From contig NZ_JAFGYF010000010.1 of assembly GCF_016921195.1 (NCBI RefSeq), positions 1 to 64,000 of the forward strand: DNA of 64,000 bases, in the 5' to 3' direction. Positions 1 through 64,000 of this stretch are shown piece by piece. Numbering within the stretch: position 1 is the stretch's first letter; each line of letters begins with the position of its first letter. Under the pieces are notes generated by a model. It did no database searches and had not been told where the DNA came from. It saw only the letters and a list, made by a program, of their open reading frames with translations. The DNA comes from Cellulosimicrobium cellulans (GTDB taxonomy: Bacteria > Actinomycetota > Actinomycetes > Actinomycetales > Cellulomonadaceae). A program made the position numbers and the translations under genes.

Positions 1-89
1 GTGGTGGTGCCGCGTCTACCATCCGCCGCTCGTTCCTCGCGGCTCCCGCCAGGCCCGACCACGACGCGGCACCACCACCCACCCCGCCC
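1..89 (+). repeat. Long-hairpin element, copy A (cut by window edge)
   Basis: Left stem 1-16 (its first ~11 bases lie outside the window), loop 17-62, right stem 63-89. The right stem is identical to that of the copy at 60536-60635, and the 46-nt loop differs from it by one base. The loop holds an inner hairpin (GCCGC / GCGGC around TCGTTCCTC). Similarity to the 60.5 kb copy continues to about position 115. No coding capacity is credible here. Confidence 0.8.
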
Positions 90-373
90 TGCGCCGTCTC
101 GCCCTGGTCTCCGCTCACTGCCCGCGGTGTCAGGTTCTTCCGTGCCATGCCGCCGCTCGGCCCCCGCGCTCTACGCCGACCGAGCGCCGTCGTGTCGAAC
201 AGGCGATCTGGGCGCGTCCTACTTGCCTGATTGACCCTGGCCATCTGTTCGACCTGCCGAGACCACCTGCTGGACTTGGTGGAGACCGCCGTGGACGGCA
301 AGACCACCGAGGCGTGCGGCCGGCGATCCCGGGGGCGACCGGGCCGCGCTGGATGACCGGCCGCCGTCCGGCA
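90..373. other. Intergenic, no convincing gene
   Basis: This stretch follows the hairpin element and precedes the 21-bp repeat arm. A 41-codon TTG-start ORF at 231-356 contains three Cys but has no ribosome site and no family I recognise. Otherwise I see nothing beyond the first ~25 bases, which are shared with the flank of the 60.5 kb element. Confidence 0.4.
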
Positions 374-436
374 CGACCGCGGTTCTACCTCGCGCGACCA
401 GGGTTCTACCTCGCGCGACCACGGTTCTACCTCGCG
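374..436 (+). repeat. 21-bp repeat arm, three units
   Basis: Three contiguous 21-bp units (starts 374, 395, 416) share the core ACCACGGTTCTACCTCG. They have the same orientation as the right-hand arms at 28942-29004, 46641-46766 and 60743-60802. Here the arm lies downstream of hairpin copy A, the same arrangement as at 60.4-60.8 kb. The matching left arm would lie before the window start. Confidence 0.85.
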
Positions 437-630
437 CGACTGGAGGCACTCCTGCGTGCGAGCTCCCTCTGCTCCTGACGAATCGCACTGGTCCTCGGGC
501 GCCCGTGCGGCGCAGGATGGAAGGCGTGCGCGACCGATGAGTTCCGCTGGCCCCGACGGTCGGTGGGTGGGTGGCCCGGAGACCCGGGCGGCTCGTCGGC
601 AGCGGCGAACGACCATCCCGCGGAGGGGAC

Positions 631-1632
631 ATGACCGACACTGCACGCGGCGACCTCGCCGTCGAGGCACGCGGCCTCGTCAAGCACTTCACGTCCGGGA
701 AGTCCGTGACCAAGGCGGTCGACGGCATCGACCTGCTCATCCCCGAGGGCACGGTGTTCGGCGTGCTCGGGCCGAACGGCGCGGGCAAGACGACAGCCGT
801 GCGCATGCTCGCGACGCTCCTGCGCCCTGACGCGGGCACGGCGCGCGTGCTCGGCCACGACGTGGTGCACGACGCCGACCAGGTGCGCTCCGTCGTCGGG
901 CTCACCGGGCAGTACGCCTCCGTGGACGAGGACCTCACGGGGACGGAGAACCTCGTGATGCTCGCGCGGCTCTACGGGTTCCTCGGGGGGACGGCGCGCG
1001 GGCGCTCTGCCGAGCTCCTGGAGGCGTTCGGCCTCGGGGACGCGGGCGACCGCCAGGTGAAGACGTACTCGGGCGGCATGCGGCGCCGCATCGACCTGGC
1101 CGCGAGCCTCGTCATGAGCCCTCGCGTGATCTTCCTGGACGAGCCGACGACGGGCCTCGACCCGCGCAGCCGCAACCAGGTGTGGGACATCGTCCGCGTG
1201 CTCGTGGCAGACGGTGCGACGGTCCTGCTGACCACGCAGTACCTGGAGGAGGCGGACCAGCTCGCCGACCGGATCGCCGTGATCGACCACGGCAAGGTCA
1301 TCGCGGAGGGCACCGCGACGGAGCTCAAGCGCTCCGTGGGCGAGGGCGCGGTCCACGTGCGGCTCGCGGACGCGACCCAGCGCGGCCGCGCGGCGGAGGT
1401 CGTGGGCGCGCTGCTCGGCACGGAGATCACGCTCGCGAACGACCCGTACGCGTTCACGGCGCGCGTGCCCGACGACGGCGCGGCCGACGTCGCGCGCATC
1501 CTGCCCGCGCTCGGGGACGAGGGCATCGTCGTGCCGGAGTTCACGCTCGGACAGCCGAGCCTCGACGAGGTGTTCCTCGCCCTGACCGGTCAGCCCATGG
1601 AGGACGACGAGACGATCGAGGAGGTGGCCTGA
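631..1632 (+). CDS. DrrA-type ABC exporter ATP-binding protein
   Basis: ATPase subunit of a two-gene drug/lipid export ABC transporter of the DrrA (daunorubicin-resistance) family. It would energise the membrane partner encoded directly downstream. Visible motifs: Walker A GPNGAGKT at about residues 47-54, signature YSGGM at about 146-150, Walker B VIFLDEP at about 166-172 followed by TTGLD, and the C-terminal domain usual for DrrA (334 aa in all). I chose ATG 631 because GGAGGGG sits just before it; the frame stays open upstream to 571 but that extension looks non-coding. The stop overlaps the permease start (TGATG), indicating translational coupling. The substrate cannot be read from sequence. 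Confidence 0.93.
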
Positions 1633-2480
1633 TGGCCGTCGAACCCACCACCACCGCCGACCTGCGCGCGCCGGAGGCGAACGCGCTGCGGGCCGCCGTC
1701 GCGCTCGAGCAGCGGCCCTCGCGCCCGTCGCCGGTCTCCGCGACACTCACGTACACGTGGCGCGCGCTGCTCAAGATCAAGCACGTCCCCGAGCAGCTCT
1801 TCGACGTCACGGTCTCGCCGATCATCTTCACGCTCATGTTCACGTACCTGTTCGGCGGCGCGCTGGCCGGCGACGTGCAGAGCTACCTGCAGTTCCTCCT
1901 CCCGGGCATCCTCGTGCAGGCGGTGCTCTTCACGACGATCTACACCGGCTACACGATGAACACGGACATCAGCAAGGGCGTGTTCGACCGGTTCCGGTCG
2001 CTGCCGGTGTGGCGGCCCGCGCCGATCGTGGGGGCGCTGCTCGGCGACACCGTCCGCTACACGATCGCGTCGGTCGTGACGCTCGCCCTCGGCCTCGTCC
2101 TGGGCTTCCGACCGCCGGGCGGGGTCGTCGGAGTGGTCCTCGGGATCGTGCTGCTGCTGGTGTTCGCCTTCGCGCTGAGCTGGGTGTTCACCGCGCTCGG
2201 GCTGGTGCTGCGCTCCCCCAACGCCGTCATGGGCACGTCGATGCTCGTGCTCATGCCGCTGACGTTCGCGTCCAACATCTTCGTCGACCCGTCGACGATG
2301 CCCGTGGTGCTGCAGCGGTTCGTCGACGTCAACCCCGTCACCCACCTCGTGACCGCGGTCCGCGGCCTCATGGCAGGAGAGCCGGCGACGGAGGGGATCG
2401 TGTGGGTCCTCGTCGCGTCGGTCGTCCTCACCGCGATCCTCGCCCCGATCACGATGCGGCTCTACCGCAACCGCAGCTGA
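1632..2480 (+). CDS. DrrB-type ABC-2 exporter permease
   Basis: Membrane component (282 aa) of the exporter encoded with the preceding ATPase; ABC-2 type permease of the DrrB family. After a ~40-residue cytoplasmic N-terminus come about six hydrophobic segments, including VSPIIFTLMFTYLFGG, the ILVQAVLFTTIYTG stretch and a long VVGVVLGIVLLLVFAFALSW segment. The FDRFRSLPVWR stretch between membrane segments is typical of the family. ATG 1632 overlaps the stop of the ATPase by one base. No regulator adjoins the pair. Confidence 0.92.
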   Translation: MAVEPTTTADLRAPEANALRAAVALEQRPSRPSPVSATLTYTWRALLKIKHVPEQLFDVTVSPIIFTLMFTYLFGGALAGDVQSYLQFLLPGILVQAVLFTTIYTGYTMNTDISKGVFDRFRSLPVWRPAPIVGALLGDTVRYTIASVVTLALGLVLGFRPPGGVVGVVLGIVLLLVFAFALSWVFTALGLVLRSPNAVMGTSMLVLMPLTFASNIFVDPSTMPVVLQRFVDVNPVTHLVTAVRGLMAGEPATEGIVWVLVASVVLTAILAPITMRLYRNRS

Positions 2481-2491
2481 CCGGTCCTCGG

Positions 2492-3439
2492 TCAGCCGTC
2501 CTCGGCCGTCGGCGCGTCGTCCTCGCACTTCTTCGTCACGACCATGACCGGGCACGCCGAGTGGTGCAGGACCGCCTGGCTCGTGGACCCGAGGAGAAGC
2601 CCCCGGAACCCGCCGCGACCGCGGGAACCGACCACGATGAGGTCAGAGGCCGTGGAGAACTCCGTGAGCAGCTCCGCGCCCGTGCCGTCGAGCACGATGC
2701 GCTTGATCGTGAGCCCCGGGTGCTCCGCCTCGTGACGGTCGATGATGACGTTGAGGCCCTCGGTGATGTCCGCCAGGACCTGCTCGTGGTCGATCGACGC
2801 GGGCAGCCACGCGAGGAGCCCGGCGCCGGCGCCGACCGGGACGCCGGCGACCGCGACGAGCTCCGCGCCCCATGCCTGAGCCTGCCGGATCGCGTGCCGC
2901 AGGGCGATCTCCGCGGACGGCGACCCGTCCACCCCGACGACGATGCGCCGCAGCGGCTTGACCGCGGGAGGCTCCTGCAGCGCGCCGTCGGCGTCCTTCG
3001 CGTCGGAGCGGTACGGCACGACGACGGTCGGGCAGTGGGCGTGCGCGGGCAGCGCCGACGACACGGTGCCGAGCAGGCGCTCGGTGAACCCCCCGCGACC
3101 ACGTGTGCCGACGACGACGAGCGAGTGCTCGCGCGACATCTCGACGAGCACGCCCGCAGCGTCCCCCGTCGTCACCGTCGCGGTCGTCCGCACGCCGGCC
3201 GCCTCGGACCGTGCGCGGGCCTCCTCGAGGACCGCGCGCGCACCCTCCTGGATGGCCGAGTCGTCGAGCGCCGCGTAGCCACCGTCGAGCGAGGCCGCCG
3301 TGAACGACGGCAGCGAGTAGGTACAGACGATGTGGAGCGGCCAACCCACCCGCAGCGCGTACGCCGCGGCCCAGTCCAGGGCGTGCAGGCTCGGCGCCGA
3401 GCCGTCGACGCCGACGAGGACGGATTCCGTGCGGGTCAT
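2492..3439 (-). CDS. Universal stress protein, tandem UspA domains
   Basis: Cytoplasmic universal stress protein of 315 aa with two UspA domains, the usual layout in actinobacteria. Both domains keep the nucleotide-binding signature: VVGTRGRGG..GTVSS in the first (about residues 125-145) and VVGSRGRGG..GSTSQ in the second. Domains of this type bind ATP and are linked to dormancy and stress; the precise role is unknown. I chose ATG 3439 (MTRTESVLVGVDGS) because GAGGAG precedes it and the first beta strand starts at once; the longer frame to 3517 is not protein-like. It is convergent with the ABC exporter, 11 bp between stops. Confidence 0.92.
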   Translation of the reverse strand: MTRTESVLVGVDGSAPSLHALDWAAAYALRVGWPLHIVCTYSLPSFTAASLDGGYAALDDSAIQEGARAVLEEARARSEAAGVRTTATVTTGDAAGVLVEMSREHSLVVVGTRGRGGFTERLLGTVSSALPAHAHCPTVVVPYRSDAKDADGALQEPPAVKPLRRIVVGVDGSPSAEIALRHAIRQAQAWGAELVAVAGVPVGAGAGLLAWLPASIDHEQVLADITEGLNVIIDRHEAEHPGLTIKRIVLDGTGAELLTEFSTASDLIVVGSRGRGGFRGLLLGSTSQAVLHHSACPVMVVTKKCEDDAPTAEDG

Positions 3440-3543
3440 GAGCGACGCTCCTCTCGACGGCCCGGTGCCATCGGACGACCAACCTAGCCGAGACCAGCCC
3501 GCTCGTCCGTCTGCCACGAGTCACGAATACGTCAAGAATGCCA

Positions 3544-3587
3544 CGAACCCCGCCTCCTCGCGACGATGCGCGAGGTGACGGGGTTCG
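3544..3587 (-). terminator. Hairpin terminator after the NlpC/P60 gene
   Basis: Stem CGAACCCCG / CGGGGTTCG with an inner CTCGCG / CGCGAG stem, 40 bases beyond the NlpC/P60 stop. There is no clear U-tract, as is common in high-GC actinobacteria. Confidence 0.6.
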
Positions 3588-3626
3588 TCAGGCCAGTGGC
3601 CGCAGGGGCCCTGAGGGCGTGGGCGA

Positions 3627-4433
3627 TCAGGCCACGCGGATGAAGGTGGGGTTCGACTGCCAGATCTGACGGAACTGGACGGTCTTCCCGGGGCGCGGGG
3701 CGTCGATCATCATGTTGTCGCCCGCGTAGATCGCGATGTGGCCCGGCGTCCAGATGAGGTCGCCCGGCTGCGCCTGGTCGCGCGACACCTTGGTGCCGAC
3801 GGAGCCCTGCGCGCTCGAGGTGCGCGGCAGGTTGATGCCGACCTGCGCGTAGACGTAGCTGGTGAAGCCCGAGCAGTCGAAGCCGTCGGGGGTGGTGCCG
3901 CCGTAGACGTAGGGGACGCCCACGTAGCGCGCGGCGATCGAGACGATGGTCGAGCCGTAGGCCGAGGCCGGGACCTCGACGGCCGCCTCCTGCTGGGCAG
4001 GCGCCTCGGACTGGGTGGACTGACGCTCCTGGGAGCGGCTCGTCTGCGTGCTGCGGACGGGCTCCGGCTCCGGCTCGGGCTCCGGCTCAGGGGCGGGCGT
4101 CACGGTGACAGGCGCGGCGGCCTGCTCGATCGTGAACGCCGCGTCGGCCGCGACGGTCACCGCAGGGGCGGCCTCGAGAGCCTGACGCGCCTGCGCCGTG
4201 AGGGCGCTGAGGTCGACGGCGTTGAGCTTGCCGGACTCGTTGTCGACGGGCGCGGCCGTCGCGGGGGCGGCGGCACCGATCATCGAGACGATGAGGCCCG
4301 AGGACGCGGCGACGACGGCGGTGCGGCGACCGACGGTCGACATCTGGTCCGACGCGGTCTGGGCGATGGAGCTGAGTGGCGTCACGGGACGCCGCGCCGC
4401 GCGGTGGCGGGCGCGAGTCGTGCTCACGGTCAC
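3627..4433 (-). CDS. Secreted NlpC/P60 peptidoglycan hydrolase
   Basis: Secreted cell-wall endopeptidase, 268 aa. A basic N-terminus is followed by a hydrophobic export segment ending APATAAP (about residues 35-61), then an acidic/Pro linker with repeated Pro-Glu, then a C-terminal NlpC/P60 domain of ~110 residues. Catalytic Cys is in DGFDCSGF and His in PGHIAIYAG. Family members cleave D-gamma-glutamyl-meso-DAP or nearby peptide bonds during growth and division. The GTG start at 4433 has GGAGAGG before it. A c-di-AMP riboswitch occupies the leader, so expression should respond to cyclic di-AMP, as in Rpf/NlpC genes of other actinobacteria. A terminator follows the stop. Confidence 0.93.
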   Translation of the reverse strand: MTVSTTRARHRAARRPVTPLSSIAQTASDQMSTVGRRTAVVAASSGLIVSMIGAAAPATAAPVDNESGKLNAVDLSALTAQARQALEAAPAVTVAADAAFTIEQAAAPVTVTPAPEPEPEPEPEPVRSTQTSRSQERQSTQSEAPAQQEAAVEVPASAYGSTIVSIAARYVGVPYVYGGTTPDGFDCSGFTSYVYAQVGINLPRTSSAQGSVGTKVSRDQAQPGDLIWTPGHIAIYAGDNMMIDAPRPGKTVQFRQIWQSNPTFIRVA

Positions 4434-4448
4434 TGTTGCCTCTCCTGG

Positions 4449-4615
4449 ACGCCTGCGAGGTCAGCTGTCGGGTTCGGGTGGAAGAGTCACCCGGCCCGGC
4501 GGACCGAGGTCCGTCGGGCTTCACCCCAAGGGCGCTGTCCCCAGCACCCGGAAGTGGGTCCCCCGTCCCTGTCATCGGGTCGTCGTTGGCCTCTTGCGGT
4601 GACAGGGTTAGGCGT
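4449..4615 (-). promoter_or_regulatory. c-di-AMP riboswitch (ydaO/yuaA class)
   Basis: The minus-strand leader of the NlpC/P60 gene carries the conserved ydaO/yuaA blocks in order: GGGGTGAAGCCC, GGGTGACTCTTCC, then ACCCGAACCCGACAGCTGAC followed by CTCGCAGGC. A closing P1 helix pairs ACGCCT (4615-4610) with AGGCGT (4454-4449). The class binds cyclic di-AMP and normally turns off wall-remodelling or osmotic genes. The ribosome site GGAGAGG lies a few bases after P1, so control could be at translation or by premature termination. Recognised by motif; no covariance search was run. Confidence 0.88.
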
Positions 4616-4762
4616 TCCGCGCGAGGACTCCCCCGGACGTGTCTTCCGATGGAGCAGCACCGACCGTACAGGACGCCTCGGCAAAAGTCACGTTCCCATT
4701 ACGAATCGACGCGGACGATCGCGTCGTCGCAGGTCACAGCGGATTCGCGGGTGAACGGACGG
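4616..4762. other. Intergenic with presumed promoter of the riboswitch RNA
   Basis: About 147 bp between the riboswitch and the DtxR stop. It is AT-richer around 4680-4740 and should hold the promoter for the NlpC/P60 transcript. I cannot assign -35/-10 boxes with confidence. Confidence 0.3.
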
Positions 4763-5473
4763 CTAGCCGCGGGCGACGAACAGGTGGCGCGCTACGTCGT
4801 CGGGCAGGTCCAGGACGATCTCCGCGCCCTCGCCCTGCACCGTCACTCCGCCGTCCCCGGCCCACCGCACGACGAGCGTCCGGCGCGGCAGCACCCCGGC
4901 CTCCGCGAACCTCGCGAGCAGCTCGACGTCGACCTGGATCGGCTCGCCGATCCGCTGCAGCACGACGCGCGCCTCCGCGCCGACACGCCCGTGCTCGACG
5001 AGGAACGCCGGGAGGGACACGACACCGTCGAGGAAGTCGACCTCCTCGAACTGCTCCCCCAGCTCCGGCAGACCCGGGATCGGGTTCCCGTACGGGTCGA
5101 AGTGCGGGTGGTCGAGCAGCCCGATGAGTCGCTGCTCGACGAGCTCGCTCATCACGTGCTCCCACCGGCACGCCTCCGTGTGCACGTGCTCCCAGTCGAG
5201 CTTGATGACGTCGGTGAGCAGCCGCTCCGCGAGCCGGTGCTTGCGCATCACGCGCGTGGCCTTGTCGTGACCCACGGGCGTGAGCTCCAGGTGCCGGTCG
5301 CCCGTCACGACCACGAGACCGTCGCGCTCCATGCGCGCGACCGTCTGCGACACCGTCGGGCCCGAGTGCCCGAGGCGCTCCGCGATGCGCGCGCGCAGGG
5401 GGACGATGCCCTCTTCCACGAGCTCGTAGATCGTCTTCAGATACATCTCGGTGGTATCGATCAGATCGGTCAC
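4763..5473 (-). CDS. DtxR/IdeR-family metal-dependent repressor
   Basis: Iron- or manganese-dependent transcriptional repressor, 236 aa. N-terminal winged helix (residues ~1-65), dimerisation/metal domain (~66-140) and C-terminal SH3-like domain. All DtxR metal ligands are present at the same numbering: Met10, His79, Glu83, His98, Cys102, Glu105 and His106. With Fe(II) bound, IdeR/DtxR represses siderophore and uptake genes and can activate storage. The GTG start at 5473 gives an N-terminus that aligns end to end with DtxR (xxDLIDTTEMYL). It is divergent from serC across 249 bp. I saw no obvious iron box in its own upstream region. Metal preference (Fe versus Mn) is not certain. Confidence 0.93.
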   Translation of the reverse strand: MTDLIDTTEMYLKTIYELVEEGIVPLRARIAERLGHSGPTVSQTVARMERDGLVVVTGDRHLELTPVGHDKATRVMRKHRLAERLLTDVIKLDWEHVHTEACRWEHVMSELVEQRLIGLLDHPHFDPYGNPIPGLPELGEQFEEVDFLDGVVSLPAFLVEHGRVGAEARVVLQRIGEPIQVDVELLARFAEAGVLPRRTLVVRWAGDGGVTVQGEGAEIVLDLPDDVARHLFVARG

Positions 5474-5710
5474 GTCACGCTCCCAGTCGCTCGTCGGCTC
5501 GGGGCGCCCGGTCGTCGTCGCCGCGGGGCGCCTGCCCGCACCGGCGGGCCGCTGGGGACAGTCTATGGCGAGCCCGTGACCCGGCCCGGGGCCCGCGCGG
5601 GAGAACCCGTGGTGCCCCGCTCGCCCGGATGTCCCGCCACCCGTCCACGACCCCGCGACCGCGGTCGCGCGCGCCCGCGGACGCCGCTCCCGGCGCGCGC
5701 GTCACGCGCG

Positions 5711-5716
5711 TAGGGT
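5711..5716 (+). promoter_or_regulatory. -10 element TAGGGT, leaderless start of serC
   Basis: TAGGGT lies six bases before the GTG of serC, so transcription would begin at or next to the start codon. No Shine-Dalgarno is present. Confidence 0.5.
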
Positions 5717-5722
5717 GGCGGC

Positions 5723-6865
5723 GTGCCTGATCCCGCCACCGCCCCGATCACGATCCCCTCGGACCTGCTGCCGGCCGACGGCCGCTTCGGCTCCGGACCC
5801 AGCAAGGTGCGTGCCGCGCAGGTCCGCGCGTTGTCCGACGCCGGTGCGTCCCTGCTCGGGACGTCCCACCGCCAGGCGCCGGTCCGCTCGGTCGTGCGCC
5901 GGACGCGCGAGGGGCTCGCCGAGCTCTTCGCGCTGCCCGAGGGCTACGAGGTCGTGCTCGGCAACGGTGGCTCCACGACGTTCTGGGACGTCGCCACGGC
6001 CTGCCTCGTGCGCACCAAGGCGCAGCACGCCGCGTTCGGCGAGTTCGGTGCCAAGTTCGCCGCCGCGACGACGGCCGCGCCGTTCCTCGAGCCGTCGCAG
6101 GTGATCTCGGCACCCGCGGGGTCCGTCGCGCTGCCCGAGCCGGCCGACGACGTCGACGTGCACGCCTGGCCCCACAACGAGACCTCGACCGGCGCCACGG
6201 CCCCGGTCCGCCGCGTCGAGGGGTCGCGCGAGCGCGGCGCGCTCACGCTCGTCGACGCGACCTCGGGTGCCGGCGCGCTGCCGGTGGACGTCGCCGAGAC
6301 CGACGTCTACTACTTCGCGCCGCAGAAGGTCTTCGGGTCCGACGGCGGCCTGTGGCTCGCGCTGTGCTCGCCCGACGCGCTCAAGCGCGCGGAGGAGGTC
6401 GAGTCGAGCGGCACGCGGTGGGTGCCGGAGTCGCTCTCGCTCCGCACGGCGGCAGCCAACTCGCGCCGGGACCAGACGCTCAACACGCCCGCGATCGCGA
6501 CCCTCGTCATGCTCGCCGAGCAGGTCGAGTGGATCCTCGGCAACGGCGGGCTCCCGTGGGCCGCGGCCCGGTCGGCCGAGTCCGCCGCCCATCTGTACGG
6601 CTGGGCCGAGGCCCGCGAGTGGGCGACGCCGTTCGTCGCCGACCCGGCGCAGCGGTCCACCGTCGTCGGGACGGTCGACCTCGACGACACGATCGACGCG
6701 ACCGCCGTCGTGGCCGCGCTCCGCGCGAACGGCATCCTCGACGTCTTCCCCTACCGCAAGCTGGGCCGCAACCAGCTCCGCGTCGCGATGTTCCCGGCGA
6801 TCGAGCCCGACGACGTCCGCGCGCTCACCGCGTGCGTCGACCACGTCGTCGCGCACCTCGCCTGA
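5723..6865 (+). CDS. serC: Phosphoserine aminotransferase SerC
   Basis: PLP-dependent aminotransferase converting 3-phosphohydroxypyruvate and glutamate to O-phosphoserine (serine biosynthesis; also a step in PLP synthesis). At 380 aa it matches the actinobacterial SerC subfamily. It opens with DGRFGSGPSKVR, the expected substrate-binding N-terminus, and the PLP lysine lies in YYFAPQKVFGSDGG (about residue 202). C-terminal FPYRKLGRNQLRVAMFPAI is also characteristic. The GTG start follows a TAGGGT box, suggesting a leaderless mRNA. It converges on the MFS gene across a long hairpin. No other serine gene adjoins it. Confidence 0.94.
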   Translation: MPDPATAPITIPSDLLPADGRFGSGPSKVRAAQVRALSDAGASLLGTSHRQAPVRSVVRRTREGLAELFALPEGYEVVLGNGGSTTFWDVATACLVRTKAQHAAFGEFGAKFAAATTAAPFLEPSQVISAPAGSVALPEPADDVDVHAWPHNETSTGATAPVRRVEGSRERGALTLVDATSGAGALPVDVAETDVYYFAPQKVFGSDGGLWLALCSPDALKRAEEVESSGTRWVPESLSLRTAAANSRRDQTLNTPAIATLVMLAEQVEWILGNGGLPWAAARSAESAAHLYGWAEAREWATPFVADPAQRSTVVGTVDLDDTIDATAVVAALRANGILDVFPYRKLGRNQLRVAMFPAIEPDDVRALTACVDHVVAHLA

Positions 6866-6885
6866 CGACCACGACCGTGCTCCGC

Positions 6886-6944
6886 GTCGAGCACGACCTT
6901 GGTGTCGTCATGGCCCCCATGACCACAGCAAGGTCGTGCTCGAC
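6886..6944. terminator. Long bidirectional hairpin between serC and the MFS gene
   Basis: Perfect 16-bp outer stem (6886-6901 with 6929-6944), then three pairs between two mismatches, then GTCATGG / CCATGAC closing on a CCC loop. It sits between convergent genes, so it can terminate both. The arm of about 28 nt is much longer than a usual terminator. Confidence 0.75.
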
Positions 6945-6959
6945 GGGGAGACCGCGGCG

Positions 6960-8306
6960 TCAGGCCGCGCGGGCCGCCTCCTCCGCGTCGTCGGCCTCGA
7001 GCCGACGACGCGTCTCGGCGCGGGCCGAGCGGTCGGTCGGCGTCCCGGCGTCGAGGTAGCGGACCACGAGGTGCGGGCGCTGGAGGACCCGATAGCGGAC
7101 CTCGAGGTGCCAGTTGCGCACCGCCCAGACGGCGGCACCCACGGCGACGAGCCCGGCGGTGATCGACCCGACGCCGATGGCCCAGCGCGGGCCCCACGCC
7201 TCGGCGATCCAGCCGACGAGCGGCGACCCGACCGGCGTCGCGCCGAGGAACACGATCATGTAGAGCGACATGACACGCCCGCGCATGACGGGGTCCACGG
7301 ACATCTGGATGGTCGAGTTGGCGGCGGTCATCATCGTGAGCGACGCCAGGCCCACCGGGATGCAGGCGACGGCGTAACTCGCGTACGTGGGCATGAGGGC
7401 CATGACGCCCGTCGCGACGGCGAACCCGAACGCGGACCCGATGACGAGCCGGACGCGCGGGCGCTCGCGCCGCGCAGCGAGCAAAGCGCCGGTCAGCGAC
7501 CCGATGGCGAGGATCGACCCGAGGATCCCGTACTCGCCCGGACCCTTGCCGAACTCGACCTTCGCCATCATCGCGGACGTGAGCTGGAAGTTCAGCCCGA
7601 ACGTCGAGACGACCCCGACGACCACCATGATGACGATGATGTCCGTGCGCTTGCGCACGTACCGGATCCCCTCGCGGATCTGCCCCTTCTCCCGTGGCGC
7701 ACTGGGCAGCACGTGGAGCTCGCGCGTGCGCATGTAGGCCAGCGCGAGGATCGTCGCCCCGAACGTCACGCCGTTGATGACGAACAGCCAGCCGGAGCCG
7801 ACGGCCGCGATGAGCAGCCCGGCGACGCCCGGCCCCACGAGCCGCGCGGCGTTGAACGACGCGCTGTTGAGCCCGACGGCGTTCGACAGCTTGTCAGCGG
7901 GCACCATCTCCGCGACGAACGTCTGGCGCACGGGGTTGTCGAACGCCGAGACGACACCGAGCAGGCCGGCGAACACGTAGACGTGCCACAGCTCGACGTT
8001 CCCGGACAGGACGAGAGCGCCCAGGCCGAGCGCGAGCAGGCCCATCGCGCCCTGCGTGGCCATGAGGAGGCGACGGCGCGGGAGCCGGTCGGCGAGCAGG
8101 CCCGCCCACGCCGACAGGGCGAGCACGGGGGCGAACTGCAGCGCTGTCACGACGCCGACCGCGACGCCGGAGTTGTCGGTGAGGTCGGTGAGGACGAGCC
8201 AGTCCTGCGCGACGCGCTGCATCCAGGTGCCGACGTTCGCGACGAGCGCGGCGCCGAACCAGACGCGGTAGTTGAAGTACTGGAGGGAGGAGAACGTGGT
8301 GCTCAT
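6960..8306 (-). CDS. MFS efflux transporter
   Basis: Major facilitator of 448 aa with about 12 membrane segments, of the EntS / MFS_3 type (proton-coupled drug or siderophore export). It starts MSTTFSSLQYFNYRVWFGAALVANVG..., contains the inter-helix motif GLLADRLPRRRLL (motif A, about residues 75-87), and a second half with GRVMSLYMIVFLGATPVGS. The cytoplasmic tail after about residue 400 is hydrophilic. Its start overlaps the MarR stop by four bases (ATGA), so the pair is one operon and the pump should be induced when MarR is relieved. Substrate unknown. Confidence 0.9.
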   Translation of the reverse strand: MSTTFSSLQYFNYRVWFGAALVANVGTWMQRVAQDWLVLTDLTDNSGVAVGVVTALQFAPVLALSAWAGLLADRLPRRRLLMATQGAMGLLALGLGALVLSGNVELWHVYVFAGLLGVVSAFDNPVRQTFVAEMVPADKLSNAVGLNSASFNAARLVGPGVAGLLIAAVGSGWLFVINGVTFGATILALAYMRTRELHVLPSAPREKGQIREGIRYVRKRTDIIVIMVVVGVVSTFGLNFQLTSAMMAKVEFGKGPGEYGILGSILAIGSLTGALLAARRERPRVRLVIGSAFGFAVATGVMALMPTYASYAVACIPVGLASLTMMTAANSTIQMSVDPVMRGRVMSLYMIVFLGATPVGSPLVGWIAEAWGPRWAIGVGSITAGLVAVGAAVWAVRNWHLEVRYRVLQRPHLVVRYLDAGTPTDRSARAETRRRLEADDAEEAARAA

Positions 8307-8761
8307 CGGGCGGCGATCCGGGTCAACAGCTCACTGGCGCGGGCCAAGGTCTCTCTTTCGTCGGGGGTGAGGGAGGACAGCTGCCGCGTGAGCCACGCGT
8401 CCCGGCGACGGCGGGTCTCCTTGACCTCGCGCGCGCCGGCGTCGGTGAGCCGCACGACGACCTGGCGGCGGTCGCTCGCGTGCTCGCCCTTCTCGACGAG
8501 CCCCATCTCGACGAGCGCGTTGACGGCCCGGGTCATCGACGGCGGCTTGACGCGCTCGTGCTCGGCGAGCTCGCTCGGCGACATCGCGCCGTGCTTGTGC
8601 AGGACGGTGAGCACGCCGAACCGGCCCTCGGGCAGGTCGGCCTCGCCGCGCTGGGCGCGCAGGCGACGGGAGATCCGGGTGAGCGCCACACGGAGCTCCC
8701 CGCCGAGCGTCGCGGGCCGGTACTGGCTCCGGGTTGGGGCAGTCGGGTCCGCAGCAGGCAT
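8303..8761 (-). CDS. MarR-family transcriptional regulator
   Basis: 152-aa winged-helix repressor of the MarR family. The DNA-binding region reads MSPSELAEHERVKPPSMTRAVNALVEMGLVEK (about residues 60-92), followed by the wing DRRQVVVRLTDAGAREV. It is the promoter-proximal gene of a two-gene operon with the MFS pump, the classical arrangement for ligand-induced efflux. Two palindromes directly upstream of its ATG are good candidates for its own operator. The ligand cannot be inferred. Confidence 0.92.
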   Translation of the reverse strand: MPAADPTAPTRSQYRPATLGGELRVALTRISRRLRAQRGEADLPEGRFGVLTVLHKHGAMSPSELAEHERVKPPSMTRAVNALVEMGLVEKGEHASDRRQVVVRLTDAGAREVKETRRRRDAWLTRQLSSLTPDERETLARASELLTRIAAR

Positions 8762-8765
8762 GATA

Positions 8766-8794
8766 GTTACCTTAACTCATTACCTAGAGTAATG
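8766..8794. promoter_or_regulatory. Putative MarR operator, two adjacent palindromes
   Basis: GTTA-cct-TAAC (8766-8776) and CATTAC-ctaga-GTAATG (8778-8794) lie in an AT-rich patch immediately upstream of the marR ATG (8761), where the promoter should be. Position and symmetry fit autorepression; binding is inferred. Confidence 0.65.
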
Positions 8795-8846
8795 AAAGAG
8801 GTGCACGTCACCCCCGCGGTGTCGCAGCGAACCGGGAAGGACCCGG

Positions 8847-10193
8847 TCAGGGGACGTAGGCGACCACGACGTGGCCGTCGCCGCGCGCGGCGACCGGCCC
8901 GGTCGCGTGGGGGACGAACACCGACTCGCCCCGTGCCAGCGCCGTCTCGGCCAGGGTGTCGTCGCGTCCCCCGGCGACCGTCACCGCGCCGTCGAGGCAC
9001 AGCACGACGCGCGGTCCGGCGTCGGGCAGCGGCACCGCCCCCGTGACCCGGCCCGCTCGGAGCGCGAACTCCGCGACCGGCGGGCGGTAGGTGACGAGGC
9101 CGGACCCGTCGTCGACCAGGCGCGGGCGGGCGGCAGGCCCGGGCGTGCACGTGGCGCACTCGAGCAGCGCGTCGACGTCGACGAGCTTGCTCGTGAGCCC
9201 GGCGCGCAGGACGTTGTCGGAGCTCGCCATGACCTCGACGGCGCAGCCGGACAGGTAGGCGTGCACGTGCCCGGACGGCACGAACATCGACTCCCCGGGC
9301 TCGAGCGTGACCCGGTTGAGCATGAGGGAGACGACGGGGCCCGGGTCGCCCGGATGCTGCTCGGCGAGCGCCAGCACGGTGGCGTCGGCGCGCCGCGACG
9401 TGCGCCGCGGTCCTCCGGACGCCGGCCCGGGGCCGCGCTCCGCCCGGCCCCGCACCGAGGCGACGGTCCGCGCGAGGTCCGCCGCGACGTCGGGCTCGGA
9501 CCGGGCGTGGAGCGCGAGCGTGAACGCCTCGCGGACCCCCGCCTCGCTCGGGCGGGCGAGGAGCGCTGCGCGCATGCGGGCGACGAGGTCGCCGTCGAGC
9601 CCGTCGAGGAGCTCGAGGATGCGCGCCGGCCGGCGGAATCCCGACAGGCCCTCGAAGCGCGACACCGCCACGACCATCTCGGGCTTGTGCTGGTCGTCGT
9701 GGAAGCTGCGCAACGGGGAGTCGCGAGCGACGCCCTCCCGGTTCTCGCGGTTGAACCCCTCGCGGGCGCGGTGCGGGTGCGGGTGGACCTGGAGCGAGAG
9801 CGCGCGCTCGGCGGCGAGCACCTTGAGGAGGAACGGCAGCCGGGGACCGTACTGGTCGAGGACGCGCTGCCCCAGCACCCCCACGGGGTCCGCGCGCACC
9901 AGGTCCGCGAGCGTCGCGCCCGACGCCGTCGCCCCGCCCTCGCGAGGCCCCTCGCCCGGGCGCGCCGCGCCGTCGGGCACGACGCGCGACGGCGCGAGCG
10001 GGTGCGCGCCCATCCACAGCTCGGCTGCAGGACGACCGTCCGGTTCCATCCCCAGGAGGTCCTGGATCGCCGACGTCGAGCCCCAGTCGTACGGCTGGAC
10101 CGTGTTCTCCAGCCGGTAGAACGCGGGCGGACGAGCGGCGGGGAGGGCGTCGACCGACGCCTTCCCCGACCGCTCCTCCGCCGCGCTCGTCAT
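8847..10193 (-). CDS. manA: Mannose-6-phosphate isomerase, class I
   Basis: Zinc enzyme interconverting fructose-6-phosphate and mannose-6-phosphate, feeding GDP-mannose and glycan synthesis. 448 aa, at the upper end for class I enzymes. Opens YRLENTVQPYDWGS and AAELWMGAHP, typical of type I PMI; zinc-site segments are SLQVHPHPHRAREGFNREN (about residues 133-151), DQHKPEMV and the later SGHVHAYL. An Arg/Gly-rich insertion around residues 240-275 accounts for some of the extra length. It lies nine bases downstream of the purine permease gene in the same direction, and close to a sugar transferase, consistent with surface polysaccharide supply. Confidence 0.93.
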   Translation of the reverse strand: MTSAAEERSGKASVDALPAARPPAFYRLENTVQPYDWGSTSAIQDLLGMEPDGRPAAELWMGAHPLAPSRVVPDGAARPGEGPREGGATASGATLADLVRADPVGVLGQRVLDQYGPRLPFLLKVLAAERALSLQVHPHPHRAREGFNRENREGVARDSPLRSFHDDQHKPEMVVAVSRFEGLSGFRRPARILELLDGLDGDLVARMRAALLARPSEAGVREAFTLALHARSEPDVAADLARTVASVRGRAERGPGPASGGPRRTSRRADATVLALAEQHPGDPGPVVSLMLNRVTLEPGESMFVPSGHVHAYLSGCAVEVMASSDNVLRAGLTSKLVDVDALLECATCTPGPAARPRLVDDGSGLVTYRPPVAEFALRAGRVTGAVPLPDAGPRVVLCLDGAVTVAGGRDDTLAETALARGESVFVPHATGPVAARGDGHVVVAYVP

Positions 10194-10202
10194 GGGCCGA
10201 GC

Positions 10203-11678
10203 CTAGAGGCCCAGGGCATCCCGGATCGGGCCGAGGAGGAAGTACACGAGGAACATCACCGAGGCGACCCACATGAGCGGGTGGATCGCGCGGACCTTGC
10301 CGAGCGCGAGCTTGATGACGACGAACGCGAGGAAGCCCGCGCCGATGCCGTCCGCGATCGAGTAGGTGAACGGCATGACGATGATCGTGAGGAACGCGGG
10401 GATGCCGATCTCGACGTTCTTCCAGGAGATGCCGGCGATCTGCGTCATCATGAGGAACCCGACGAAGACCAGCGCGGGGGCGGCGGCCTCGTAGGGCACG
10501 AGCGCGACGAGCGGCGACAGGAACGTCGCGAGCAGGAACGCGACGCCCGTGACGACCGACGCGAGGCCCGTGCGGGCGCCCTCGCCCGCGCCCGTCGTCG
10601 ACTCGACGAAGCTCGTGTTCGACGACACCGAGCCGGCGCCGCCGGCCGCCGCGGCGATCGAGTCGACGACGAGGATCGCGCGTGAGCGCGGCGGGATGCC
10701 CTCGGCGTCGTTGAGGCGCGCCTCGGCCCCGACGGCGACCATCGTGCCCATCGAGTCGAAGAAGTCCGCGAGCAGGAGCGAGAACACCAGCAGGACGACC
10801 GTGACGGTCGCGATGTTCTGGAACGAGCCCAGGAGCGAGAACTGGCCGAGGAGACCGAAGTCGGGGACCTGCGCGACGCCGTCGAACGTGGGCGCGTTGA
10901 GGTTGAAGCCGTCGGGGTTCGAGCCGTCGGGCGCCTTGGCGCCGATGTGCAGGGTGTTCTCCAGCACGACGGCGAGCGCGGTCGCCGTGAGGATCGCGAC
11001 GAGCAGCGCGCCCTTGACCTTGCGGACCCACAGCACGATCGTCAGCACCAGTCCGACCACGAACACGAGGATCGGCCACGTGCCGAGGTTGCCGAGCGCG
11101 AGGAGGGTGCCACTGCCGGCGGTGACGAAGCCCGCGTTGACGAGGCCGATCAGGGCGATGAACAGGCCGATGCCCACGCTGATGGCGGTCTTCAGCTCGA
11201 CCGGGACCGCGCGGAAGACCGCCTCGCGGAACCCGGTGAGCACGAGGACGAGGATGATGAGGCCCTCGATGACGACGAGGCCCATCGCGTCCGCCCACGT
11301 CACCCCCGGCAGCGACGCGATGGAGTACGCCACGACCGCGTTGAGGCCCAGCCCGGCCGCGAGGCCGAGGGGGAAGTTCGCGAAGACGCCCATGGCGATC
11401 GTCATGACGCCCGCGACGAGCGCGGTGGCCGCGGCGATCTTGCCGAAGTCGGGCGCGTCGCCGCCGCCGAGGAACTGGCCCGTGCCGTCCTGGACCGTCC
11501 CGATGATCAGCGGGTTCAGCACGATGATGTACGCCATCGCGAAGAACGTGACGAGACCACCTCGGATCTCGGTGCCGATCGTCGAGCCGCGCTCGGTGAT
11601 CTTGAAGAAGCGGTCGATCGCGCCGGACGCAGGGGGCGGCGCCTGCTCGTCCTCGCGGACGGAGGTGGGGGTGGACAT
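10203..11678 (-). CDS. NCS2 purine permease, AzgA-like
   Basis: Membrane transporter of 491 aa, NCS2 superfamily, AzgA-like group (hypoxanthine/guanine/adenine uptake with protons). The N-terminus FFKITERGSTIGTEIRGGLVTFFAMAYIIVLNP is diagnostic of AzgA-like proteins, and about 12-14 hydrophobic helices follow. The ADFFDSMGTMVAVG and SSNTSFVESTTGAGEGARTG segments, which form the substrate region in the family, are intact. I chose ATG 11678 (MSTPTSV); the open frame to 11873 lacks protein-like composition. The product is likely cotranscribed with manA. Exact base specificity is not visible. Confidence 0.9.
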   Translation of the reverse strand: MSTPTSVREDEQAPPPASGAIDRFFKITERGSTIGTEIRGGLVTFFAMAYIIVLNPLIIGTVQDGTGQFLGGGDAPDFGKIAAATALVAGVMTIAMGVFANFPLGLAAGLGLNAVVAYSIASLPGVTWADAMGLVVIEGLIILVLVLTGFREAVFRAVPVELKTAISVGIGLFIALIGLVNAGFVTAGSGTLLALGNLGTWPILVFVVGLVLTIVLWVRKVKGALLVAILTATALAVVLENTLHIGAKAPDGSNPDGFNLNAPTFDGVAQVPDFGLLGQFSLLGSFQNIATVTVVLLVFSLLLADFFDSMGTMVAVGAEARLNDAEGIPPRSRAILVVDSIAAAAGGAGSVSSNTSFVESTTGAGEGARTGLASVVTGVAFLLATFLSPLVALVPYEAAAPALVFVGFLMMTQIAGISWKNVEIGIPAFLTIIVMPFTYSIADGIGAGFLAFVVIKLALGKVRAIHPLMWVASVMFLVYFLLGPIRDALGL

Positions 11679-11763
11679 GGGGAGAATGCTGCCAGAACCC
11701 TGTGACCGCGCGGTAACACGCGGGACACGGTCCGGCATCGCCCTCGGGGGACGTCCGCGCACG

Positions 11764-12504
11764 TCAGGCAGCGCCGACCGCGGCGAGCGCCGCCTCGGGT
11801 GTGCTCGACACCACGTCCGTGCCGTCGTGCGCGCCAGGGCCCCTGAGGGCTGCCGGACGCGGCGCTCCGGCACCGTGCCCGAGGCTCTCCGCGGTCGCGA
11901 GGTCGGTCACCGTCCGGGGCGCCCCCGTCGCGAGCTGCACCGCGTGCAGCACGTCCAGGATCGCGGCGGCCCGCTCGCCGGCCGGGCCGGAGGGGACCCC
12001 GTGGACGAGCCGCGACGGGTGCAGGAGGTCGACGACGGCGTGTCCCGGCCGGTGCTCGTCGGGCACCCACGCGACCGTCGCCCGGACGCCGTCGGCGGCG
12101 AGCCCGGCCGCGAGCCACTCCGCCGTGCCCGCGGGGACGCGGGCGCGCCCGACGACGAGGTCCCCCGGGCCGAGGTGCGGGACCAGGCCGTCGAGCGCGT
12201 CGCGCAGCGCCACCACCCGGGAGACGCCGTCGGGGTCGGGGTGGGGACCCGCCCCGACGCACAGGACGTGCACGCGCGCTCCGGCGACCGCGGTGCGGTC
12301 CGTCGTGGGACGCAGTCGGCCGCTCACGCGGGCGAGCGCGAGGAGCCGCTGGAGCCTCGGCTCAGCAGCGCGGCGCGGCGCCGCGCGGAGCACGTCGAGG
12401 GCACGAGGGTCGGTGTCGTGGAGCACGACCTCGTGCCCCGCCGCCGCGAGGCAGGCCGCGTGCAGGACGCCGCGGCGACCGCATCCCGAGACCGAGACCC
12501 GCAC
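11764..12504 (-). CDS. Truncated UDP-glucose dehydrogenase-like protein
   Basis: 246 aa, against about 430-450 aa for UDP-glucose/UDP-ManNAc 6-dehydrogenases. It resembles only their N-terminal NAD domain: dinucleotide fold start VSVSGCGRRGVLHAACLAAAGHEVVLHD, then RVPAGTAEWLA in place of the usual TVPVGT, then PDEHRPGHAVVDLLHPSRLVHG in place of PEFLREGxAxxDFxxPxRxVxG. The central helix and the C-terminal domain with the catalytic Cys are missing and the final ~50 residues are low-complexity. It is therefore unlikely to oxidise UDP-sugars. It follows the sugar transferase gene by 38 bp in the same direction. It may be a decayed gene or a glycan-linked accessory protein. Confidence 0.75.
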   Translation of the reverse strand: MRVSVSGCGRRGVLHAACLAAAGHEVVLHDTDPRALDVLRAAPRRAAEPRLQRLLALARVSGRLRPTTDRTAVAGARVHVLCVGAGPHPDPDGVSRVVALRDALDGLVPHLGPGDLVVGRARVPAGTAEWLAAGLAADGVRATVAWVPDEHRPGHAVVDLLHPSRLVHGVPSGPAGERAAAILDVLHAVQLATGAPRTVTDLATAESLGHGAGAPRPAALRGPGAHDGTDVVSSTPEAALAAVGAA

Positions 12505-12542
12505 GACGCACCTCCCGCGTCCGACCGCTCACCCCGCCGGCC

Positions 12543-14057
12543 TCAGTAGGCCCCGGAGCCGGAGAACACCGCGCGCGCCGTGCGCGCGAGGATCAGGAAG
12601 TCGCCGAACATGGTCCAGTTCTCGACGTAGTACACGTCGAGGCGGACGCTCTCCTCCCACGACAGGTCGGACCGGCCGCCGACCTGCCACAGGCCGGTGA
12701 GGCCGGGCTTGACCAGGAGGCGGCGGTGCACCTTCTTCTCGTACTTCTGGACCTCGCGCGGCAGCGGCGGGCGCGGGCCGACGAGGCTCATGTCGCCGCG
12801 CAGGACGTTGAAGAGCTGCGGGAGCTCGTCGAGCGAGTAGCGGCGCAGCACGCGGCCGACGCGCGTGACGCGGGGGTCGTCGCGCATCTTGAACAGCGGG
12901 CCGGCGCCGTCGTTCTGCTCGACCAGGTGCTCGACCTCGCGGTCTGCCCCGACACGCATCGACCGGAACTTGAACATGGGGAACGTGCGCCCGTTGCGGC
13001 CGACCCGCTCCTGCCGGAAGAGCACGGGCCCGCGGCTCGTGAGGCGGACCGCGAGCGCGACCAGCACGAGCACCGGCAGCGCGGCGAGCGTGATGAGCGC
13101 CGCGCCGGTCCAGTCGACGACCGACTTCACGACGAACTTCGGCCCCGTGAAGCGGGGCGCGTCCACGTGGAGGAGCGAGACGCTCTCCGCCGGGGTGATG
13201 GTGATGCGAGGACCGGCGACGTCCGCGAGCTCGGCCGTGAGCATGAGGTCGACGCCGTACGGCTCGAGCTCCCAGCCCAGCCGACGGACGACCTCGGCCG
13301 TGATGGCGTCCGAGCCCGACACGGCGACGACGTCCGCGCCGACCCGCGTCGCGACCTCGCCGGCGTGCCGCAGCTCGCCGAGGACCGGCACGCCCCGGAT
13401 CTCCTCGCCCGCCCCGAACCCGCCGGACGGGACGCACACGCCGACCACGCGGTACCCGGACTCGTCGCGACCGTTGAGGTCGCGGATGAGGCGCTCCGCC
13501 TGGTCACGGTGCCCGATCGCCAGCACGGCGGAGCGCATGCGCCCGTGGGCGCGCTGGCCGTGCAGCCACTGGCGCCACGCGTACCGACCGAGGAGCAGGC
13601 CACCGAGCCCGATCGGGAACGCGAAGGCGAGGTAGCCGCGCGCCTCCGGGAAGCGGAAGAGGAAGGCGAGCACCGCGAGCACGGCGAAGAGGCGCCACGA
13701 CGCGTCGAAGACCCGGTGGTACTCGGTGGGGCCGCTCCCCATGACCCGGGGGTCGCGCGTGCGGCTCACGACGAGCGAGACGGACCAGGCGACGCCGACG
13801 AGGAGGCTGAGCACGACGTACGGCACGCGTGTCTCGCGGACGGGCTCGTTGATGAACTGGTCCCAGCGCAGGAAGTAGGCGACGAGCACGGCGACGACGA
13901 TCACGGCCGTGTCGGTGAGCAGGAGCCGACGCCGGTAGGCGACCTCCCAGCCCTGCGCGGCGAACGCGGCGCGCGCGGCGCGGATCCGGGCCGCGGGGGT
14001 CGTGGCGAGAAGGGTGCGCAGACTCCGCCTCGTGTCTTCGGTGACGCTGTGGGACAT
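12543..14057 (-). CDS. Polyprenyl glycosylphosphotransferase (sugar transferase)
   Basis: Initiating phosphoglycosyltransferase (504 aa) that transfers a sugar-1-phosphate to undecaprenyl phosphate for exopolysaccharide or capsule synthesis. Four N-terminal membrane segments and a CoA-binding-like domain (about residues 30-280) precede a fifth helix and the C-terminal bacterial sugar transferase domain (about 300-500). This domain has GPVLFRQERVGRNGRTFPMFKFRSM, YSLDELPQLFNVLRGDMSLVGPRP and KPGLTGLWQVGGRS. ATG 14057 has GGAGGTGG before it. Other glycosyltransferase and polymerase genes are not in this window. The sugar could be glucose or galactose phosphate; not determinable. Confidence 0.93.
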   Translation of the reverse strand: MSHSVTEDTRRSLRTLLATTPAARIRAARAAFAAQGWEVAYRRRLLLTDTAVIVVAVLVAYFLRWDQFINEPVRETRVPYVVLSLLVGVAWSVSLVVSRTRDPRVMGSGPTEYHRVFDASWRLFAVLAVLAFLFRFPEARGYLAFAFPIGLGGLLLGRYAWRQWLHGQRAHGRMRSAVLAIGHRDQAERLIRDLNGRDESGYRVVGVCVPSGGFGAGEEIRGVPVLGELRHAGEVATRVGADVVAVSGSDAITAEVVRRLGWELEPYGVDLMLTAELADVAGPRITITPAESVSLLHVDAPRFTGPKFVVKSVVDWTGAALITLAALPVLVLVALAVRLTSRGPVLFRQERVGRNGRTFPMFKFRSMRVGADREVEHLVEQNDGAGPLFKMRDDPRVTRVGRVLRRYSLDELPQLFNVLRGDMSLVGPRPPLPREVQKYEKKVHRRLLVKPGLTGLWQVGGRSDLSWEESVRLDVYYVENWTMFGDFLILARTARAVFSGSGAY

Positions 14058-14492
14058 GCGTCCACCTCCGGTCGGTTCCACTCCCTGCATGGCGACTCAT
14101 CCTAGGGTCGAGAAACGGCTTGAACGAGAGTTTTCACGGGGTTTCACCCGGGTGAGACGACATCCCGGACCGTCATCGTCGGAGTCGTCATGACGCGCGG
14201 TATCCCGCGAATCCTGCGTCAGGGCAGCCACCCGGAAAATGCGCTTGGACGGGTGTCCAGGTTGGACGTTCCGACTTCCGTCCGGATACATCGGACGAAG
14301 GTCCCGAAGCGATGCTCGGCACGAGGCCCGACAGATCTACCTGGACGAGTGACCACCTGCGGAGGCAGCAGCGCGGCGCATGCATCGTAGCGTGCGGTTG
14401 CGACTTCTCCGGACGTGTGCTCACACCAGAAGGAGATGCGGTGCAGGTCACGGGCGTGACACGTCGGTGCGGGTGAAAAACCGCGTCGTCGC
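14058..14492. other. Long gene-free divergent region
   Basis: About 435 bp between the sugar transferase start and the DUF2530 promoter, noticeably less GC-rich than its surroundings. Near-perfect palindrome GTTTCACCCGGGTGAGAC at 14141-14158 (one mismatch) and CGTCCG / CGGACG around a 7-nt spacer near 14279-14297 are possible operators. No ORF here looks coding. Confidence 0.5.
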
Positions 14493-14498
14493 TACGAT
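14493..14498 (+). promoter_or_regulatory. -10 element TACGAT, leaderless DUF2530 gene
   Basis: TACGAT ends six bases before GTG 14505, and no Shine-Dalgarno is present. Confidence 0.5.
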
Positions 14499-14504
14499 GC
14501 CCCT

Positions 14505-14768
14505 GTGCCCTCGTTCGTCACGCTGCTGCTCCACCCCGACCGTCGACGCCCCGACCCGGGGCCGTGGCGCGTCGACCTGCGCGTCGTGATCCTCGTCGGG
14601 ATGGGCCTCTGGGCGTTCGCGCTCGTCGTGTGCGCCGTGCTCCTCGCCCTGGGGACGGCCTCCCCGCGCGCGGTCACCACGTGCGGCGCCGGGCTCGTCC
14701 TCGGCCTCCTCGGGCTCGCGTGGGAGCGCCGGAACCGGACCCGCTACCGCGCCTCCGTCGACGACTGA
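14505..14768 (+). CDS. Small membrane protein, DUF2530
   Basis: 87-aa protein with two transmembrane helices (about residues 26-48 and 56-73) and a basic tail WERRNRTRYRASVDD, matching the actinobacterial DUF2530 family of unknown function. Its neighbour downstream on the opposite strand is the large ATPase; the two 3' ends overlap by 25 bp. GTG start with a leaderless-type promoter. No biochemical role is known to me. Confidence 0.8.
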   Translation: MPSFVTLLLHPDRRRPDPGPWRVDLRVVILVGMGLWAFALVVCAVLLALGTASPRAVTTCGAGLVLGLLGLAWERRNRTRYRASVDD

Positions 14769-17700
14769 GGGACGTCCCAGGCCGTCCGCGCCAGCGCGCC
14801 CTGCGCGGCTCCGGGGTCGCGGAGCACCTCCTCGAGCACGAACCTCGCGCCGTAGCGTCCCGCCGCGACCGCGAGCCCCGCGGCGAGCCCGGCAGGCCCG
14901 GTCGCGTGCACGACGGCGTCCGCTCCCCCGCCGCGCTCCACCCACCACGAGACCGCGACCCCGCCCACGCGGAGGTCGTCGTGGCGCTCCCAGGTGCGCG
15001 GCACCGGCCCGTCGAGCACCGCGCGCGCCGCCTCGGGGACGTCGGCGCGACGTCCGGCGGCGTCGGGGGCGGGGGCCGTGCGCGGGACGGTCGGGACGTC
15101 CAGGAGGTCGGCCACCTCGGCGACGAGTCCCGGCGGCGCCGGGAGGACCGCGCGGACGGGCGACCACATCGGGTCGGGCGCGACGGCGACGTCGTCCGCG
15201 CCGACCACGCGCACCGCGCCGCCGCGCAGCGCGGGCACCCGGTCCGGCGGCGGGTCCAGATGCTCACCACGGCCGGCGAGGACGCCGAGCGCGCTCCAGA
15301 GCGTCAGCGCGGCCCGCGCGTCGACGACCTGCCCGACGTCAGGCAGGTCGTCCAGCAGCTCGACCCACTCGTCCGGCTCGAGCTCCGCGAGGTCCCGCAC
15401 GCCACCCAGCGCGGCCAGCGCCTCGTCGTCGAGCCGGGCTACCTCCGGCGGCGCCGGGCGCAGGAACGGGGCCCCTGCGGGGCCGGTCCCGAGCGCGAAC
15501 GCCCCACCGAGCTCCTCGCGGAGCCACCACGCGGTGTACGAGCGCGCCGTCCCGCCGCGACCGCCCTCCGCCCGCACGGGGGCGAGCAGCGCCTCGCGCG
15601 CGGCGGGGTCCGCGGCGAGGCGTGCGAGGGCGTCGGGCCACGCGTCGTCGGCGACGGCGTCCAGGTCCGCCACCGCGAGCACGTCGCCCACGTACGCCTC
15701 GGGGCCGAGGGCCGCCGCGAGGTACGCGAGGTACCCGCTCCAGTCGGACAGCCACCCCTCCGGCGCGTGCGGGTCCAGCTCCGGCTCGTCGTCGGCCGAC
15801 ACGGGAGTGAGGACGTCGTGCACGCGCACCACCCCGAGCCCGGTGGCCGCACCCACGGCGCGCAGCACCGGCTCTCCCCAGCGGTCGACGACCGCGGGAT
15901 CGACGAGGTCGAGCGTGTCGAGGGCGTCGGCGGCCCACGTCCCGGGGAGCGCGCAACCGCGCACCGCCGACCAGCCGCCGTCGGCCGTCCGGACGGGCAG
16001 CTCGCCCCACCAGAACGGGAGCCCGGCGCGCGCCGGGTCCGGCACGTCGCGCACCGCCGCCGCGACCAGGGCGAGCAGCCGCTCGACGTCCGACGTCGGG
16101 TCGTCGCCGGCCTCGGCCGCGTCCGACGCCGCGAGCACACGCTCGCGGACGGCCCCGTCGGAGAGCACCGTCCGCAGGTCGGTGGCGCGCGCCCCGAGGC
16201 GTTCCAGCAGCGGGTGCGCCGCGCGCGGGTCGACGACGGGCACCCCGAGGTCGGCTGCGTCGCGGGCGTCCAGCACCCCGCCGCCGGCGTCCGAGGGTTC
16301 GCCCGACCCGACGTCCAGGAGGAGGAGACCGCGGGCACCGCGCACGACCTGCCCACCGAGCAGCGGCACCGGGAGCGCACCCAGCGCCTCGAGCACCGAC
16401 CGGTCGGTGGCGTGCGGCGCGAGGGCGTCGTACAGCGCCCGCCAGCGCGCCGGGTCGGCGACGAGCGGCAGGTCGTCCACCACGTCCGCGAGGTCCACGA
16501 CCTGCGCCCCGAGCGACCGCGCGACCGCGCGGAGCGGACCCGGGACGTCCACCAGGTGCGCGACGCCGAGCTCGGCGCGCACGCGCGCGTCGCCCACGTC
16601 GCCCGCGAGGACGCGCGCCTCGGCGGGCGCGACCAGGGAGTGCCGGCCGGCGTCGGCCGCGTCGTCCTCGGCCGCCCCGGGTGTCTCCTCGGTGCCCTGG
16701 GTGGGCGGCGCGTCGAGCGGGAGGAGCGGGGTCCGGGCGAGCGCCACCTCGGCCGACGCACGCACCTCCGCGTCGACCGCGCTCGCCGGCAGCCCGGTCG
16801 GGACGAGGGCCAGCACGTCGGCGCCGCGCGACCTCGCGAGCCCCCCGAGCAGCTCCGCGTACGCCCGCCCCGCCGCGCGCGCGACGTGCGCGGTGACCGG
16901 CCCGGGCGGGACGTGCCGGCGCGCCGGGTCCAGCGGGAAGGTCGCCAGGAGCAGCGCGGGGAACGTGAGGCGCTCGTCGGTGGGGGTCGGGGCGTGCAGG
17001 ACGTCGGTGCGCGCGCCGCCGTCGGGCAGCGCCCACGTGACCGCCCACCGCGTGCTCGCGCGCTCCTCGACCGGGCGGTCCGCGAGCAGGGCCGGGTCGA
17101 CCGATCCCTCCCGACGCAGGACGGTCCACCGGTCGGCGACGTCGGCGACGCGGCGCTCCCGGACGCCGTCCCCGGTCACGACGACCTCCGTGAGCGCGGG
17201 GAGCGCGAGCAGCAGCGGGTCCCCCACGTCCGCGAGCTCGGCGCGGACGGCGACGAGCGCGTCGGCGTCGCGCAGCTCGACCTCGACGACCGTGTCGTAG
17301 CCCGACGGCACCTCGACGCGGGTCGGGAACGGGAGCCGCAGCGCAGGAAGCCGGTCGCCGCGGCGCGCGACCTCGGCGGCGAGGTCGGGACGGTCGGCGA
17401 CCACGTCGTCGAGCGCGGCACGCGTGCGGGCGAGCGACAGCTCCACGGCACGCTCCCCCGCCCCGACCCGCACCCGGTCGGAGACCGAGCGGACGGCCGC
17501 GAAGCCGACCCCGAACCGGCCGACCGTGGACGCCCGGCCGTCGGGGTCGCGCGCGCCCCGCCCGGTGGCGGACGCGCGCAGCGCCACGAGCGACGCGACG
17601 CCCGGCGCGTCCAGCGGCTCGCCGGTGTTCGCCGCGCGCAGGACCCAGGTCCCGTCAGGTCCCGACGGCGCGTGCAGGCTCAGGCGCAGCCGCCCCGGGA

Positions 17701-17884
17701 CCCCGGCACGGGCCGCGGCGTCCGCGGCGTTCTGCGCGAGCTCGACGACGAGCCGCCCCCGGTACGACCCGTGGGCGTGGTCCTCCTCGGTGTTCGCGTC
17801 CTCGCGCAGCCGCGTGGGCGACGACCGCCACGCCTCCAGGACCGCGCGGCGCAGCGCGGCCGTCCCGAAGACGTCGTCCGTCAC
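14744..17884 (-). CDS. Sacsin/Hsp90-like ATP-binding protein
   Basis: Large protein (1046 aa) with a GHKL-type ATPase domain at its N-terminus related to sacsin and Hsp90. The N-box is GRLVVELAQNAADAAARAG (about residues 37-55), followed by the G1-like region WVLRAANTGEPLDAPGV, and ASTVGRFGVGFAAVRSVSDRV as the lid/G2. The rest is alpha/beta without a family I can name. In actinobacteria this protein is conserved with DUF3027 and a cold-shock protein, as here. GTG 17884 overlaps the DUF3027 stop (GTGA), so translation is coupled. A chaperone-like or nucleic-acid role is possible; neither is shown. Confidence 0.87.
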   Translation of the reverse strand: MTDDVFGTAALRRAVLEAWRSSPTRLREDANTEEDHAHGSYRGRLVVELAQNAADAAARAGVPGRLRLSLHAPSGPDGTWVLRAANTGEPLDAPGVASLVALRASATGRGARDPDGRASTVGRFGVGFAAVRSVSDRVRVGAGERAVELSLARTRAALDDVVADRPDLAAEVARRGDRLPALRLPFPTRVEVPSGYDTVVEVELRDADALVAVRAELADVGDPLLLALPALTEVVVTGDGVRERRVADVADRWTVLRREGSVDPALLADRPVEERASTRWAVTWALPDGGARTDVLHAPTPTDERLTFPALLLATFPLDPARRHVPPGPVTAHVARAAGRAYAELLGGLARSRGADVLALVPTGLPASAVDAEVRASAEVALARTPLLPLDAPPTQGTEETPGAAEDDAADAGRHSLVAPAEARVLAGDVGDARVRAELGVAHLVDVPGPLRAVARSLGAQVVDLADVVDDLPLVADPARWRALYDALAPHATDRSVLEALGALPVPLLGGQVVRGARGLLLLDVGSGEPSDAGGGVLDARDAADLGVPVVDPRAAHPLLERLGARATDLRTVLSDGAVRERVLAASDAAEAGDDPTSDVERLLALVAAAVRDVPDPARAGLPFWWGELPVRTADGGWSAVRGCALPGTWAADALDTLDLVDPAVVDRWGEPVLRAVGAATGLGVVRVHDVLTPVSADDEPELDPHAPEGWLSDWSGYLAYLAAALGPEAYVGDVLAVADLDAVADDAWPDALARLAADPAAREALLAPVRAEGGRGGTARSYTAWWLREELGGAFALGTGPAGAPFLRPAPPEVARLDDEALAALGGVRDLAELEPDEWVELLDDLPDVGQVVDARAALTLWSALGVLAGRGEHLDPPPDRVPALRGGAVRVVGADDVAVAPDPMWSPVRAVLPAPPGLVAEVADLLDVPTVPRTAPAPDAAGRRADVPEAARAVLDGPVPRTWERHDDLRVGGVAVSWWVERGGGADAVVHATGPAGLAAGLAVAAGRYGARFVLEEVLRDPGAAQGALARTAWDVPQSSTEAR

Positions 17885-18741
17885 TCCTGCGGCTCGTCCG
17901 CCGCTACGACCCCCTCGGCCGCGGGCTCCGTCGGCGGGGTGACCGACTCGAGCAGCGAGACGATCTCGACGTGCAGCTCGTCGACGAGAGGATCGGCGTC
18001 CGGCCAGTCGCTCCGCTGCGGCTCGACGTCGGTCTCGGAGTGCGCGCCGCAACCGTGGTCGAGGCTCACGACCTTGCCGTCGTCGGGCGACCACTCGTTC
18101 GCGCACACGCCGAACACCTGGCCGAGGCTGCCCTGGAGGGGGACGAGAAAGCCGCACGACCCGCACTCCGCGGCCGACGCGACCGAACCACGCGTCGTCG
18201 GGCCGCGCGAGCCGCGGTACCAGCGCTCGGCAGCCTCGTCCCGCCCCTGCGGGGACAGGACGCGAGCGCGCGCGAGGGCGAGCTCCTCGATCGCGACGGA
18301 GTCCTGCTCCTCGTCGCCCGTGGGCACGTAGCCGGGCTCGAGGCGCGGGTCGTCGGCGCGGAACGGGAGCACGTCGCCGGGCCCGACGTCGCCCGGGCGC
18401 AGTCGCTCGGACCACGGCAGCCACGGCGGCGCGAGCAGCGCACCGTCACCGGGCAGCAGCTCGACCTCGCACACCGTGGCCGTCCGCCCGCGCGGCACGC
18501 GGGCGAGGGTGACGGTCCAGTGCCAGCCGCGGTAGCCGCGCATCGTGCACGCGAACCGGTGGGAGATGAGGCGGTCCGCCTCCGCGTACGTGCCGAGGTG
18601 CTCCCCGACGTCCTCGGGTCTCTCGGCGACCTCCTGGGCCGCGGCGCGCGCGAGCTCGACCGCGCCCGTGAGCACGGCGTCGCGCGCGGCACGCGCGGAC
18701 ACTCCCCGGGAACGCTCCTCGGCGGCAGCCACGGCGACCAT
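17881..18741 (-). CDS. DUF3027 protein with Cys-rich C-terminus
   Basis: 286 aa, conserved actinobacterial DUF3027. The central part (FACTMRGYRGWHWTVTLARVPRG, about residues 64-86) and the C-terminal ECGSCGFLVPLQGSLGQVFGVCANEWSPDDGKVVSLDHGCGAH (about 204-246) are the recognisable blocks. The CxxC plus later Cys/His could bind zinc. The last ~35 residues are acidic and low-complexity. Start ATG 18741 leaves one base after the cold-shock stop, and the stop overlaps the ATPase start, so the three genes form one operon. A role linked to RNA or translation is an inference from the cold-shock neighbour. Confidence 0.87.
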   Translation of the reverse strand: MVAVAAAEERSRGVSARAARDAVLTGAVELARAAAQEVAERPEDVGEHLGTYAEADRLISHRFACTMRGYRGWHWTVTLARVPRGRTATVCEVELLPGDGALLAPPWLPWSERLRPGDVGPGDVLPFRADDPRLEPGYVPTGDEEQDSVAIEELALARARVLSPQGRDEAAERWYRGSRGPTTRGSVASAAECGSCGFLVPLQGSLGQVFGVCANEWSPDDGKVVSLDHGCGAHSETDVEPQRSDWPDADPLVDELHVEIVSLLESVTPPTEPAAEGVVAADEPQE

Positions 18742-18742
18742 G

Positions 18743-19126
18743 TCAGCCCTCGATCTCGTCGGCGACCACGCGCAGCACCTTGGCGACCATCGTCGCCTTG
18801 CCCTTCTCCGGGTAGCGACCGCGGCGCAGCCCGTTGCCGATCCCGTCGAGCTCCTTGATGAGGTCCTCCACGATGACCGCCATCTCGTCGGCCGAGCGGC
18901 GCTTCGCCTTGACCACGGACGGTGCCGGGTCGAGGAGCTTGACCGCGAGCGCCTGCGGGCCGCGTCGCCCGTCGGCCACGCCGAAGTCGACGCGTGCGCC
19001 GGGCTTGGGCGCGGGGGCGTCCGCGGGCAGCGCGGAGGCGTGCAGGAAGACCTCGCCGCCGTCGTCGTTGGCGATGAAGCCGAACCCGCGTTCGGTGTCG
19101 AACCACTTGACCTTGCCGGTGGGCAC
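18743..19126 (-). CDS. Cold-shock domain protein with C-terminal extension
   Basis: 127 aa: an N-terminal cold-shock domain (about residues 1-65, VPTGKVKWFDTERGFGFI with RNP1-like GFGFIA and RNP2-like VFLHAS) plus a basic ~60-residue C-terminal extension (SADEMAVIVEDLIKELDGIGNGLRRGRYPEKGKATMVAKVLRVV). Canonical Csp proteins stop at about 67 aa. The single-stranded nucleic acid binding face appears intact. Start GTG 19126 has GAGGT upstream; the in-frame region to 19195 is poorly protein-like. It heads the operon with DUF3027 and the Hsp90-like ATPase. Confidence 0.9.
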   Translation of the reverse strand: MPTGKVKWFDTERGFGFIANDDGGEVFLHASALPADAPAPKPGARVDFGVADGRRGPQALAVKLLDPAPSVVKAKRRSADEMAVIVEDLIKELDGIGNGLRRGRYPEKGKATMVAKVLRVVADEIEG

Positions 19127-19166
19127 GTGAACCTCGTTCGTGCTCGTAGGAACCAGAACCCCCAGG

Positions 19167-19916
19167 CTACCGGCCGTGCGGCGGCAAAGCCGCATCCATA
19201 CCGCGCGGGACCACCCCCGCGTCCGCCCCCACCCGCAGCGCGACGGCGTCGAACCAGTCGGCGTAGTCGGCGACCGTGCGGTGGAGGTGGCCGAACAGCT
19301 CGAAGGAGACCGTGCCGAACAGCGTTGTCCAGGCCATGAGCGTGCGGACGACGGCCTCCGCCGGGGCGTCGGGCGCGACGAGGCCCCGCGCGCTCACGAA
19401 CGCGAGGGCGGGGGCGACCAGCGCGGCCGCGTCTCCCCCGGACCGCGGGGCGGGCGTGGGGCCGGCGCCGTCGGCCCAGGAGTCGGCGACGATCCGGACG
19501 AGCGCGCGCACGACCCGGGTCGCGGGCTCGACGGTGTCCTGCGGTGCCGCGTACCCCGGCACGGGCGTGCCGTAGAGCAGCGCGAAGTCGCCGGGCCGCT
19601 GGACGCACCATGCGCGCAGCGCCCGGCACGCGGCCAGCCACCGGCCGGTCAGGTCGCCGCGCGCGACGGCGGCCTCCGCGTTCTCGACGGCTGCGCCGAG
19701 CTCGTCGTAGCACTCGACGAGGAGCGCGGTCAGCAGCGCGTCGCGGCTCGGGAAGTACCGGTAGACGGCCGACGACACCATGCCGACGTCGCGCGCGACG
19801 GCGCGCAGCGAGAGCGCGGCGGGGCCGTCGGCGACGAGCCGCGCCCGGGCGGCGTCGAGGATCTCGCGCGTCAGCGTCTCGCGCGCCATGGCGCGCGCCG
19901 TGCGGGGTGCGGTCAT
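19167..19916 (-). CDS. TetR-family repressor (TetR_C WHG-type)
   Basis: 249-aa TetR regulator: helix-turn-helix REILDAARARLVADGPAALSLRAVARDVGMVSSAVYRYFPSRDALLTALL (about residues 17-66), then a ligand-binding domain with LRAWCVQRPGDFALLYGTPVPGY typical of one TetR subgroup. Start ATG 19916 (MTAPRTARAM). It is divergent from the NAD-epimerase gene across 121 bp that contain two copies of an AGAGC-nnn-GCTCT palindrome, so it very likely represses both itself and that gene. The inducer is unknown. Confidence 0.92.
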   Translation of the reverse strand: MTAPRTARAMARETLTREILDAARARLVADGPAALSLRAVARDVGMVSSAVYRYFPSRDALLTALLVECYDELGAAVENAEAAVARGDLTGRWLAACRALRAWCVQRPGDFALLYGTPVPGYAAPQDTVEPATRVVRALVRIVADSWADGAGPTPAPRSGGDAAALVAPALAFVSARGLVAPDAPAEAVVRTLMAWTTLFGTVSFELFGHLHRTVADYADWFDAVALRVGADAGVVPRGMDAALPPHGR

Positions 19917-19952
19917 GCCGCCAGGGTGCCAGACGAGAGCGGCGCCCACAAA

Positions 19953-19969
19953 CGAGAGCAGCGCTCTTG
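19953..19969. promoter_or_regulatory. Putative TetR operator 1
   Basis: CGAGAGC-agc-GCTCTTG in the divergent tetR / epimerase intergenic region; same half-site as operator 2, 54 bp centre to centre. Confidence 0.65.
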
Positions 19970-20006
19970 CTTTCGACCCCGTCCCGTGCCATGCTCCTCG
20001 ACGAAG

Positions 20007-20023
20007 CGAGAGCACCGCTCTCG
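20007..20023. promoter_or_regulatory. Putative TetR operator 2
   Basis: CGAGAGC-acc-GCTCTCG, a perfect 7-bp inverted repeat that ends just before the GGAAAGGAG ribosome site of the epimerase gene. Binding here would block its transcription or elongation. Confidence 0.7.
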
Positions 20024-20037
20024 GAAAGGAGACCTCC

Positions 20038-20976
20038 ATGTCCAGCACCCCGTCCTCCTCCGACCGGCACGTGATCGTCGGCGCCGGCCCCGTCGGGCGG
20101 CACGTCGCCGCCGAGCTCGCGGCCCGTGGGTCGTCCGTCACCGTCGTCACGCGCAGCGGCCGGGACACCGGCGTCGCCGGCGTCACGCACGTCGCCCTCG
20201 ACGCGTCCGACGCCGACGCCCTGACCCGCGTGGCCGAGGGCGCGGCCGTGCTCTACAACTGCGCCAACCCCGGCGACTACACGCAGTGGGAGCGCGTGTG
20301 GCCGCCGCTCGCCACGGCGCTGCTCACCGCGGTCGAGCGCACCGGCGCGGTCTACGCGATCACCGGCAACCTCTACCCCTACGGCCCCGTCGACGGCCCG
20401 ATGATCGAGGACCTGCCCGACGCGGCGACCGACCACAAGGGCGTCCTGCGCGCCCGGCTCTGGGCCGACGCGCTCGCCGCGCACCGCGCCGGTCGCGCGC
20501 GCGTCGTCGAGGTGCGCAGCTCCGACTTCGTCGGGCCCGGGGTCGGGAGCAACGGGCACGTCTCGCGCGTCGTCCCGGCCGCGCTGCGCGGGCGTTCCGT
20601 GACAATGATCGGGCGCACCGACCTGCCGCACTCGTTCACCGACGTCCGCGACGCCGCGCGCACGCTCGTCGCGGCCGCCGCGGACCCCGGCGCGCACGGC
20701 CGCACGTGGCACACCCCGAGCAACCCGCCGCGCACGCAGCGCGACGCGCTCACCGACGTCCTCGCGAGCGTCGGGCGTCCGCCCGTCCGGGTCCGCTCGC
20801 TGCGCGGCGCAGGCCTTGCCGCCGCCGGCGTCTTCTCGCCCCTGCTGCGCGAGCTGCGGGACCTCGCCTACCAGTGGGACCGCCCCTACGTCCTCGACGA
20901 CACGGCGGCGCGCGCCCGCTTCGGGATCGAGCCGACGCCCTGGGACGAGGTCTGCCGGCGCACCGCCCGCGGCTGA
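20038..20976 (+). CDS. NAD-dependent epimerase/dehydratase family protein
   Basis: 312-aa extended short-chain dehydrogenase/reductase. Rossmann start HVIVGAGPVGRHVAAELAARG (about residues 11-31). In place of the YxxxK catalytic pair of classical members it has GNLYPYGPVDGPMIED with DHKGVLRARLW downstream, as in many atypical epimerase-like proteins. Excellent ribosome site (GGAAAGGAGACCTCC then ATG). Its expression is predicted to be controlled by the divergent TetR through two palindromes. The substrate cannot be assigned; small-molecule or quinone reduction and detoxification are all possible. Confidence 0.88.
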   Translation: MSSTPSSSDRHVIVGAGPVGRHVAAELAARGSSVTVVTRSGRDTGVAGVTHVALDASDADALTRVAEGAAVLYNCANPGDYTQWERVWPPLATALLTAVERTGAVYAITGNLYPYGPVDGPMIEDLPDAATDHKGVLRARLWADALAAHRAGRARVVEVRSSDFVGPGVGSNGHVSRVVPAALRGRSVTMIGRTDLPHSFTDVRDAARTLVAAAADPGAHGRTWHTPSNPPRTQRDALTDVLASVGRPPVRVRSLRGAGLAAAGVFSPLLRELRDLAYQWDRPYVLDDTAARARFGIEPTPWDEVCRRTARG

Positions 20977-21069
20977 CCGGGCGCGCGAGGTCGGCACGTC
21001 CGGTGTCGCCCGGCACCTCGCGGTGCCGACGAGCGGCAGCCGGTGCCGAACGGTCACGCACGATCCGCG

Positions 21070-21075
21070 TAGCAT
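21070..21075 (+). promoter_or_regulatory. -10 element TAGCAT, leaderless helicase-associated gene
   Basis: TAGCAT ends seven bases before ATG 21083; no Shine-Dalgarno, so a leaderless transcript is likely. Confidence 0.45.
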
Positions 21076-21082
21076 CGAACGG

Positions 21083-23605
21083 ATGGCCACTTCCCGGCCC
21101 GAGCGGGCTCCGACGTACAGCGAGTCGCTGCGCCAGCGCGACGACGCCGCCCTGGTCGCGCTGCTCGGGCGACGGCCCGACCTCGCGACGCCGTCGCCCT
21201 CGACCCTTCTCTCGCTCGCCGCGCGCGCGATGAACCGGACGAGCCTGGAACGTGCACTCGCGGGGCTGGACGAGCTCACGCTCCACGTCCTGGAGGCGGT
21301 GCTGGTCCTGGACTCCGTGGGATCGTCCGCCACGGCGACGGCGGTCGCCCGGGCGACGGGCGTCGACCGGGCGCGCGTCACCGCCGCCCTCGCCCTCCTC
21401 GACGAGCTCGCGCTCGTCTGGACCCCCGGCACACGGTCTGCCGGGTTCCGCCCGGCGCCCGGTGTCGCGGAAGTCCTGGGCCCCCACCCCGCCGGTCTCG
21501 GTCCCGTCGCGGCGCCCGCCGCCGGTGAGCCGAGCGCAACCGGGACGAGCGCGCGGCCCACGGCGCCACCCGGCGACCTGCCCGACGACGCCCCGCCGGG
21601 CGCCCGGGCGATCCTCGACGCGCTGACGTGGGGGCCGCCCGTCGGGGTCGCGCCCCGCGCGGACGCGTCGGCCCGGCGCGCGACGGGCTGGCTCGTCGAG
21701 CACGGCTACCTGCGTACGACGGACGAGCGGCACGTCGTGCTGCCGCGCGAGGTCGGGCTCGCCCTGCGCGGCGGTCGGACGCACCGTGACGTCCGGACCG
21801 CGCCGCCCGTCCCGGACGTCCGCGAGCTCCCGGCCGCGACGGTCGACGCCGAGTCCGCGAGCGCCGGGCTCGAGGCCGTCCGGCTCGTCGCGCGACTCGT
21901 GACGCACTGGACCGAGCACCCCCCGGGCGTGCTGCGCGGCGGGGGGCTCGGGGTGCGCGACCTGCGGCGCGCAGGGTTGGCGCTCGAGGTGGACGACCCG
22001 ACCGCGGCCGCCGTCGTCGAGCTGGCCGCGGCGGCCGGGCTCGTGGCCGACGACGGCGACGACCCGCCGACGTTCGCCCCGACCCTCGGTGCGGAGGACT
22101 GGCTCGAGGACGGCCTGGGCGACCGCTGGGCGACGCTCGCCCGCGGCTGGTGGCGTTCGCGCCGCACGCCCTGGCTCGTGGGCAGCCGCGACGAGAAGGG
22201 CGCCCTGCGTGCCGCGCTCGACCCGGAGCTGTGGCGTCCGTGGGTGCCCCGGCTGCGGCGGTCGGTGCTGGACGTCCTCGACCTCACCCCCGGGCGCCCG
22301 CTCGCCGCGGCCGACGTCGTCGCGGTCCTGCGGTGGCGCACGCCGCGTGCGGTCCCGCCCGAGCAGGCCGTCGCGGGGCTGCTGCGCGAGGCCGCGCTGC
22401 TCGGGGTGACCGGCGCGGGGGCGCTCGCTCCGCCGGGCCGGGCGCTCGTCGCGTCCGACGACGCGCCGTCCGGGACCGGGGCGGCGGACCTCGGCGCCGC
22501 GTTCGAGGCGGTGCTGCCGGCCGAGGTCGACGACCTGCTGCTCCAGGGCGACCTCACGGGCATCGTGCCGGGCCGGCCGTCACGCACGCTCGAGCGGCTC
22601 GTGGAGGTCGCGGCCGACGTCGAGTCCCGCGGCGCCGCGACGACGGTCCGATTCACCCCGGAGTCCGTCCTGCGCGCGCTCGACCGCGGCGCGACGGCCG
22701 ACGAGCTCCTCGCCGAGCTCGCGTCCCACTCCCGGACCCCGGTGCCGCAGCCGCTCGAGTACCTCGTGCGGGACACGGCCCGCCGCCACGGCCGGGTGCG
22801 CGTGGGGACGGCGTCGTCGTACGTACGCGCCGAGGACCCGGTGCTGCTCGCCGGGATCGCGGAGGACCCGGCCCTGCGCGGGCTGGGGCTGGTGCTCCTC
22901 GCGCCGACCGTGCTCGCGTCGGCCGCGCCCGCCGGGGAGCTCCAGGAGGCGCTGCGCGCGCGGGGGGTGCCGGCCGTCGTCGAGGGCCCGGACGGGCGCG
23001 TGCTCGTCGCGGACCGGGCGGGACGACGAGGCGGGGCCGACGACGTCGCGGCGCCCCGGCGCGGTCGGCTCACCACGCCGGGTCGGCGCGCGGGCGGTCG
23101 TGCGCGGACGGGTGTCGTCCCCGGGTCGGGGGCGCGCGTCGACGAGCCCGGCGGTGCCGAGAGCAGGAGCGCCCAGCGGTTCGCCGACCTCGTGGCCCGC
23201 CTGCGGGCCGCCGACTCCCGCTCCGCGGCGCAGACCGACGGCCGCGCCGGAGGACGACGCACCGAGCCGGGGCCCGCGGGGGGCGACGGACCGCGCACGG
23301 GTGGGCCGGCGCCGTCGGGCACGAACGGGCACGGCGGGGACCACCCCGTGGAGGGAACATCCGACCCGGTGGCCGCGTTGGGTCTGCTGCGCGAGGCGAT
23401 CGCGGACGGGGCGATGGTCTGGCTCGAGGTGGTCGGGCCGACGGGCTCGCAGGACCGGCGCCGCGTGCGACCCCTCACCCTCGACGCAGGTCGGCTGCGC
23501 GCGCAGGACCCGGCGCGGGACGCCGAGCTCACGGTCGCGGTCCACCGGATCGCGTCCGTCGCCCCCGACACCCCGCCGGCGGAGGACCCCGGTGGCGCGA
23601 GGTAG
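21083..23605 (+). CDS. Helicase-associated protein (XPB/Ssl2-like N-terminal domain family)
   Basis: 840 aa, conserved in actinobacteria immediately upstream of the XPB helicase. It lacks Walker motifs, so it is not itself a helicase. N-terminal winged-helix-like part (SESLRQRDDAALVALLGRRPDLATP, then ALDELTLHVLEAVLVLDSVG) and a helicase C3-type domain towards the end (VLLQGDLTGIVPGRPSRTLERLVEVAADVESRGAATTVRFTPESVLRALDRGATADELLAELASHS, about residues 480-550). A disordered Gly/Arg-rich region follows. It probably partners XPB in DNA repair. Its TAG stop lies inside a copy of the 21-bp repeat, so the last codons come from the repeat. Confidence 0.85.
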   Translation: MATSRPERAPTYSESLRQRDDAALVALLGRRPDLATPSPSTLLSLAARAMNRTSLERALAGLDELTLHVLEAVLVLDSVGSSATATAVARATGVDRARVTAALALLDELALVWTPGTRSAGFRPAPGVAEVLGPHPAGLGPVAAPAAGEPSATGTSARPTAPPGDLPDDAPPGARAILDALTWGPPVGVAPRADASARRATGWLVEHGYLRTTDERHVVLPREVGLALRGGRTHRDVRTAPPVPDVRELPAATVDAESASAGLEAVRLVARLVTHWTEHPPGVLRGGGLGVRDLRRAGLALEVDDPTAAAVVELAAAAGLVADDGDDPPTFAPTLGAEDWLEDGLGDRWATLARGWWRSRRTPWLVGSRDEKGALRAALDPELWRPWVPRLRRSVLDVLDLTPGRPLAAADVVAVLRWRTPRAVPPEQAVAGLLREAALLGVTGAGALAPPGRALVASDDAPSGTGAADLGAAFEAVLPAEVDDLLLQGDLTGIVPGRPSRTLERLVEVAADVESRGAATTVRFTPESVLRALDRGATADELLAELASHSRTPVPQPLEYLVRDTARRHGRVRVGTASSYVRAEDPVLLAGIAEDPALRGLGLVLLAPTVLASAAPAGELQEALRARGVPAVVEGPDGRVLVADRAGRRGGADDVAAPRRGRLTTPGRRAGGRARTGVVPGSGARVDEPGGAESRSAQRFADLVARLRAADSRSAAQTDGRAGGRRTEPGPAGGDGPRTGGPAPSGTNGHGGDHPVEGTSDPVAALGLLREAIADGAMVWLEVVGPTGSQDRRRVRPLTLDAGRLRAQDPARDAELTVAVHRIASVAPDTPPAEDPGGAR

Positions 23606-23678
23606 AACCGTGGCCACGACCGCTCCTCTACCTCGCGGCACCACGGTTCTCCCTCGCGAGACCACGGTTCTACCTCGG
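23596..23678. repeat. 21-bp repeat units, inverted pair inside the XPB operon
   Basis: One GAGGTAGAACCGTGG unit (23599-23613) and, in inverted orientation, three units ending CTACCTCG, CTCCCTCG and CTACCTCG. The RNA can fold into a hairpin between the helicase-associated gene and XPB. The first unit supplies the stop codon (TAG 23603-23605) of the upstream gene and the last unit ends 12 bases before the XPB ATG, next to its AAGGAG site. Confidence 0.85.
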
Positions 23679-23689
23679 CAAGGAGACAC

Positions 23690-25369
23690 ATGACCGACGG
23701 ACCTCTCATCGTCCAGAGCGACAAGTCGCTGCTGCTCGAGGTCGACCACCCGCGCGCGGACGACGCGCGCCGCGCGATCGCGCCCTTCGCCGAGCTCGAG
23801 CGCGCCCCCGAGCACGTCCACACGTATCGGCTCACGCCGCTCGGCCTGTGGAACGCACGCGCGGCCGGGCACGACGCCGAGCAGGTCGTCAACACGCTCA
23901 TCGAGTACTCGCGCTACCCGGTGCCGCACGCGCTGCTCATCGACGTCGCGGAGACCATGTCGCGGTACGGGCGGCTCACGCTCGCGCAGCACCCGACGCA
24001 CGGCCTCGTGCTCGAGGCGACCGACCGCGCCGTGCTCGCCGAGGTCCTCAAGTCCAAGCGCACCGCCGGCCTGGTGGGCGAGCGGATCGACGACACGACC
24101 GTCGTCGTGCACCCCTCCGAGCGCGGCCACCTCAAGCAGGTCCTCGTGAAGCTCGGCTGGCCCGCCGAGGACCTCGCGGGGTACGTCGACGGCGAGAAGC
24201 ACGCCATCGCGCTCAGCCCGACGACGCCGCCGCGCACCGAGGGCGAGGCGCCGAAGCCGTGGGAGATGCGCCCGTACCAGGCGCAGGCGGTGGACGGTTT
24301 CTGGCACGGCGGGAGCGGCGTCGTCGTGCTGCCGTGCGGCGCCGGGAAGACGATCGTGGGCGCGGGCGCCATGGCGAGGTCCGGGACGACGACGCTCATC
24401 CTCGTGACGAACACGGTGAGCGCGCGCCAGTGGCGCGACGAGCTCGTGCGGCGCACGACGCTCACCGAGGACGAGATCGGCGAGTACTCGGGCGCGCGCA
24501 AGGAGATCAAGCCCGTCACGATCGCGACCTACCAGGTGCTGACGACCAAGCGGAAGGGCGTGTACACGCACCTCGAGCTGCTCGACGCCCGCGACTGGGG
24601 GCTCGTCGTGTACGACGAGGTGCACCTGCTCCCCGCGCCCATCTTCCGCATGACGGCGGACCTCCAGGCGCGCCGCCGGCTCGGGCTCACCGCGACGCTC
24701 GTGCGCGAGGACGGCCGCGAGGACGAGGTGTTCTCGCTCATCGGGCCCAAGCGGTACGACGCCCCGTGGAAGGACATCGAGGCGCAGGGGTACATCGCGC
24801 CCGCGGACTGCGTCGAGGTGCGCCTCACGCTGCCCGAGGCCGACCGCATGACGTACGCCGTCGCGGAGCCGGAGGACAAGTACCGGCTCGCCGCGACCGC
24901 CACGGGCAAGAACCGCGTCGTGGAGCAGATCGTCGCGCAGCACCCGGACGACCAGGTGCTCGTGATCGGCCAGTACCTCGACCAGCTCGAGGAGCTGTCG
25001 CAGCACCTCGACGCGCCGCTCATCACGGGCGCGACGACGGTCCGCGAGCGCCAGCGCCTGTTCGACGCGTTCCGCTCGGGCGAGATCTCGCGGCTCGTCG
25101 TGTCGAAGGTCGCGAACTTCTCGATCGACCTGCCCGAGGCGTCCGTCGCGATCCAGGTCTCCGGGTCGTTCGGGTCGCGCCAGGAGGAGGCCCAGCGTCT
25201 CGGCCGCGTCATGCGCCCCAAGGCCGACGGCCGCACCGCGCACTTCTACGCCGTCGTCGCGCGCGACACGGTCGACCAGGACTTCGCGGCCCACCGCCAG
25301 CGGTTCCTGGCGGAGCAGGGGTACGCATACCGCATCGTCGACGCGGAGGACCTGGACGTCGTGCAGTGA
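23690..25369 (+). CDS. XPB-type DNA repair helicase
   Basis: 559-aa superfamily 2 helicase, bacterial XPB homologue with 3'-5' unwinding activity. N-terminal damage-recognition-like domain (residues 1-190), helicase domain 1 with motif I LPCGAGKT (about 214-221), motif II DEVH (about 308-311), the XPB-specific RED triad in LVREDGRED (about 341), and domain 2 with GATTVRERQRLFDAF, VSKVANFSIDLPEA and GSRQEEAQRLGRVMRPK (motif VI). AAGGAG lies ahead of ATG 23690. The role is presumed DNA repair with the upstream partner. The final codons (EDLDVVQ-stop) are repeated twice more downstream as tandem DNA. Confidence 0.95.
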   Translation: MTDGPLIVQSDKSLLLEVDHPRADDARRAIAPFAELERAPEHVHTYRLTPLGLWNARAAGHDAEQVVNTLIEYSRYPVPHALLIDVAETMSRYGRLTLAQHPTHGLVLEATDRAVLAEVLKSKRTAGLVGERIDDTTVVVHPSERGHLKQVLVKLGWPAEDLAGYVDGEKHAIALSPTTPPRTEGEAPKPWEMRPYQAQAVDGFWHGGSGVVVLPCGAGKTIVGAGAMARSGTTTLILVTNTVSARQWRDELVRRTTLTEDEIGEYSGARKEIKPVTIATYQVLTTKRKGVYTHLELLDARDWGLVVYDEVHLLPAPIFRMTADLQARRRLGLTATLVREDGREDEVFSLIGPKRYDAPWKDIEAQGYIAPADCVEVRLTLPEADRMTYAVAEPEDKYRLAATATGKNRVVEQIVAQHPDDQVLVIGQYLDQLEELSQHLDAPLITGATTVRERQRLFDAFRSGEISRLVVSKVANFSIDLPEASVAIQVSGSFGSRQEEAQRLGRVMRPKADGRTAHFYAVVARDTVDQDFAAHRQRFLAEQGYAYRIVDAEDLDVVQ

Positions 25370-25630
25370 CGGGTGGGGACCGCAGCGAAGCAAGGTACCC
25401 GGCTGTCACGGAACGACGCCCAAGGCCGACCACGAGCACGGAGGACCTGGGCGTCGTGCAGTGACGGGTGGGGGTCCCGCGACGCAGGAGCGCGGCACCC
25501 GCCGGGCACGCAACGACGGCCAGTCCGACCGAGAGCATCAGGACCTGGACGTCGTGCAGTGACGGGTGGGTCCCGCGACGCAGGAGCGCGGCACCTGCCC
25601 GGCGCGGAACGGTGCCCGGTGCGACCACGA
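25346..25630 (+). repeat. Three tandem ~95-bp repeats derived from the XPB 3' end
   Basis: Units begin at 25346, 25441 and 25539 (periods 95 and 98). Each begins GAGGACCTGGACGTCGTGCA or a one- or two-base variant and carries the TGA stop followed by ACGGGTGGG. The first 24 bases of unit 1 are the true XPB C-terminus; units 2 and 3 repeat it out of gene context. Units 2 and 3 also share GACGCAGGAGCGCGGCACC. This accounts for nearly all of the 316-bp gap before the TPM gene. Confidence 0.88.
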
Positions 25631-25685
25631 TGGGCGACCATCGGTACCGATTGCGGGACCCAGGCCGCTGGGAAAGGATCGGCGC

Positions 25686-27731
25686 GTGAGCACGGCCGAA
25701 CGTCCCTCGCTCCCTCGCGCCGCCGCGGGCCGCGGCGCCCGCGCGCTCGCCTCCCTCGTCGTCGCGACGGTGATGACGCTCCTGACCGGCCTCGCGCTGC
25801 TCGCCCCCGCAGGGACGGCGCACGCCGTCCCCCCGACGGACGTCGCGGGCGAGATCACCGACCCCGACGGCGTGCTCGGCGACCAGACCGACGAGGTCCA
25901 AGACGCGCTCGACCGCCTCGCGCAGGACACCGACCTCCAGCTCTTCGTCGTCTACGTCGCGAGCTTCGACGGCATGGACGGGGTCGACTGGGCGAACGCC
26001 ACGGCGAACGCGTCGGGCCTCGGGGTCGACGACCTGCTGCTCGCCGTCGCGACGGAGGACCGCCGGTACGGGCTCTCCTACGACAACAACGTGTCCCTCA
26101 CCGACGCCGAGCTCGACCGCATCTCCGCCGCCGCGGAGGACGAGCTGCGGGACGACGACTGGGCCGGCGCCGCGATCGCCGCGGCCGAGGTCGCTCGGGG
26201 CGCGAGCCAGGGCTCCGGTGGCGTGCCCTGGCTCTGGGTCCTGCTCGGGCTCGGCGCGCTCGTCCTCGTCGTCGTGCTGATCGTGCGCTCCGTCGCGAAG
26301 CGGCGCCGCGCGGCACCGGCGGGAGGGCCCCCGGAAGCAGGGCTCGCGAGCCTGCCCACCGACGAGCTCGACCGACGCGCGAGCGCTGCGCTGGTCGCCA
26401 TCGACGACGCCGTGAAGACCTCGGAGCAGGAGCTCGGCTTTGCGCAGGCCCAGTTCGGTCTCGAGGCGACGCAGCAGTTCTCGGCGGCGCTCGCCGAGGG
26501 CAAGCGGAAGGTCTCGGAGGCGTTCGCGCTCCGACAGCAGCTCGACGACGACCGCCCCGAGACCGAGCCGCAGGCCCGGGACGCGATGGCGCGTATCGTC
26601 GCGCTGTGCGACGAGGTCGCGGAGTCCCTCGACGCCCAGTCCCGCACGTTCGACGAGCTGCGCGACCTCCAGGCGCGCGCGCCGCAGGTGCTCGACGAGA
26701 CCGACCAGCGGGCGAGCGAGATCCTCGCCCGTGTCGAGCCCGCGCGCGTGACGCTCGACGGGCTCGCCCGCACCTACCCGCCGACGTCGCTCGCGTCCGT
26801 CGCGCAGAACCCGGACCAGGCGCAGGCGCTCGTCGCGAACGCCCGGGAGTCCGTCGCGCGGGGCCGCGAGGCGCTCGCCGGCAAGGACCGCGCGACGGCG
26901 GTCGCGCTCGCCCGCGCCGCGCAGAACGCCGTCGGGCAGGCCGTGACGCTGCTCGACGCCGTCGACCGGGCCGGCGCGGACCTTGCCGAGTCGGGCCCAC
27001 GGCTCGACAAGGGGCTGGCGTCCATCACCTCCGACATCGCCGACGCCGGGCGGCTCGCGCCCGGGAACCCGGCGGTCGCGCCGGCGCTCGCCGAGGCGCA
27101 GGCCGCCGTGGCGGCGGCCGCCACCGCCCGCGACGGCGGCGACCCGCTCGCCGCGCTGCGGCGCCTCACCGCAGCAGAGGCCGCGCTCGACGCCGCGCTC
27201 GCCCCGTTCCGCGAGCGCGCCGAGCAGGCCGCGCGCGCCAACGCGCTCCTGCGCGACACGCTCGCGCGCGTCGACTCGCAGGTCCGCGCGACGAACGACT
27301 TCATCGAGACCCGGCGCGGCGCCGTCGGCCCCGAGGCGCGCACCCGGCTCTCCGAGGCCATCCGGCTGCTCGGCGAGGCGCGCGCCCTCCAGCCGACCGA
27401 CCCCGTCGCCGCACTCGACCGCGCGCAGCAGGCCGACGCGCAGGCGCAGTCCGCGGCGCAACGCGCCCAGCAGGACGCGTCGAGCTGGCAGTCGTCGCAA
27501 GGCGGCGGCATGTTCGGCGGTGGCAGCGGGAGCAACGTCGGGGGCATGGTGCTCGGCGGCATCCTGCTCGACTCGATCCTGCGCGGCGGTGGCGGGGGCC
27601 GCTCCGGCGGGTTCGGCGGCGGGAGCTTCGGGGGCGGTTTCGGCGGGGGTGGCTTCGGCGGCGGCCGGGCGGGCGGGCGCTCCGGCGGCCGCTCGTCGGG
27701 CGGCCGCTCGGGTCGCGGCGGGCGCTTCTGA
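25686..27731 (+). CDS. TPM-domain membrane protein with coiled coil and Gly-rich tail
   Basis: 681 aa. Signal-like helix ASLVVATVMTLLTGLALLAPAGTAHA (about residues 22-47), then an extracytoplasmic TPM domain (about 50-170, ITDPDGVLGDQTDEVQDALDRLAQDTDLQLFVVYV, LLLAVATEDRRYGLSY), a transmembrane helix (WLWVLLGLGALVLVVVLIV, about 180-198), a long Ala-rich coiled coil (about 220-590) and a Gly/Ser/Arg tail (about 600-681). Start GTG 25686. TPM proteins are often linked to membrane or photosystem quality control. Next comes PspA, 112 bp away; the pairing suggests membrane-stress function. No catalytic claim is made. Confidence 0.87.
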   Translation: MSTAERPSLPRAAAGRGARALASLVVATVMTLLTGLALLAPAGTAHAVPPTDVAGEITDPDGVLGDQTDEVQDALDRLAQDTDLQLFVVYVASFDGMDGVDWANATANASGLGVDDLLLAVATEDRRYGLSYDNNVSLTDAELDRISAAAEDELRDDDWAGAAIAAAEVARGASQGSGGVPWLWVLLGLGALVLVVVLIVRSVAKRRRAAPAGGPPEAGLASLPTDELDRRASAALVAIDDAVKTSEQELGFAQAQFGLEATQQFSAALAEGKRKVSEAFALRQQLDDDRPETEPQARDAMARIVALCDEVAESLDAQSRTFDELRDLQARAPQVLDETDQRASEILARVEPARVTLDGLARTYPPTSLASVAQNPDQAQALVANARESVARGREALAGKDRATAVALARAAQNAVGQAVTLLDAVDRAGADLAESGPRLDKGLASITSDIADAGRLAPGNPAVAPALAEAQAAVAAAATARDGGDPLAALRRLTAAEAALDAALAPFRERAEQAARANALLRDTLARVDSQVRATNDFIETRRGAVGPEARTRLSEAIRLLGEARALQPTDPVAALDRAQQADAQAQSAAQRAQQDASSWQSSQGGGMFGGGSGSNVGGMVLGGILLDSILRGGGGGRSGGFGGGSFGGGFGGGGFGGGRAGGRSGGRSSGGRSGRGGRF

Positions 27732-27843
27732 CGAGGACGGCGAGCGCCCGCGACCAGACCGGCCGAGGCAGACGAGACAGACGAACGAGAGCAGCACGCA
27801 GGACCGACCAGCACGAGACCGGCTCACCGAGAGAGGGACGACC

Positions 27844-28647
27844 ATGGCGGAGAAGCAGAGCATCTTCGGACGGATCGCGCAGCTCGCCCGCGCGAACATC
27901 AACGCGCTCCTGGACAGCGCCGAGGACCCGCAGAAGATGCTGGACCAGCTCGTGCGCGACTACACGAACAACATCGCCGACGCCGAGCAGGCGGTCGCGC
28001 AGACCATCGGCAACCTCCGCCTCGCGGAGCAGGACTACAACGAGGACGTCGCCGCGGTCCAGGAGTGGGGGCAGAAGGCCGCCGCCGCCTCGGCGCAGGC
28101 CGACCGCTACCGGCAGCAGGGTGACACCGCCAACGCCGACAAGTTCGACAACCTCGCCAAGGTCGCGCTCGGCAAGCAGATCTCCGCCGAGAGCGAGGTC
28201 CGCCAGGCCGAGCCGCTCATCGCCTCGCAGCGTGAGTCGGTCGAGAAGCTCAAGTCCGGGCTCGCGATGATGAAGGACAAGCTCGGCGAGCTGAGGTCCA
28301 AGCGCGACTCGCTCGTCGCCCGGCAGAAGAGCGCGCAGGCGCAGCAGACCGTCCAGGGCGCGATCAGCTCGATCAACGTGCTCGACCCGACGAGCGAGAT
28401 CTCCCGCTACGAGGAGATCGTGCGTCGCGAGGAGGCGCAGGCCCTCGGCCAGGCCGAGGTCGCGGCGTCGAGCATCGACGCGCAGTTCGCCGAGCTGGAG
28501 ACGTCCGGCGAGGCCGTCGAGATCGAGGCACGGCTCGCCGCCCTCAAGCAGGGCTCGTCGCCCGCGTCGCAGGTGTCGCCCACCCAGGTCACGCCCGCGA
28601 TCGAGTCCGGTACCACCACCCAGGACGCCCCGACCTCCGACTGGTGA
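27844..28647 (+). CDS. pspA: PspA/IM30-family protein
   Basis: 267-aa peripheral membrane protein of the PspA/Vipp1 (ESCRT-III-like) family that supports the inner membrane under stress. N-terminal amphipathic segment MAEKQSIFGRIAQLARANINALLDSAEDPQKMLDQLVRDY (residues 1-40) is the family hallmark, followed by long helices to about residue 225 and a short Gln/Ser/Thr-rich tail. ATG 27844 is preceded by GAGAGGGACG. It lies downstream of the TPM protein in the same direction, likely one transcript. The 21-bp repeat arm begins three bases after its stop and could fold as its terminator. Confidence 0.92.
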   Translation: MAEKQSIFGRIAQLARANINALLDSAEDPQKMLDQLVRDYTNNIADAEQAVAQTIGNLRLAEQDYNEDVAAVQEWGQKAAAASAQADRYRQQGDTANADKFDNLAKVALGKQISAESEVRQAEPLIASQRESVEKLKSGLAMMKDKLGELRSKRDSLVARQKSAQAQQTVQGAISSINVLDPTSEISRYEEIVRREEAQALGQAEVAASSIDAQFAELETSGEAVEIEARLAALKQGSSPASQVSPTQVTPAIESGTTTQDAPTSDW

Positions 28648-28649
28648 CT

Positions 28650-28733
28650 CCTCGCGGGGACAACCCTGGACCCGCGAGGTGGAACCCTGGTTGCGCGAGG
28701 TAGAACCGTGGTCGGCCGAGGTAGAACCGTGGT
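28650..28733 (-). repeat. 21-bp repeat arm (left), four units
   Basis: Units start near 28650, 28671, 28692 and 28713; core GAGGTAGAACCGTGGT, the first unit being diverged. Immediately after the arm, 28731-28757 matches the bases following the left arm at 60.5 kb (GTTCTTGkGCTCGACGGCG). Confidence 0.88.
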
Positions 28734-28941
28734 TCTTGTGCTCGACGGCGCGTGGTCGGGGTGGGTGGTTGGTCGCCGGTCGCCGGGTGACCTCGCGGCT
28801 GAGCGGTGGGGGTGGGCTCGGATGCGACAGGGCGTCAGCGCGGCGCTCCAAAAGCCACGTCCGAGCGACCCGGGTGACGCGCCGCAGCCCCGAGCACCGA
28901 GGCCGCCCGCACCGCGGACCCGACCACGCGGGCCTGAGACC
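28734..28941. other. Spacer between inverted repeat arms
   Basis: About 208 bp without a credible gene. It begins with the shoulder sequence shared with the 60.5 kb element and contains GGGTGGGTGGT, part of the hairpin stem, but the conserved 46-nt loop is not recognisable. It looks like a decayed element centre. Confidence 0.5.
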
Positions 28942-29004
28942 CGACCACAGTTCTACCTCGACCAACCACAGTTCTACCTCGCGCAACCACGGTTCTACCT
29001 CGGC
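28942..29004 (+). repeat. 21-bp repeat arm (right), three units
   Basis: Units at 28942, 28963 and 28984 read ACCACAGTTCTACCTCG or ACCACGGTTCTACCTCG, inverted relative to the 28650-28733 arm. The two arms could pair over about 60 bp. Confidence 0.88.
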
Positions 29005-29043
29005 CGACCGGTGCGACCGCGCGGAGGGGATCGCGGCGTCGGG

Positions 29044-29802
29044 TCAGGCCGGGACGCGCTGCCCCACGGTCGTGCGGACCTCGGCGACGAAGGCCTCGGC
29101 GAGGCGACGGCCGCCGTCGAGGATCTCCTGCGCGTGCTCGTCGAACCCGGCCAGGGCGGCAGCGGCGTCGACGTCGTCGAACGCGTCGCACCACGTCTCG
29201 AAGCCCGCGCGCGTCGTCTCGGGGTGGAACTGCACGCCGAGCGCGGAGCCGAGGCGGAACGCCTGGTACGGGTACATGTTGGACGACCCGAGCCAGACGG
29301 CGCCGCGCGGCAGGTCGACGATCGCGTCGGCGTGCATGCTCGTCACGTACCGCACCGGCTCGTCGCCGACTGCGAGCGCCGAGAGGACGGGGTCGGTCTC
29401 GGCGTCGGCGCGCCAGAAGACGCGGGTCGCGCCGGCCTCGCGCCCCGGAGGCGCGGCCACCTGGACCTGGCCGCCGCCCGCGACGGCGAGGAGCTGCGCC
29501 CCGAGGCAGATGCCGAGCGTGGGGACGCCGGTCGTCGCCGCGGCGATCAGGGTCTCGCGCAACGCGGGCAGCCAGGGGGCGCGCTCGTCGTCGTGCGCGG
29601 ACATGTGTCCGCCGAGCACGACCAGGCCGTCCCCGACCCCGTCCGCCGGGGGAATCGCGTCGCCGTCGTGCGCGCGCACGACCCGCAGGTCGGCGGCGAG
29701 CTGGTCGGCGTAGGCGTCGAGCGTGACGTCCGGAGAGTTCTGGACGACCGTGAGCCGGACGGTTCCGGTCGCGGCCGTGGCGTCGGTGTCGTGCGTGGTC
29801 AC
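29044..29802 (-). CDS. Class I glutamine amidotransferase
   Basis: 252-aa stand-alone class I GATase related to the GMP-synthase glutaminase domain. Catalytic Cys in TLGICLGAQLLAVAGGG (about residue 98) and the His/Glu pair in GVQFHPETT (about 186-188). Such proteins hydrolyse glutamine or gamma-glutamyl compounds, or transfer the amide to a partner; no partner is adjacent. Start GTG 29802 (VTTHDTDATAATG); the longer open frame to 30060 overlaps the divergent NYN gene and is rejected. The two genes share a 92-bp divergent promoter region. Confidence 0.88.
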   Translation of the reverse strand: MTTHDTDATAATGTVRLTVVQNSPDVTLDAYADQLAADLRVVRAHDGDAIPPADGVGDGLVVLGGHMSAHDDERAPWLPALRETLIAAATTGVPTLGICLGAQLLAVAGGGQVQVAAPPGREAGATRVFWRADAETDPVLSALAVGDEPVRYVTSMHADAIVDLPRGAVWLGSSNMYPYQAFRLGSALGVQFHPETTRAGFETWCDAFDDVDAAAALAGFDEHAQEILDGGRRLAEAFVAEVRTTVGQRVPA

Positions 29803-29881
29803 GAGGTCCGACGGTACCCACTCCGGGGTACCCCGACGCAAACACCCACGTCGTGGACATGGCAGGCGACGGTCGCGCGGA

Positions 29882-29887
29882 TAGGCT
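29882..29887 (+). promoter_or_regulatory. -10 element TAGGCT, leaderless NYN gene
   Basis: TAGGCT ends seven bases before ATG 29895; no Shine-Dalgarno is seen. Confidence 0.5.
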
Positions 29888-29894
29888 GACCAGC

Positions 29895-30494
29895 ATGTCC
29901 GACCTCCAGACCTCCGACGGCCGAGCCCTGACGACGCCGCGCCGCACCTACCTCGTCGTCGACGGCGAGAACATCGACGCGACGCTCGGCATGAACGTCC
30001 TCGGGCACCGTCCCGCGCCGGAGGAGCGGCCACGGTGGGACCGCATCGTGGAGTTCGCACGCCAGGCCTGGGGCCAGGACGTCACGCCGCTGTTCTTCCT
30101 CAACGCGTCGTCGGGCCAGATGCCGATGTCGTTCGTGCAGGCGCTCCTCGCGATGGGCTACCGGCCGATCCCGCTCGCCGGCTCGGGCAGCGAGAAGGTC
30201 GTGGACATCGGTATCCAGCGCATGCTCGACGCGATCGTCGACCAGCCGGGCGACGTGCTGCTCGCGAGCCACGACGGGGACTTCCTGCCGCAGGTCGAGA
30301 CGCTGCTCGACGACCCGGACCGCCGGGTGGGCGTCCTCGCGTTCCGCGAGTTCGTCAACGTGCGGCTCACGGAGCTCACCGGGCGCGGGCTCGAGGTGTT
30401 CGACCTCGAGGACCACGCGGGGGCGTTCACGACCGTCCTGCCGCGCGTGCGCATCATCCCGCTCGAGGAGTTCGACCCGCTGCGCTACCTCTGA
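29895..30494 (+). CDS. NYN-domain (LabA/PIN-like) putative RNase
   Basis: 199 aa, single NYN domain of the PIN-like nuclease fold. Acidic metal-site residues appear in YLVVDGENIDATLG (about residues 19-32), EKVVDIGIQRMLDAI (about 98-112) and LLASHDGDFLPQV (about 121-133), the order expected for an active site. The family includes RNases acting on tRNA, rRNA or mRNA. The gene is divergent from the GATase and convergent with the AlkZ-like gene. The target is not predictable. Confidence 0.88.
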   Translation: MSDLQTSDGRALTTPRRTYLVVDGENIDATLGMNVLGHRPAPEERPRWDRIVEFARQAWGQDVTPLFFLNASSGQMPMSFVQALLAMGYRPIPLAGSGSEKVVDIGIQRMLDAIVDQPGDVLLASHDGDFLPQVETLLDDPDRRVGVLAFREFVNVRLTELTGRGLEVFDLEDHAGAFTTVLPRVRIIPLEEFDPLRYL

Positions 30495-30574
30495 CCGACC
30501 TGCTGGGTGCTGGGCTCCTGTCGTCGCGGCTCCCCGTGGACGACGAAGACCCGGCACTCAGCCGGTGTCCACCG

Positions 30575-31813
30575 TCAGGCGTGGAGCTCGCGGTACAGCG
30601 GCGTGGGGAACGACGCCGTCACGCCGTCGCCGCCGAGGAGCGCCGCGATGCGCTCGGCCTCCGCGGCGACGGCACGCTCGGCGTCCGACCCCACGTCCTC
30701 GAGCAGGCGGAACACCGGCTCCCCGCCCGGGCGCACGGCCCAGGCGCCGGCGATCCGGCCCTCCCACCAGACGGTCGCGCCGGCGTTGCCGATCGTGTCG
30801 AAGATCGCGGCCTTGTGCGGGCCGAGGTACCAGTCGCGCGCGGCCCAGCCCATCGTCGTCGGGTCGAGCGACGGCAGGAGCGCGACGCTGCCCTCGAGCG
30901 GCGACTCCGTGACACCGGGCAGGTCCGTCCCGGCGAGCATGACGCCCGGCTGCGGGGCGGGGTCGCCCGGCGTCCCCGTCTCGACCTCCACCTCGACGAC
31001 GTCGAGCGCCGCGAGCGCGGCGCGCGTGTCCCGCTGGTTCCAGCCCGTCCACCACGCGAGGTCCTTGACCGTCGCCGGGCCGAACACCTCGAGCCAGGAC
31101 CGGGCCAGCTCCGTGCGCGCGGCTGCCTCGTCCATCGCAGGGATGCCGCCCGGGAACCAGTCCTCGACCGGTGACCAGACGTGCCGGTTGGACGACCACG
31201 ACCCCCGCGGCTCGCCGCGCACGACGGCGCCCTCGGCGGACAGCAGCGCCGTGAGCGGGGACGTCAGGGTGCGGCGTACGTCCCACGTCTTGTCGGTGGT
31301 GGGCAGGAACGCGGTGCGCAGCAGCGGCGCCGCCCTGGACAGGCTGGCGCCGTCGAGCGGGCCCTGCGAGGCGAGCGCGTCGTGCACCTGCGCCTCGACC
31401 GCGGCGAGGAACGTCGCCGCGTCGTCGACGGGCGGGTCCGTGGGCAGCGTCGAGAGCTCCTTGAGCAGCCGCGTGCGCAGCCGCCGCGCGACGGCGAGCG
31501 CCGCGGCCGCGTGCACGACGGGAACGGTCTCGCGCCGCACCACGAACATCGTGCGCCGCATGGCCAGCACCTTGACCAGGGTGCGCCGGCCGAACACGGC
31601 GTCGCGGACGTCGTCGAGCACGAGCCCGGGGACCCGCGCGAGCACGGAGAGGTAGACGCTCGGGGCGTCGGTGGCGTGGAGCGCGAGCAACCGGTCGACG
31701 ACGTCCTCGGGGCTCCGAGCCGCCGGGCGCCCCGGGAGGTCCGATGCGAGCGCGAGTTGCTGCGCGACGAGCCGTCGTCGCCTCTGGTCCACCGTGATCC
31801 GCACGCCCGCCAT
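30575..31813 (-). CDS. Winged-helix DNA-binding protein, AlkZ-like
   Basis: 412 aa, HTH_42/YcaQ-like family (several repeated winged helices), related to the DNA glycosylase AlkZ that removes bulky or crosslinked bases. Recognisable stretches: ARSPEDVVDRLLALHATDAPSVYLSVLARVPGL (about residues 34-66), RRTLVKVLAMRRTMFVV, and the C-terminal SVALLPSLDPTTMGWAARDWYLGPHKAAIFDTIGNAGATVWWEGRIAGAW. Start ATG 31813 (MAGVRITVDQRRRR). Divergent from the response regulator with 105 bp between starts. Glycosylase activity is inferred from family only. Confidence 0.85.
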   Translation of the reverse strand: MAGVRITVDQRRRRLVAQQLALASDLPGRPAARSPEDVVDRLLALHATDAPSVYLSVLARVPGLVLDDVRDAVFGRRTLVKVLAMRRTMFVVRRETVPVVHAAAALAVARRLRTRLLKELSTLPTDPPVDDAATFLAAVEAQVHDALASQGPLDGASLSRAAPLLRTAFLPTTDKTWDVRRTLTSPLTALLSAEGAVVRGEPRGSWSSNRHVWSPVEDWFPGGIPAMDEAAARTELARSWLEVFGPATVKDLAWWTGWNQRDTRAALAALDVVEVEVETGTPGDPAPQPGVMLAGTDLPGVTESPLEGSVALLPSLDPTTMGWAARDWYLGPHKAAIFDTIGNAGATVWWEGRIAGAWAVRPGGEPVFRLLEDVGSDAERAVAAEAERIAALLGGDGVTASFPTPLYRELHA

Positions 31814-31918
31814 CCTGCCCGACGCCGCCCACGCGCACCGCGCGACCCGCCTCCTGAGGAGTCCGCGGGTGGAGCGCGTTCCCAGGCGACTCCCAGACCT
31901 GAGGAGGACACTGGACGC

Positions 31919-32656
31919 ATGAGCACCACGCCTGAGGCACGCCTCGTCGTCGTCGACGACGAGCCGAACATCCGCGAGCTGCTGGCCACGTCCCTGCGCT
32001 TCGCCGGGTTCGAGGTCCACGCCGCCGCGGACGGGCAGAGCGCCCTGCGGCTCGTGCGCGACGTCGAGCCCGACCTGGTCGTGCTCGACGTGATGCTCCC
32101 GGACATGGACGGGTTCACCGTCACGCGCCGCCTGCGGGAGAAGGGGCAGCACACGCCCGTCGTCTTCCTCACGGCGAAGGACGACACGCGCGACAAGATC
32201 ACCGGCCTCACCGTCGGCGGCGACGACTACGTGACGAAGCCGTTCAGCCTCGAGGAGGTCGTGGCGCGCATCCGCGCGGTCCTGCGCCGCACGCACGCCG
32301 AGCCCGTCGACGACGCTGTGCTGCGCTTCGCCGACCTCGAGATGGACGAGGACTCGCACGAGGTCCGCCGTGCGGGGATCGACGTCGACCTCTCCCCCAC
32401 GGAGTTCAAGCTCCTGCGGTACCTCATGCTCAACGCGGGCCGCGTGCTGTCCAAGGCGCAGATCCTGGACCACGTGTGGCAGTACGACTGGGGCGGCGAC
32501 GCGAACATCGTCGAGTCCTACATCTCCTACCTGCGTCGCAAGATCGACAACCTCACGGTGCCCGGGCCCGACGGCGAGCCCGTCGCGCTCCCGCCGCTCA
32601 TCCACACCAAGCGGGGCGTGGGCTACCTGCTGCGCCAGCCGCCGACGACCTCATGA
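31919..32656 (+). CDS. OmpR/PhoB-family response regulator
   Basis: 245-aa response regulator. Receiver domain residues 1-120 with acidic pair in VVVDDEPN (about 12-14), phospho-acceptor Asp in LVVLDVMLPDMDG (about 56), Thr in FLTAKD and Lys in YVTKPF. DNA-binding winged helix about 145-240 (LSPTEFKLLRYLMLNAGRVLSKAQILDHVWQYDWGGDANIVESYISYLRRKID). Its stop overlaps the histidine kinase start (ATGA). Close to TcrX/TrcR-like regulators of actinobacteria; the stimulus is unknown. Confidence 0.95.
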   Translation: MSTTPEARLVVVDDEPNIRELLATSLRFAGFEVHAAADGQSALRLVRDVEPDLVVLDVMLPDMDGFTVTRRLREKGQHTPVVFLTAKDDTRDKITGLTVGGDDYVTKPFSLEEVVARIRAVLRRTHAEPVDDAVLRFADLEMDEDSHEVRRAGIDVDLSPTEFKLLRYLMLNAGRVLSKAQILDHVWQYDWGGDANIVESYISYLRRKIDNLTVPGPDGEPVALPPLIHTKRGVGYLLRQPPTTS

Positions 32657-34332
32657 CGTCCGGCCCCGACCGTACGACGACGGGGTCCCGACCGGTCCCA
32701 CCGCCCCCTCCCCCGCCCCCCGGGTCCACCACCCCCGCCGGACCCGCACCGCACACGAGCGGCGCCCCGGGAGCCGGCGCCCCCCTCTCGCCGGGAGCAG
32801 GCCCGACGGCGGAGCGTCCCTTCGGTCGTCCCGTCCCCACCGAGGGGTGGGGCTGGTTCGCGCGCGTCCCGTTGCGCGCCCGGCTCGTCGCCATCACGGT
32901 GCTGCTGCTCGCTGCGGGGCTCGGGCTGGCGTCCGTCGTGACGACGACGGTCGTGTCGAGCTATCTCGTGCGACAGGTCGACGTGCAGCTGGAGCGGTCG
33001 GCGGCGGCCGTCGCGAACATCACCCTCAACGAGCGGATCGGCAGCGGCTCCCAGCTGCCCAGCGACTACTACGTCCTCGTCCGACCCCGCGGCGGCGACG
33101 AGGTCCCGCTCCGATGGCCCCAGACGGTGAACCTCTACGGCGTCCCGAACATCCCCGCGATGTCCGACCCCGAGGTCGAGGCGAGCCAGGACGAGCCGTT
33201 CACCGTGGACTCCGTCGGCGGGACCGACCCGGCCGAGTGGCGCGTCACGACGTTCTTCTTCTACGACAAGTTCAGCGGCGAGCTCGGTGGCACGGCGTTC
33301 GTCGCCCTTCCGCTCACCGGCATTCACGAGACCGTCAAGGTCCTGGGCCGCGCGCTCGCGCTCTCGGCGCTCGGCATCGCTCTCGTCGGGGGCGCCGTGG
33401 CCTACCTCGCGGTGCACCGCGCGCTGCGCCCGCTGCGCGAGATCGAGGAGACGGCGGCGGACATCGCGGCGGGCGACCTGTCCCGGCGCGTGCGTCCGGC
33501 ACCGCCGACGACCGAGGTCGGCTCGCTCGCGGCGTCGCTCAACGCGATGCTCTCCCAGATCGAGGAGGCGTTCGCGGTCCAGGAGGCGTCCGAGGAGCGG
33601 ATGCGACGGTTCGTGTCCGACGCGAGCCACGAGCTGCGCACCCCGCTCGCGACGATCCGCGGCTACGGCGAGCTGTACCGGATAGGGGCGCTCGACACGC
33701 CCGACAAGGTCGACGACACCATGGGACGCATCGAGGACTCGGCGACCCGCATGGGCACGCTCGTGAACGACCTGCTCGCGCTCGCGCGACTGGACGAGGG
33801 GCGCCCGCTGCGCCACGAGCCCGTGGACCTCGTGTCGCTCGCGCGCGACTCCGCGCAGGACCTGCACGCGCTCGACCCGACGCGCGACGTCCGGCTGGTG
33901 GGTCTCTCCCCCGGCGCGACGGCACCGACGGCGCTGCGCGTCGTCGGCGACGAGGACCGGCTGCGACAGGTGCTCGCGAACCTCGTCGGCAACGTCACGC
34001 GCCACACTCCTGCGGGCACACCGGTCGAGATCGCGCTGGGCACGGTCGGACCGGCCGCCCCACCGGACGCGCGCAAGGACGGCGCGGCCGTCGACGCGGT
34101 CGCCGTGCTCGAGGTGCGGGACCACGGGCCGGGCGTCCCCAGCGAGCAGCGCGGCCGGGTGTTCGAGCGGTTCTACCGCGCGGACTCCTCGCGCAACCGC
34201 GCGTCGGGCGGCTCGGGCCTGGGTCTGGCCATCGTCGCCGCGATCGTGGGCGCGCACCGGGGACGAGTCTCGGTGAGCGAGACGACGGGCGGCGGGCTCA
34301 CCGTGCGCGTCGACCTCCCGCTCGCCCCCTGA
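32653..34332 (+). CDS. Sensor histidine kinase with HAMP domain
   Basis: 559-aa membrane sensor kinase, partner of the preceding regulator (four-base overlap). Layout: a ~70-residue disordered N-terminus containing eight consecutive Pro, TM1 (about 76-98), extracytoplasmic sensor region (about 100-233), TM2 (about 235-257), HAMP, HisKA with VSDASHELRTPLATIRGYGELY (phospho-His about 325), and HATPase_c with NLVGNVTRHTPAG (N box), RDHGPGVP (G1) and GGSGLGLAIVAAIV (G2). All catalytic boxes are intact. The Pro-rich cytoplasmic head is unusual in length. Confidence 0.95.
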   Translation: MTSGPDRTTTGSRPVPPPPPPPPGSTTPAGPAPHTSGAPGAGAPLSPGAGPTAERPFGRPVPTEGWGWFARVPLRARLVAITVLLLAAGLGLASVVTTTVVSSYLVRQVDVQLERSAAAVANITLNERIGSGSQLPSDYYVLVRPRGGDEVPLRWPQTVNLYGVPNIPAMSDPEVEASQDEPFTVDSVGGTDPAEWRVTTFFFYDKFSGELGGTAFVALPLTGIHETVKVLGRALALSALGIALVGGAVAYLAVHRALRPLREIEETAADIAAGDLSRRVRPAPPTTEVGSLAASLNAMLSQIEEAFAVQEASEERMRRFVSDASHELRTPLATIRGYGELYRIGALDTPDKVDDTMGRIEDSATRMGTLVNDLLALARLDEGRPLRHEPVDLVSLARDSAQDLHALDPTRDVRLVGLSPGATAPTALRVVGDEDRLRQVLANLVGNVTRHTPAGTPVEIALGTVGPAAPPDARKDGAAVDAVAVLEVRDHGPGVPSEQRGRVFERFYRADSSRNRASGGSGLGLAIVAAIVGAHRGRVSVSETTGGGLTVRVDLPLAP

Positions 34333-34568
34333 CGGTCCGCACCGCGCCCCACCTGCGCGTCCGCCGAGCGCCCGGCCAGGCATGCCCCGAGCGCCCCGAC
34401 GGCACCGGTCCCGTGCACCGCCGAGTGCGGCTACGATGGCGGGTCGTCCCGCGCGACCTAGGCTGGTGGTGAGGCCACGCGGCGACGCGGGGGCCTCCGC
34501 GTCAGGTACCACCCTGGCGACGACGACCTCCGTCATCTCCTCGTCACCGTCGAAGAAGGCTGAAGTTC
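34333..34568. other. Intergenic, no gene seen
   Basis: 236 bp after the kinase. TACGAT and TAGGCT -10-like boxes occur near 34432 and 34460. The latter could drive the HD gene with a ~100-nt leader. No stable terminator or ORF stands out. Confidence 0.3.
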
Positions 34569-35300
34569 ATGGGCGTCAACAGCGCCGACGCACCGCAGTG
34601 GTTCCTCTCCTCGTTCGTCCGCAGCGCCCGTGGCGCAGGGGCGACCGCCCCGGACGACGAGATCCGCGCCGTCGGGCAGGGGCTGCTCGACCGCTGGGAC
34701 CAGCCGGACCGCCACTTCCACAACCTGCGCCACCTCGCGGACGTGCTCGGCCGGGTCGACGAGCTCTCCCAGGAGACGCACGACCCCGACCTGGTGCGCC
34801 TCGCCGCCTGGTACCACGGCGCGATCTTCGACGCGAAGGGACGAGCGACGTACGCCAACAAGGGCGGCGAGGACGAGTCGGCGAGCGCCGCGCTCGCCCA
34901 CACGGAGCTCACCTCGCTCGGGGTCCCGGAGCCGGCCGTCCGCCGCGTCGCCTACCTCGTCAACGCGCTCGTGCGGCACGCACCCGACGCGTCGGACTTC
35001 GACTGCGCGGTGCTGTGCGACGCCGACCTCGCGATGCTCGCCGCGGAGCCGCAGCGCTACAAGGAGTACCTCAAGGACGTGCGTGACGAGTACGCGCACA
35101 TCCCGAAGCCCGACTACGTGCGGGCCCGCATCGCGATCCTCACCAAGCTGCTCGACCGGCGGTCGCTCTTCTCGAGCCCGCTCGGCGCGGCGTGGGAGGA
35201 ACCGGCGCGGCAGAACCTGGACGCGGAGCTCCAGCGGCTGCGCAAGGAGCAGCTCAAGCTGGCGGAGGCATCCACGCCGTCCACAGGCCCCACTTCCTGA
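34569..35300 (+). CDS. Predicted HD-superfamily metal-dependent phosphohydrolase
   Basis: 243 aa, COG4339-like HD protein. Metal-binding residues are in RHFHNLRHLADVLGRV (His residues about 46-53), LAAWYHGAIFDAKG (about 81-94) and CDADLAMLA (Asp about 152). The WYHGAIFD motif followed by ESA helices is typical of this family. ATG 34569 has AGAAGG upstream. The C-terminal ~45 residues form a charged helix. Substrate unknown; nucleotide or small phosphoester hydrolysis is only inferred from the fold. Confidence 0.87.
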   Translation: MGVNSADAPQWFLSSFVRSARGAGATAPDDEIRAVGQGLLDRWDQPDRHFHNLRHLADVLGRVDELSQETHDPDLVRLAAWYHGAIFDAKGRATYANKGGEDESASAALAHTELTSLGVPEPAVRRVAYLVNALVRHAPDASDFDCAVLCDADLAMLAAEPQRYKEYLKDVRDEYAHIPKPDYVRARIAILTKLLDRRSLFSSPLGAAWEEPARQNLDAELQRLRKEQLKLAEASTPSTGPTS

Positions 35301-35424
35301 TCTGTCGTCCACAGGGGCGTCGCCGCGCACACGCCGCCCGGCGTCCCGTGGCTAGCGTCGTCGTCGCACCGGCGCCCGCCGCGTGCAGGGCGGTCCGCGG
35401 ACCGAGGAGACGACGGAGGACGAC

Positions 35425-35718
35425 ATGAGCCGGTACGAGGTCGACAGCGCACGGGTCGCCCAGGCGAGCGCGGCGGTGAACGGGTCGGTCACCGCGATCC
35501 GGGCGGAGGTCGGGGCCATGATGCGCCACCTCACCGACCTGCAGGCGTCGTGGCGAGGCGGCGCGGCGACGTCCTTCACGGGCGTGATGGCGCAGTGGCA
35601 GACCACGCAGAACCAGGTCGAGCTCGCGCTCGACGACATCACGGCCGCGCTCGGCGCGGCCGCCCAGACCTACGCCGACGCCGAGTCCCAGGCCGCGCGG
35701 CTGTTCACCACGCGGTAG
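35425..35718 (+). CDS. WXG100-family secreted protein
   Basis: 97-aa helical hairpin protein of the ESAT-6-like WXG100 family, exported by type VII (ESX/Yuk) systems. The turn motif is SWRGGAATSF (about residues 43-52). It is flanked by two long amphipathic helices, and the tail AAAQTYADAESQAARLF carries the YxxxD-like export signal (Y-A-D-A-E). ATG 35425 is preceded by GGAGGACG. It stands alone: no EccC ATPase, EccD, mycosin or second WXG protein is adjacent, so the secretion machinery must be elsewhere if used. Confidence 0.88.
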   Translation: MSRYEVDSARVAQASAAVNGSVTAIRAEVGAMMRHLTDLQASWRGGAATSFTGVMAQWQTTQNQVELALDDITAALGAAAQTYADAESQAARLFTTR

Positions 35719-35743
35719 CCGCACCGGGCGACGACGCTCCGCG

Positions 35744-38700
35744 TCACGCGTCGAGGTGCACGACGGCGAGCGGATCGCCGGCGCGCACGTGGTCGCCGGG
35801 ACGTACGGGGACGTCGACGACACGGCCGCCGGACGGCGCCAGGACCGGCAGCTCGAGCTTCATCGCCTCGAGCACGACCACGGGTGCGCCCTCGGTGACG
35901 CGCCGCCCCGGCGGCGACTCCACGCGCCACACGACTCCGCCCAGTGGCGCGCGCAGCACGACGCGGGACGGGTCGTCGACATCGGTGGGGCCGCCTCCGG
36001 CGCCGTCCGTGCCGGTGGCCGCCGCAGCCGGTCCGCCGCGCGCGGTCGCGCGGGCGGGGGACCCGACCAGCTCGCCCGCTTCCGCCCAGGCGGCGGCCTC
36101 GCGCTCGAACGCCGCGCGGCGCGCCGCCGCGACCGCGGCGATGTCGTCGGCCTCGCGCGCGAGGAGCGCGGCATGCTCCCGGCCGGAGAAGACCCCGTCC
36201 TCGACCGGGACCTCCAGGACTCCCGCGCGCGCCGCCGCACGACGTTCGCCGAGCTCGTCCGGGTCGACCGGTTCCCACACGATCCGGTCGAAGTATCGGA
36301 ACAGCCACGGGACGCCCGGGCGGAACGGCGGGCGCTGCACGTGGGCCGACCAGACCGGGACGGTCCGGCCCACGAGCTGGTAGCCCCCGGGGCTCGCCAT
36401 GCCGTACACGCACAGGAACGCCCCGCCCAGGCCGACCGCGTCCGACGGGGTCCAGGTGCGTGCCGGGGTGTACTTGGTCGTGAGCAGGCGGTGCCGAGGG
36501 TCGACCGGCACCGCGAGCGGGGCGCCGAGGTACACGTCGCCCAGCCCGAGGACGAGGTACTCGGCGTCGAGGACGGTACGCCGCACGTCCTCGACGCTCG
36601 CGAGCCCGTTGGCGCGCCGGACGAAGTCGACGTTGGACGGCAGCCACGGCGCGTCGGACCGGACCCCGGCCGCGTACCGTTCGACGGCGTCCCGGATCGC
36701 CGGGTCGTCCCAGCTCAGCGGCAGGCGGAGCACACGGCTCGGGACCTCGATCTCGGTGCTCGGGGGGAGGTCCACCTCCAGCTCGCGGAGCAGCCCCACC
36801 AGGGTGAGTACCGGCAGCACGTCGGGGTCGACGTGCAGGTGGAGCGTGCGCACCCCCGGCGTCACGTCGCGCACCCCGCGCGGGGCCGCCGCCTCGAGCC
36901 CTCGCGCGAGAGCGTGGACGCGCAGGCGGTCGTGCAGGTCCAGTCCGCCGCCGCCGTCGTACTCGACGAGCACCGCGTCGTCCGCGCCGCGCAGGTAGCG
37001 GACCGCGGGCCGGCCGTCGGCGGGCGACGTCGGCCCGCCCGTGGCGCGGACGTCGTCACCGTCGAACGCCACGGCGTCGCGACCGCGCACGGCGCGCACC
37101 TGCGTCGGGACGCGTGCCGCCGCCCGGGCCGTGGCGTCGCGGCGCAGCCGGTCGGCGCCGTCGTCATGGACGGTCACGAACCGCACGACGTCGCCGGGCC
37201 GCATCTGTCCGAGCTTCCACCGGGAGCCGGCGACGACGGTGAGGGCGCACACGAAGCCGCCGAGGCTTGGCCCGTCCGGGCCGAGCAGGATCGGGGTGTC
37301 CCCGCTGATGTTCAGCGCGCCGACCGAGTACGGGTTGTCGAGCACGGTGGACGGATGGAGGCCCGCGTCGCCGCCGTCGGGCCGCGCCCACGTGAGCGGG
37401 GGCCCGGCGAGCCGCACGCCCGTCCGGTCGGCGTGCGGCAGGACGCGCCACCACGACGTCCGCAGCCGCCCGAGGGCGGCGGCGGTGAGCGCCGCGGACT
37501 GCGGTCCCGTCGTCACCGCGAGCTCCCACGAGTGGCCCATCCGGGGGCGGGCGTCGGGCGGCACCGCACCGGCCGCATCGAGCCCGGGAGCGCTCGCCAC
37601 CTCCTCGCCCCTGCGACGTGCCGTCCCTGGACCGGTGGTGCGAGGGTGCAGCGCGTCGCCCGCGACGAGCGCGCGCCCGGCCGGGCCGCCGACGGCGCCG
37701 AGGACGAAGGTCGCCGCCGACCCGAGGTACTCCGGGACGTCCAGACCGCCCGCCACGAGCACGTACGTCCGCAGCCCGGCGGCGTGCGGGGCCCCGACCG
37801 CGAGCACGCCGCCCGCGGGGACCGCGACCGGCTCCCACTGTCGCACGGGCTCGCCGTCGACCGTCACCGGCGCAGGCGCCCCGGTGACGCACACCGTCGC
37901 CTCGTGGGAGAACCGCAGGGTCGGACCGGCAAGGGTGCACTCGAGCCCCGCCGCGCCCTCGGGGTTGCCGAGCGCGCGGTTGCCGGTCCGGAACGACAAG
38001 TCGTCCATCGGACCCGAGGGCGGGATGCCCACGCCCCAGTAGCCCGTGCGTCCCGGCCAGTCCTGCACCGTCGTGAGGACGCCCGGGTCGAGCACGTCGA
38101 TCCAGGGACCTGGGTCGCGCACCGTGCCGAGCGTGGCGGTCGTCGCGGTCCCCGCGACCACGGCCGTGCCGGCGAGCGCGGCGCGCAGCAGCGAGACGTT
38201 CGTCGGGACGCCGTCGACGTGCACGTCGCCCAGGGCGGCGCGCAACCCGTCGACCGCGTCCTCGTGCGCGGCGGCGCGCACGACGACCTTCGCGAGCAGC
38301 GGGTCGGTGTGGGGACCGAGCTCGTCTCCCACGCACGCACCGGTCTCGACGCGGACGTCGCTCGCCCGACGGGCGTCGGCGGTGCCGGCCCCCGGGAGGT
38401 CGAACCGCGCGAGCGTCCCCGCGACGGGCCGCCCGTGCCGCACGTCCTCGGCGTAGACGCGCGCCTGCGCCGCCGCGCCACGCACGGAGGGACCCGACGG
38501 CGCCACGCCGTCGAGCACGGTCGTGTCACCGAGCGCGACGCGCAGCATCCAGGCGACGAGGTCGACGCCCGTGACCTCCTCGGTCACGGTGTGCTCGACC
38601 TGGATCCGTGGGTTCACCTCGAGGAACGCGACCTCCCCCGAGTCGACGTCGAGCAGCGCCTCCAGTGTCGCGGCCGAGCGCAGCCCGACGCGCGCCGCGA

Positions 38701-39472
38701 GGCGGCGACCGGCGTCGTGCAGCGCCTCGCGGCCGGCGCGATCGAGCCCGGGTGCGGGCGCGACCTCGACGACCTTCTGGTGACGACGCTGGAGCGAGCA
38801 GTCCCGGTCCCCGAGCGACACGACCCGGCCTGTCCCGTCACCGAAGAGCTGCACCTCGAGGTGCCGCGCCCGCTCGACGTGCCGCTCGACGAACAGCCGC
38901 CCCGAGGAGCCCGGGCGCGACGACTCCCGCCGCCACGCCGCCGCGAGACCTTCCGCGTCGCGGCAGACGTGCACGCCGGTCCCGCCCCCGCCGCCGGCGT
39001 CCTTGAGCACGAGCGGGAAGCCGATGTCCTGCGCCCACCCCAGCGCGTCCTCGAGACCGCCGAGCACCGGCGAGCCCGGCAGCACCTGCAGGCCGCACTC
39101 CTGCGCGAGCGCCCGAGCGCGCGCCTTGTCGCCGAGGACGCGAAGCTGCTCGGGCGTCGGGCCGGCGAACGCGACGCCCGCGGCCTCGACGGCCGCGGCG
39201 AACTGCGCGTCCTCCGCGCGGAAGCCGTAGCCCGGGTGCAGGAGGTCCGCACCCGAGGCGAGCGCCGCATCGAGGAGCCGTCGTCCGTCGTCGTACGACT
39301 CGGCGACCGGTGCCGGACCGATCCGCACCGCGGTGTCCGCGAGCCGGACGTGCCGCGCCCCACGGTCCGCGTCGGAGTGCACCGCCACCGTGCGCAGCCC
39401 GAGCTCCCGCGCGCTGCGCAGCACGCGGCAGGCGATCTCGCCGCGGTTCGCGACGAGCAGCGTGGCGGCCAT
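35744..39472 (-). CDS. uca: Urea carboxylase (biotin-dependent)
   Basis: 1242-aa single-chain carboxylase (urea + HCO3- + ATP to allophanate). Biotin carboxylase domain (1-450; LVANRGEIACRV, ATP-grasp Gly loop KDAGGGGGTGVHV, EVNPRIQVEHTVTEE), then KipA/AHS2-like (about 470-770, GVLTTVQDWPGRTGYWGVG) and KipI/AHS1-like (about 850-1080) carboxyltransferase parts, and a biotinyl domain with LEAMKLELPV (biotin Lys about 1205). ATG 39472 has GGGGAGGCG. It lies downstream of the GntR and urt genes, same strand. Allophanate hydrolase, the usual partner, is absent. Guanidine carboxylase is an alternative, since the two differ by few residues. Confidence 0.9.
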   Translation of the reverse strand: MAATLLVANRGEIACRVLRSARELGLRTVAVHSDADRGARHVRLADTAVRIGPAPVAESYDDGRRLLDAALASGADLLHPGYGFRAEDAQFAAAVEAAGVAFAGPTPEQLRVLGDKARARALAQECGLQVLPGSPVLGGLEDALGWAQDIGFPLVLKDAGGGGGTGVHVCRDAEGLAAAWRRESSRPGSSGRLFVERHVERARHLEVQLFGDGTGRVVSLGDRDCSLQRRHQKVVEVAPAPGLDRAGREALHDAGRRLAARVGLRSAATLEALLDVDSGEVAFLEVNPRIQVEHTVTEEVTGVDLVAWMLRVALGDTTVLDGVAPSGPSVRGAAAQARVYAEDVRHGRPVAGTLARFDLPGAGTADARRASDVRVETGACVGDELGPHTDPLLAKVVVRAAAHEDAVDGLRAALGDVHVDGVPTNVSLLRAALAGTAVVAGTATTATLGTVRDPGPWIDVLDPGVLTTVQDWPGRTGYWGVGIPPSGPMDDLSFRTGNRALGNPEGAAGLECTLAGPTLRFSHEATVCVTGAPAPVTVDGEPVRQWEPVAVPAGGVLAVGAPHAAGLRTYVLVAGGLDVPEYLGSAATFVLGAVGGPAGRALVAGDALHPRTTGPGTARRRGEEVASAPGLDAAGAVPPDARPRMGHSWELAVTTGPQSAALTAAALGRLRTSWWRVLPHADRTGVRLAGPPLTWARPDGGDAGLHPSTVLDNPYSVGALNISGDTPILLGPDGPSLGGFVCALTVVAGSRWKLGQMRPGDVVRFVTVHDDGADRLRRDATARAAARVPTQVRAVRGRDAVAFDGDDVRATGGPTSPADGRPAVRYLRGADDAVLVEYDGGGGLDLHDRLRVHALARGLEAAAPRGVRDVTPGVRTLHLHVDPDVLPVLTLVGLLRELEVDLPPSTEIEVPSRVLRLPLSWDDPAIRDAVERYAAGVRSDAPWLPSNVDFVRRANGLASVEDVRRTVLDAEYLVLGLGDVYLGAPLAVPVDPRHRLLTTKYTPARTWTPSDAVGLGGAFLCVYGMASPGGYQLVGRTVPVWSAHVQRPPFRPGVPWLFRYFDRIVWEPVDPDELGERRAAARAGVLEVPVEDGVFSGREHAALLAREADDIAAVAAARRAAFEREAAAWAEAGELVGSPARATARGGPAAAATGTDGAGGGPTDVDDPSRVVLRAPLGGVVWRVESPPGRRVTEGAPVVVLEAMKLELPVLAPSGGRVVDVPVRPGDHVRAGDPLAVVHLDA

Positions 39473-39532
39473 CGCCTCCCCGGAGTCGGTGCGGGCACGA
39501 GGCCGCGCCTCGCCGTCGGACAGAACGGGCTC

Positions 39533-39538
39533 AGCCTA
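39533..39538 (-). promoter_or_regulatory. -10 element TAGGCT upstream of urea carboxylase
   Basis: TAGGCT on the minus strand about 60 bases before the urea carboxylase ATG, in the 159-bp gap after the GntR gene; implies the carboxylase can be transcribed on its own. Confidence 0.4.
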
Positions 39539-39631
39539 AAGCCCCTCCTGCCGCTCGGCCCCGACCCACCCTGGTCGCCGGGCTCCGGCTCGACCCGTCG
39601 TGCCGAGCGGGGCCTTGGTCGGCGGGTGACG

Positions 39632-40330
39632 TCAGACGGCGAGAGCCATGCGGGACAGCGCCCGCGCCGCGCGTTCCATGACGACGGCGAGCGACTCGCC
39701 GACGTGCAGGTGGAGCGCGGTGCGCGCCTCGGGGAGGCGGTCGGCGAGCGCGAGCTCGAGGATCTCGATGTGCTCGTGGATGGTGATGCGGATGCGCTCG
39801 GACTCGACGAAGTCGTACATGCGCACGGCGCGCACCTTCTCGTTCACCTCGACGAGCGCCTCGGTCAGCCGTTCGTTCCCCGCCGCGCGGGACAGCACGG
39901 TGTGGAAGCGCTCGTCGAGGAGCACGAAGCTCGGGTCGGGCTCGGGGGGCGCGGCGCGCAGCTCGACCCATCGGGCGAGCTCGTCGCGCAGGGCGTCGGA
40001 GTCGTAGTGCAGCTCGGTGTTCTCGATGATGCGCTCCACCCCGCGCAGCTCGAGGGTCACGCGCAGCTCGTAGAGGTCGCGCAGCTCGGCGAGGCTCGGC
40101 ACGACGACGGCGTACCCGAAGTCGGTGCGCTGGATGAGCCCGTCGGACAGGAGCCGGGACAGCGCCTCCCGCACCGGCGTGCGCGACACCTCGAACCGCC
40201 GGCTCAGCTTGGGCTCGGTGAGCCGCTCACGCGGGTCGACCCGGCCGTTGAGGATCTCGGCACGCAGCCGCGTGTAGACGGCGTCGCGCAGCGAGGTCGC
40301 AGCGGGTTCCGGCGCGGTCACGATGTCCAT
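39632..40330 (-). CDS. GntR-family (FCD) transcriptional regulator
   Basis: 232-aa GntR/FadR-VanR regulator. Winged helix residues ~15-75 (YTRLRAEILNGRVDPRERLTEPKLSRRFEVSRTPVREALSRLLSDGLIQ), then an all-helical FCD ligand domain (about 85-220) with LRVTLELRGVERII, a central FHTVLSRAAGNERLTEAL and HEHIEILELALADRLPEARTALHLHV, which supply the Asp/His metal or ligand site. Start ATG 40330 (MDIVTAPEP). It lies between the urt operon and urea carboxylase, so a urea-related effector is likely. GTGTATAC palindromes upstream of urtA and ureA fit the operator type of this family. Confidence 0.92.
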   Translation of the reverse strand: MDIVTAPEPAATSLRDAVYTRLRAEILNGRVDPRERLTEPKLSRRFEVSRTPVREALSRLLSDGLIQRTDFGYAVVVPSLAELRDLYELRVTLELRGVERIIENTELHYDSDALRDELARWVELRAAPPEPDPSFVLLDERFHTVLSRAAGNERLTEALVEVNEKVRAVRMYDFVESERIRITIHEHIEILELALADRLPEARTALHLHVGESLAVVMERAARALSRMALAV

Positions 40331-40444
40331 GCGGGGTCTCCTGGTCGTCCGGCCCGTGCGTCGTCGTCCTGCCCTGCCATCATCCCGCACCGCGGCCCCG
40401 CAGCGGTGCCGCCGGGCACGCCCCACGGATCGACGCGACGTCCC

Positions 40445-41137
40445 CTACACGGCCATCGCCGCACGGACGCTCTCCTCGGCCGCCTCCCCGCCCGCACCCC
40501 GGCTCGTCACGCGCCCGGACTGCAGCACGACGTAGTCGCGCGCGGCGCCGAGCGCGAACCCGACGTGCTGCTCGACGAGCAGGACGGACAGCCCGCCGGC
40601 GTCGGTGAGCGTGAGGATCGCGTCCTCGATCTCGGTGACGACGGACGGCTGGATGCCCTCGGTCGGCTCGTCGAGCACGAGCACGCGCGGGCCGGTGATG
40701 AGGGCGCGCGCGATGGCGAGCTGCTGCCGTTGGCCCCCGGACAGGAGCCCGGCGCGACGGCCGAGGAGGCCGCGGAGCGCCGGGAACAGGTCGAGCGCCT
40801 CGTCGAGGCGCCGCGGCCCTTCGCGCGACGTGTCGGCGACGAGCTGCAGGTTCTCGCGCGCCGTGAGGTCGCCGAACGACTGCTGCCCCTGCGGCACGTA
40901 CGCGAGCCCGCGCCGCACACGCTGGTGGGTGGGCAGCCGGGTGACGTCCTCGCCGTCGAGCACGACGCGCCCCGACCGGGCCTTGAGCAGCCCGAGCGCG
41001 GTCCGCAGGAGCGTCGTCTTGCCGGCGCCGTTGTGCCCCAGCACGGCGGCGACGCCGCCCGCGGGCACGGTGAGGTCGACGTCGTGCAGCACCATCGTCC
41101 GGCCGTAGCCCGCGTGCAGTCCCGTCAGCTCGAGCAT
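40445..41137 (-). CDS. urtE: Urea ABC transporter ATP-binding protein UrtE
   Basis: 230-aa LivF-type ATPase, second nucleotide-binding subunit of the urea importer. Walker A GHNGAGKT (about residues 33-40), signature LSGGQRQQLAIARAL (about 131), Walker B VLVLDEPTEGIQPSVV (the TEGIQPS wording is characteristic of UrtE), and the LLVEQH stretch. ATG overlaps the urtD stop by one base (TGATG). It is the last gene of urtABCDE; the GntR gene follows after 114 bp. Confidence 0.95.
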   Translation of the reverse strand: MLELTGLHAGYGRTMVLHDVDLTVPAGGVAAVLGHNGAGKTTLLRTALGLLKARSGRVVLDGEDVTRLPTHQRVRRGLAYVPQGQQSFGDLTARENLQLVADTSREGPRRLDEALDLFPALRGLLGRRAGLLSGGQRQQLAIARALITGPRVLVLDEPTEGIQPSVVTEIEDAILTLTDAGGLSVLLVEQHVGFALGAARDYVVLQSGRVTSRGAGGEAAEESVRAAMAV

Positions 41138-42084
41138 CACGCCTCCTTCTCGTCGGTCGTCGTGCGCGGCGACGCGTGCGCGCCCTCGGTCGTCGACGCC
41201 GAACCTCTCCGTCTGGCGCCGCGGGTCGCGCCCGCGCTGCCGAGGTAGACCTCCTGCACGCGCGGGTCGGCCTGGACCTCGGCGTACGTGCCCTCGGCGA
41301 GCACCTGACCCAGGTGCAGCACGGTCACCGAGCTCGCGAAGGCCCGGAGGAAGTCCATGTCGTGCTCGACGACGACCACGGTCCGCTGGGCGCCGATGCG
41401 CTGCAGCAGCTCGCCCGTCTGCTCGCGCTCGGCCTGGCTCATGCCGGCGACGGGCTCGTCGAGCAACAGCAGCCGGGCGTCCTGGACGAGCAGCATCCCG
41501 ATCTCGAGCCACTGCTTCTGCCCGTGCGCGAGGATCCCTGCCTGGACGTCGCGCAGGTGCGCGAGCCCGACGGTCTCGAGCGCCTGCTCGACGGCCTCGG
41601 GCGTCGAGGACCGGCGGCGCAGGAGCGTCAGCGGACCGCGCCGAGCGCCCGCCGCGATGTCGAGGTTCTGCAGCACGCTGAGCTCCTCGAACACGCTCGC
41701 CGTCTGGAACGTGCGCCCGACACCGGCCCGCGCGATGCGGTGCGTCTTCCTGCCGAGCAGGTCGACCCCGCCGAACTGCACCGATCCCGACGCCCTGGCG
41801 AGACCGGTGATCGCGTCCACGATCGTCGTCTTGCCCGCACCGTTGGGCCCGATGAGGAACCGGAGGTCGCCCGCGGTGACGGTGAGGTCGACGCCCTGGA
41901 CGGCGACGAACCCGTCGAACTCGACGCGCAGCCCGCGCACCTCGAGGTAGTCGTGCCGGAAGCGCGAGTCGTCGACGCCCAGGACGGACTGCGCGGCCTC
42001 GAGGTCGAGCCCGTCGCCCGCGACGCCGGTCTCGAGAAGCGTCTCTCCGGTGCCCGGCACCGGCCCGGTGGGTTGCGTGGTCAT
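41137..42084 (-). CDS. urtD: Urea ABC transporter ATP-binding protein UrtD
   Basis: 315-aa LivG-type ATPase of the urea importer. After a ~40-residue variable head, LEVRGLRVEFDGFVAVQGVDLTV leads to Walker A GPNGAGKT (about residues 80-87). VGRTFQTASVFEELSVLQNLD, the signature-like LAHGQKQWLEIGMLLVQDARLLLLDEPVAGMSQAE (Walker B) and VVVVEHDMDFLR follow; LAHGQKQWLEI and EPVAGM are UrtD hallmarks. The C-terminal ~35 residues are a low-complexity tail. The start overlaps urtC by four bases. Confidence 0.95.
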   Translation of the reverse strand: MTTQPTGPVPGTGETLLETGVAGDGLDLEAAQSVLGVDDSRFRHDYLEVRGLRVEFDGFVAVQGVDLTVTAGDLRFLIGPNGAGKTTIVDAITGLARASGSVQFGGVDLLGRKTHRIARAGVGRTFQTASVFEELSVLQNLDIAAGARRGPLTLLRRRSSTPEAVEQALETVGLAHLRDVQAGILAHGQKQWLEIGMLLVQDARLLLLDEPVAGMSQAEREQTGELLQRIGAQRTVVVVEHDMDFLRAFASSVTVLHLGQVLAEGTYAEVQADPRVQEVYLGSAGATRGARRRGSASTTEGAHASPRTTTDEKEA

Positions 42085-43319
42085 GCGGTCCTCCCGGAGG
42101 TCGCAGGGTCGTGGTCGACGGCGGTCTGTGGTTCGACCGTCGGGTTGCCGCTGCCCGGCTCACCCGTGCGCGCCGCGCCCGGGCGACTCCCGTCGGAGGT
42201 GCCGTCGTCCCCCGGGGCGGGCGCACCGCCGTCGGGCACGGAGCCGCGGCGCGAACGGCGCCACCGCGTGAACAGCTCGGCGAGCCCGCCGGGCAGGAAG
42301 GCGACGACGAGGATGAACAGAGCACCCTGGGCGTAGATCCAGCCGGACGGGAACGCCTCGGAGAGGCTCGTCTGCGCCCAGCTCACGGCGATCGACCCGA
42401 CCACCGGGCCGAGGAGTGTCGCCCGACCGCCGATCGCGACGCCGATGAGGAACCCGATGGACGGCACGACGCCCACGTCGGCCGGCGAGATGATGCCGAC
42501 GATCGGCACGAACAGCGCGCCGCCCACCGCGGCCATGAAGGCCGCGACCGCGTACGCGACGACCTTGACCTGCGCCGGGTCGTAGCCGAGGAACCGCACG
42601 CGGTTCTCCTGGTCGCGCACGGCGACGAGCAGCTCGCCGAACCGCGACACCATGAGCTGGCGCGCGACGGCGACCATGACGAGCAGCGCGCCTGCGGCGA
42701 GGAAGAAGAGCATGCGCTTGTTCACCGGGTCCGCGAGGTCGTACCCGAAGAACGACCGGAACCCGTTGAGGCCGTTGGTGCCGCCCGTCGTCGCCTGCTG
42801 ACCGATGAGCAGGATCGCGAACGCGGCCGCGAGCGCCTGCGAGAGGATCGCGAAGTAGGCACCGCGGACGCGCCGTGTGAAGACCGCGAACCCGAGCAGC
42901 GCCGCGAGGCCCGCGGGCACGACCGCGATGGCGAGGATCGTCACGACGGGCGACCGGAACGGCTCCCACCAGCCCGGGACCTCGCCCGAGCCGTAGAGCA
43001 TCATGAAGTCCGGCACGCCGCCCGGACCGGCGTCCGCGAGCTTGAGGTGCATCGCCATGATGTAGGCACCCAGACCGAAGAAGACGCCCTGCCCGAGGGT
43101 GAGCATCCCGCCCCGCCCCCACGCGAGGCCGATGCCGACCGCGACCATCGCGAGGCACAGGAACTTGCCGAGCAGGCCGAGGCGGAAGGTGGACAGCGTC
43201 GCGGGCGCGACGGCGAACAGCAGGACGGCCGCGACGGCGAACCCGACGATCACGCGGGCGCGCGAGGAGCGGTACAGGGCGGTGAGCCGGGAGGTCCTCC
43301 CGGTCGTGGCGGCGCTCAT
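42081..43319 (-). CDS. urtC: Urea ABC transporter permease UrtC
   Basis: 412-aa LivM-type permease with about ten membrane segments, e.g. VIVGFAVAAVLLFAVAPATL and FLCLAMVAVGIGLAWGRGGMLTLGQGVFFGLGAY. The segment TTGGTNGLNGFRSFFGYDLADPVNKRMLFF and the EAA-like RDQENRVRFLGYDPAQVKVVAYAVAAFMAAVGGAL are typical of UrtC. The last ~60 residues are a Pro/Gly/Ser-rich cytoplasmic tail. ATG 43319 overlaps the urtB stop by four bases. With UrtB it forms the membrane channel for urea. Confidence 0.94.
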   Translation of the reverse strand: MSAATTGRTSRLTALYRSSRARVIVGFAVAAVLLFAVAPATLSTFRLGLLGKFLCLAMVAVGIGLAWGRGGMLTLGQGVFFGLGAYIMAMHLKLADAGPGGVPDFMMLYGSGEVPGWWEPFRSPVVTILAIAVVPAGLAALLGFAVFTRRVRGAYFAILSQALAAAFAILLIGQQATTGGTNGLNGFRSFFGYDLADPVNKRMLFFLAAGALLVMVAVARQLMVSRFGELLVAVRDQENRVRFLGYDPAQVKVVAYAVAAFMAAVGGALFVPIVGIISPADVGVVPSIGFLIGVAIGGRATLLGPVVGSIAVSWAQTSLSEAFPSGWIYAQGALFILVVAFLPGGLAELFTRWRRSRRGSVPDGGAPAPGDDGTSDGSRPGAARTGEPGSGNPTVEPQTAVDHDPATSGRTA

Positions 43320-44200
43320 GCGAGGCTCCTCGTCCGGACCGACACGAGGCCCTGGGGTCGCACCTGGAGGAAGACGACGATGACGACGAACACGAGCACC
43401 TTGGCGATGCTCGCCGTCGTCGAGTACTCGAAGGTGGCCTGCAGCAGCCCGAGCGCGAACGCGGCGATGACCGTGCCCTTGATCTGCCCGATGCCGCCCG
43501 CGACGACGACGAGGAAGGCGTCGACGATGTAGCTCGTCCCCAGCGTCGGGCCGATCGACCCGAGCAGCGTGAGCGCAACGCCCGCGATCCCCGCGAGGCC
43601 CGAGCCGATGAAGAACGTCAGGCGGTCCGTCGCCCGCGTGGAGACGCCGCTCGCCTCCGCGAGGTCGCGGTTCTGCACGACGGCGCGGATCCGCCGACCG
43701 AGCGGCGTCACCTTGAGCACGACGGCCAGGGCGATGACCGCGACGACCGCGAGCGCGAGGATGAAGAGGCGCGTCTTGGGCACGGCCAGGCCGAACAGGT
43801 CGACGGCGCCGCTCAGCCAGGCCGGGGCGCGCACGTCGACGTTCGGGGCGCCGAACACGTCGCGCGCGACCTGCTGCAGCACGAGCGCGACGCCCCACGT
43901 GACGAGGAGCGTGTCGAGCGGCCGCTTGTACATGCGGTGGATGAGCGTCGCCTCGAGCAGCAGCCCGAGCAGACCGCCGACGAGGAACCCGAGCGGCAGC
44001 GACACGAGCAACGAGACGCCGGCGTTGCCGACGACCCCCTGCACGACGAACGCCGTGTAGGCGCCCGCCATCATGAACTCGCCGTGCGCCATGTTGATGA
44101 CGCCCATCTGGCCGAACGTGAGCGCCAGCCCGAGGGCGGCGAGGAGCAGGACCGAGCCGAGGCTCAGCCCCGCGAAGAGCTGCGAGAACAGCACATCCAT
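43316..44200 (-). CDS. urtB: Urea ABC transporter permease UrtB
   Basis: 294-aa LivH-type permease, about eight membrane helices. LGLALTFGQMGVINMAHGEFMMAGAY (about residues 24-49) and EATLIHRMYKRPLDTLLVTWGVALVLQQ are UrtB signatures, and NRDLAEASGVSTRATDRLTFFIGSGLAGIAGVAL is the cytoplasmic coupling region. ATG 44200 has GGAAGG upstream. A 190-bp gap with a very long perfect hairpin separates it from urtA, probably lowering expression of the membrane genes relative to the binding protein. Confidence 0.95.
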   Translation of the reverse strand: MDVLFSQLFAGLSLGSVLLLAALGLALTFGQMGVINMAHGEFMMAGAYTAFVVQGVVGNAGVSLLVSLPLGFLVGGLLGLLLEATLIHRMYKRPLDTLLVTWGVALVLQQVARDVFGAPNVDVRAPAWLSGAVDLFGLAVPKTRLFILALAVVAVIALAVVLKVTPLGRRIRAVVQNRDLAEASGVSTRATDRLTFFIGSGLAGIAGVALTLLGSIGPTLGTSYIVDAFLVVVAGGIGQIKGTVIAAFALGLLQATFEYSTTASIAKVLVFVVIVVFLQVRPQGLVSVRTRSLA

Positions 44201-44261
44201 GGGCGTCGTGCCTTCCGGTGGGTGCGTAGCAGGACGGGTGACGTGACCGCCGAGGTGGGGG

Positions 44262-44352
44262 CCGGGGGTGTGCGTGCCGGGTCGTGGCGGGACTGGCGGG
44301 AGCCCGCGAGGAACGAGCGGGCGGATGGTAGACCCGGCACGCACACCCCCGG
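44262..44352 (-). repeat. Long-hairpin element, copy B, inside the urt operon
   Basis: Perfect 22-bp stem (44262-44283 with 44331-44352) around a 47-nt loop (44284-44330). Read on the minus strand (the mRNA sense of urt), the loop matches that of copies A and C, with small differences. The outer stem is a different sequence from A and C but fully complementary, and the inner hairpin gains one pair (GCCCGC / GCGGGC versus GCCGC / GCGGC). It lies between urtA and urtB, where it could act as an attenuator or an mRNA 3'-end stabiliser for urtA. Confidence 0.88.
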
Positions 44353-44390
44353 TCCCCGCCGGACTCAGCGGGTCGGGAGCGACGAAGTCG

Positions 44391-45656
44391 TCAGGAGAGG
44401 CCCTCGGCCCAGTCGTAGCCCTCGAGGTACGGGTCGGGCTCGATCGGCTCGCCCGAGCTCCACTCGGTGTAGATGAGGCCGTCGGGACCGATCTTGCCGA
44501 TGAGCGCGGTCTTGGCGATGTGGTGGTTGTCGCCGTTCACGGTGACGGGCCCCTCGGGCGCGTCGACGGTGACGCCGTCGGCGGCCTCCTGGACGTCGGC
44601 GACGTCGAACGACTCGGCCTTCTCGACCATGCCCTTCCAGAGGTAGAGCGAGGTGTACGCCGCCTCCATCGGGTCGGACGTCACGCGGTCGGCGCCGTAC
44701 TCGGCCTGGAACGCCTCGACGAACGTCGCGTTCTCGGGGCTGTCGATGGTCTGGTAGTAGTTCCAGGCCGTGAGCTGACCCTCGACGTTCTCGACGCCGA
44801 CACCGCCCACCTCCTCCTCGGCGATCGACACCGACACGACGGGCATCGTGTCCGGGCCGAGGCCCGCGTTCTTGTACTCCTTGAAGAACGCCACGTTGGA
44901 GTCGCCGTTGAGCGTGTTGAACACGGCGTCCGCACCGGCGGACTTCACCTTGTTGACGATCGTGGAGAAGTCGGTGTGGCCGAGCGGCGCATACTCCTCG
45001 CCGAGGACCTCGATGCCGTTCGCCTCCGCGTAGGCGTTGATGATCTTGTTCGCGGTGCGCGGGAAGACGTAGTCGGAGCCGACGAGGAAGATCGACGTGA
45101 CCCCCTGCTCCTTGAGGTAGTCGAGCGCGGGGACGATCTGCTGGTTGGTCGTGGCGCCGGTGTAGAAGATGTTCGGCGACGACTCGAGGCCCTCGTACTG
45201 GACCGGGTAGAAGAGCAGCGAGTCCTGCGCCTCGAAGACGGGGAGCATCGCCTTGCGCGACGCGGACGTCCAGCCGCCGAACACCGCGGCGACGCAGTCG
45301 CTCGTGATGAGCTTCTCCGCCTTCTCGGCGAAGACCGTGGGCTCGGACTGGCCGTCCTCCTGGACGATCTCGAGCTGCTTGCCGAGCACGCCCCCGTCGG
45401 CGTTGATCTCCTCGGCGGCGAGGGCGAGGGAGTCGGCGACGGTCTGCTCGGAGATCGCCATGGTGCCGGAGAGCGAGTTGAGGAAGCCGATCTTGACGGT
45501 GTCGCCGGAGGTGTCGACGCAGCTCTCGGCGGCGCTGGTCGCGGCGCCCGCACCGTCGCCGGTCTCGGTCCTCGCGCCGCACGCGGCGAGCGTGAGCGCG
45601 AGGACGACGAGAGCGGCGGCCGGGGCGAGACGGGTCGTGGCGCGTGAAGGTGTCAC
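44391..45656 (-). CDS. urtA: Urea ABC transporter substrate-binding lipoprotein UrtA
   Basis: 421-aa periplasmic-type binding protein (type I fold) anchored as a lipoprotein: signal LAPAAALVVLALTLAACG with lipobox LAAC. Mature part has VKIGFLNSLSGTMAISEQTVADSLALAAEEIN, CVAAVFGGWTSASRKAMLPVFE and LLFYPVQYEGLESSPNIFYTGATTNQQI, all UrtA-specific. It captures urea for UrtBCDE. GTG start 45656 with AAAGGA upstream. A GTGTATACGA palindrome lies 110 bp upstream. As first gene of the operon it should be the most highly expressed. Confidence 0.96.
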   Translation of the reverse strand: MTPSRATTRLAPAAALVVLALTLAACGARTETGDGAGAATSAAESCVDTSGDTVKIGFLNSLSGTMAISEQTVADSLALAAEEINADGGVLGKQLEIVQEDGQSEPTVFAEKAEKLITSDCVAAVFGGWTSASRKAMLPVFEAQDSLLFYPVQYEGLESSPNIFYTGATTNQQIVPALDYLKEQGVTSIFLVGSDYVFPRTANKIINAYAEANGIEVLGEEYAPLGHTDFSTIVNKVKSAGADAVFNTLNGDSNVAFFKEYKNAGLGPDTMPVVSVSIAEEEVGGVGVENVEGQLTAWNYYQTIDSPENATFVEAFQAEYGADRVTSDPMEAAYTSLYLWKGMVEKAESFDVADVQEAADGVTVDAPEGPVTVNGDNHHIAKTALIGKIGPDGLIYTEWSSGEPIEPDPYLEGYDWAEGLS

Positions 45657-45899
45657 GAGAGTCCTTTCAGCGAGGGACGCGCAGCGGAGCTCTGCGCAGG
45701 TTTCTCAGCAGGAGGCCGGCGGCCGCCGCACAGGCGGTCGCTCGCCGCGGGCACCGGGTACAGGCGTGTATACGAGCACGTGCCCGGAGTGGTGCCCACT
45801 GATGTCGACGCTAGTGACGCCGTGTTTCGGCCGATCTGCCCGGCCTGTTAACGGCACGTGTCGCACGGTCACGATCCGGTCACGCGCCGGAGCACTTCT
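45657..45899. other. urtA upstream regulatory region
   Basis: 243 bp with no gene. It contains the GntR-type palindrome at 45766-45775 and, near 45869-45884, a direct GTCAC-n6-GTCAC repeat reminiscent of but not matching a GlnR box. No -35/-10 pair can be fixed with confidence. Confidence 0.4.
45766..45775. promoter_or_regulatory. Putative GntR operator upstream of urtA
   Basis: GTGTATACGA, 9 of 10 identical to the palindrome upstream of ureA (both are followed on the minus strand by GCC). TnGTATACnA-like sites are typical for FCD-type GntR regulators, and such a gene lies in this locus. Confidence 0.6.
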
Positions 45900-46060
45900 G
45901 CCGAGGTAGTCCCCCGGTAGCGCGAGGTAGAACCCTGGTCGCCGAGAGAGAGCCCTGGGCCGGCGAGGTAGAACCGCGGTCCGCCGAGGTAGAACGCTGG
46001 TGTCGAGCGATCTGGAACAAGCTCTCTACCTCGCGGTACCAGGGCTCTATCTCGCGACTA
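45900..46060. repeat. 21-bp repeat arms upstream of the GNAT gene
   Basis: Five GAGGTAG-type units on one strand (GAGG or GAGA at 45903, 45924, 45945, 45965, 45986) followed by two inverted units (CTACCTCG about 46026, CTATCTCG about 46048). Units are more diverged than at 46.7 kb. The last unit runs into the promoter region of the GNAT gene. Confidence 0.82.
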
Positions 46061-46070
46061 CGCTCGTCCC

Positions 46071-46567
46071 GTGCTGCTCCGACCTGCCGAGCCCGACGAC
46101 GCCGCGCGCCTCGCACTCGTGCACCACAGCGTGTGTGGCGCGCGACCTACGCCGGCCTCGTGCCCGACACCTTCTGGAGGACGGCCACGCTCGAGGAACG
46201 CACCTCGTCGTGGGAGCGCTGGCTCGGCCCGGAGGCTCCGTCCGGCCGCGGCCACGTCGTCGTCGCGGAGGTGGACGACGCGGTGGTCGGGTTCGGCATC
46301 GGCGGCCCCTCGCGGGACGTGGGCGGCCACGCGCCCGTGCGGGATGCCGAGCTGTACGCCCTGTACGTGCTGCCCGAGCACCACGGCACGGGTGCGGGAC
46401 AAGCCTTGCTCGACGCCGCCGTCGCGCCCGGGCCGGCGCAGGTCTGGGTGGCCGAGGAGAACCCCCGTGCACGACGCTTCTACGCGCGCAACGGGTTCGA
46501 ACCCGACGGCACTCGGCACGCCGACGCCCGCTTGGGTGGGATCGTCGAGATCCGGTTGGTCCGGTAG
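46071..46567 (+). pseudogene. GNAT acetyltransferase, frameshifted near the N-terminus
   Basis: GTG 46071 (leaderless-type, TACGCT six bases upstream) starts the normal family N-terminus VLLRPAEPDDAARLALVHHSV. An extra TG in GTGTGTGG at 46131-46138 then shifts the frame. The rest, WRATYAGLVPDTFW to the end, is in frame from 46133 and includes the acetyl-CoA loop LYVLPEHHGTGAGQALLDAAV and ARRFYARNGFEPDG. Removing two bases would give a standard ~165-aa GNAT enzyme. It could be a pseudogene, a sequencing error, a slippage-controlled gene, or be translated from GTG 46133 as a 144-aa protein lacking beta-1. Repeat arms flank it on both sides. Confidence 0.75.
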
Positions 46568-46640
46568 GGCAGGGCAGGGGCCCCGCTGCGTATCGGGGCA
46601 CCTGGGCAGCGACGGAGAACCCTGCTCGTGGGTACTCCTC

Positions 46641-46766
46641 CGACCAGGTATCTCCCTCGGCCAACCAGAGTTCTACCTCGCGCGACCACGGTTCTACCTC
46701 GCGCGGCCACGGTTCTACCTCGCGCGGCCACGGTTCTACCTCGCGCGACCACGGTTCTCCCTCGCA
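46641..46766 (+). repeat. 21-bp repeat arm, six tandem units
   Basis: Six units of exactly 21 bp (starts 46641, 46662, 46683, 46704, 46725, 46746). The middle four are nearly identical with core CCACGGTTCTACCTCG. The array stops ten bases before the nikMN stop codon on the other strand. The units are contiguous without spacers. Confidence 0.92.
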
Positions 46767-46776
46767 GGGGTGGCCG

Positions 46777-47823
46777 TCAGGCGGCCGGTGCGGTCGCCGT
46801 GCGGCGGCGGGCGGTTGCGCGCAGGCCGGCGGTGAGGAGCCCGGCCGTGAGCGCGACGACCAGCGCCACACCCACGAGGCCGGCGACGCCGACGAAGATC
46901 CCGCCTGCCTCGCCGTAGTCGGCGAGCGGCATCCCTGCGAACGCGTGGTCGCGCGCCGCGTCGGCGAACCCGACCGACTCGGCCGTCGCCTCGAGGCCGT
47001 CAGGCGTCGCCGCGGCGAACGACGACACGACGACCGCGGCGAGCAGCGCGCCCGTCCCGAGCGCGAGCACCGCACGCCGCACCGCGCCGGCCGGGGCCGC
47101 CGCGAGCGACGTGGAACCCGGCGAGACAGCCGTACCCGGCGAGGCCACGGCGTCGGGCCCGACGGCACGGCTCGCCGCAGGTCGTGCCACGCCCTCGATG
47201 GCTGCGACGCCCGGAGCGACCGCGAGCACGAGCCCGACGACCCCCGCCGTGATCAGCGCCTCGCCGAGCCCGATGACCGCGTGCACGGAGAGCATCTGGC
47301 CGATGAGCTCACCCACCGAGACCGGAACCGTCCCGCCGACGGCGAAGAGCCCGGCGAACACCGCGGCCGAGGCGGGCACGCTCACGAGCGCCCCGACCCC
47401 CGCAGCGCCTGCCGCGCCCCGTCCTCGCGTCAGGCGCAGCACCCCGCGCGTCGTCGCCCAGCCGACGAGCGTCCCGACCACCGCCATGAGCAGCACGTTC
47501 GTGCCCAGCGCGGTGAGCCCGCCGTCGGCGAAGACGAGCGCCTGGACCAGCAGCACGAGCGTCACGGACAGCATGCCGAGCCACGGCCCGACGAGCGCTG
47601 CCGCGAGCGCCCCGCCCATGAGGTGCCCGCTCGTCCCGGCCGCGACGGGGTAGTTGAGCATCTGGACGGCGAAGACGAACCCGGTCGTCGCGGCCGTCAG
47701 CGCGACGCGACGGGGGGTGAGGTCCTCGCGCGCCCGGTACGCCGCGTAGCCGACGGCGGCGAGGGACACGACGGCGGTCGTCGCCGACGTGGGGTCGTTC
47801 AGGAAGTGGTCGGGGACGTGCAT
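46777..47823 (-). CDS. nikMN: Nickel/cobalt ECF transporter, fused NikM-NikN (CbiMN-like)
   Basis: 348 aa. N-terminal CbiM/NikM S-component starting MHVPDHFL (the conserved Met-His metal site), with MLNYPVAAGTSGHLMGGALAAALVGPWLGM (conserved His) and SVHAVIGLGEALITAGVVG (about residues 155-175). The C-terminal part after about 225 is CbiN/NikN-like: two membrane helices enclosing FAAATPDGLEATAESVGFADAARDHAFAGMPLADY. It probably imports Ni2+ for the urease encoded just upstream (ureD stop one base away). The T-component and ATPase (NikQ, NikO) are not in the window; the gene is followed by repeats and a broken GNAT gene. Confidence 0.92.
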   Translation of the reverse strand: MHVPDHFLNDPTSATTAVVSLAAVGYAAYRAREDLTPRRVALTAATTGFVFAVQMLNYPVAAGTSGHLMGGALAAALVGPWLGMLSVTLVLLVQALVFADGGLTALGTNVLLMAVVGTLVGWATTRGVLRLTRGRGAAGAAGVGALVSVPASAAVFAGLFAVGGTVPVSVGELIGQMLSVHAVIGLGEALITAGVVGLVLAVAPGVAAIEGVARPAASRAVGPDAVASPGTAVSPGSTSLAAAPAGAVRRAVLALGTGALLAAVVVSSFAAATPDGLEATAESVGFADAARDHAFAGMPLADYGEAGGIFVGVAGLVGVALVVALTAGLLTAGLRATARRRTATAPAA

Positions 47824-47824
47824 G

Positions 47825-48841
47825 TCAGGCTCCTGTCGTCAGCAGTGTCGTGCGGTGGTCGGGATGGTCGGCGCCCGACGGTCCGGCCCGTACGGCCGTG
47901 CCCGTGCTCCCACGGTCGGCGGGCGGTGCGGGGCTCGCACCTCCGGGAGCGGGCGAGGCGCGCGCGGCCCGCGCGGCCGTCGTCCAGGCCGCCACGACGG
48001 CGTCGATCCCGGCGTCGTGGGTGCTCGCGCCGAGGTGGCGGGCGAGGGCGCCGGGGCCGTCGAGGTCCAGCCGCAGCGGGTCGCCCGGGGCGGCCGACCT
48101 GCGCGTGGAGGTGTCCGCCGCCGCGGCGCGGAGCGGTGCCGGTGGTCGCGCCCCGAGGCACAGCACCGAGTCGACGACGCGCGCGTCGCCGAGGATCCCG
48201 GGCAGGGTGCGGTCGGCGTCGAGGTCGAGGTCCTCGGCGAAGAGCTCGCGCACGTGCTCCGGTCGAGCGGGGTCGCTCCGCCACGCAGGTCCCGACCCGT
48301 CCGGTGCCGCGGACTCACCGGTCCCGCCCACGCCGCGGGGCGTCCGGGCGGCACCAGGTGCCGACAGGTCGACGCGCGTGCGCGACCGCAGCCGTCCGCC
48401 GACCTCTCCCGAGCGGCCCAGGACGAGCGTCTCGCGCAGCAGCGCGACGCCCCGCTCGTGCCGCGCTCCGCCGTCGGCGAGCGACACGCGCGTCGAGCGC
48501 TCGACGTCGGCCCCGTCCGCCACGACGAACGGCAGCGCGTCCCACACGAGGAGCCCGCCGGCGTCGACCCGCACGTCCACGTCCCACGAGGCCGACCGTC
48601 CGCGCCCGGCGTACGCGACCGTGCCCGACACCTCGACGAGCTCGAGCTCGACGCCCTCCCCCGCACGCACCTCGACGCGGACGCGGTCGCCCCCGAGGAG
48701 CAGCGCACGCGTCGCGACGAGCGCCACCCGCGCGGTGCCCGGGCCGGTGGACAGGACGCGCGGGCTCAGCGCGCCGGGGCGCAGGTCGCACCGCACACGA
48801 CCCGCCTCCCGGTACGCGCCGACGCGCGTCACGTCGTCCAT
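47825..48841 (-). CDS. ureD: Urease accessory protein UreD
   Basis: 338 aa from ATG 48841; binds the apo-urease and, with UreF and UreG, forms the nickel-insertion complex. Recognisable UreD stretches: RALLLGGDRVRVEVRAGEGVELELVEVSGTVAYAGRGRSASW, GGLLVWDALPFVVADGADVERSTRVSLADG and ETLVLGRSGEVGGRLRSRTRV. I prefer ATG 48841 (GAGG upstream, 22 bp after the ureG stop) over GTG 48907, which overlaps ureG by 44 bp and has no ribosome site. An Ala/Pro-rich C-terminus is longer than usual. Confidence 0.88.
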   Translation of the reverse strand: MDDVTRVGAYREAGRVRCDLRPGALSPRVLSTGPGTARVALVATRALLLGGDRVRVEVRAGEGVELELVEVSGTVAYAGRGRSASWDVDVRVDAGGLLVWDALPFVVADGADVERSTRVSLADGGARHERGVALLRETLVLGRSGEVGGRLRSRTRVDLSAPGAARTPRGVGGTGESAAPDGSGPAWRSDPARPEHVRELFAEDLDLDADRTLPGILGDARVVDSVLCLGARPPAPLRAAAADTSTRRSAAPGDPLRLDLDGPGALARHLGASTHDAGIDAVVAAWTTAARAARASPAPGGASPAPPADRGSTGTAVRAGPSGADHPDHRTTLLTTGA

Positions 48842-48863
48842 CAGCGCCTCGTCGCTCTGAGTC

Positions 48864-49679
48864 TCAACCGCGTCCGACGGCGGACGCCGGCTCCGCGGGC
48901 CCGTCACCGTGCGCGTGGTCGTGCTGGTGCTCGTGCCGGTGGGAGTGCATGGCGTCGTCGTCGTGCGTGTGGAGGAAGCCGTTGCCCTCCTCGTCCGCGT
49001 GGAAGTGCGGTGCCATCGGCCCGGGGTCCTGCGGCACGTGCGCGCCCGCGCGGTGCGCCGCGAGCAGCGTCTGCACCCACGTGGTGAGCGTGTCGATGGA
49101 CTCGCGGTCGAGGCGCGAGAGGGCGAGCACCGGGGCGCCGTCGCGCGCGGCCGTCGCGTCGAGGACCATCCGCGGCACGTCCACCCCGACGTACGGTGCG
49201 AGGTCGGTCTTGTTGACGACGAGCAGGTCCGCGCGCGCGATCCCCGGGCCGCCCTTGCGCGCGACGTCCCCGCCGCCCGCGACGTCGAGCACGAAGATCT
49301 GCGCGTCGACGAGCGCCGGAGAGAACGTCGCCGTGAGGTTGTCGCCGCCCGACTCGACGAGCACGACGTCGAGCGGCGCGAAGTCCTCCTCGAGGTCCTC
49401 GACCGCGAGCAGGTTGGCGGTCACGTCGTCGCGGATCGCGGTGTGCGGGCACGCGCCGGTCTCGACCGCGCGGATGCGCTCCGGGTCGAGCACCCCCGCG
49501 GAGCGCAGGAAGCGCGCGTCCTCGTCGGTGTAGATGTCGTTGGTGATGACGCCGAGCTGCAGCACGCCGGACAGCTCGCGGCACAGGAGCGCGATGAGCG
49601 AGCTCTTGCCCGTGCCGACGGGGCCGGCGACGCCGAGTCGCAGGGAACGAGTGCTGGCGGGGGTCGTCTGGTCAGGCAC
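48864..49679 (-). CDS. ureG: Urease accessory GTPase UreG with His-rich tail
   Basis: 271 aa; GTPase delivering nickel to urease. P-loop GPVGTGKSS (about residues 19-27), [13 protein letters not shown], the nickel-binding [13 protein letters not shown] (Cys-Pro-His, about 71-83), ESGGDNL and the base-recognition NKTD (about 155-158). The C-terminal ~65 residues are an extra His/Asp-rich tail ([18 protein letters not shown] then [15 protein letters not shown]) not present in core UreG. It may store or chelate nickel in place of the missing UreE. GTG start 49679 overlaps the ureF stop. Confidence 0.95.
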
Positions 49680-50460
49680 TGAACAGCCTCTCGGTGGTGC
49701 GGGCGTGGATCTCGGCCCACTGCTCGACGAGCGGTGCGCCGTGCGCGGGGATCGCGCGGGGGTCGGTCAGGTGGGCGACGTCGTGGGCGAGCGCGTCGAT
49801 CGCGGGCTGGGCCGCGACGACCCAGCCCGTCGCGACGACGGGGTCGACCGGCTCGAGCTTGAGCGTCGCCGCGGCGACGGTCTGCACGTCCTCGTACCCG
49901 ACGAGCCGCGCGACCTGGAGCGCGGACAGGCCCGCGCACGCGGCGGTCGCGCCGAGCACCGCCGGTCGCGGGGGCTGCGGCGCGCGGTCCCGGCGCACCG
50001 ACGGCTGGCGGTCGCCGTGCCTCGCGGCCACGACCACCGCCGCCTCGTCCAGTGCGGCGACCGCGGGATGCCCCGCCCACAGCCGGTGGAGCAGCCGGAG
50101 GTAGCCCCGCCCGAGCCGTTGTGACGTCTCGCGGAGCGCGGGCGACGGCGTCCGGGCCGCCCAGGCGACCCACGTGTCGGCGAGGGCACGTGCGGCGGCC
50201 GACGTGTCGCCGTCGGGCCCGGGGCGCGCCGCGAGCGCCACGTGCCGCGCGACGACGGCCGTCGCCGCCTCGGTCCGGGTGACGGTGGCCAGCCGGGCGC
50301 GCACGTAGTCGGGCACGCTCGCCGCGGGCATCCCGGCCCGCAGCGCGGGCTCGAGGCCCGCGGACTGGGTGTGCCCGCCGGTGGGCAGGCGCGCGTCCGC
50401 GAGCAGCGCGAGCATGAGCTCCGCGCGCCCCTCCACGTCGACCTCCGGCATCGCGCTCAT
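49672..50460 (-). CDS. ureF: Urease accessory protein UreF
   Basis: 262 aa; all-helical component of the UreD-UreF-UreG activation complex. Characteristic blocks are [31 protein letters not shown] (about residues 14-44) and [20 protein letters not shown]. It lies three bases downstream of ureC and its end overlaps ureG by eight bases. The longer Ala-rich insert around 95-105 is a local peculiarity. Confidence 0.92.
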
Positions 50461-50463
50461 GGC

Positions 50464-52182
50464 TCAGAACAGCGAGTAGAGCTGCGCGAGGGGCAGCCGG
50501 TCGGCGGGAGCGGGGACCACGAGCTCGCCGTCGACCTCGATCGCGAAGGACTCCGGGTCGATGTCGATCTGCGGGAGGTAGTCGTTGTTCTTCATCTGCG
50601 CCTTGCCGACACCGCGCGTGTCCGCGACCGGGAGGAGCTGTCGGGCGAGGCCGAGGCGTTCCTCGAGGCCGTCGTCGAGCGCGGCGGGCGAGACGAACGA
50701 CATGGACACGTCGGCCCCGATCGCGTCGGCGAGCGCGGGCCGCATGAGCACGGGCTGCGGCGACGGGATGGACGCGTTGGGGTCGCCGAGCGCGCCCCAG
50801 ACGAGCGCGCCGCCCTTCATGACGACGCTCGGCCGGACGCCGAAGAGCTTGGGCTCCCACAGCACGAGGTCCGCGACCTTGCCCGGCTCGACCGACCCCA
50901 CGTACGCGTCGATCCCGTGCGCGACGGCCGGGTTGATCGTGTACTTGGCGACGTACCGGCGCGCGCGCAGGTTGTCCGCCGGCAGCTCCGGCCCGCGTGC
51001 ACCGCCGGGGTGCGCGCCACGCCGCGCCTTCATGACATGCGCAACCTGCCACGTGCGCGTGACGACCTCGCCGATGCGGCCCATGGCCTGCGCGTCGGAC
51101 GACGTGATCGACATGGCGCCGAGGTCGTGGAGCACGTCCTCGGCGGCGATGGTCGTGCCGCGGATACGCGACTCGGCGAACGCGAGGTCCTCGGCGACCT
51201 GCGGGTTGAGGTGGTGGCACACCATGAGCATGTCGAGGTGCTCGGCGACGGTGTTGACCGTGTGCGGGAGCGTCGGGTTGGTCGAGCCGGGGATGACGTT
51301 CGGGTGGCTCGCGACGGTGAGGATGTCGGGCGCGTGGCCACCGCCCGCGCCCTCGGCGTGGAACGCGTGGATCGAGCGGCCGCCGATCGCGCGCAGCGTC
51401 GACTCCACGAACCCGGCCTCGTTGAGCGAGTCCGAGTGCAGCGCGACCTGGAGGCCCCAGTCGTCGGCGGCGCGCAGCGCGGCGTCGATCGCGGCCGGCG
51501 TCGACCCCCAGTCCTCGTGGACCTTGTAGCCGCCCGCGCCCGCCATGGCCTGCTCGCGCAGGCCCTCGGCGCTCACCGTGTTGCCCTTGGCGAGCAGCAG
51601 GACGTTCACGGGGAGGCGGTCGAGCGAGCGGTGGATCGCCTCGAGGTGCCACGCCCCGGGCGTGACGGTCGTGGCCTTGGTACCCTCGCTCGGCCCCGTG
51701 CCGCCGCCCGCGACGGTCGTGATGCCCGTCGCGAGCGCCTCGACCACCTGCGACGGCGAGATGAGGTGCACGTGCGAGTCGATGCCGCCCGCGGTGAGGA
51801 TCTTGCCCTCCCCGCTCACGACGTCCGTGCTCGGCCCGATGTGCAGGTCCGGGTGCACGCCGTCCGCGACGTCGGGGTTGCCCGCGCGCCCGAGCGCGAC
51901 GATCCGCCCGTCCCGGATCCCGACGTCGGCCTTGACGATCCCCCACCAGTCCAGCACGACGGCGTTCGTGACCACCGTGTCGAGCGCGCCCTCGGCGCGG
52001 GTCGTGGATCCCTGCGCCATCGACTCGCGGATCGACTTCCCCCCGCCGAACACGACCTCCTCGCCCCCGAACGTGCGGTCCTCCTCGACCTCGATCCACA
52101 GGTCGGTGTCGCCGAGGCGCACCTGGTCGCCCGTCGTCGGGCCGTACAGCGCGACGTAGCGCTCGCGCGAGATCGCGACCAT
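50464..52182 (-). CDS. ureC: Urease alpha subunit UreC
   Basis: 572 aa, catalytic subunit of urease (urea to ammonia and carbamate). Dinuclear nickel ligands are present: HVH at residues 137-139, carbamylated Lys220 in [10 protein letters not shown], His residues in [15 protein letters not shown] and the mobile-flap CHHLNP (about 320-325), then Asp in [15 protein letters not shown]-like [21 protein letters not shown] is also typical. Length is standard. It lies four bases after ureB. The enzyme should be active once nickel is inserted. Confidence 0.97.
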
Positions 52183-52185
52183 GCG

Positions 52186-52617
52186 TCAGCCCTCCTCAGG
52201 GATGGTCGTGCCCGACGACGACTGGTCGCCCGGGCCCACGGGCACCTCGGGCGACGGCGGCACGCGGTCCAGCGCGCCGCCGTCGGACTTGCCGCGCTGG
52301 AGCCCCGGGACGCGGCGTCGGCCCCGGAGGGCGACGGCCTCGACCTCCGCGGACGCGCCGGGCTCGAAGCGACGCGACGTGCCGGACGGGACGTCGAGCC
52401 GGAACCCGTGCGCGGCGGCACGGTCGAACGCGAGCGCCGCGTTGGCGTCGGGCAGGTGGAGGTGCGAGCCGATCTGCACCGGCCGGTCCCCCGTGTTCGT
52501 CACGACCAGGGTCACGCGCTCGTCGTCGGTGCGGTCGGCGTTGAGGACGACGGGGACGTCCCCGGTGCCGCGCTTGAGCCGGATCGCGCCAGGTCCGCTC
52601 GTGCTGATGCCTGCCAT
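52186..52617 (-). CDS. ureB: Urease beta subunit UreB
   Basis: 143 aa; core beta-sandwich matches UreB ([49 protein letters not shown], about residues 39-87). The C-terminal ~35 residues ([26 protein letters not shown]) are an extension beyond the usual ~105 aa. Start ATG 52617. Situated 50 bp after ureA and four bases before ureC. Confidence 0.95.
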
Positions 52618-52667
52618 GGGTCGCCTCGTTCTCGCTGCGTCTCGTGCGTGCGCCGGACCGGGCCGGC

Positions 52668-52970
52668 TCAGGCGATCGGCTGGTGGATGGTGACGAGCTT
52701 GCGCCCGTCGGGGAACGTCGCCTCGACCTGGACGTCGGGCAGCATCTCCGCGACCCCGTCCATCACCTCGTCGCGCCGGAGCACCTCGCGCCCGGCGACC
52801 ATGAGCTCCTCGACGCCCGCCCCCTCGCGAGCGCGCTCGATCACCCACGTCGTGAGCAGGGCGACCGTCTCCGGGTAGTTGAGCAGCACGCCGCGCTCGC
52901 GACGGTCGCGCGCGACCATGCCCGCGACGGCGAGCAGCAGCTTCTCGGTGTCCGCGGGTGTCAGGTGCAT
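52668..52970 (-). CDS. ureA: Urease gamma subunit UreA
   Basis: 100 aa, the exact family length: [40 protein letters not shown], then [47 protein letters not shown]. First gene of the operon ureA-B-C-F-G-D-nikMN. I chose ATG 52970, which aligns with UreA; the frame is open to 53012 but enters the putative operator. A GTGTATACAC palindrome lies 33 bp before the ATG. Confidence 0.97.
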
Positions 52971-53002
52971 GACCGCGATCCTGCCGGGCGTTCGTTTCCG
53001 GC

Positions 53003-53024
53003 GTGTATACACCGCGTTATACGC
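53003..53024. promoter_or_regulatory. Putative GntR operator upstream of ureA
   Basis: Perfect palindrome GTGTATACAC (53003-53012) followed by imperfect GCGTTATACGC (53014-53024). Same core as the site upstream of urtA. Its closeness to the ureA start suits repression of the urease operon by the locus GntR. Confidence 0.65.
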
Positions 53025-53048
53025 CCGTGTACCGGACCCCGGGCACGA

Positions 53049-53088
53049 CGAAGGCCGCCGACCGGGCGAACCCGGCCGACGGCCTTCG
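53049..53088 (-). terminator. Terminator after groEL
   Basis: Stem CGAAGGCCG / CGGCCTTCG with an inner CCGGG / CCCGG, 47 bases beyond the groEL stop (minus strand). Confidence 0.7.
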
Positions 53089-53135
53089 ATGTCCTGCGAC
53101 CTCCCGGACGGGGCCGGGCGAGGGTCAGGCGTGGA

Positions 53136-54983
<1,848 letters not shown>

Positions 54984-55046
54984 ACAGCCCCACCGGGTGC
55001 CTCCCCGTATCGCGACGGGCGAAACCTCCGCACCTCGCGACGCCCT

Positions 55047-55052
55047 TAGGAT
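55047..55052 (+). promoter_or_regulatory. -10 element TAGGAT, leaderless GH15-like gene
   Basis: TAGGAT ends seven bases before GTG 55060. The alternative ATG (55051) overlaps the box and could not be transcribed with it as promoter. Confidence 0.5.
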
Positions 55053-55059
55053 GCGCGGT

Positions 55060-56520
55060 GTGATCCGCGCAACACCGTCGTGGCGCCTCGCAGCAGCCCT
55101 GGCCGGCTTCGTGCTGGTCCCCGCCCTCGGCCTCACCGCCGCGACCGCCGTCGCCGCGCCCACGGGCGAGCACATCGACCTCTACCAGGACGGCGTCGCC
55201 GTCGCGACCGCCCCCGACGGCGGCGCCGCGCTCCTGCGCCTCGCCCCGGGGGCCGCGGCGACGTTCCTCCCCGGGAGCCGGGTGCTCGACCCCACGAGCC
55301 TCGACCCGTCCCGGCTCGCCGCGGGCGTCGACCCGGCCGACGGCGAGGCGAATCGGCTCGCCCAGGTCGCCGGGGCGTCGCTCGACGCGTCGACGCTCCT
55401 CGACCCCGACGCCGCTCGCGACGCCGCCGCGGCGTCCCGCGCCTGGCTCGCGTCCGGCGTCGTCCCGGGCGCGGACGGGCCGTTCGCGGCGCTCGGCGAG
55501 GCCGCGCTCCTCGACCTGCGCGCCCTGACGCTCGAGGACGGCGCCGCGCTCGCCGCCCCCTCGCCCAAGTGGCGCTACGTGTGGCCGCGCGACGCGTCGT
55601 TCACCGCGGCGGCGTTCGCGCGCACCGGTCACGTCGACGACGCACGCGACGTCCTCGGCTTCCTCGCCCGCGTCCAGGAGGACGACGGGTCGTTCCACGC
55701 GCGCTACCTGCCCGACGGCTCGGGTGTCCCCGACGACCGCGGCCTCCAGTCCGACGGCGTCGGCTGGGTCCTGTGGGCGGCGGACGTCGTGCTCGAGGAG
55801 ACGCCCGCCGCGGCGCGGCGCGAGGTCGCCGCCGAGCTGCGCCCCCTCGTGGACGCGGCGACGGACCACGCGCTCTCGCTCGTCGACGGCGAGGACCCGC
55901 TGCCCCCGCCGTCGAGCGACTACTGGGAGGTCGGGCCGACGGCGCTGACCCTCGGTACCGCCGGCCCCCTGCTCGCCGGGCTCGAGGCAGCGGCCGACGT
56001 CTACGCCGCGGCGGGCGACACGGCGCGGGCCACCGAGGCGACGCTCGGCGCCGCACGGCTGCGGATGGCCGTCGAGCGGTCGTTCGGGTCCCAGGGCTAC
56101 CCGCGCCACGTGACCGGCGGCGCGCGCGACGCGTCGACCGCGTTCGTGCTGCCGCCGTTCCAGCCCGAGCCGCTCGCGGGAGCGGACGTCGCCTGGCGCG
56201 CGTCGGTCACCGAGATGCTGCGCCCCGCCGGTGGGCTCGCGCCCGGGGCGGGCTGGCGCGAGGACGGTATCTCCTGGACACCGCAGACGACGCTCTACGC
56301 GCTCACCGCCGCGTCGTCGTCGGACCCGGAGGACCGGGCCGACGCACGGGAGTGGCTCCGCTGGGTCGACGACCATCGCACCGCGTCGGGCGCGATCCCG
56401 GAGAAGGTCCTCGCGGACGGCTCCCCCGCCGCCGTCGCACCGCTGTCCTGGAGCTCGGCGCTCGTCGTGCTCACGCTCGTCGAGCTCGACGAGCAGGAGC
56501 CCGTCGCCCCGACGCGGTAG
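55060..56520 (+). CDS. Secreted glycoside hydrolase, GH15/glucoamylase-like
   Basis: 486 aa. Signal peptide VIRATPSWRLAAALAGFVLVPALGLTAATAVAAP (residues 1-34), then an (alpha/alpha)6-barrel-like domain with GH15 motifs: KWRYVWPRDASFTAAAFARTG (about 168-188), GLQSDGVGWVLWAA (about 228-241) and SSDYWEVGPTAL (catalytic-type Glu, about 289). Members release glucose from alpha-glucans or trehalose. The N-terminal ~130 residues match no part I can name. It is short of the long two-domain glucoamylases. GTG 55060 is preferred because of the leaderless promoter. Confidence 0.82.
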   Translation: MIRATPSWRLAAALAGFVLVPALGLTAATAVAAPTGEHIDLYQDGVAVATAPDGGAALLRLAPGAAATFLPGSRVLDPTSLDPSRLAAGVDPADGEANRLAQVAGASLDASTLLDPDAARDAAAASRAWLASGVVPGADGPFAALGEAALLDLRALTLEDGAALAAPSPKWRYVWPRDASFTAAAFARTGHVDDARDVLGFLARVQEDDGSFHARYLPDGSGVPDDRGLQSDGVGWVLWAADVVLEETPAAARREVAAELRPLVDAATDHALSLVDGEDPLPPPSSDYWEVGPTALTLGTAGPLLAGLEAAADVYAAAGDTARATEATLGAARLRMAVERSFGSQGYPRHVTGGARDASTAFVLPPFQPEPLAGADVAWRASVTEMLRPAGGLAPGAGWREDGISWTPQTTLYALTAASSSDPEDRADAREWLRWVDDHRTASGAIPEKVLADGSPAAVAPLSWSSALVVLTLVELDEQEPVAPTR

Positions 56521-56527
56521 GGCGCGG

Positions 56528-58030
56528 TCAGGGCCGCGTGCCTGCCCCCGCCGTCGGCGCCAGGCTCGGCTCCTCCCGCACGTCGAACTCCCGGCGCAGC
56601 ACACGCCGCGCGGCGTACCAGCCGCCGAGCCCGTGCACGCCGGGCCCGGGTGGGGTCGACGCCGAGCACAGATACACGCCCTCGAGGCCGACGGCGTACG
56701 GGTCGAGGCGGGGCGTCGGCCGCGCGACCATCTGCCACATGCTCACGGCGCCGCCCGCGATGTCGCCGCCCACGTAGCTCTCGTCGTGCGCCGCCATCTC
56801 CGCGGCGGGTACGCAGCGCGACGCGACGACGAGGTCCCGCGCGCCCGGGGCGAACCGCTCGAGCTGACCGAGGACGTCCTCGGTCACGTCGCGCGTCGAG
56901 CCGGCGGGCACGTGCGCGTACGTCCACAGGGGCCGCAGCCCGCCGGACCCGCGCGCCGGGTCGACGACGGTCGGGTCGCTGACCAGGACCACCGGACGCG
57001 GGGCGTGGCGTCCGGCCGCGACGTCGGCCTCGGCGCGCGCCATCTCGGCGCGTGTGCCGCCGAGGTGGACCGTGCCGGCGCGACCTACCTCCGGGTCCGC
57101 CCACGGGACCGGCCCGGAGAGCACGAGGTCGACCTTCGCGGCGGCGTCGCCGTGGCGGAACCGCCGAAGGGCGTTCTCGGCGCGCGGCGGAAGGCGGTCC
57201 GCGAAGACGTCCACGACGACGCGCGGCGCCGTGTCGAACACGTACGCCCGGGCTCGCGGCAGGTCGGCGAGCGAGCCCACACGGTGACCCGTGACGACCT
57301 CCCCGCCGTGCGCGCGCAGGTCGTCCAGGAGGGCCGCGACGATCGCGCCCGAGCCGCCGCGCGGCAGCGGCCATCCACCGGGAGCGTGACCGAGCGAGGC
57401 GAGAAGGACCGCCGTGCCGGCCGCGGCCAGCGACGGCAGTCGCGAGATGGCGTGCGCCGCGACGCCCGTGAGGAGCGAACCAGCCTCGTCGGTGCGGAAC
57501 CGCCGCGTCCACGCCGCGCTCCCCTGCTCGAGCACCGCTGCTCCGAACCGGGCCGCCACCGCTGCGCCGCTCGGCGTCAGCGCGCGACCCGGTACGGAGC
57601 GCTTGTCGCCCAGGGCGACGGCAACGACGTCGCGCCAGCCGTCGACGAGCGGTCCCAGCAGCGCGCGCCAGGCGGCGCCGTCGACGCCGAGGCGCTCGAC
57701 CGTGCGGTCGAGGTCGTGAAAGGCGATGCCTGCGCGGCCGCCGTCGAGCGGGTGCGCGTACGACACCTCGGGCGCGAGCAGCTCCACGCCGCGCGCGCCG
57801 AGGTCCAACGCCTCGAAGAACGGCGACGCCCACGCCATCGGGTGGACGGCCGAGCACACGTCATGGACGACCCCGTCCGCGAGGTCGAGGTCGAGCGTGC
57901 GGGAGCCACCGCCGATGGTCGGCTGCGCCTCGAGGACGCGGACGGCGAGACCGGCGCGTGCGAGGGTCACGGCGGCGGCCAGCCCGTTGGGGCCCGAACC
58001 GACGACGACGGCGTCGAGGTTCTCCGTCAC
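56528..58030 (-). CDS. FAD-dependent oxidoreductase, phytoene-desaturase-like
   Basis: 500-aa flavoprotein of the carotenoid/phytoene desaturase-PYROXD2 group. FAD-binding start LDAVVVGSGPNGLAAAVTLARAGLAVRVLEAQPTIGGGSRT (residues 5-45), and a C-terminal FAD block LEGVYLCSASTPPGPGVHGLGGWYAARRVLR (about 447-477). The interior VHDVCSAVHPMAWASPFFEAL is typical of PYROXD2-like proteins. No carotenoid genes are nearby, so pigment synthesis is not supported. Convergent with the GH15-like gene, seven bases between stops. Substrate unknown. Confidence 0.87.
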   Translation of the reverse strand: MTENLDAVVVGSGPNGLAAAVTLARAGLAVRVLEAQPTIGGGSRTLDLDLADGVVHDVCSAVHPMAWASPFFEALDLGARGVELLAPEVSYAHPLDGGRAGIAFHDLDRTVERLGVDGAAWRALLGPLVDGWRDVVAVALGDKRSVPGRALTPSGAAVAARFGAAVLEQGSAAWTRRFRTDEAGSLLTGVAAHAISRLPSLAAAGTAVLLASLGHAPGGWPLPRGGSGAIVAALLDDLRAHGGEVVTGHRVGSLADLPRARAYVFDTAPRVVVDVFADRLPPRAENALRRFRHGDAAAKVDLVLSGPVPWADPEVGRAGTVHLGGTRAEMARAEADVAAGRHAPRPVVLVSDPTVVDPARGSGGLRPLWTYAHVPAGSTRDVTEDVLGQLERFAPGARDLVVASRCVPAAEMAAHDESYVGGDIAGGAVSMWQMVARPTPRLDPYAVGLEGVYLCSASTPPGPGVHGLGGWYAARRVLRREFDVREEPSLAPTAGAGTRP

Positions 58031-58049
58031 GCGACCCTCAGGGGCGGCG

Positions 58050-58253
58050 TCAGAGCGGCCGCACCTGCTCGGCCTGCGGGCCCTTGGTGCCCTGTCCGAG
58101 CTCGAACTCGACCTCCTGGCCCTCGTCGAGGGTGCGGTAGCCGTCGGTCTGGATCGCGCTGAAGTGCACGAAGAGGTCCTGTCCGCCGGCGGCAGGCGTG
58201 ATGAACCCGTAGCCCTTCTCGGCGTTGAACCACTTCACGGTGCCCTGAGCCAT
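58050..58253 (-). CDS. cspA: Cold-shock protein CspA-type
   Basis: 67 aa, canonical single cold-shock domain: [70 protein letters not shown]1 (KGYGFI) and RNP2 (LFVHF) are intact. It binds single-stranded RNA/DNA as an RNA chaperone. GAGGAGAGATAG precedes the ATG. A TAGGCT -10 box about 57 bases upstream gives a ~50-nt leader. It is distinct from the 127-aa cold-shock protein at 18.7 kb. Confidence 0.96.
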
Positions 58254-58309
58254 CTATCTCTCCTCGTGCATCGTCGCCCGCGAGGCGACCCCCGCCCCGT
58301 GGTAGCCCG

Positions 58310-58315
58310 AGCCTA
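58310..58315 (-). promoter_or_regulatory. -10 element TAGGCT of cspA
   Basis: Minus-strand TAGGCT about 57 bases before the cspA ATG, giving a leader of roughly 50 nt. Confidence 0.4.
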
Positions 58316-58435
58316 GCCCGCGGCGGGCGCGCGCGGAAGGTCGGACGCGCAGCGTGACGCAAGCAGGAGCTCCGGCGAACGAGCAGGTCACACGGGTGCG
58401 ACCTCAGTCCCCGTGATCGAGGGCGGGCGCAGCCG

Positions 58436-59089
58436 TCAGCCGACGGGGGTGAGCTCCGACTTGATGATGACGGCGACGTCGCCGGTGTTGAGGGAGTCGA
58501 CCTGGACCACGTTCTCCGCCGGGATCCCGAGCGTCGCCGCGACGGCGGCGGCCGTGTCGCTGCGGTTCGGCACGTACCAGACGGTCGTGACGTCGGGGCT
58601 CTCGCTCCCCCGGGGGAAGTCCCCCGCCTCGGTGTTGCTGAAGCCCTGCGCGTCGAGGGCGTCCTTGCCCTTGCGGGCCTCTCCGCCGATCCCGCTGTCG
58701 TTCAGCACGCGGACGTACGCGCTCGGGTCGGCCGCGGCCATGAGCGTCGCGAGGTCCGGAGCCGCCGGCGTCTCCTCGACGGGCGGCTCCTCCGTGGCCG
58801 GGGGCTCCTCCGTCGCGGGGGGCTCCTCGGTCTCCTCGGCGGGCGGCGCCTCGGTCTCCTCGGCCGCGGGCTCGGTGGACTGCGCCTGCGGCGGGTTCTC
58901 GGTCGCGCCGTTGTCCGACAGCAGCGCGACGCCCCCGTACGCGAGGCCGGCGAAGACGACGGCGACCAGGAGGAACGGCCACGTCTTGCTCCACCCGCTG
59001 CGCGGCGTGCGGTGCACCCCCACGGGCGCACCCTGCGGCGCGGGCGCGTCGAACTCGTCGGGCGCGTACGGGTAGCGGCTCTTCGTCAC
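58436..59089 (-). CDS. LytR C-terminal domain membrane protein
   Basis: 217 aa. Short cytoplasmic head, one transmembrane helix (WPFLLVAVVFAGLAYGGVALL, about residues 37-57), an extracytoplasmic Glu/Pro-rich linker with repeated EEPPATEEPP (about 65-112) and a C-terminal LytR_C domain (about 125-215, YVRVLNDSGIGGEARKGKDALDAQGFSNTEAGDF and TTVWYVPNRSDTAAAVAATLG). The catalytic LCP domain is absent; LytR_C alone is common in actinobacterial envelope proteins. It follows DUF3263 with 80 bp between, the usual gene order. Confidence 0.88.
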   Translation of the reverse strand: MTKSRYPYAPDEFDAPAPQGAPVGVHRTPRSGWSKTWPFLLVAVVFAGLAYGGVALLSDNGATENPPQAQSTEPAAEETEAPPAEETEEPPATEEPPATEEPPVEETPAAPDLATLMAAADPSAYVRVLNDSGIGGEARKGKDALDAQGFSNTEAGDFPRGSESPDVTTVWYVPNRSDTAAAVAATLGIPAENVVQVDSLNTGDVAVIIKSELTPVG

Positions 59090-59169
59090 GGCGACAGGGT
59101 AGCCCGGTCAAGGCCGTTGACTAAACGCCCGGTTCGCGCAGACTTCACCGGCGATCGGCGCATCCGAGG

Positions 59170-59490
59170 TCACAGACCCTCGAGCCGGCGGGCGGTGCGG
59201 GCCCGCTGCCTGGTGGAACGCATCCGGCGCAGCCGCTTGACGAGCATGGGGTCGTGCGCGAGCGCCGCCGGAGAGTCGATGAGCGCGTTGAGCACCTGGT
59301 AGTAGCGCGTCGCGGTCATGTCGAACAGCTCGCGCACCGCCTGCTCCTTGGCCCCCGAGTACTTCCACCACTGCCGCTCGAACGCCAGGATCTCCTGGTC
59401 CCGCTCGCTCAGGCCCGACGCCGAGCCCTCCTGGACGGTCGGGTCGCCGACCGCGTCGGGTCCGTCGAGCACGTACGCCGCCTCGCTCAT
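59170..59490 (-). CDS. DUF3263 protein
   Basis: 106 aa, actinobacterial DUF3263. Core [64 protein letters not shown] (about residues 28-92) resembles a helix-turn-helix ([13 protein letters not shown] as recognition helix), followed by a basic tail [13 protein letters not shown] 59490 has GGAGGG upstream. Its constant neighbour is the LytR_C protein, as here. Function unknown; DNA binding is plausible. Confidence 0.88.
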
Positions 59491-59623
59491 CGTTCCCTCC
59501 CTGCACTCTCTCGTCACGGGACCTGCGCACCCCGGTGCGTCTGGCCGCCTCTCAGGGTACGCACGAACCACACGGGTGTCATTCGTCCCCGCCGGAGTCC
59601 GCCGAGGCCCTCCGCGCGCCGGA

Positions 59624-59629
59624 TAGGCT
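59624..59629 (+). promoter_or_regulatory. -10 element TAGGCT, leaderless ung
   Basis: TAGGCT ends seven bases before GTG 59637, the chosen ung start; no Shine-Dalgarno. Confidence 0.5.
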
Positions 59630-59636
59630 CGGTGCC

Positions 59637-60392
59637 GTGGAGAGCGCACCCGCCCAGCCCGTCGACGTCGGTCCGGGCAGCACCCCGGCCGGCACCGATC
59701 CGACGCCGAGCCCTCGCCCCCCGCTCGCGAGCATCATGGCGCCCGACTGGGCCCAGGCCCTCGCGCCGGTCGAGCCGCAGCTCCACGCGCTCGGGGACTT
59801 CCTGCGCGCGGAGGTCGCGGCCGGTCGGGAGTACCTGCCCGCGCCGTCGGCGATCCTCAACGCCTTCTCGCGCCCGCTCGCGGACGTGCGCGTGCTCGTC
59901 GTCGGACAGGACCCCTACCCGACGCCGGGGCACCCGATGGGGCTGTCGTTCTCCGTGCAGCCGCACGTGCGCCCGGTGCCGCGCTCGCTCCAGAACATCT
60001 TCGCGGAGCTCGCGGAGGACGTCGGCGCCCCCACGCCCGCGAACGGCGACCTCACCGCGTGGAGCGACCAGGGCGTCATGCTCCTCAACAGGGTGCTCAC
60101 CGTCCGCCCGGGCGAGCCGGGTTCGCACCGCGGCCAGGGCTGGGAGGCCGTCACGGAGGCCGCGATCCGGGCGCTCGTCGCCCGCGACGCCCCGCTCGTC
60201 GCGATCCTGTGGGGCCGCGACGCCGCGACGCTGCGCCCGATGCTCGGCGACACTCCCGTCGTCGCGAGCGCCCACCCGAGCCCGCTCTCCGCGCGCCGCG
60301 GGTTCTTCGGCTCCCGCCCGTTCTCCCGCGTCAACGAGCTCCTCGTCGCCCAGGGCGCCGACCCTGTCGACTGGACCCTCCCGACGGCGTAG
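59637..60392 (+). CDS. ung: Uracil-DNA glycosylase
   Basis: 251-aa family 1 uracil-DNA glycosylase removing uracil from DNA at the first step of base excision repair. Motifs: water-activating [20 protein letters not shown] (Asp about residue 89), and uracil-binding/minor-groove loop [21 protein letters not shown] (about 210-230). A ~35-residue Pro/Ser/Thr-rich leader precedes the conserved core. GTG 59637 is supported by the leaderless promoter. The 21-bp repeat arm begins within ten bases after the stop. Confidence 0.96.
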
Positions 60393-60400
60393 GCCCACCC

Positions 60401-60505
60401 GCCGCGGGAGAACCTCGGTCACCCACGGAGAACCGTCGTCACGCGAGGTAGAGCCGTGGTCCGCCGAGGTAGAGCCGTGGTCGCGCGAGGTAGAGCCGTG
60501 GTTCT
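60401..60505 (-). repeat. 21-bp repeat arm (left), five units
   Basis: Five units; the last three (GAGG at 60445, 60466, 60487) are regular 21-bp copies reading GAGGTAGAGCCGTGGT, the first two are diverged and slightly shorter. Followed directly by the shoulder sequence and the long hairpin element. Confidence 0.88.
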
Positions 60506-60535
60506 TGGGCTCGACGGCGTGTGGTCGCCCTGGGT

Positions 60536-60635
60536 GGGCGGGGTGGGTGGTGGTGCCGCGTCTACCATCCGCCGCTCGTTCCTCGCGGCTCGCGCCAGGC
60601 CCGACCACGACGCGGCACCACCACCCACCCCGCCC
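60536..60635 (+). repeat. Long-hairpin element, copy C
   Basis: Perfect 27-bp stem (60536-60562 with 60609-60635) around a 46-nt loop (60563-60608). The loop contains an inner hairpin GCCGC / GCGGC around TCGTTCCTC. The visible part is virtually identical to copy A at 1-89; the loop is shared with copy B at 44.3 kb. It is centred between inverted 21-bp arms (60401-60505 and 60743-60802). Confidence 0.92.
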
Positions 60636-60742
60636 GGCGTCGTCTCGCCCTGGTCGTCACTCACCCGGGTGACCGCCCGCGGGGTCCGGTGTGCCCAACG
60701 CCTCGTCGCCACCGTGCGCCCGGGACCAGCCACCGCAAGACT
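60636..60742. other. Element spacer, no gene
   Basis: The first ~25 bases match the sequence after copy A (GTCTCGCCCTGGTC). It contains ACTCACCCGGGTGACC, a short palindrome. No coding potential. Confidence 0.4.
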
Positions 60743-60802
60743 CACAGGTTCTACCTCGCGCGACCGCGGTCCTGCCTCGCGCGACCGGGATCCGCTCGGC
60801 GG
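60743..60802 (+). repeat. 21-bp repeat arm (right), three units, diverged
   Basis: AGGTTCTACCTCGCG, then units at 60761 and 60782 (GCGGTCCTGCCTCGCG, then a degenerate copy). Inverted with respect to the 60401-60505 arm. Confidence 0.75.
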
Positions 60803-60834
60803 GGGCACAGCGGTGGTGGGAGCAGAATGGGCGG

Positions 60835-61704
60835 GTGACGACGCAGAACCCGACGACCACTCCCCTGGCCGGTGACGCCTCCGACGCACGCCGAGCCGAC
60901 GACGCCCCGCCCCGTTGGACGAGCTACGTCGCGATCGGCGACTCGTTCACCGAGGGCCTGTGGGACCCCTACCCCGGTGAGGAGGACCACCAGCGCGGCT
61001 GGGCCGACCTCCTCGCGCAGCACCTCGCGGCTCGACGCGTCGCGGCGGGAGAGGAGCCGCTGCGCTACGCGAACCTCGCGATCCGCGGACGCAAGCTGCG
61101 CTCGATCCTCACCGAGCAGGTCCCGACGGCGCTGGAGCTGAAGCCGGACCTCGTGAGCATCATCGGCGGCGGCAACGACATCCTGCGGCCGAACGCCGAC
61201 GTCGACCGGCTCGCGCGCAACCTCGAGCACGCCGTGGCGCGCCTGCGCGGGGCGGGGATCGACGTGCTCATGGCGACCGGCTTCGACGCCTCGCAGTCGC
61301 CGCTCGTGAGCCTCACGCGCCCGCGCGTCGGGGTGTACAACGCGCACATCTGGTCGATCGCGCGCCGCCAGGGTGCGTACGTGCTCGACCTGTGGGGCAT
61401 GCGCGCGCTCCAGGACTGGCGGGTGTGGTCGGAGGACCGCATCCACCTGACGCCCGAGGGCCACCGGCGGGTCGCGCAGGCGGCGCTCGTCGGGCTGGGG
61501 CAGGCGCCCGACGACGCGGCGTGGGACGACCCGCTCGCTCCCCTCCCGCCGCTCCCGGCGCTGGACCGGGCGCGGCAGAACGCGCAGTGGGTGCGCACGC
61601 ACGTCGTGCCGTGGGCGCAACGCCGGATCCGGGGGACGTCGTCGGGCGACGGCCGGCTCCCCAAGGCACCCGAGCTCCTCCCGGTGCCGCTCGCCGACCG
61701 CTGA
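60835..61704 (+). CDS. SGNH/GDSL-family hydrolase
   Basis: 289-aa esterase/lipase-fold hydrolase. Block I YVAIGDSFTEGL with nucleophile Ser (about residue 37), block II LAIRGRKLR, block III IGGGNDILRP (Gly and Asn of the oxyanion hole), block V DRIHLTPEGHRRVA (Asp and His, about 207-210). No signal peptide, so probably cytoplasmic. GTG 60835 follows CAGAAT by six bases, again leaderless-like. The C-terminal ~60 residues are Pro/Arg-rich. Substrate is not predictable (acyl or acetyl esters). Confidence 0.9.
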   Translation: MTTQNPTTTPLAGDASDARRADDAPPRWTSYVAIGDSFTEGLWDPYPGEEDHQRGWADLLAQHLAARRVAAGEEPLRYANLAIRGRKLRSILTEQVPTALELKPDLVSIIGGGNDILRPNADVDRLARNLEHAVARLRGAGIDVLMATGFDASQSPLVSLTRPRVGVYNAHIWSIARRQGAYVLDLWGMRALQDWRVWSEDRIHLTPEGHRRVAQAALVGLGQAPDDAAWDDPLAPLPPLPALDRARQNAQWVRTHVVPWAQRRIRGTSSGDGRLPKAPELLPVPLADR

Positions 61705-61714
61705 GCGCGGACGA

Positions 61715-61774
61715 GATCGGCAGCTCCTGCCCGGATCGGCGGTCGGAGCTGCCGATCCGGGCAGGAACCGCCGA
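61715..61774. repeat. Overlapping inverted repeats after the SGNH gene
   Basis: Mutually exclusive stems: 61725-61740 with 61751-61766 (16 bp, TCCTGCCCGGATCGGC), or 61715-61727 with 61745-61757 (13 bp, GATCGGCAGCTCC); also TCGGCGGT (61736) with ACCGCCGA (61767). Ten bases after the SGNH stop, it may be its terminator, but the nested design is unusual. Confidence 0.75.
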
Positions 61775-61798
61775 CCTCACGATGCCGCACCGGAACGA

Positions 61799-61834
61799 CG
61801 ACGCCCCCGGCTCCTCGCGGAACCGGGGGCGTCG
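61799..61834 (-). terminator. Terminator after tRNA-Thr
   Basis: Perfect 12-bp stem CGACGCCCCCGG / CCGGGGGCGTCG, five bases past the CCA end of the tRNA on the minus strand. Confidence 0.8.
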
Positions 61835-61839
61835 GGGGG

Positions 61840-61915
61840 TGGAGCCGCCTGTCGGGTTCGAACCGACGACCTTTCGCTTACAAGGCGAGTGCTCTACCAG
61901 CTGAGCTAAGGCGGC
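61840..61915 (-). tRNA. tRNA-Thr (anticodon TGT)
   Basis: Minus-strand cloverleaf: acceptor GCCGCCT / AGGCGGC, D-arm TTAGCTCAGCTGGTAGAGCA, anticodon loop CTTGTAA with TGT (reads ACA), T-arm GTCGGTTCGAACCCGAC. Discriminator T and an encoded CCA (61840-61842) are present. A strong terminator follows. It supplies the rare ACA threonine codon in this GC-rich genome. Confidence 0.96.
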
Positions 61916-61976
61916 GTGCCCGGCCTGCCGGGCGAGCGAACAGACTACCTGCTCACCCGGCCGGTCCGGGAGCACA

Positions 61977-61999
61977 GGCCCGCGCCGGTGGCGCGGGCC
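61977..61999 (-). terminator. Terminator after the DsbA-like gene
   Basis: Perfect 10-bp stem GGCCCGCGCC / GGCGCGGGCC with a three-base loop, nine bases past the stop. Confidence 0.7.
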
Positions 62000-62007
62000 C
62001 GCGGCGG

Positions 62008-62862
62008 TCAGCCCTGCGCGGCCGTGACGGCCTCCGAGAGCGCGTTCGGGTCGCTCCAGTTGCCGTCCCAGCGCTCGCCGTCGATCGTGATCGTCGGCGT
62101 GCCGAAGCCGCCGGACTGCGGGTTCACGAGGGACTCGTCCTGCGTGACGAGGCTCGTCGCGGTGGCGGCCCAGTCGCCGTACGTCTCGACGGCGGTCCCG
62201 TCGGCGATGCCCGCGGCGACGTCGGCCGGGACGCCGGCCTGCTCGGCCAGGTCCGCGATCTGCTCGTCGGTGAGGGTCGAGACGTTCTCCTCGGGCTGGT
62301 TCTGGAACATGATCGCGTTGAACGCGTTCATCTGCTCCGGCGCGCGGTCCGCGACCCACGCGGCGGCCGCCGCGGAGCGGGTCGAGAACTGCTGCGCGTT
62401 CGCCATGCGGTCGAGGATCGAGACGGGGTGCAGGACGACGGTGATGTCACCCGACTCGCGGAGCTGGTCGAGCATCGCGCCGTTCGTCTCCTCGAACTGG
62501 CCGCAGATGGGGCACATGTAGTCGAGGTAGACGCCGACCTCGACCGCGCCCTCGTTCTCCGTCCCGGCCGCGCCGTCGGCGCCCATCGGGATGCCGCCGT
62601 CGTCGCGGGACGTCGAGGGGCTCGTCACGTCGGCGAGGTTGCCGGCCGCGACCGCGTCGATCGTCTTGTTCTGGTCCTTCATGGCCGGGATCCACACGGC
62701 GAGGAACACGCCGACGAGGACGAGGACGCCCGCGACGAGCGCTCCGATCGTGATGAGGCGGTTCCGCTTGTCGCGCTTGGCCTGCGCCTCGCGCAGCGCC
62801 AGGGCCTCCGCGCGCGCGGCCTCGCGGCGCTGGGCCTTGGTCTGGGTTTCGTTGCTGGGCAT
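62008..62862 (-). CDS. Membrane-anchored DsbA-like thioredoxin-fold protein
   Basis: 284 aa. Charged cytoplasmic head (about 1-34), one transmembrane helix (LITIGALVAGVLVLVGVFLAVWI, about 35-57) and an extracytoplasmic thioredoxin domain with active-site CPIC in VYLDYMCPICGQFEE (about 110-125). The helical insert AAWVADRAPEQMNAFNAIMFQNQPEE and the cis-Pro region GGFGTPTITIDGERW fit DsbA/BdbD-like oxidases that form disulfides in secreted proteins. ATG 62862 has GGAGG upstream. The redox partner VKOR or DsbB is not in the window. The following gene on the same strand is a membrane protein. Confidence 0.92.
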   Translation of the reverse strand: MPSNETQTKAQRREAARAEALALREAQAKRDKRNRLITIGALVAGVLVLVGVFLAVWIPAMKDQNKTIDAVAAGNLADVTSPSTSRDDGGIPMGADGAAGTENEGAVEVGVYLDYMCPICGQFEETNGAMLDQLRESGDITVVLHPVSILDRMANAQQFSTRSAAAAAWVADRAPEQMNAFNAIMFQNQPEENVSTLTDEQIADLAEQAGVPADVAAGIADGTAVETYGDWAATATSLVTQDESLVNPQSGGFGTPTITIDGERWDGNWSDPNALSEAVTAAQG

Positions 62863-62951
62863 GGTCGTCCTCCGAGGGAGTTCCGAGAGCTGGGGATGTG
62901 TCGGGGTGCGCGCCGACGAGGGTCGCGCGGGCCGTGCGTCCGACGGCGTCG

Positions 62952-63527
62952 TCAGACGAGCGCGAGCCGCGGCGGGCCGCGCCGCGTGCGCACCACCGCG
63001 TCGGCGAGGTGGTGCAGGGCGGCGGGGACGGCGTCGGGCACCGGACGCGCGACCCGACGGGCGCCCGCGACGAGCGCGCCCACAGGGCGGAGCGCGCCCC
63101 GCACCACCGTCCGCAGCGCACGCGCCGCCCCGGCCACGACGGCGCGGGAGCGCTCGTGCGCGCGCCGCGCCCACGCCGACACGCCCCAGGCGACCGCCGC
63201 GGCCACCGCGTGCGCGACGACGACGGGCAGCGCGAGCGCCCCGACCACGGTGACCATGGCGGCGGGGTCGCCGCCGAGGGCCGTGCCGGACGGGCAGTCC
63301 GGGGCCTCGTGGACGAGGGCGAGGTGCATCCCCGCGACGCCCCACGCACCGGGCACCGTCACGCACTGGTGCACGACGGCGTAGCCGCGGTCGGCGAGCT
63401 GCGTCACCAGGGCGGCGACGAGCGTGAGGAGCAGGAGGGCGGGGCCGAGGAACCGGCCGGTCACGGGCACGACGGACGTGCGCGTCACGCCGCGCGACCA
63501 CGCGCGCGGCACCGTCGTCCGGAGCAC
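62952..63527 (-). CDS. Membrane protein of unknown function
   Basis: 191 aa from GTG 63527. Hydrophobic segments at about residues 19-40 (TGRFLGPALLLLTLVAALVTQL) and 86-112 (PAAMVTVVGALALPVVVAHAVAAAVAWGV), with an extracytoplasmic loop carrying Cys at HQCVTV and APDCPSG that could form a disulfide. This is of interest next to the DsbA-like gene. The C-terminus is very basic (RALRTVVRGALRPVGALVAGARRVARP). No family recognised. GTG 63527 is chosen because a TAGGAT box sits seven bases upstream; ATG 63536 and longer starts are less likely. Confidence 0.7.
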   Translation of the reverse strand: MLRTTVPRAWSRGVTRTSVVPVTGRFLGPALLLLTLVAALVTQLADRGYAVVHQCVTVPGAWGVAGMHLALVHEAPDCPSGTALGGDPAAMVTVVGALALPVVVAHAVAAAVAWGVSAWARRAHERSRAVVAGAARALRTVVRGALRPVGALVAGARRVARPVPDAVPAALHHLADAVVRTRRGPPRLALV

Positions 63528-63534
63528 GGCGCCC

Positions 63535-63540
63535 ATCCTA
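63535..63540 (-). promoter_or_regulatory. -10 element TAGGAT, leaderless membrane-protein gene
   Basis: Minus-strand TAGGAT seven bases before GTG 63527. Confidence 0.45.
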
Positions 63541-63614
63541 CGCATGCGGGCTGGTAGCGGGCTGGGAGAACTCGGCACGGGGTGACGTGCGGCGCCCGGT
63601 GCCGGTCGACCCGC

Positions 63615-63998
63615 TCAGCGCAGCGACGGCGGCCCGGGGAACGGCCACCACGTGACGCCGGGGTCGCCCGCGAGGAGCACCACGCACACGACCGTGAGGA
63701 CGATCCCGACGCCCGCGAGCACGAGCGTCCCCGTGCGCCCCGGCGCGAGGCGCGCGAGGGCCGTGCGCGTCCCGTAGCGCGTGAGGTGGGTCAGCGGCCC
63801 GGCCCAGGCGAGCACGACGGCCGCGAGCGCCGCGAGGCCCAGGACCACCGTCGTGACGACCGGCGAGTTCCCGCCGTCCGCGCCCTCGACGACGACCCAG
63901 CGGTCGGACTCCAGCAGCCACCACCCGGCCACGACGACGAGCACGCCGGCGCACGCCGCGACGAGCAGCGACGGGAGCGCCCCGACGACGGCCCGCAC
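63615..63998 (-). CDS. Small membrane protein, possibly truncated by window end
   Basis: Up to 127 aa from GTG 63998, but the frame is open at the window edge, so the true start may lie beyond. Three hydrophobic segments (ALPSLLVAACAGVLVVVAGWWLL, VVTTVVLGLAALAAVVLAWAG, GTLVLAGVGIVLTVVCVVLLAG) separated by DRWVVVEGADGG and TRYGTRTALARLAPGR. No family recognised and no informative partner inside the window. Confidence 0.6.
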   Translation of the reverse strand: MRAVVGALPSLLVAACAGVLVVVAGWWLLESDRWVVVEGADGGNSPVVTTVVLGLAALAAVVLAWAGPLTHLTRYGTRTALARLAPGRTGTLVLAGVGIVLTVVCVVLLAGDPGVTWWPFPGPPSLR

Positions 63999-64000
63999 GA

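Follow-up and report, generated by a model that had tools for sequence, protein, structure and literature searches.

A dispersed, apparently undescribed family of palindromic elements with a constant loop and variable arms in Cellulosimicrobium cellulans and its relatives

Analysis of a 64,000-nucleotide stretch of the Cellulosimicrobium cellulans genome (hereafter the window) revealed that three long palindromes within it belong to an apparently undescribed family of dispersed elements, in which a loop of ~47 bases is held nearly constant between arms that differ from copy to copy and remain complementary. The best reading is a new palindromic repeat family resembling Rickettsia palindromic elements (RPEs) and MITEs, with RPE-like insertions, evolution of the arms resembling template switching, and a selected loop. 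We consider it somewhat more probable than an even chance that these palindromes spread slowly, that their arms are self-corrected in DNA and that the loop is under selection. A literature search yielded no description of the element, the papers containing inner-loop strings appearing unrelated as judged by title. No Rfam 15 family matched the element in the window at gathering threshold, and at E up to 1 five loci gave two weak matches, both far below gathering scores.

Anatomy and distribution of the element

Each copy is a long inverted repeat enclosing the loop, which itself contains an inner hairpin, for a total of ~100-110 bases with an arm of up to ~30 bp. Read in the sense direction, the consensus consists of an arm ending in GTC, TWCCATCC, an inner stem of 5-7 bp, a nine-base apex (TCGTYCCTC), CTCCCGCCAGRCCCRCCAC, and GAC followed by the second arm. 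In 61 of 96 copies of one arm class, group II, the loop is adjoined by 17-30 bp of unbroken Watson-Crick pairing; the 96 were collected with a search pattern that misses diverged copies, copy C among them. All three copies described by the first-pass annotation were recovered from the sequence (Table 1), copy A being incomplete because the window starts at the end of contig C2. As that annotation had claimed, the arm of copy B differs from that of A and C yet pairs, and the inner hairpin reads GCCGC/GCGGC in A and C versus GCCCGC/GCGGGC in B.

Table 1. Positions of element copies and other features in the window
Feature	Position	Strand	Remarks
Copy A, group I arm	1-89	+	Loop with closing GTC/GAC 14-65; 5' arm cut at contig end
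Copy B, group II arm	44262-44352	-	Loop with closing GTC/GAC 44281-44333; between urtA and urtB
urtA	44391-45656	-	Gene on one side of copy B
urtB	43316-44203	-	Gene on the other side of copy B
Copy C, group I arm	60536-60635	+	Loop with closing GTC/GAC 60560-60611; downstream of ung
Larger group I repeated unit around copy C	60429-60686	+	Many matches to positions ~930-1187 of the query, window 59500-61700
21-bp tandem repeats left of copy C	60429-60502	+	GCGCGAGGTAGAACCGTGGTC type
21-bp repeats, inverted, right of copy C	60747-60793	-	GCGCGAGGTAGAACCGTGGTC type
Other 21-bp arrays	374-440, 23627-23677, 28662-28733, 28944-29009, 45900-45995, 46641-46765		GCGCGAGGTAGAACCGTGGTC type
One-arm relic of a group I copy	28752-28772	+	Orthologous place in G004 (L095) has a full copy
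c-di-AMP riboswitch (ydaO/yuaA type), RF00379	4435-4595	-	Rfam match in the window

Group I copies are embedded in a larger unit of ~258 bp, made up of 21-bp repeats, left flank, palindrome and right flank. The 21-bp repeats form a minisatellite of short arrays, often in inverted pairs, and such pairs enclose copy C, the relic at 28.75 kb and the stretch at 46.0-46.6 kb. As a separate observation, 16 of the 96 group II copies (for example L249, L254, L259, L264 and L272) have TCC at the foot of each arm. In 21 TCC-hinge copies the arm measured 18-19 bp in 14, 26-27 bp in two and 29-30 bp in five, the uninterrupted arms falling mostly into two lengths (18-19 and 29-30 bp) that are separated by roughly one turn of the helix.

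Seven folds of five copies (L002 and L031, which is copy B, on both strands; L032, L042 and L043 on one) were stronger than expected by chance, with z from -5.1 to -9.2 and none of 200 shuffles equalling them. For L002, a group I copy, the minimum-energy fold replaced the inner hairpin with another pairing inside the loop; the predicted inner hairpin rests on covariation.

The first-pass annotation had suggested a covariance-model search of this and related genomes. A model built from 13 copies (R1) found 48 places at E < 1e-4 in the home draft genome, a count that may include some copies twice because a single copy may be split across two contig ends; the remaining 28 R1 rows at E up to 1 comprised 25 reverse-strand matches to known places and three weak ones. 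Of the 46 contig ends in this draft, no fewer than 17 lie inside element copies, a practical consequence being that the element breaks draft assemblies. Among relatives, 22 of 59 genomes gave matches, including all 17 of the genus, with 12-77 copies per congener, and five of 42 others. Searches with a second model built from 67 copies (R2), which used strict filters and scored 20 or 11 candidates per genome, found the element in 60 of 221 genomes and 11 of 25 genera of the family, and in 24 of 396 genomes drawn from the order, where carriers were patchy and spread over five families; of 396 genomes drawn from the phylum, the home genome alone matched. The possibilities that only the three copies exist, lacking relatives and covariation, or that the stems are those of a known terminator or IS end, which the annotation had named as fatal to its proposal, were not borne out. 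A mobile carrier was considered and rejected: the exact core pattern occurred zero times in viral_contigs, phages gave no match, and plasmids gave one weak half-match (Embleya, 78.6% over 49% of the query).

Arm covariation and wobble pairs

Covariation was evaluated in an alignment of 67 chosen copies with 1737 pair cells, from which 15 loci whose copies were variant, damaged or cut, together with one further locus lacking a recognised end, had been left out beforehand and an additional 12 of 79 offered rows had been removed as near duplicates or not needed. In this alignment 96.1% of cells were paired versus 66.0% after shuffling, double-change cells numbered 440 versus 125, and the covariation score was 0.646 versus 0.142 and was lost when the arms were slid by one to three columns. 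Two weaker measures moved less: 24 pairs with a double change versus 20.8 (reached by three of 500 shuffles) and 60 pair types versus 56.2 (reached by 66 of 500). Sixty-four of the 67 copies carried distinct 5' arms, and mean pairwise identity was 0.59 for the arms and 0.50 for the inner stem, compared to 0.95 for the unpaired loop. Some arms were shared between loci of one genome (L250 with L252, and L254 with L257). The stems thus covary as the first-pass annotation had proposed, pairing persisting as the sequence changes.

The non-Watson-Crick pairs suggest how this pairing is maintained. Ordinary hairpins at the 3' ends of genes were taken as the wobble control because tRNA stems gave just two distinct tRNAs; 99 such hairpins came from 321 core-free gene ends of the fetched loci, with an equal score for all non-Watson-Crick pairs. 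These controls contained 1580 Watson-Crick, 61 G.T, 32 A.C and 66 other cells, versus 1661, 9, 24 and 43, respectively, in the element alignment, so that G.T made up 3.5% of control cells and 0.5% of element cells. Likewise, the 96 unselected group II copies, scored over 18 pairs (1728 cells), contained 1640 Watson-Crick, 8 G.T, 29 A.C and 51 other cells. The ratio of G.T to A.C differed between element and control (p 2e-4), and within the element A.C exceeded G.T (24 vs 9, p 0.014). Ordinary 3' hairpins are therefore enriched in G.T, as selection on the sense transcript would predict, and the element is not. The complementarity of the element seems to be upheld at the level of DNA, and template switching from arm to arm would be the simplest means. 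Such switching is a documented route to perfect stems with multiple compensatory changes (PMC8794818); double changes without wobble intermediates are what the element displays. Alternatively, the preponderance of A.C could mean selection on RNA of the other strand, since a sense A.C reads as G.U there. Of the ideas put forward by the first-pass annotation, a copied element with homogenised ends best fits this dominance of double changes and near absence of G.T.

Genomic positions, in-frame copies and age

Placement was analysed for 146 copies flanked on both sides by 700 bases or more, found with the search pattern described above and an in-house gene-calling script; the set includes orthologues and its members are not independent. 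Taking + as the loop direction, group II copies between genes lay in ++ (34), +- (24), -- (14) and -+ (3) arrangements, 14 of 75 thus being antisense to both neighbours, and group I copies in ++ (9), +- (18), -- (9) and -+ (2) arrangements. A stop codon in sense orientation lay within 75 nt of 38 group II copies, and one in antisense orientation within that distance of four. Group II shares with intrinsic terminators a position 3' of genes in the sense direction. The T-run expected after a terminator stem was generally not seen by eye, L253 being the only one of the right flanks inspected that starts with TTTT. Neighbouring genes named by NCBIfam were urtA, urtB, nrdE, infB, rbfA, ung and gyrB, the infB and gyrB names resting on partial proteins below the curated cut-off.

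In six places two copies of opposite direction lay close together; three of these pairs were between convergent genes, with each copy following its own gene (L204, L205 and L207), and another was inside a predicted frame (L206). A nucleoid-protein site, another suggestion of the first-pass annotation, received no support, in that no nucleoid-type layout was seen and orientation, as judged by eye, followed no simple rule in G008, G011 and G025. Replication polarity was likewise rejected, with no consistent rule by eye in the same three genomes when the origin was assumed at base 1; in G013, contigs carried copies mostly in one direction.

Group II copies also overlapped open frames, 26 in sense and four in antisense, although some of these frames are perhaps spurious. 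Frames ran through copies in four Pfam-named proteins: a PcrA/UvrD-type helicase, with the copy between the UvrD_C and tudor domains, where the linker of mycobacterial UvrD1 is shorter; a DUF3418 protein; a biotin carboxylase, in which right halves are repeated; and an ABC ATPase. The consensus loop is free of stop codons in all three sense frames. Thus, as in RPEs, a palindromic unit occurs in frame within unrelated conserved genes. Arm or half-element units were tandemly amplified beside the palindrome at L254 and L268, the latter within the biotin carboxylase frame.

Comparison across species showed that some positions are old and that one is occupied in some species and empty in others. 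After nrdE, a copy was found in seven genomes of six genera, with arms that differ except in G004 and G177, which belong to different genera and have the same arm; the copy in G034 has a variant centre. At infB-rbfA, six genomes had a copy or a shortened-centre variant that keeps CCAGRCCCRCCAC or nearly so. Orthologous copies lay between urtA and urtB in G000, G016, G011, G006, G010, G009 and G012, and the copy in G013 has its inner hairpin deleted. Relative to G000, the 22 arm pairs of G010 had changed on both sides in four cases and on one side in one, with one loop change, G012 had two two-sided and one one-sided arm change with two loop changes, and G009 had one one-sided arm change; the two-sided changes included CG>AT, and the loop differed at 0-2 of 47 positions. 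The nearest named UrtA records were from Cellulomonas (80-82%), and R2 matched none of four Cellulomonas loci, at which ordinary hairpins were read in the sequence after urtA.

By reading of the copy C site in 17 congeners, one had a group I copy, eleven had no copy, G012 and G015 had a copy with another arm in the opposite direction, and G005, G006 and G001 had loop-less relics. The first-pass annotation had recommended seeking empty sites in sister strains; no clean one was found. In the spacer after ung of five genomes (L353, L354, L357, L358 and L359 in G004, G011, G002, G010 and G009, respectively), a different palindrome was observed, with an arm of the CCGAGCAGGTGGTCCTGGC type and a similar loop around CGTCCGCGCCGCGTGACGC, perhaps representing a second family in which the loop is conserved.

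Competing explanations and relation to known systems

In the explanation that we favour, copies would reach new sites at a low rate, mostly directly 3' of stop codons in the sense direction and at times in frame within protein linkers. The arms would stay complementary through self-templated correction in DNA, by replication template switching from one arm to the other, and arm sequence would therefore drift as a unit. Selection would preserve the loop as the target of a putative mobilising enzyme or host factor, to which the hairpin would present it either as DNA or within the transcript; the constancy of the loop suggests such a candidate binding partner. The case for mobility in this account depends on the in-frame copies and on a single site that differs in occupancy between species, and no enzyme, clear target duplication or cleanly bounded insertion was found in the loci and carriers examined. 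Counting against it are the one-sided arm changes at urtA-urtB, the two covariation measures that differ little from shuffles, the chosen composition of the 67-copy alignment and the preponderance of A.C over G.T. In addition, template switching should invert the loop as well, and copies of opposite direction at an orthologous site were seen at one place, that of copy C. A more specific proposal, which we regard as less likely than not, is a new class of mobile or domesticated element in which the ~47-base loop is the sole recognised part, borne on an arbitrary, Watson-Crick-perfect arm that is rewritten as a unit when either side is copied from the other. Pairing would then be inherited as a shape instead of a sequence, and the putative factor would recognise the displayed loop in DNA to bring about movement, or in RNA at the ends of genes.

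The strongest competitor, which we think unlikely, is a cis-acting structured RNA at 3' ends and between genes of operons, whose conserved, C-rich loop would bind a protein or RNA and control termination, processing or stability, the family having grown by duplication with incidental mobility. The sense direction close to stop codons, the old positions after nrdE, at infB-rbfA and at urtA-urtB, the ordinary hairpins that relatives have at urtA-urtB and a loop much more conserved than the arms are all consistent with such a function. In contrast, the scarcity of sense-strand G.T relative to A.C is the opposite of what control hairpins show, and neither the intergenic group II copies antisense to both neighbours nor the copies translated through in the PcrA-like, DUF3418, biotin carboxylase and ABC proteins would be expected of it.

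A conventional MITE, mobilised in trans by the transposase of an IS that has the arms as its terminal inverted repeats, appears improbable. Numerous group I copies do share arm and flanks over ~258 bp, and presence or absence between species speaks for it, but a transposase needs conserved ends, whereas here the ends vary around a constant centre and conserved terminal inverted repeats are found within group I only. Moreover, no clear target duplication was seen, TCC on both sides occurring in only the 16 of 96 group II copies noted above, which are partly related.

Very improbable in our estimation is movement of the loop by itself into the loops of ordinary 3' hairpins, which would make each arm the terminator stem of its host gene. 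Such movement could account for arms that differ between loci, for the fixed distance from the stop codon and for the ordinary hairpin in the same place after urtA in the named relatives. However, arms are common to different loci of one genome, group I shares arm and flanks, and orthologues with an identical arm but no loop were not found, save the deletion-like relics at the copy C site. In copies with the TCC hinge, which had prompted this idea, pairing beyond TCC extended over 6.1 of 9 positions, as it did in other copies (6.1), versus 4.3 in a swapped control. Finally, mobilisation as a REP element by a RAYT (Y1) transposase, in line with the first-pass suggestion of a REP-like palindrome moved in trans, can be dismissed as a negligible prospect despite the multicopy, palindromic and mostly intergenic character of the element, in that the transposase search, which covered Y1_Tnp, gave no match in 27 carrier genomes at E 0.001 and was positive in five of 14 known genomes used as a control, and both stem and loop exceed published REP ranges.

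Change at paired bases, whether singly via G.U or jointly by copying of one arm, is usually argued from single loci. A family with many arms per genome on one fixed loop, present in many species, makes the rate, size and direction of arm rewriting measurable and provides a natural test case for how hairpins stay intact in evolution. If the loop has a binding partner, the element would represent a new mobile-element or nucleic-acid-binding system of Actinomycetes.

Several known systems resemble the element in part. Like bacterial MITEs, it is a non-coding, dispersed inverted-repeat unit present or absent between species, but its ends vary while its centre is conserved, no clear target duplication was seen, and a search for Y1_Tnp revealed no parent IS. 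The double-hairpin elements of fungal mitochondria are likewise mobile hairpins with a kept structure, but they are mitochondrial and consist of two hairpins. As described in PMC10969869, RPEs are short palindromic units of ~150 bp found between genes and in frame within unrelated conserved proteins. Our element shares both locations and differs from that account in its length of ~100-110 bases, its constant centre with free arms and the position of most copies 3' of genes. REP elements and BIMEs with RAYT are also multicopy palindromes lying mostly outside genes; PMC3733652 gives REPs a stem of 5-13 bp, a loop of 2-20 bp and GTAG or CGTC at one end, in contrast to the ~47-nt loop of our element and its arm, which is at least 17 bp without interruption in 61 of 96 group II copies. 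The evolution of the arms parallels that of template-switched hairpins, which, as described in PMC8794818, also show perfect complementarity and multiple compensatory changes; the stems reported there belong to RNA genes, whereas our element forms a dispersed family with much longer arms and one fixed loop.
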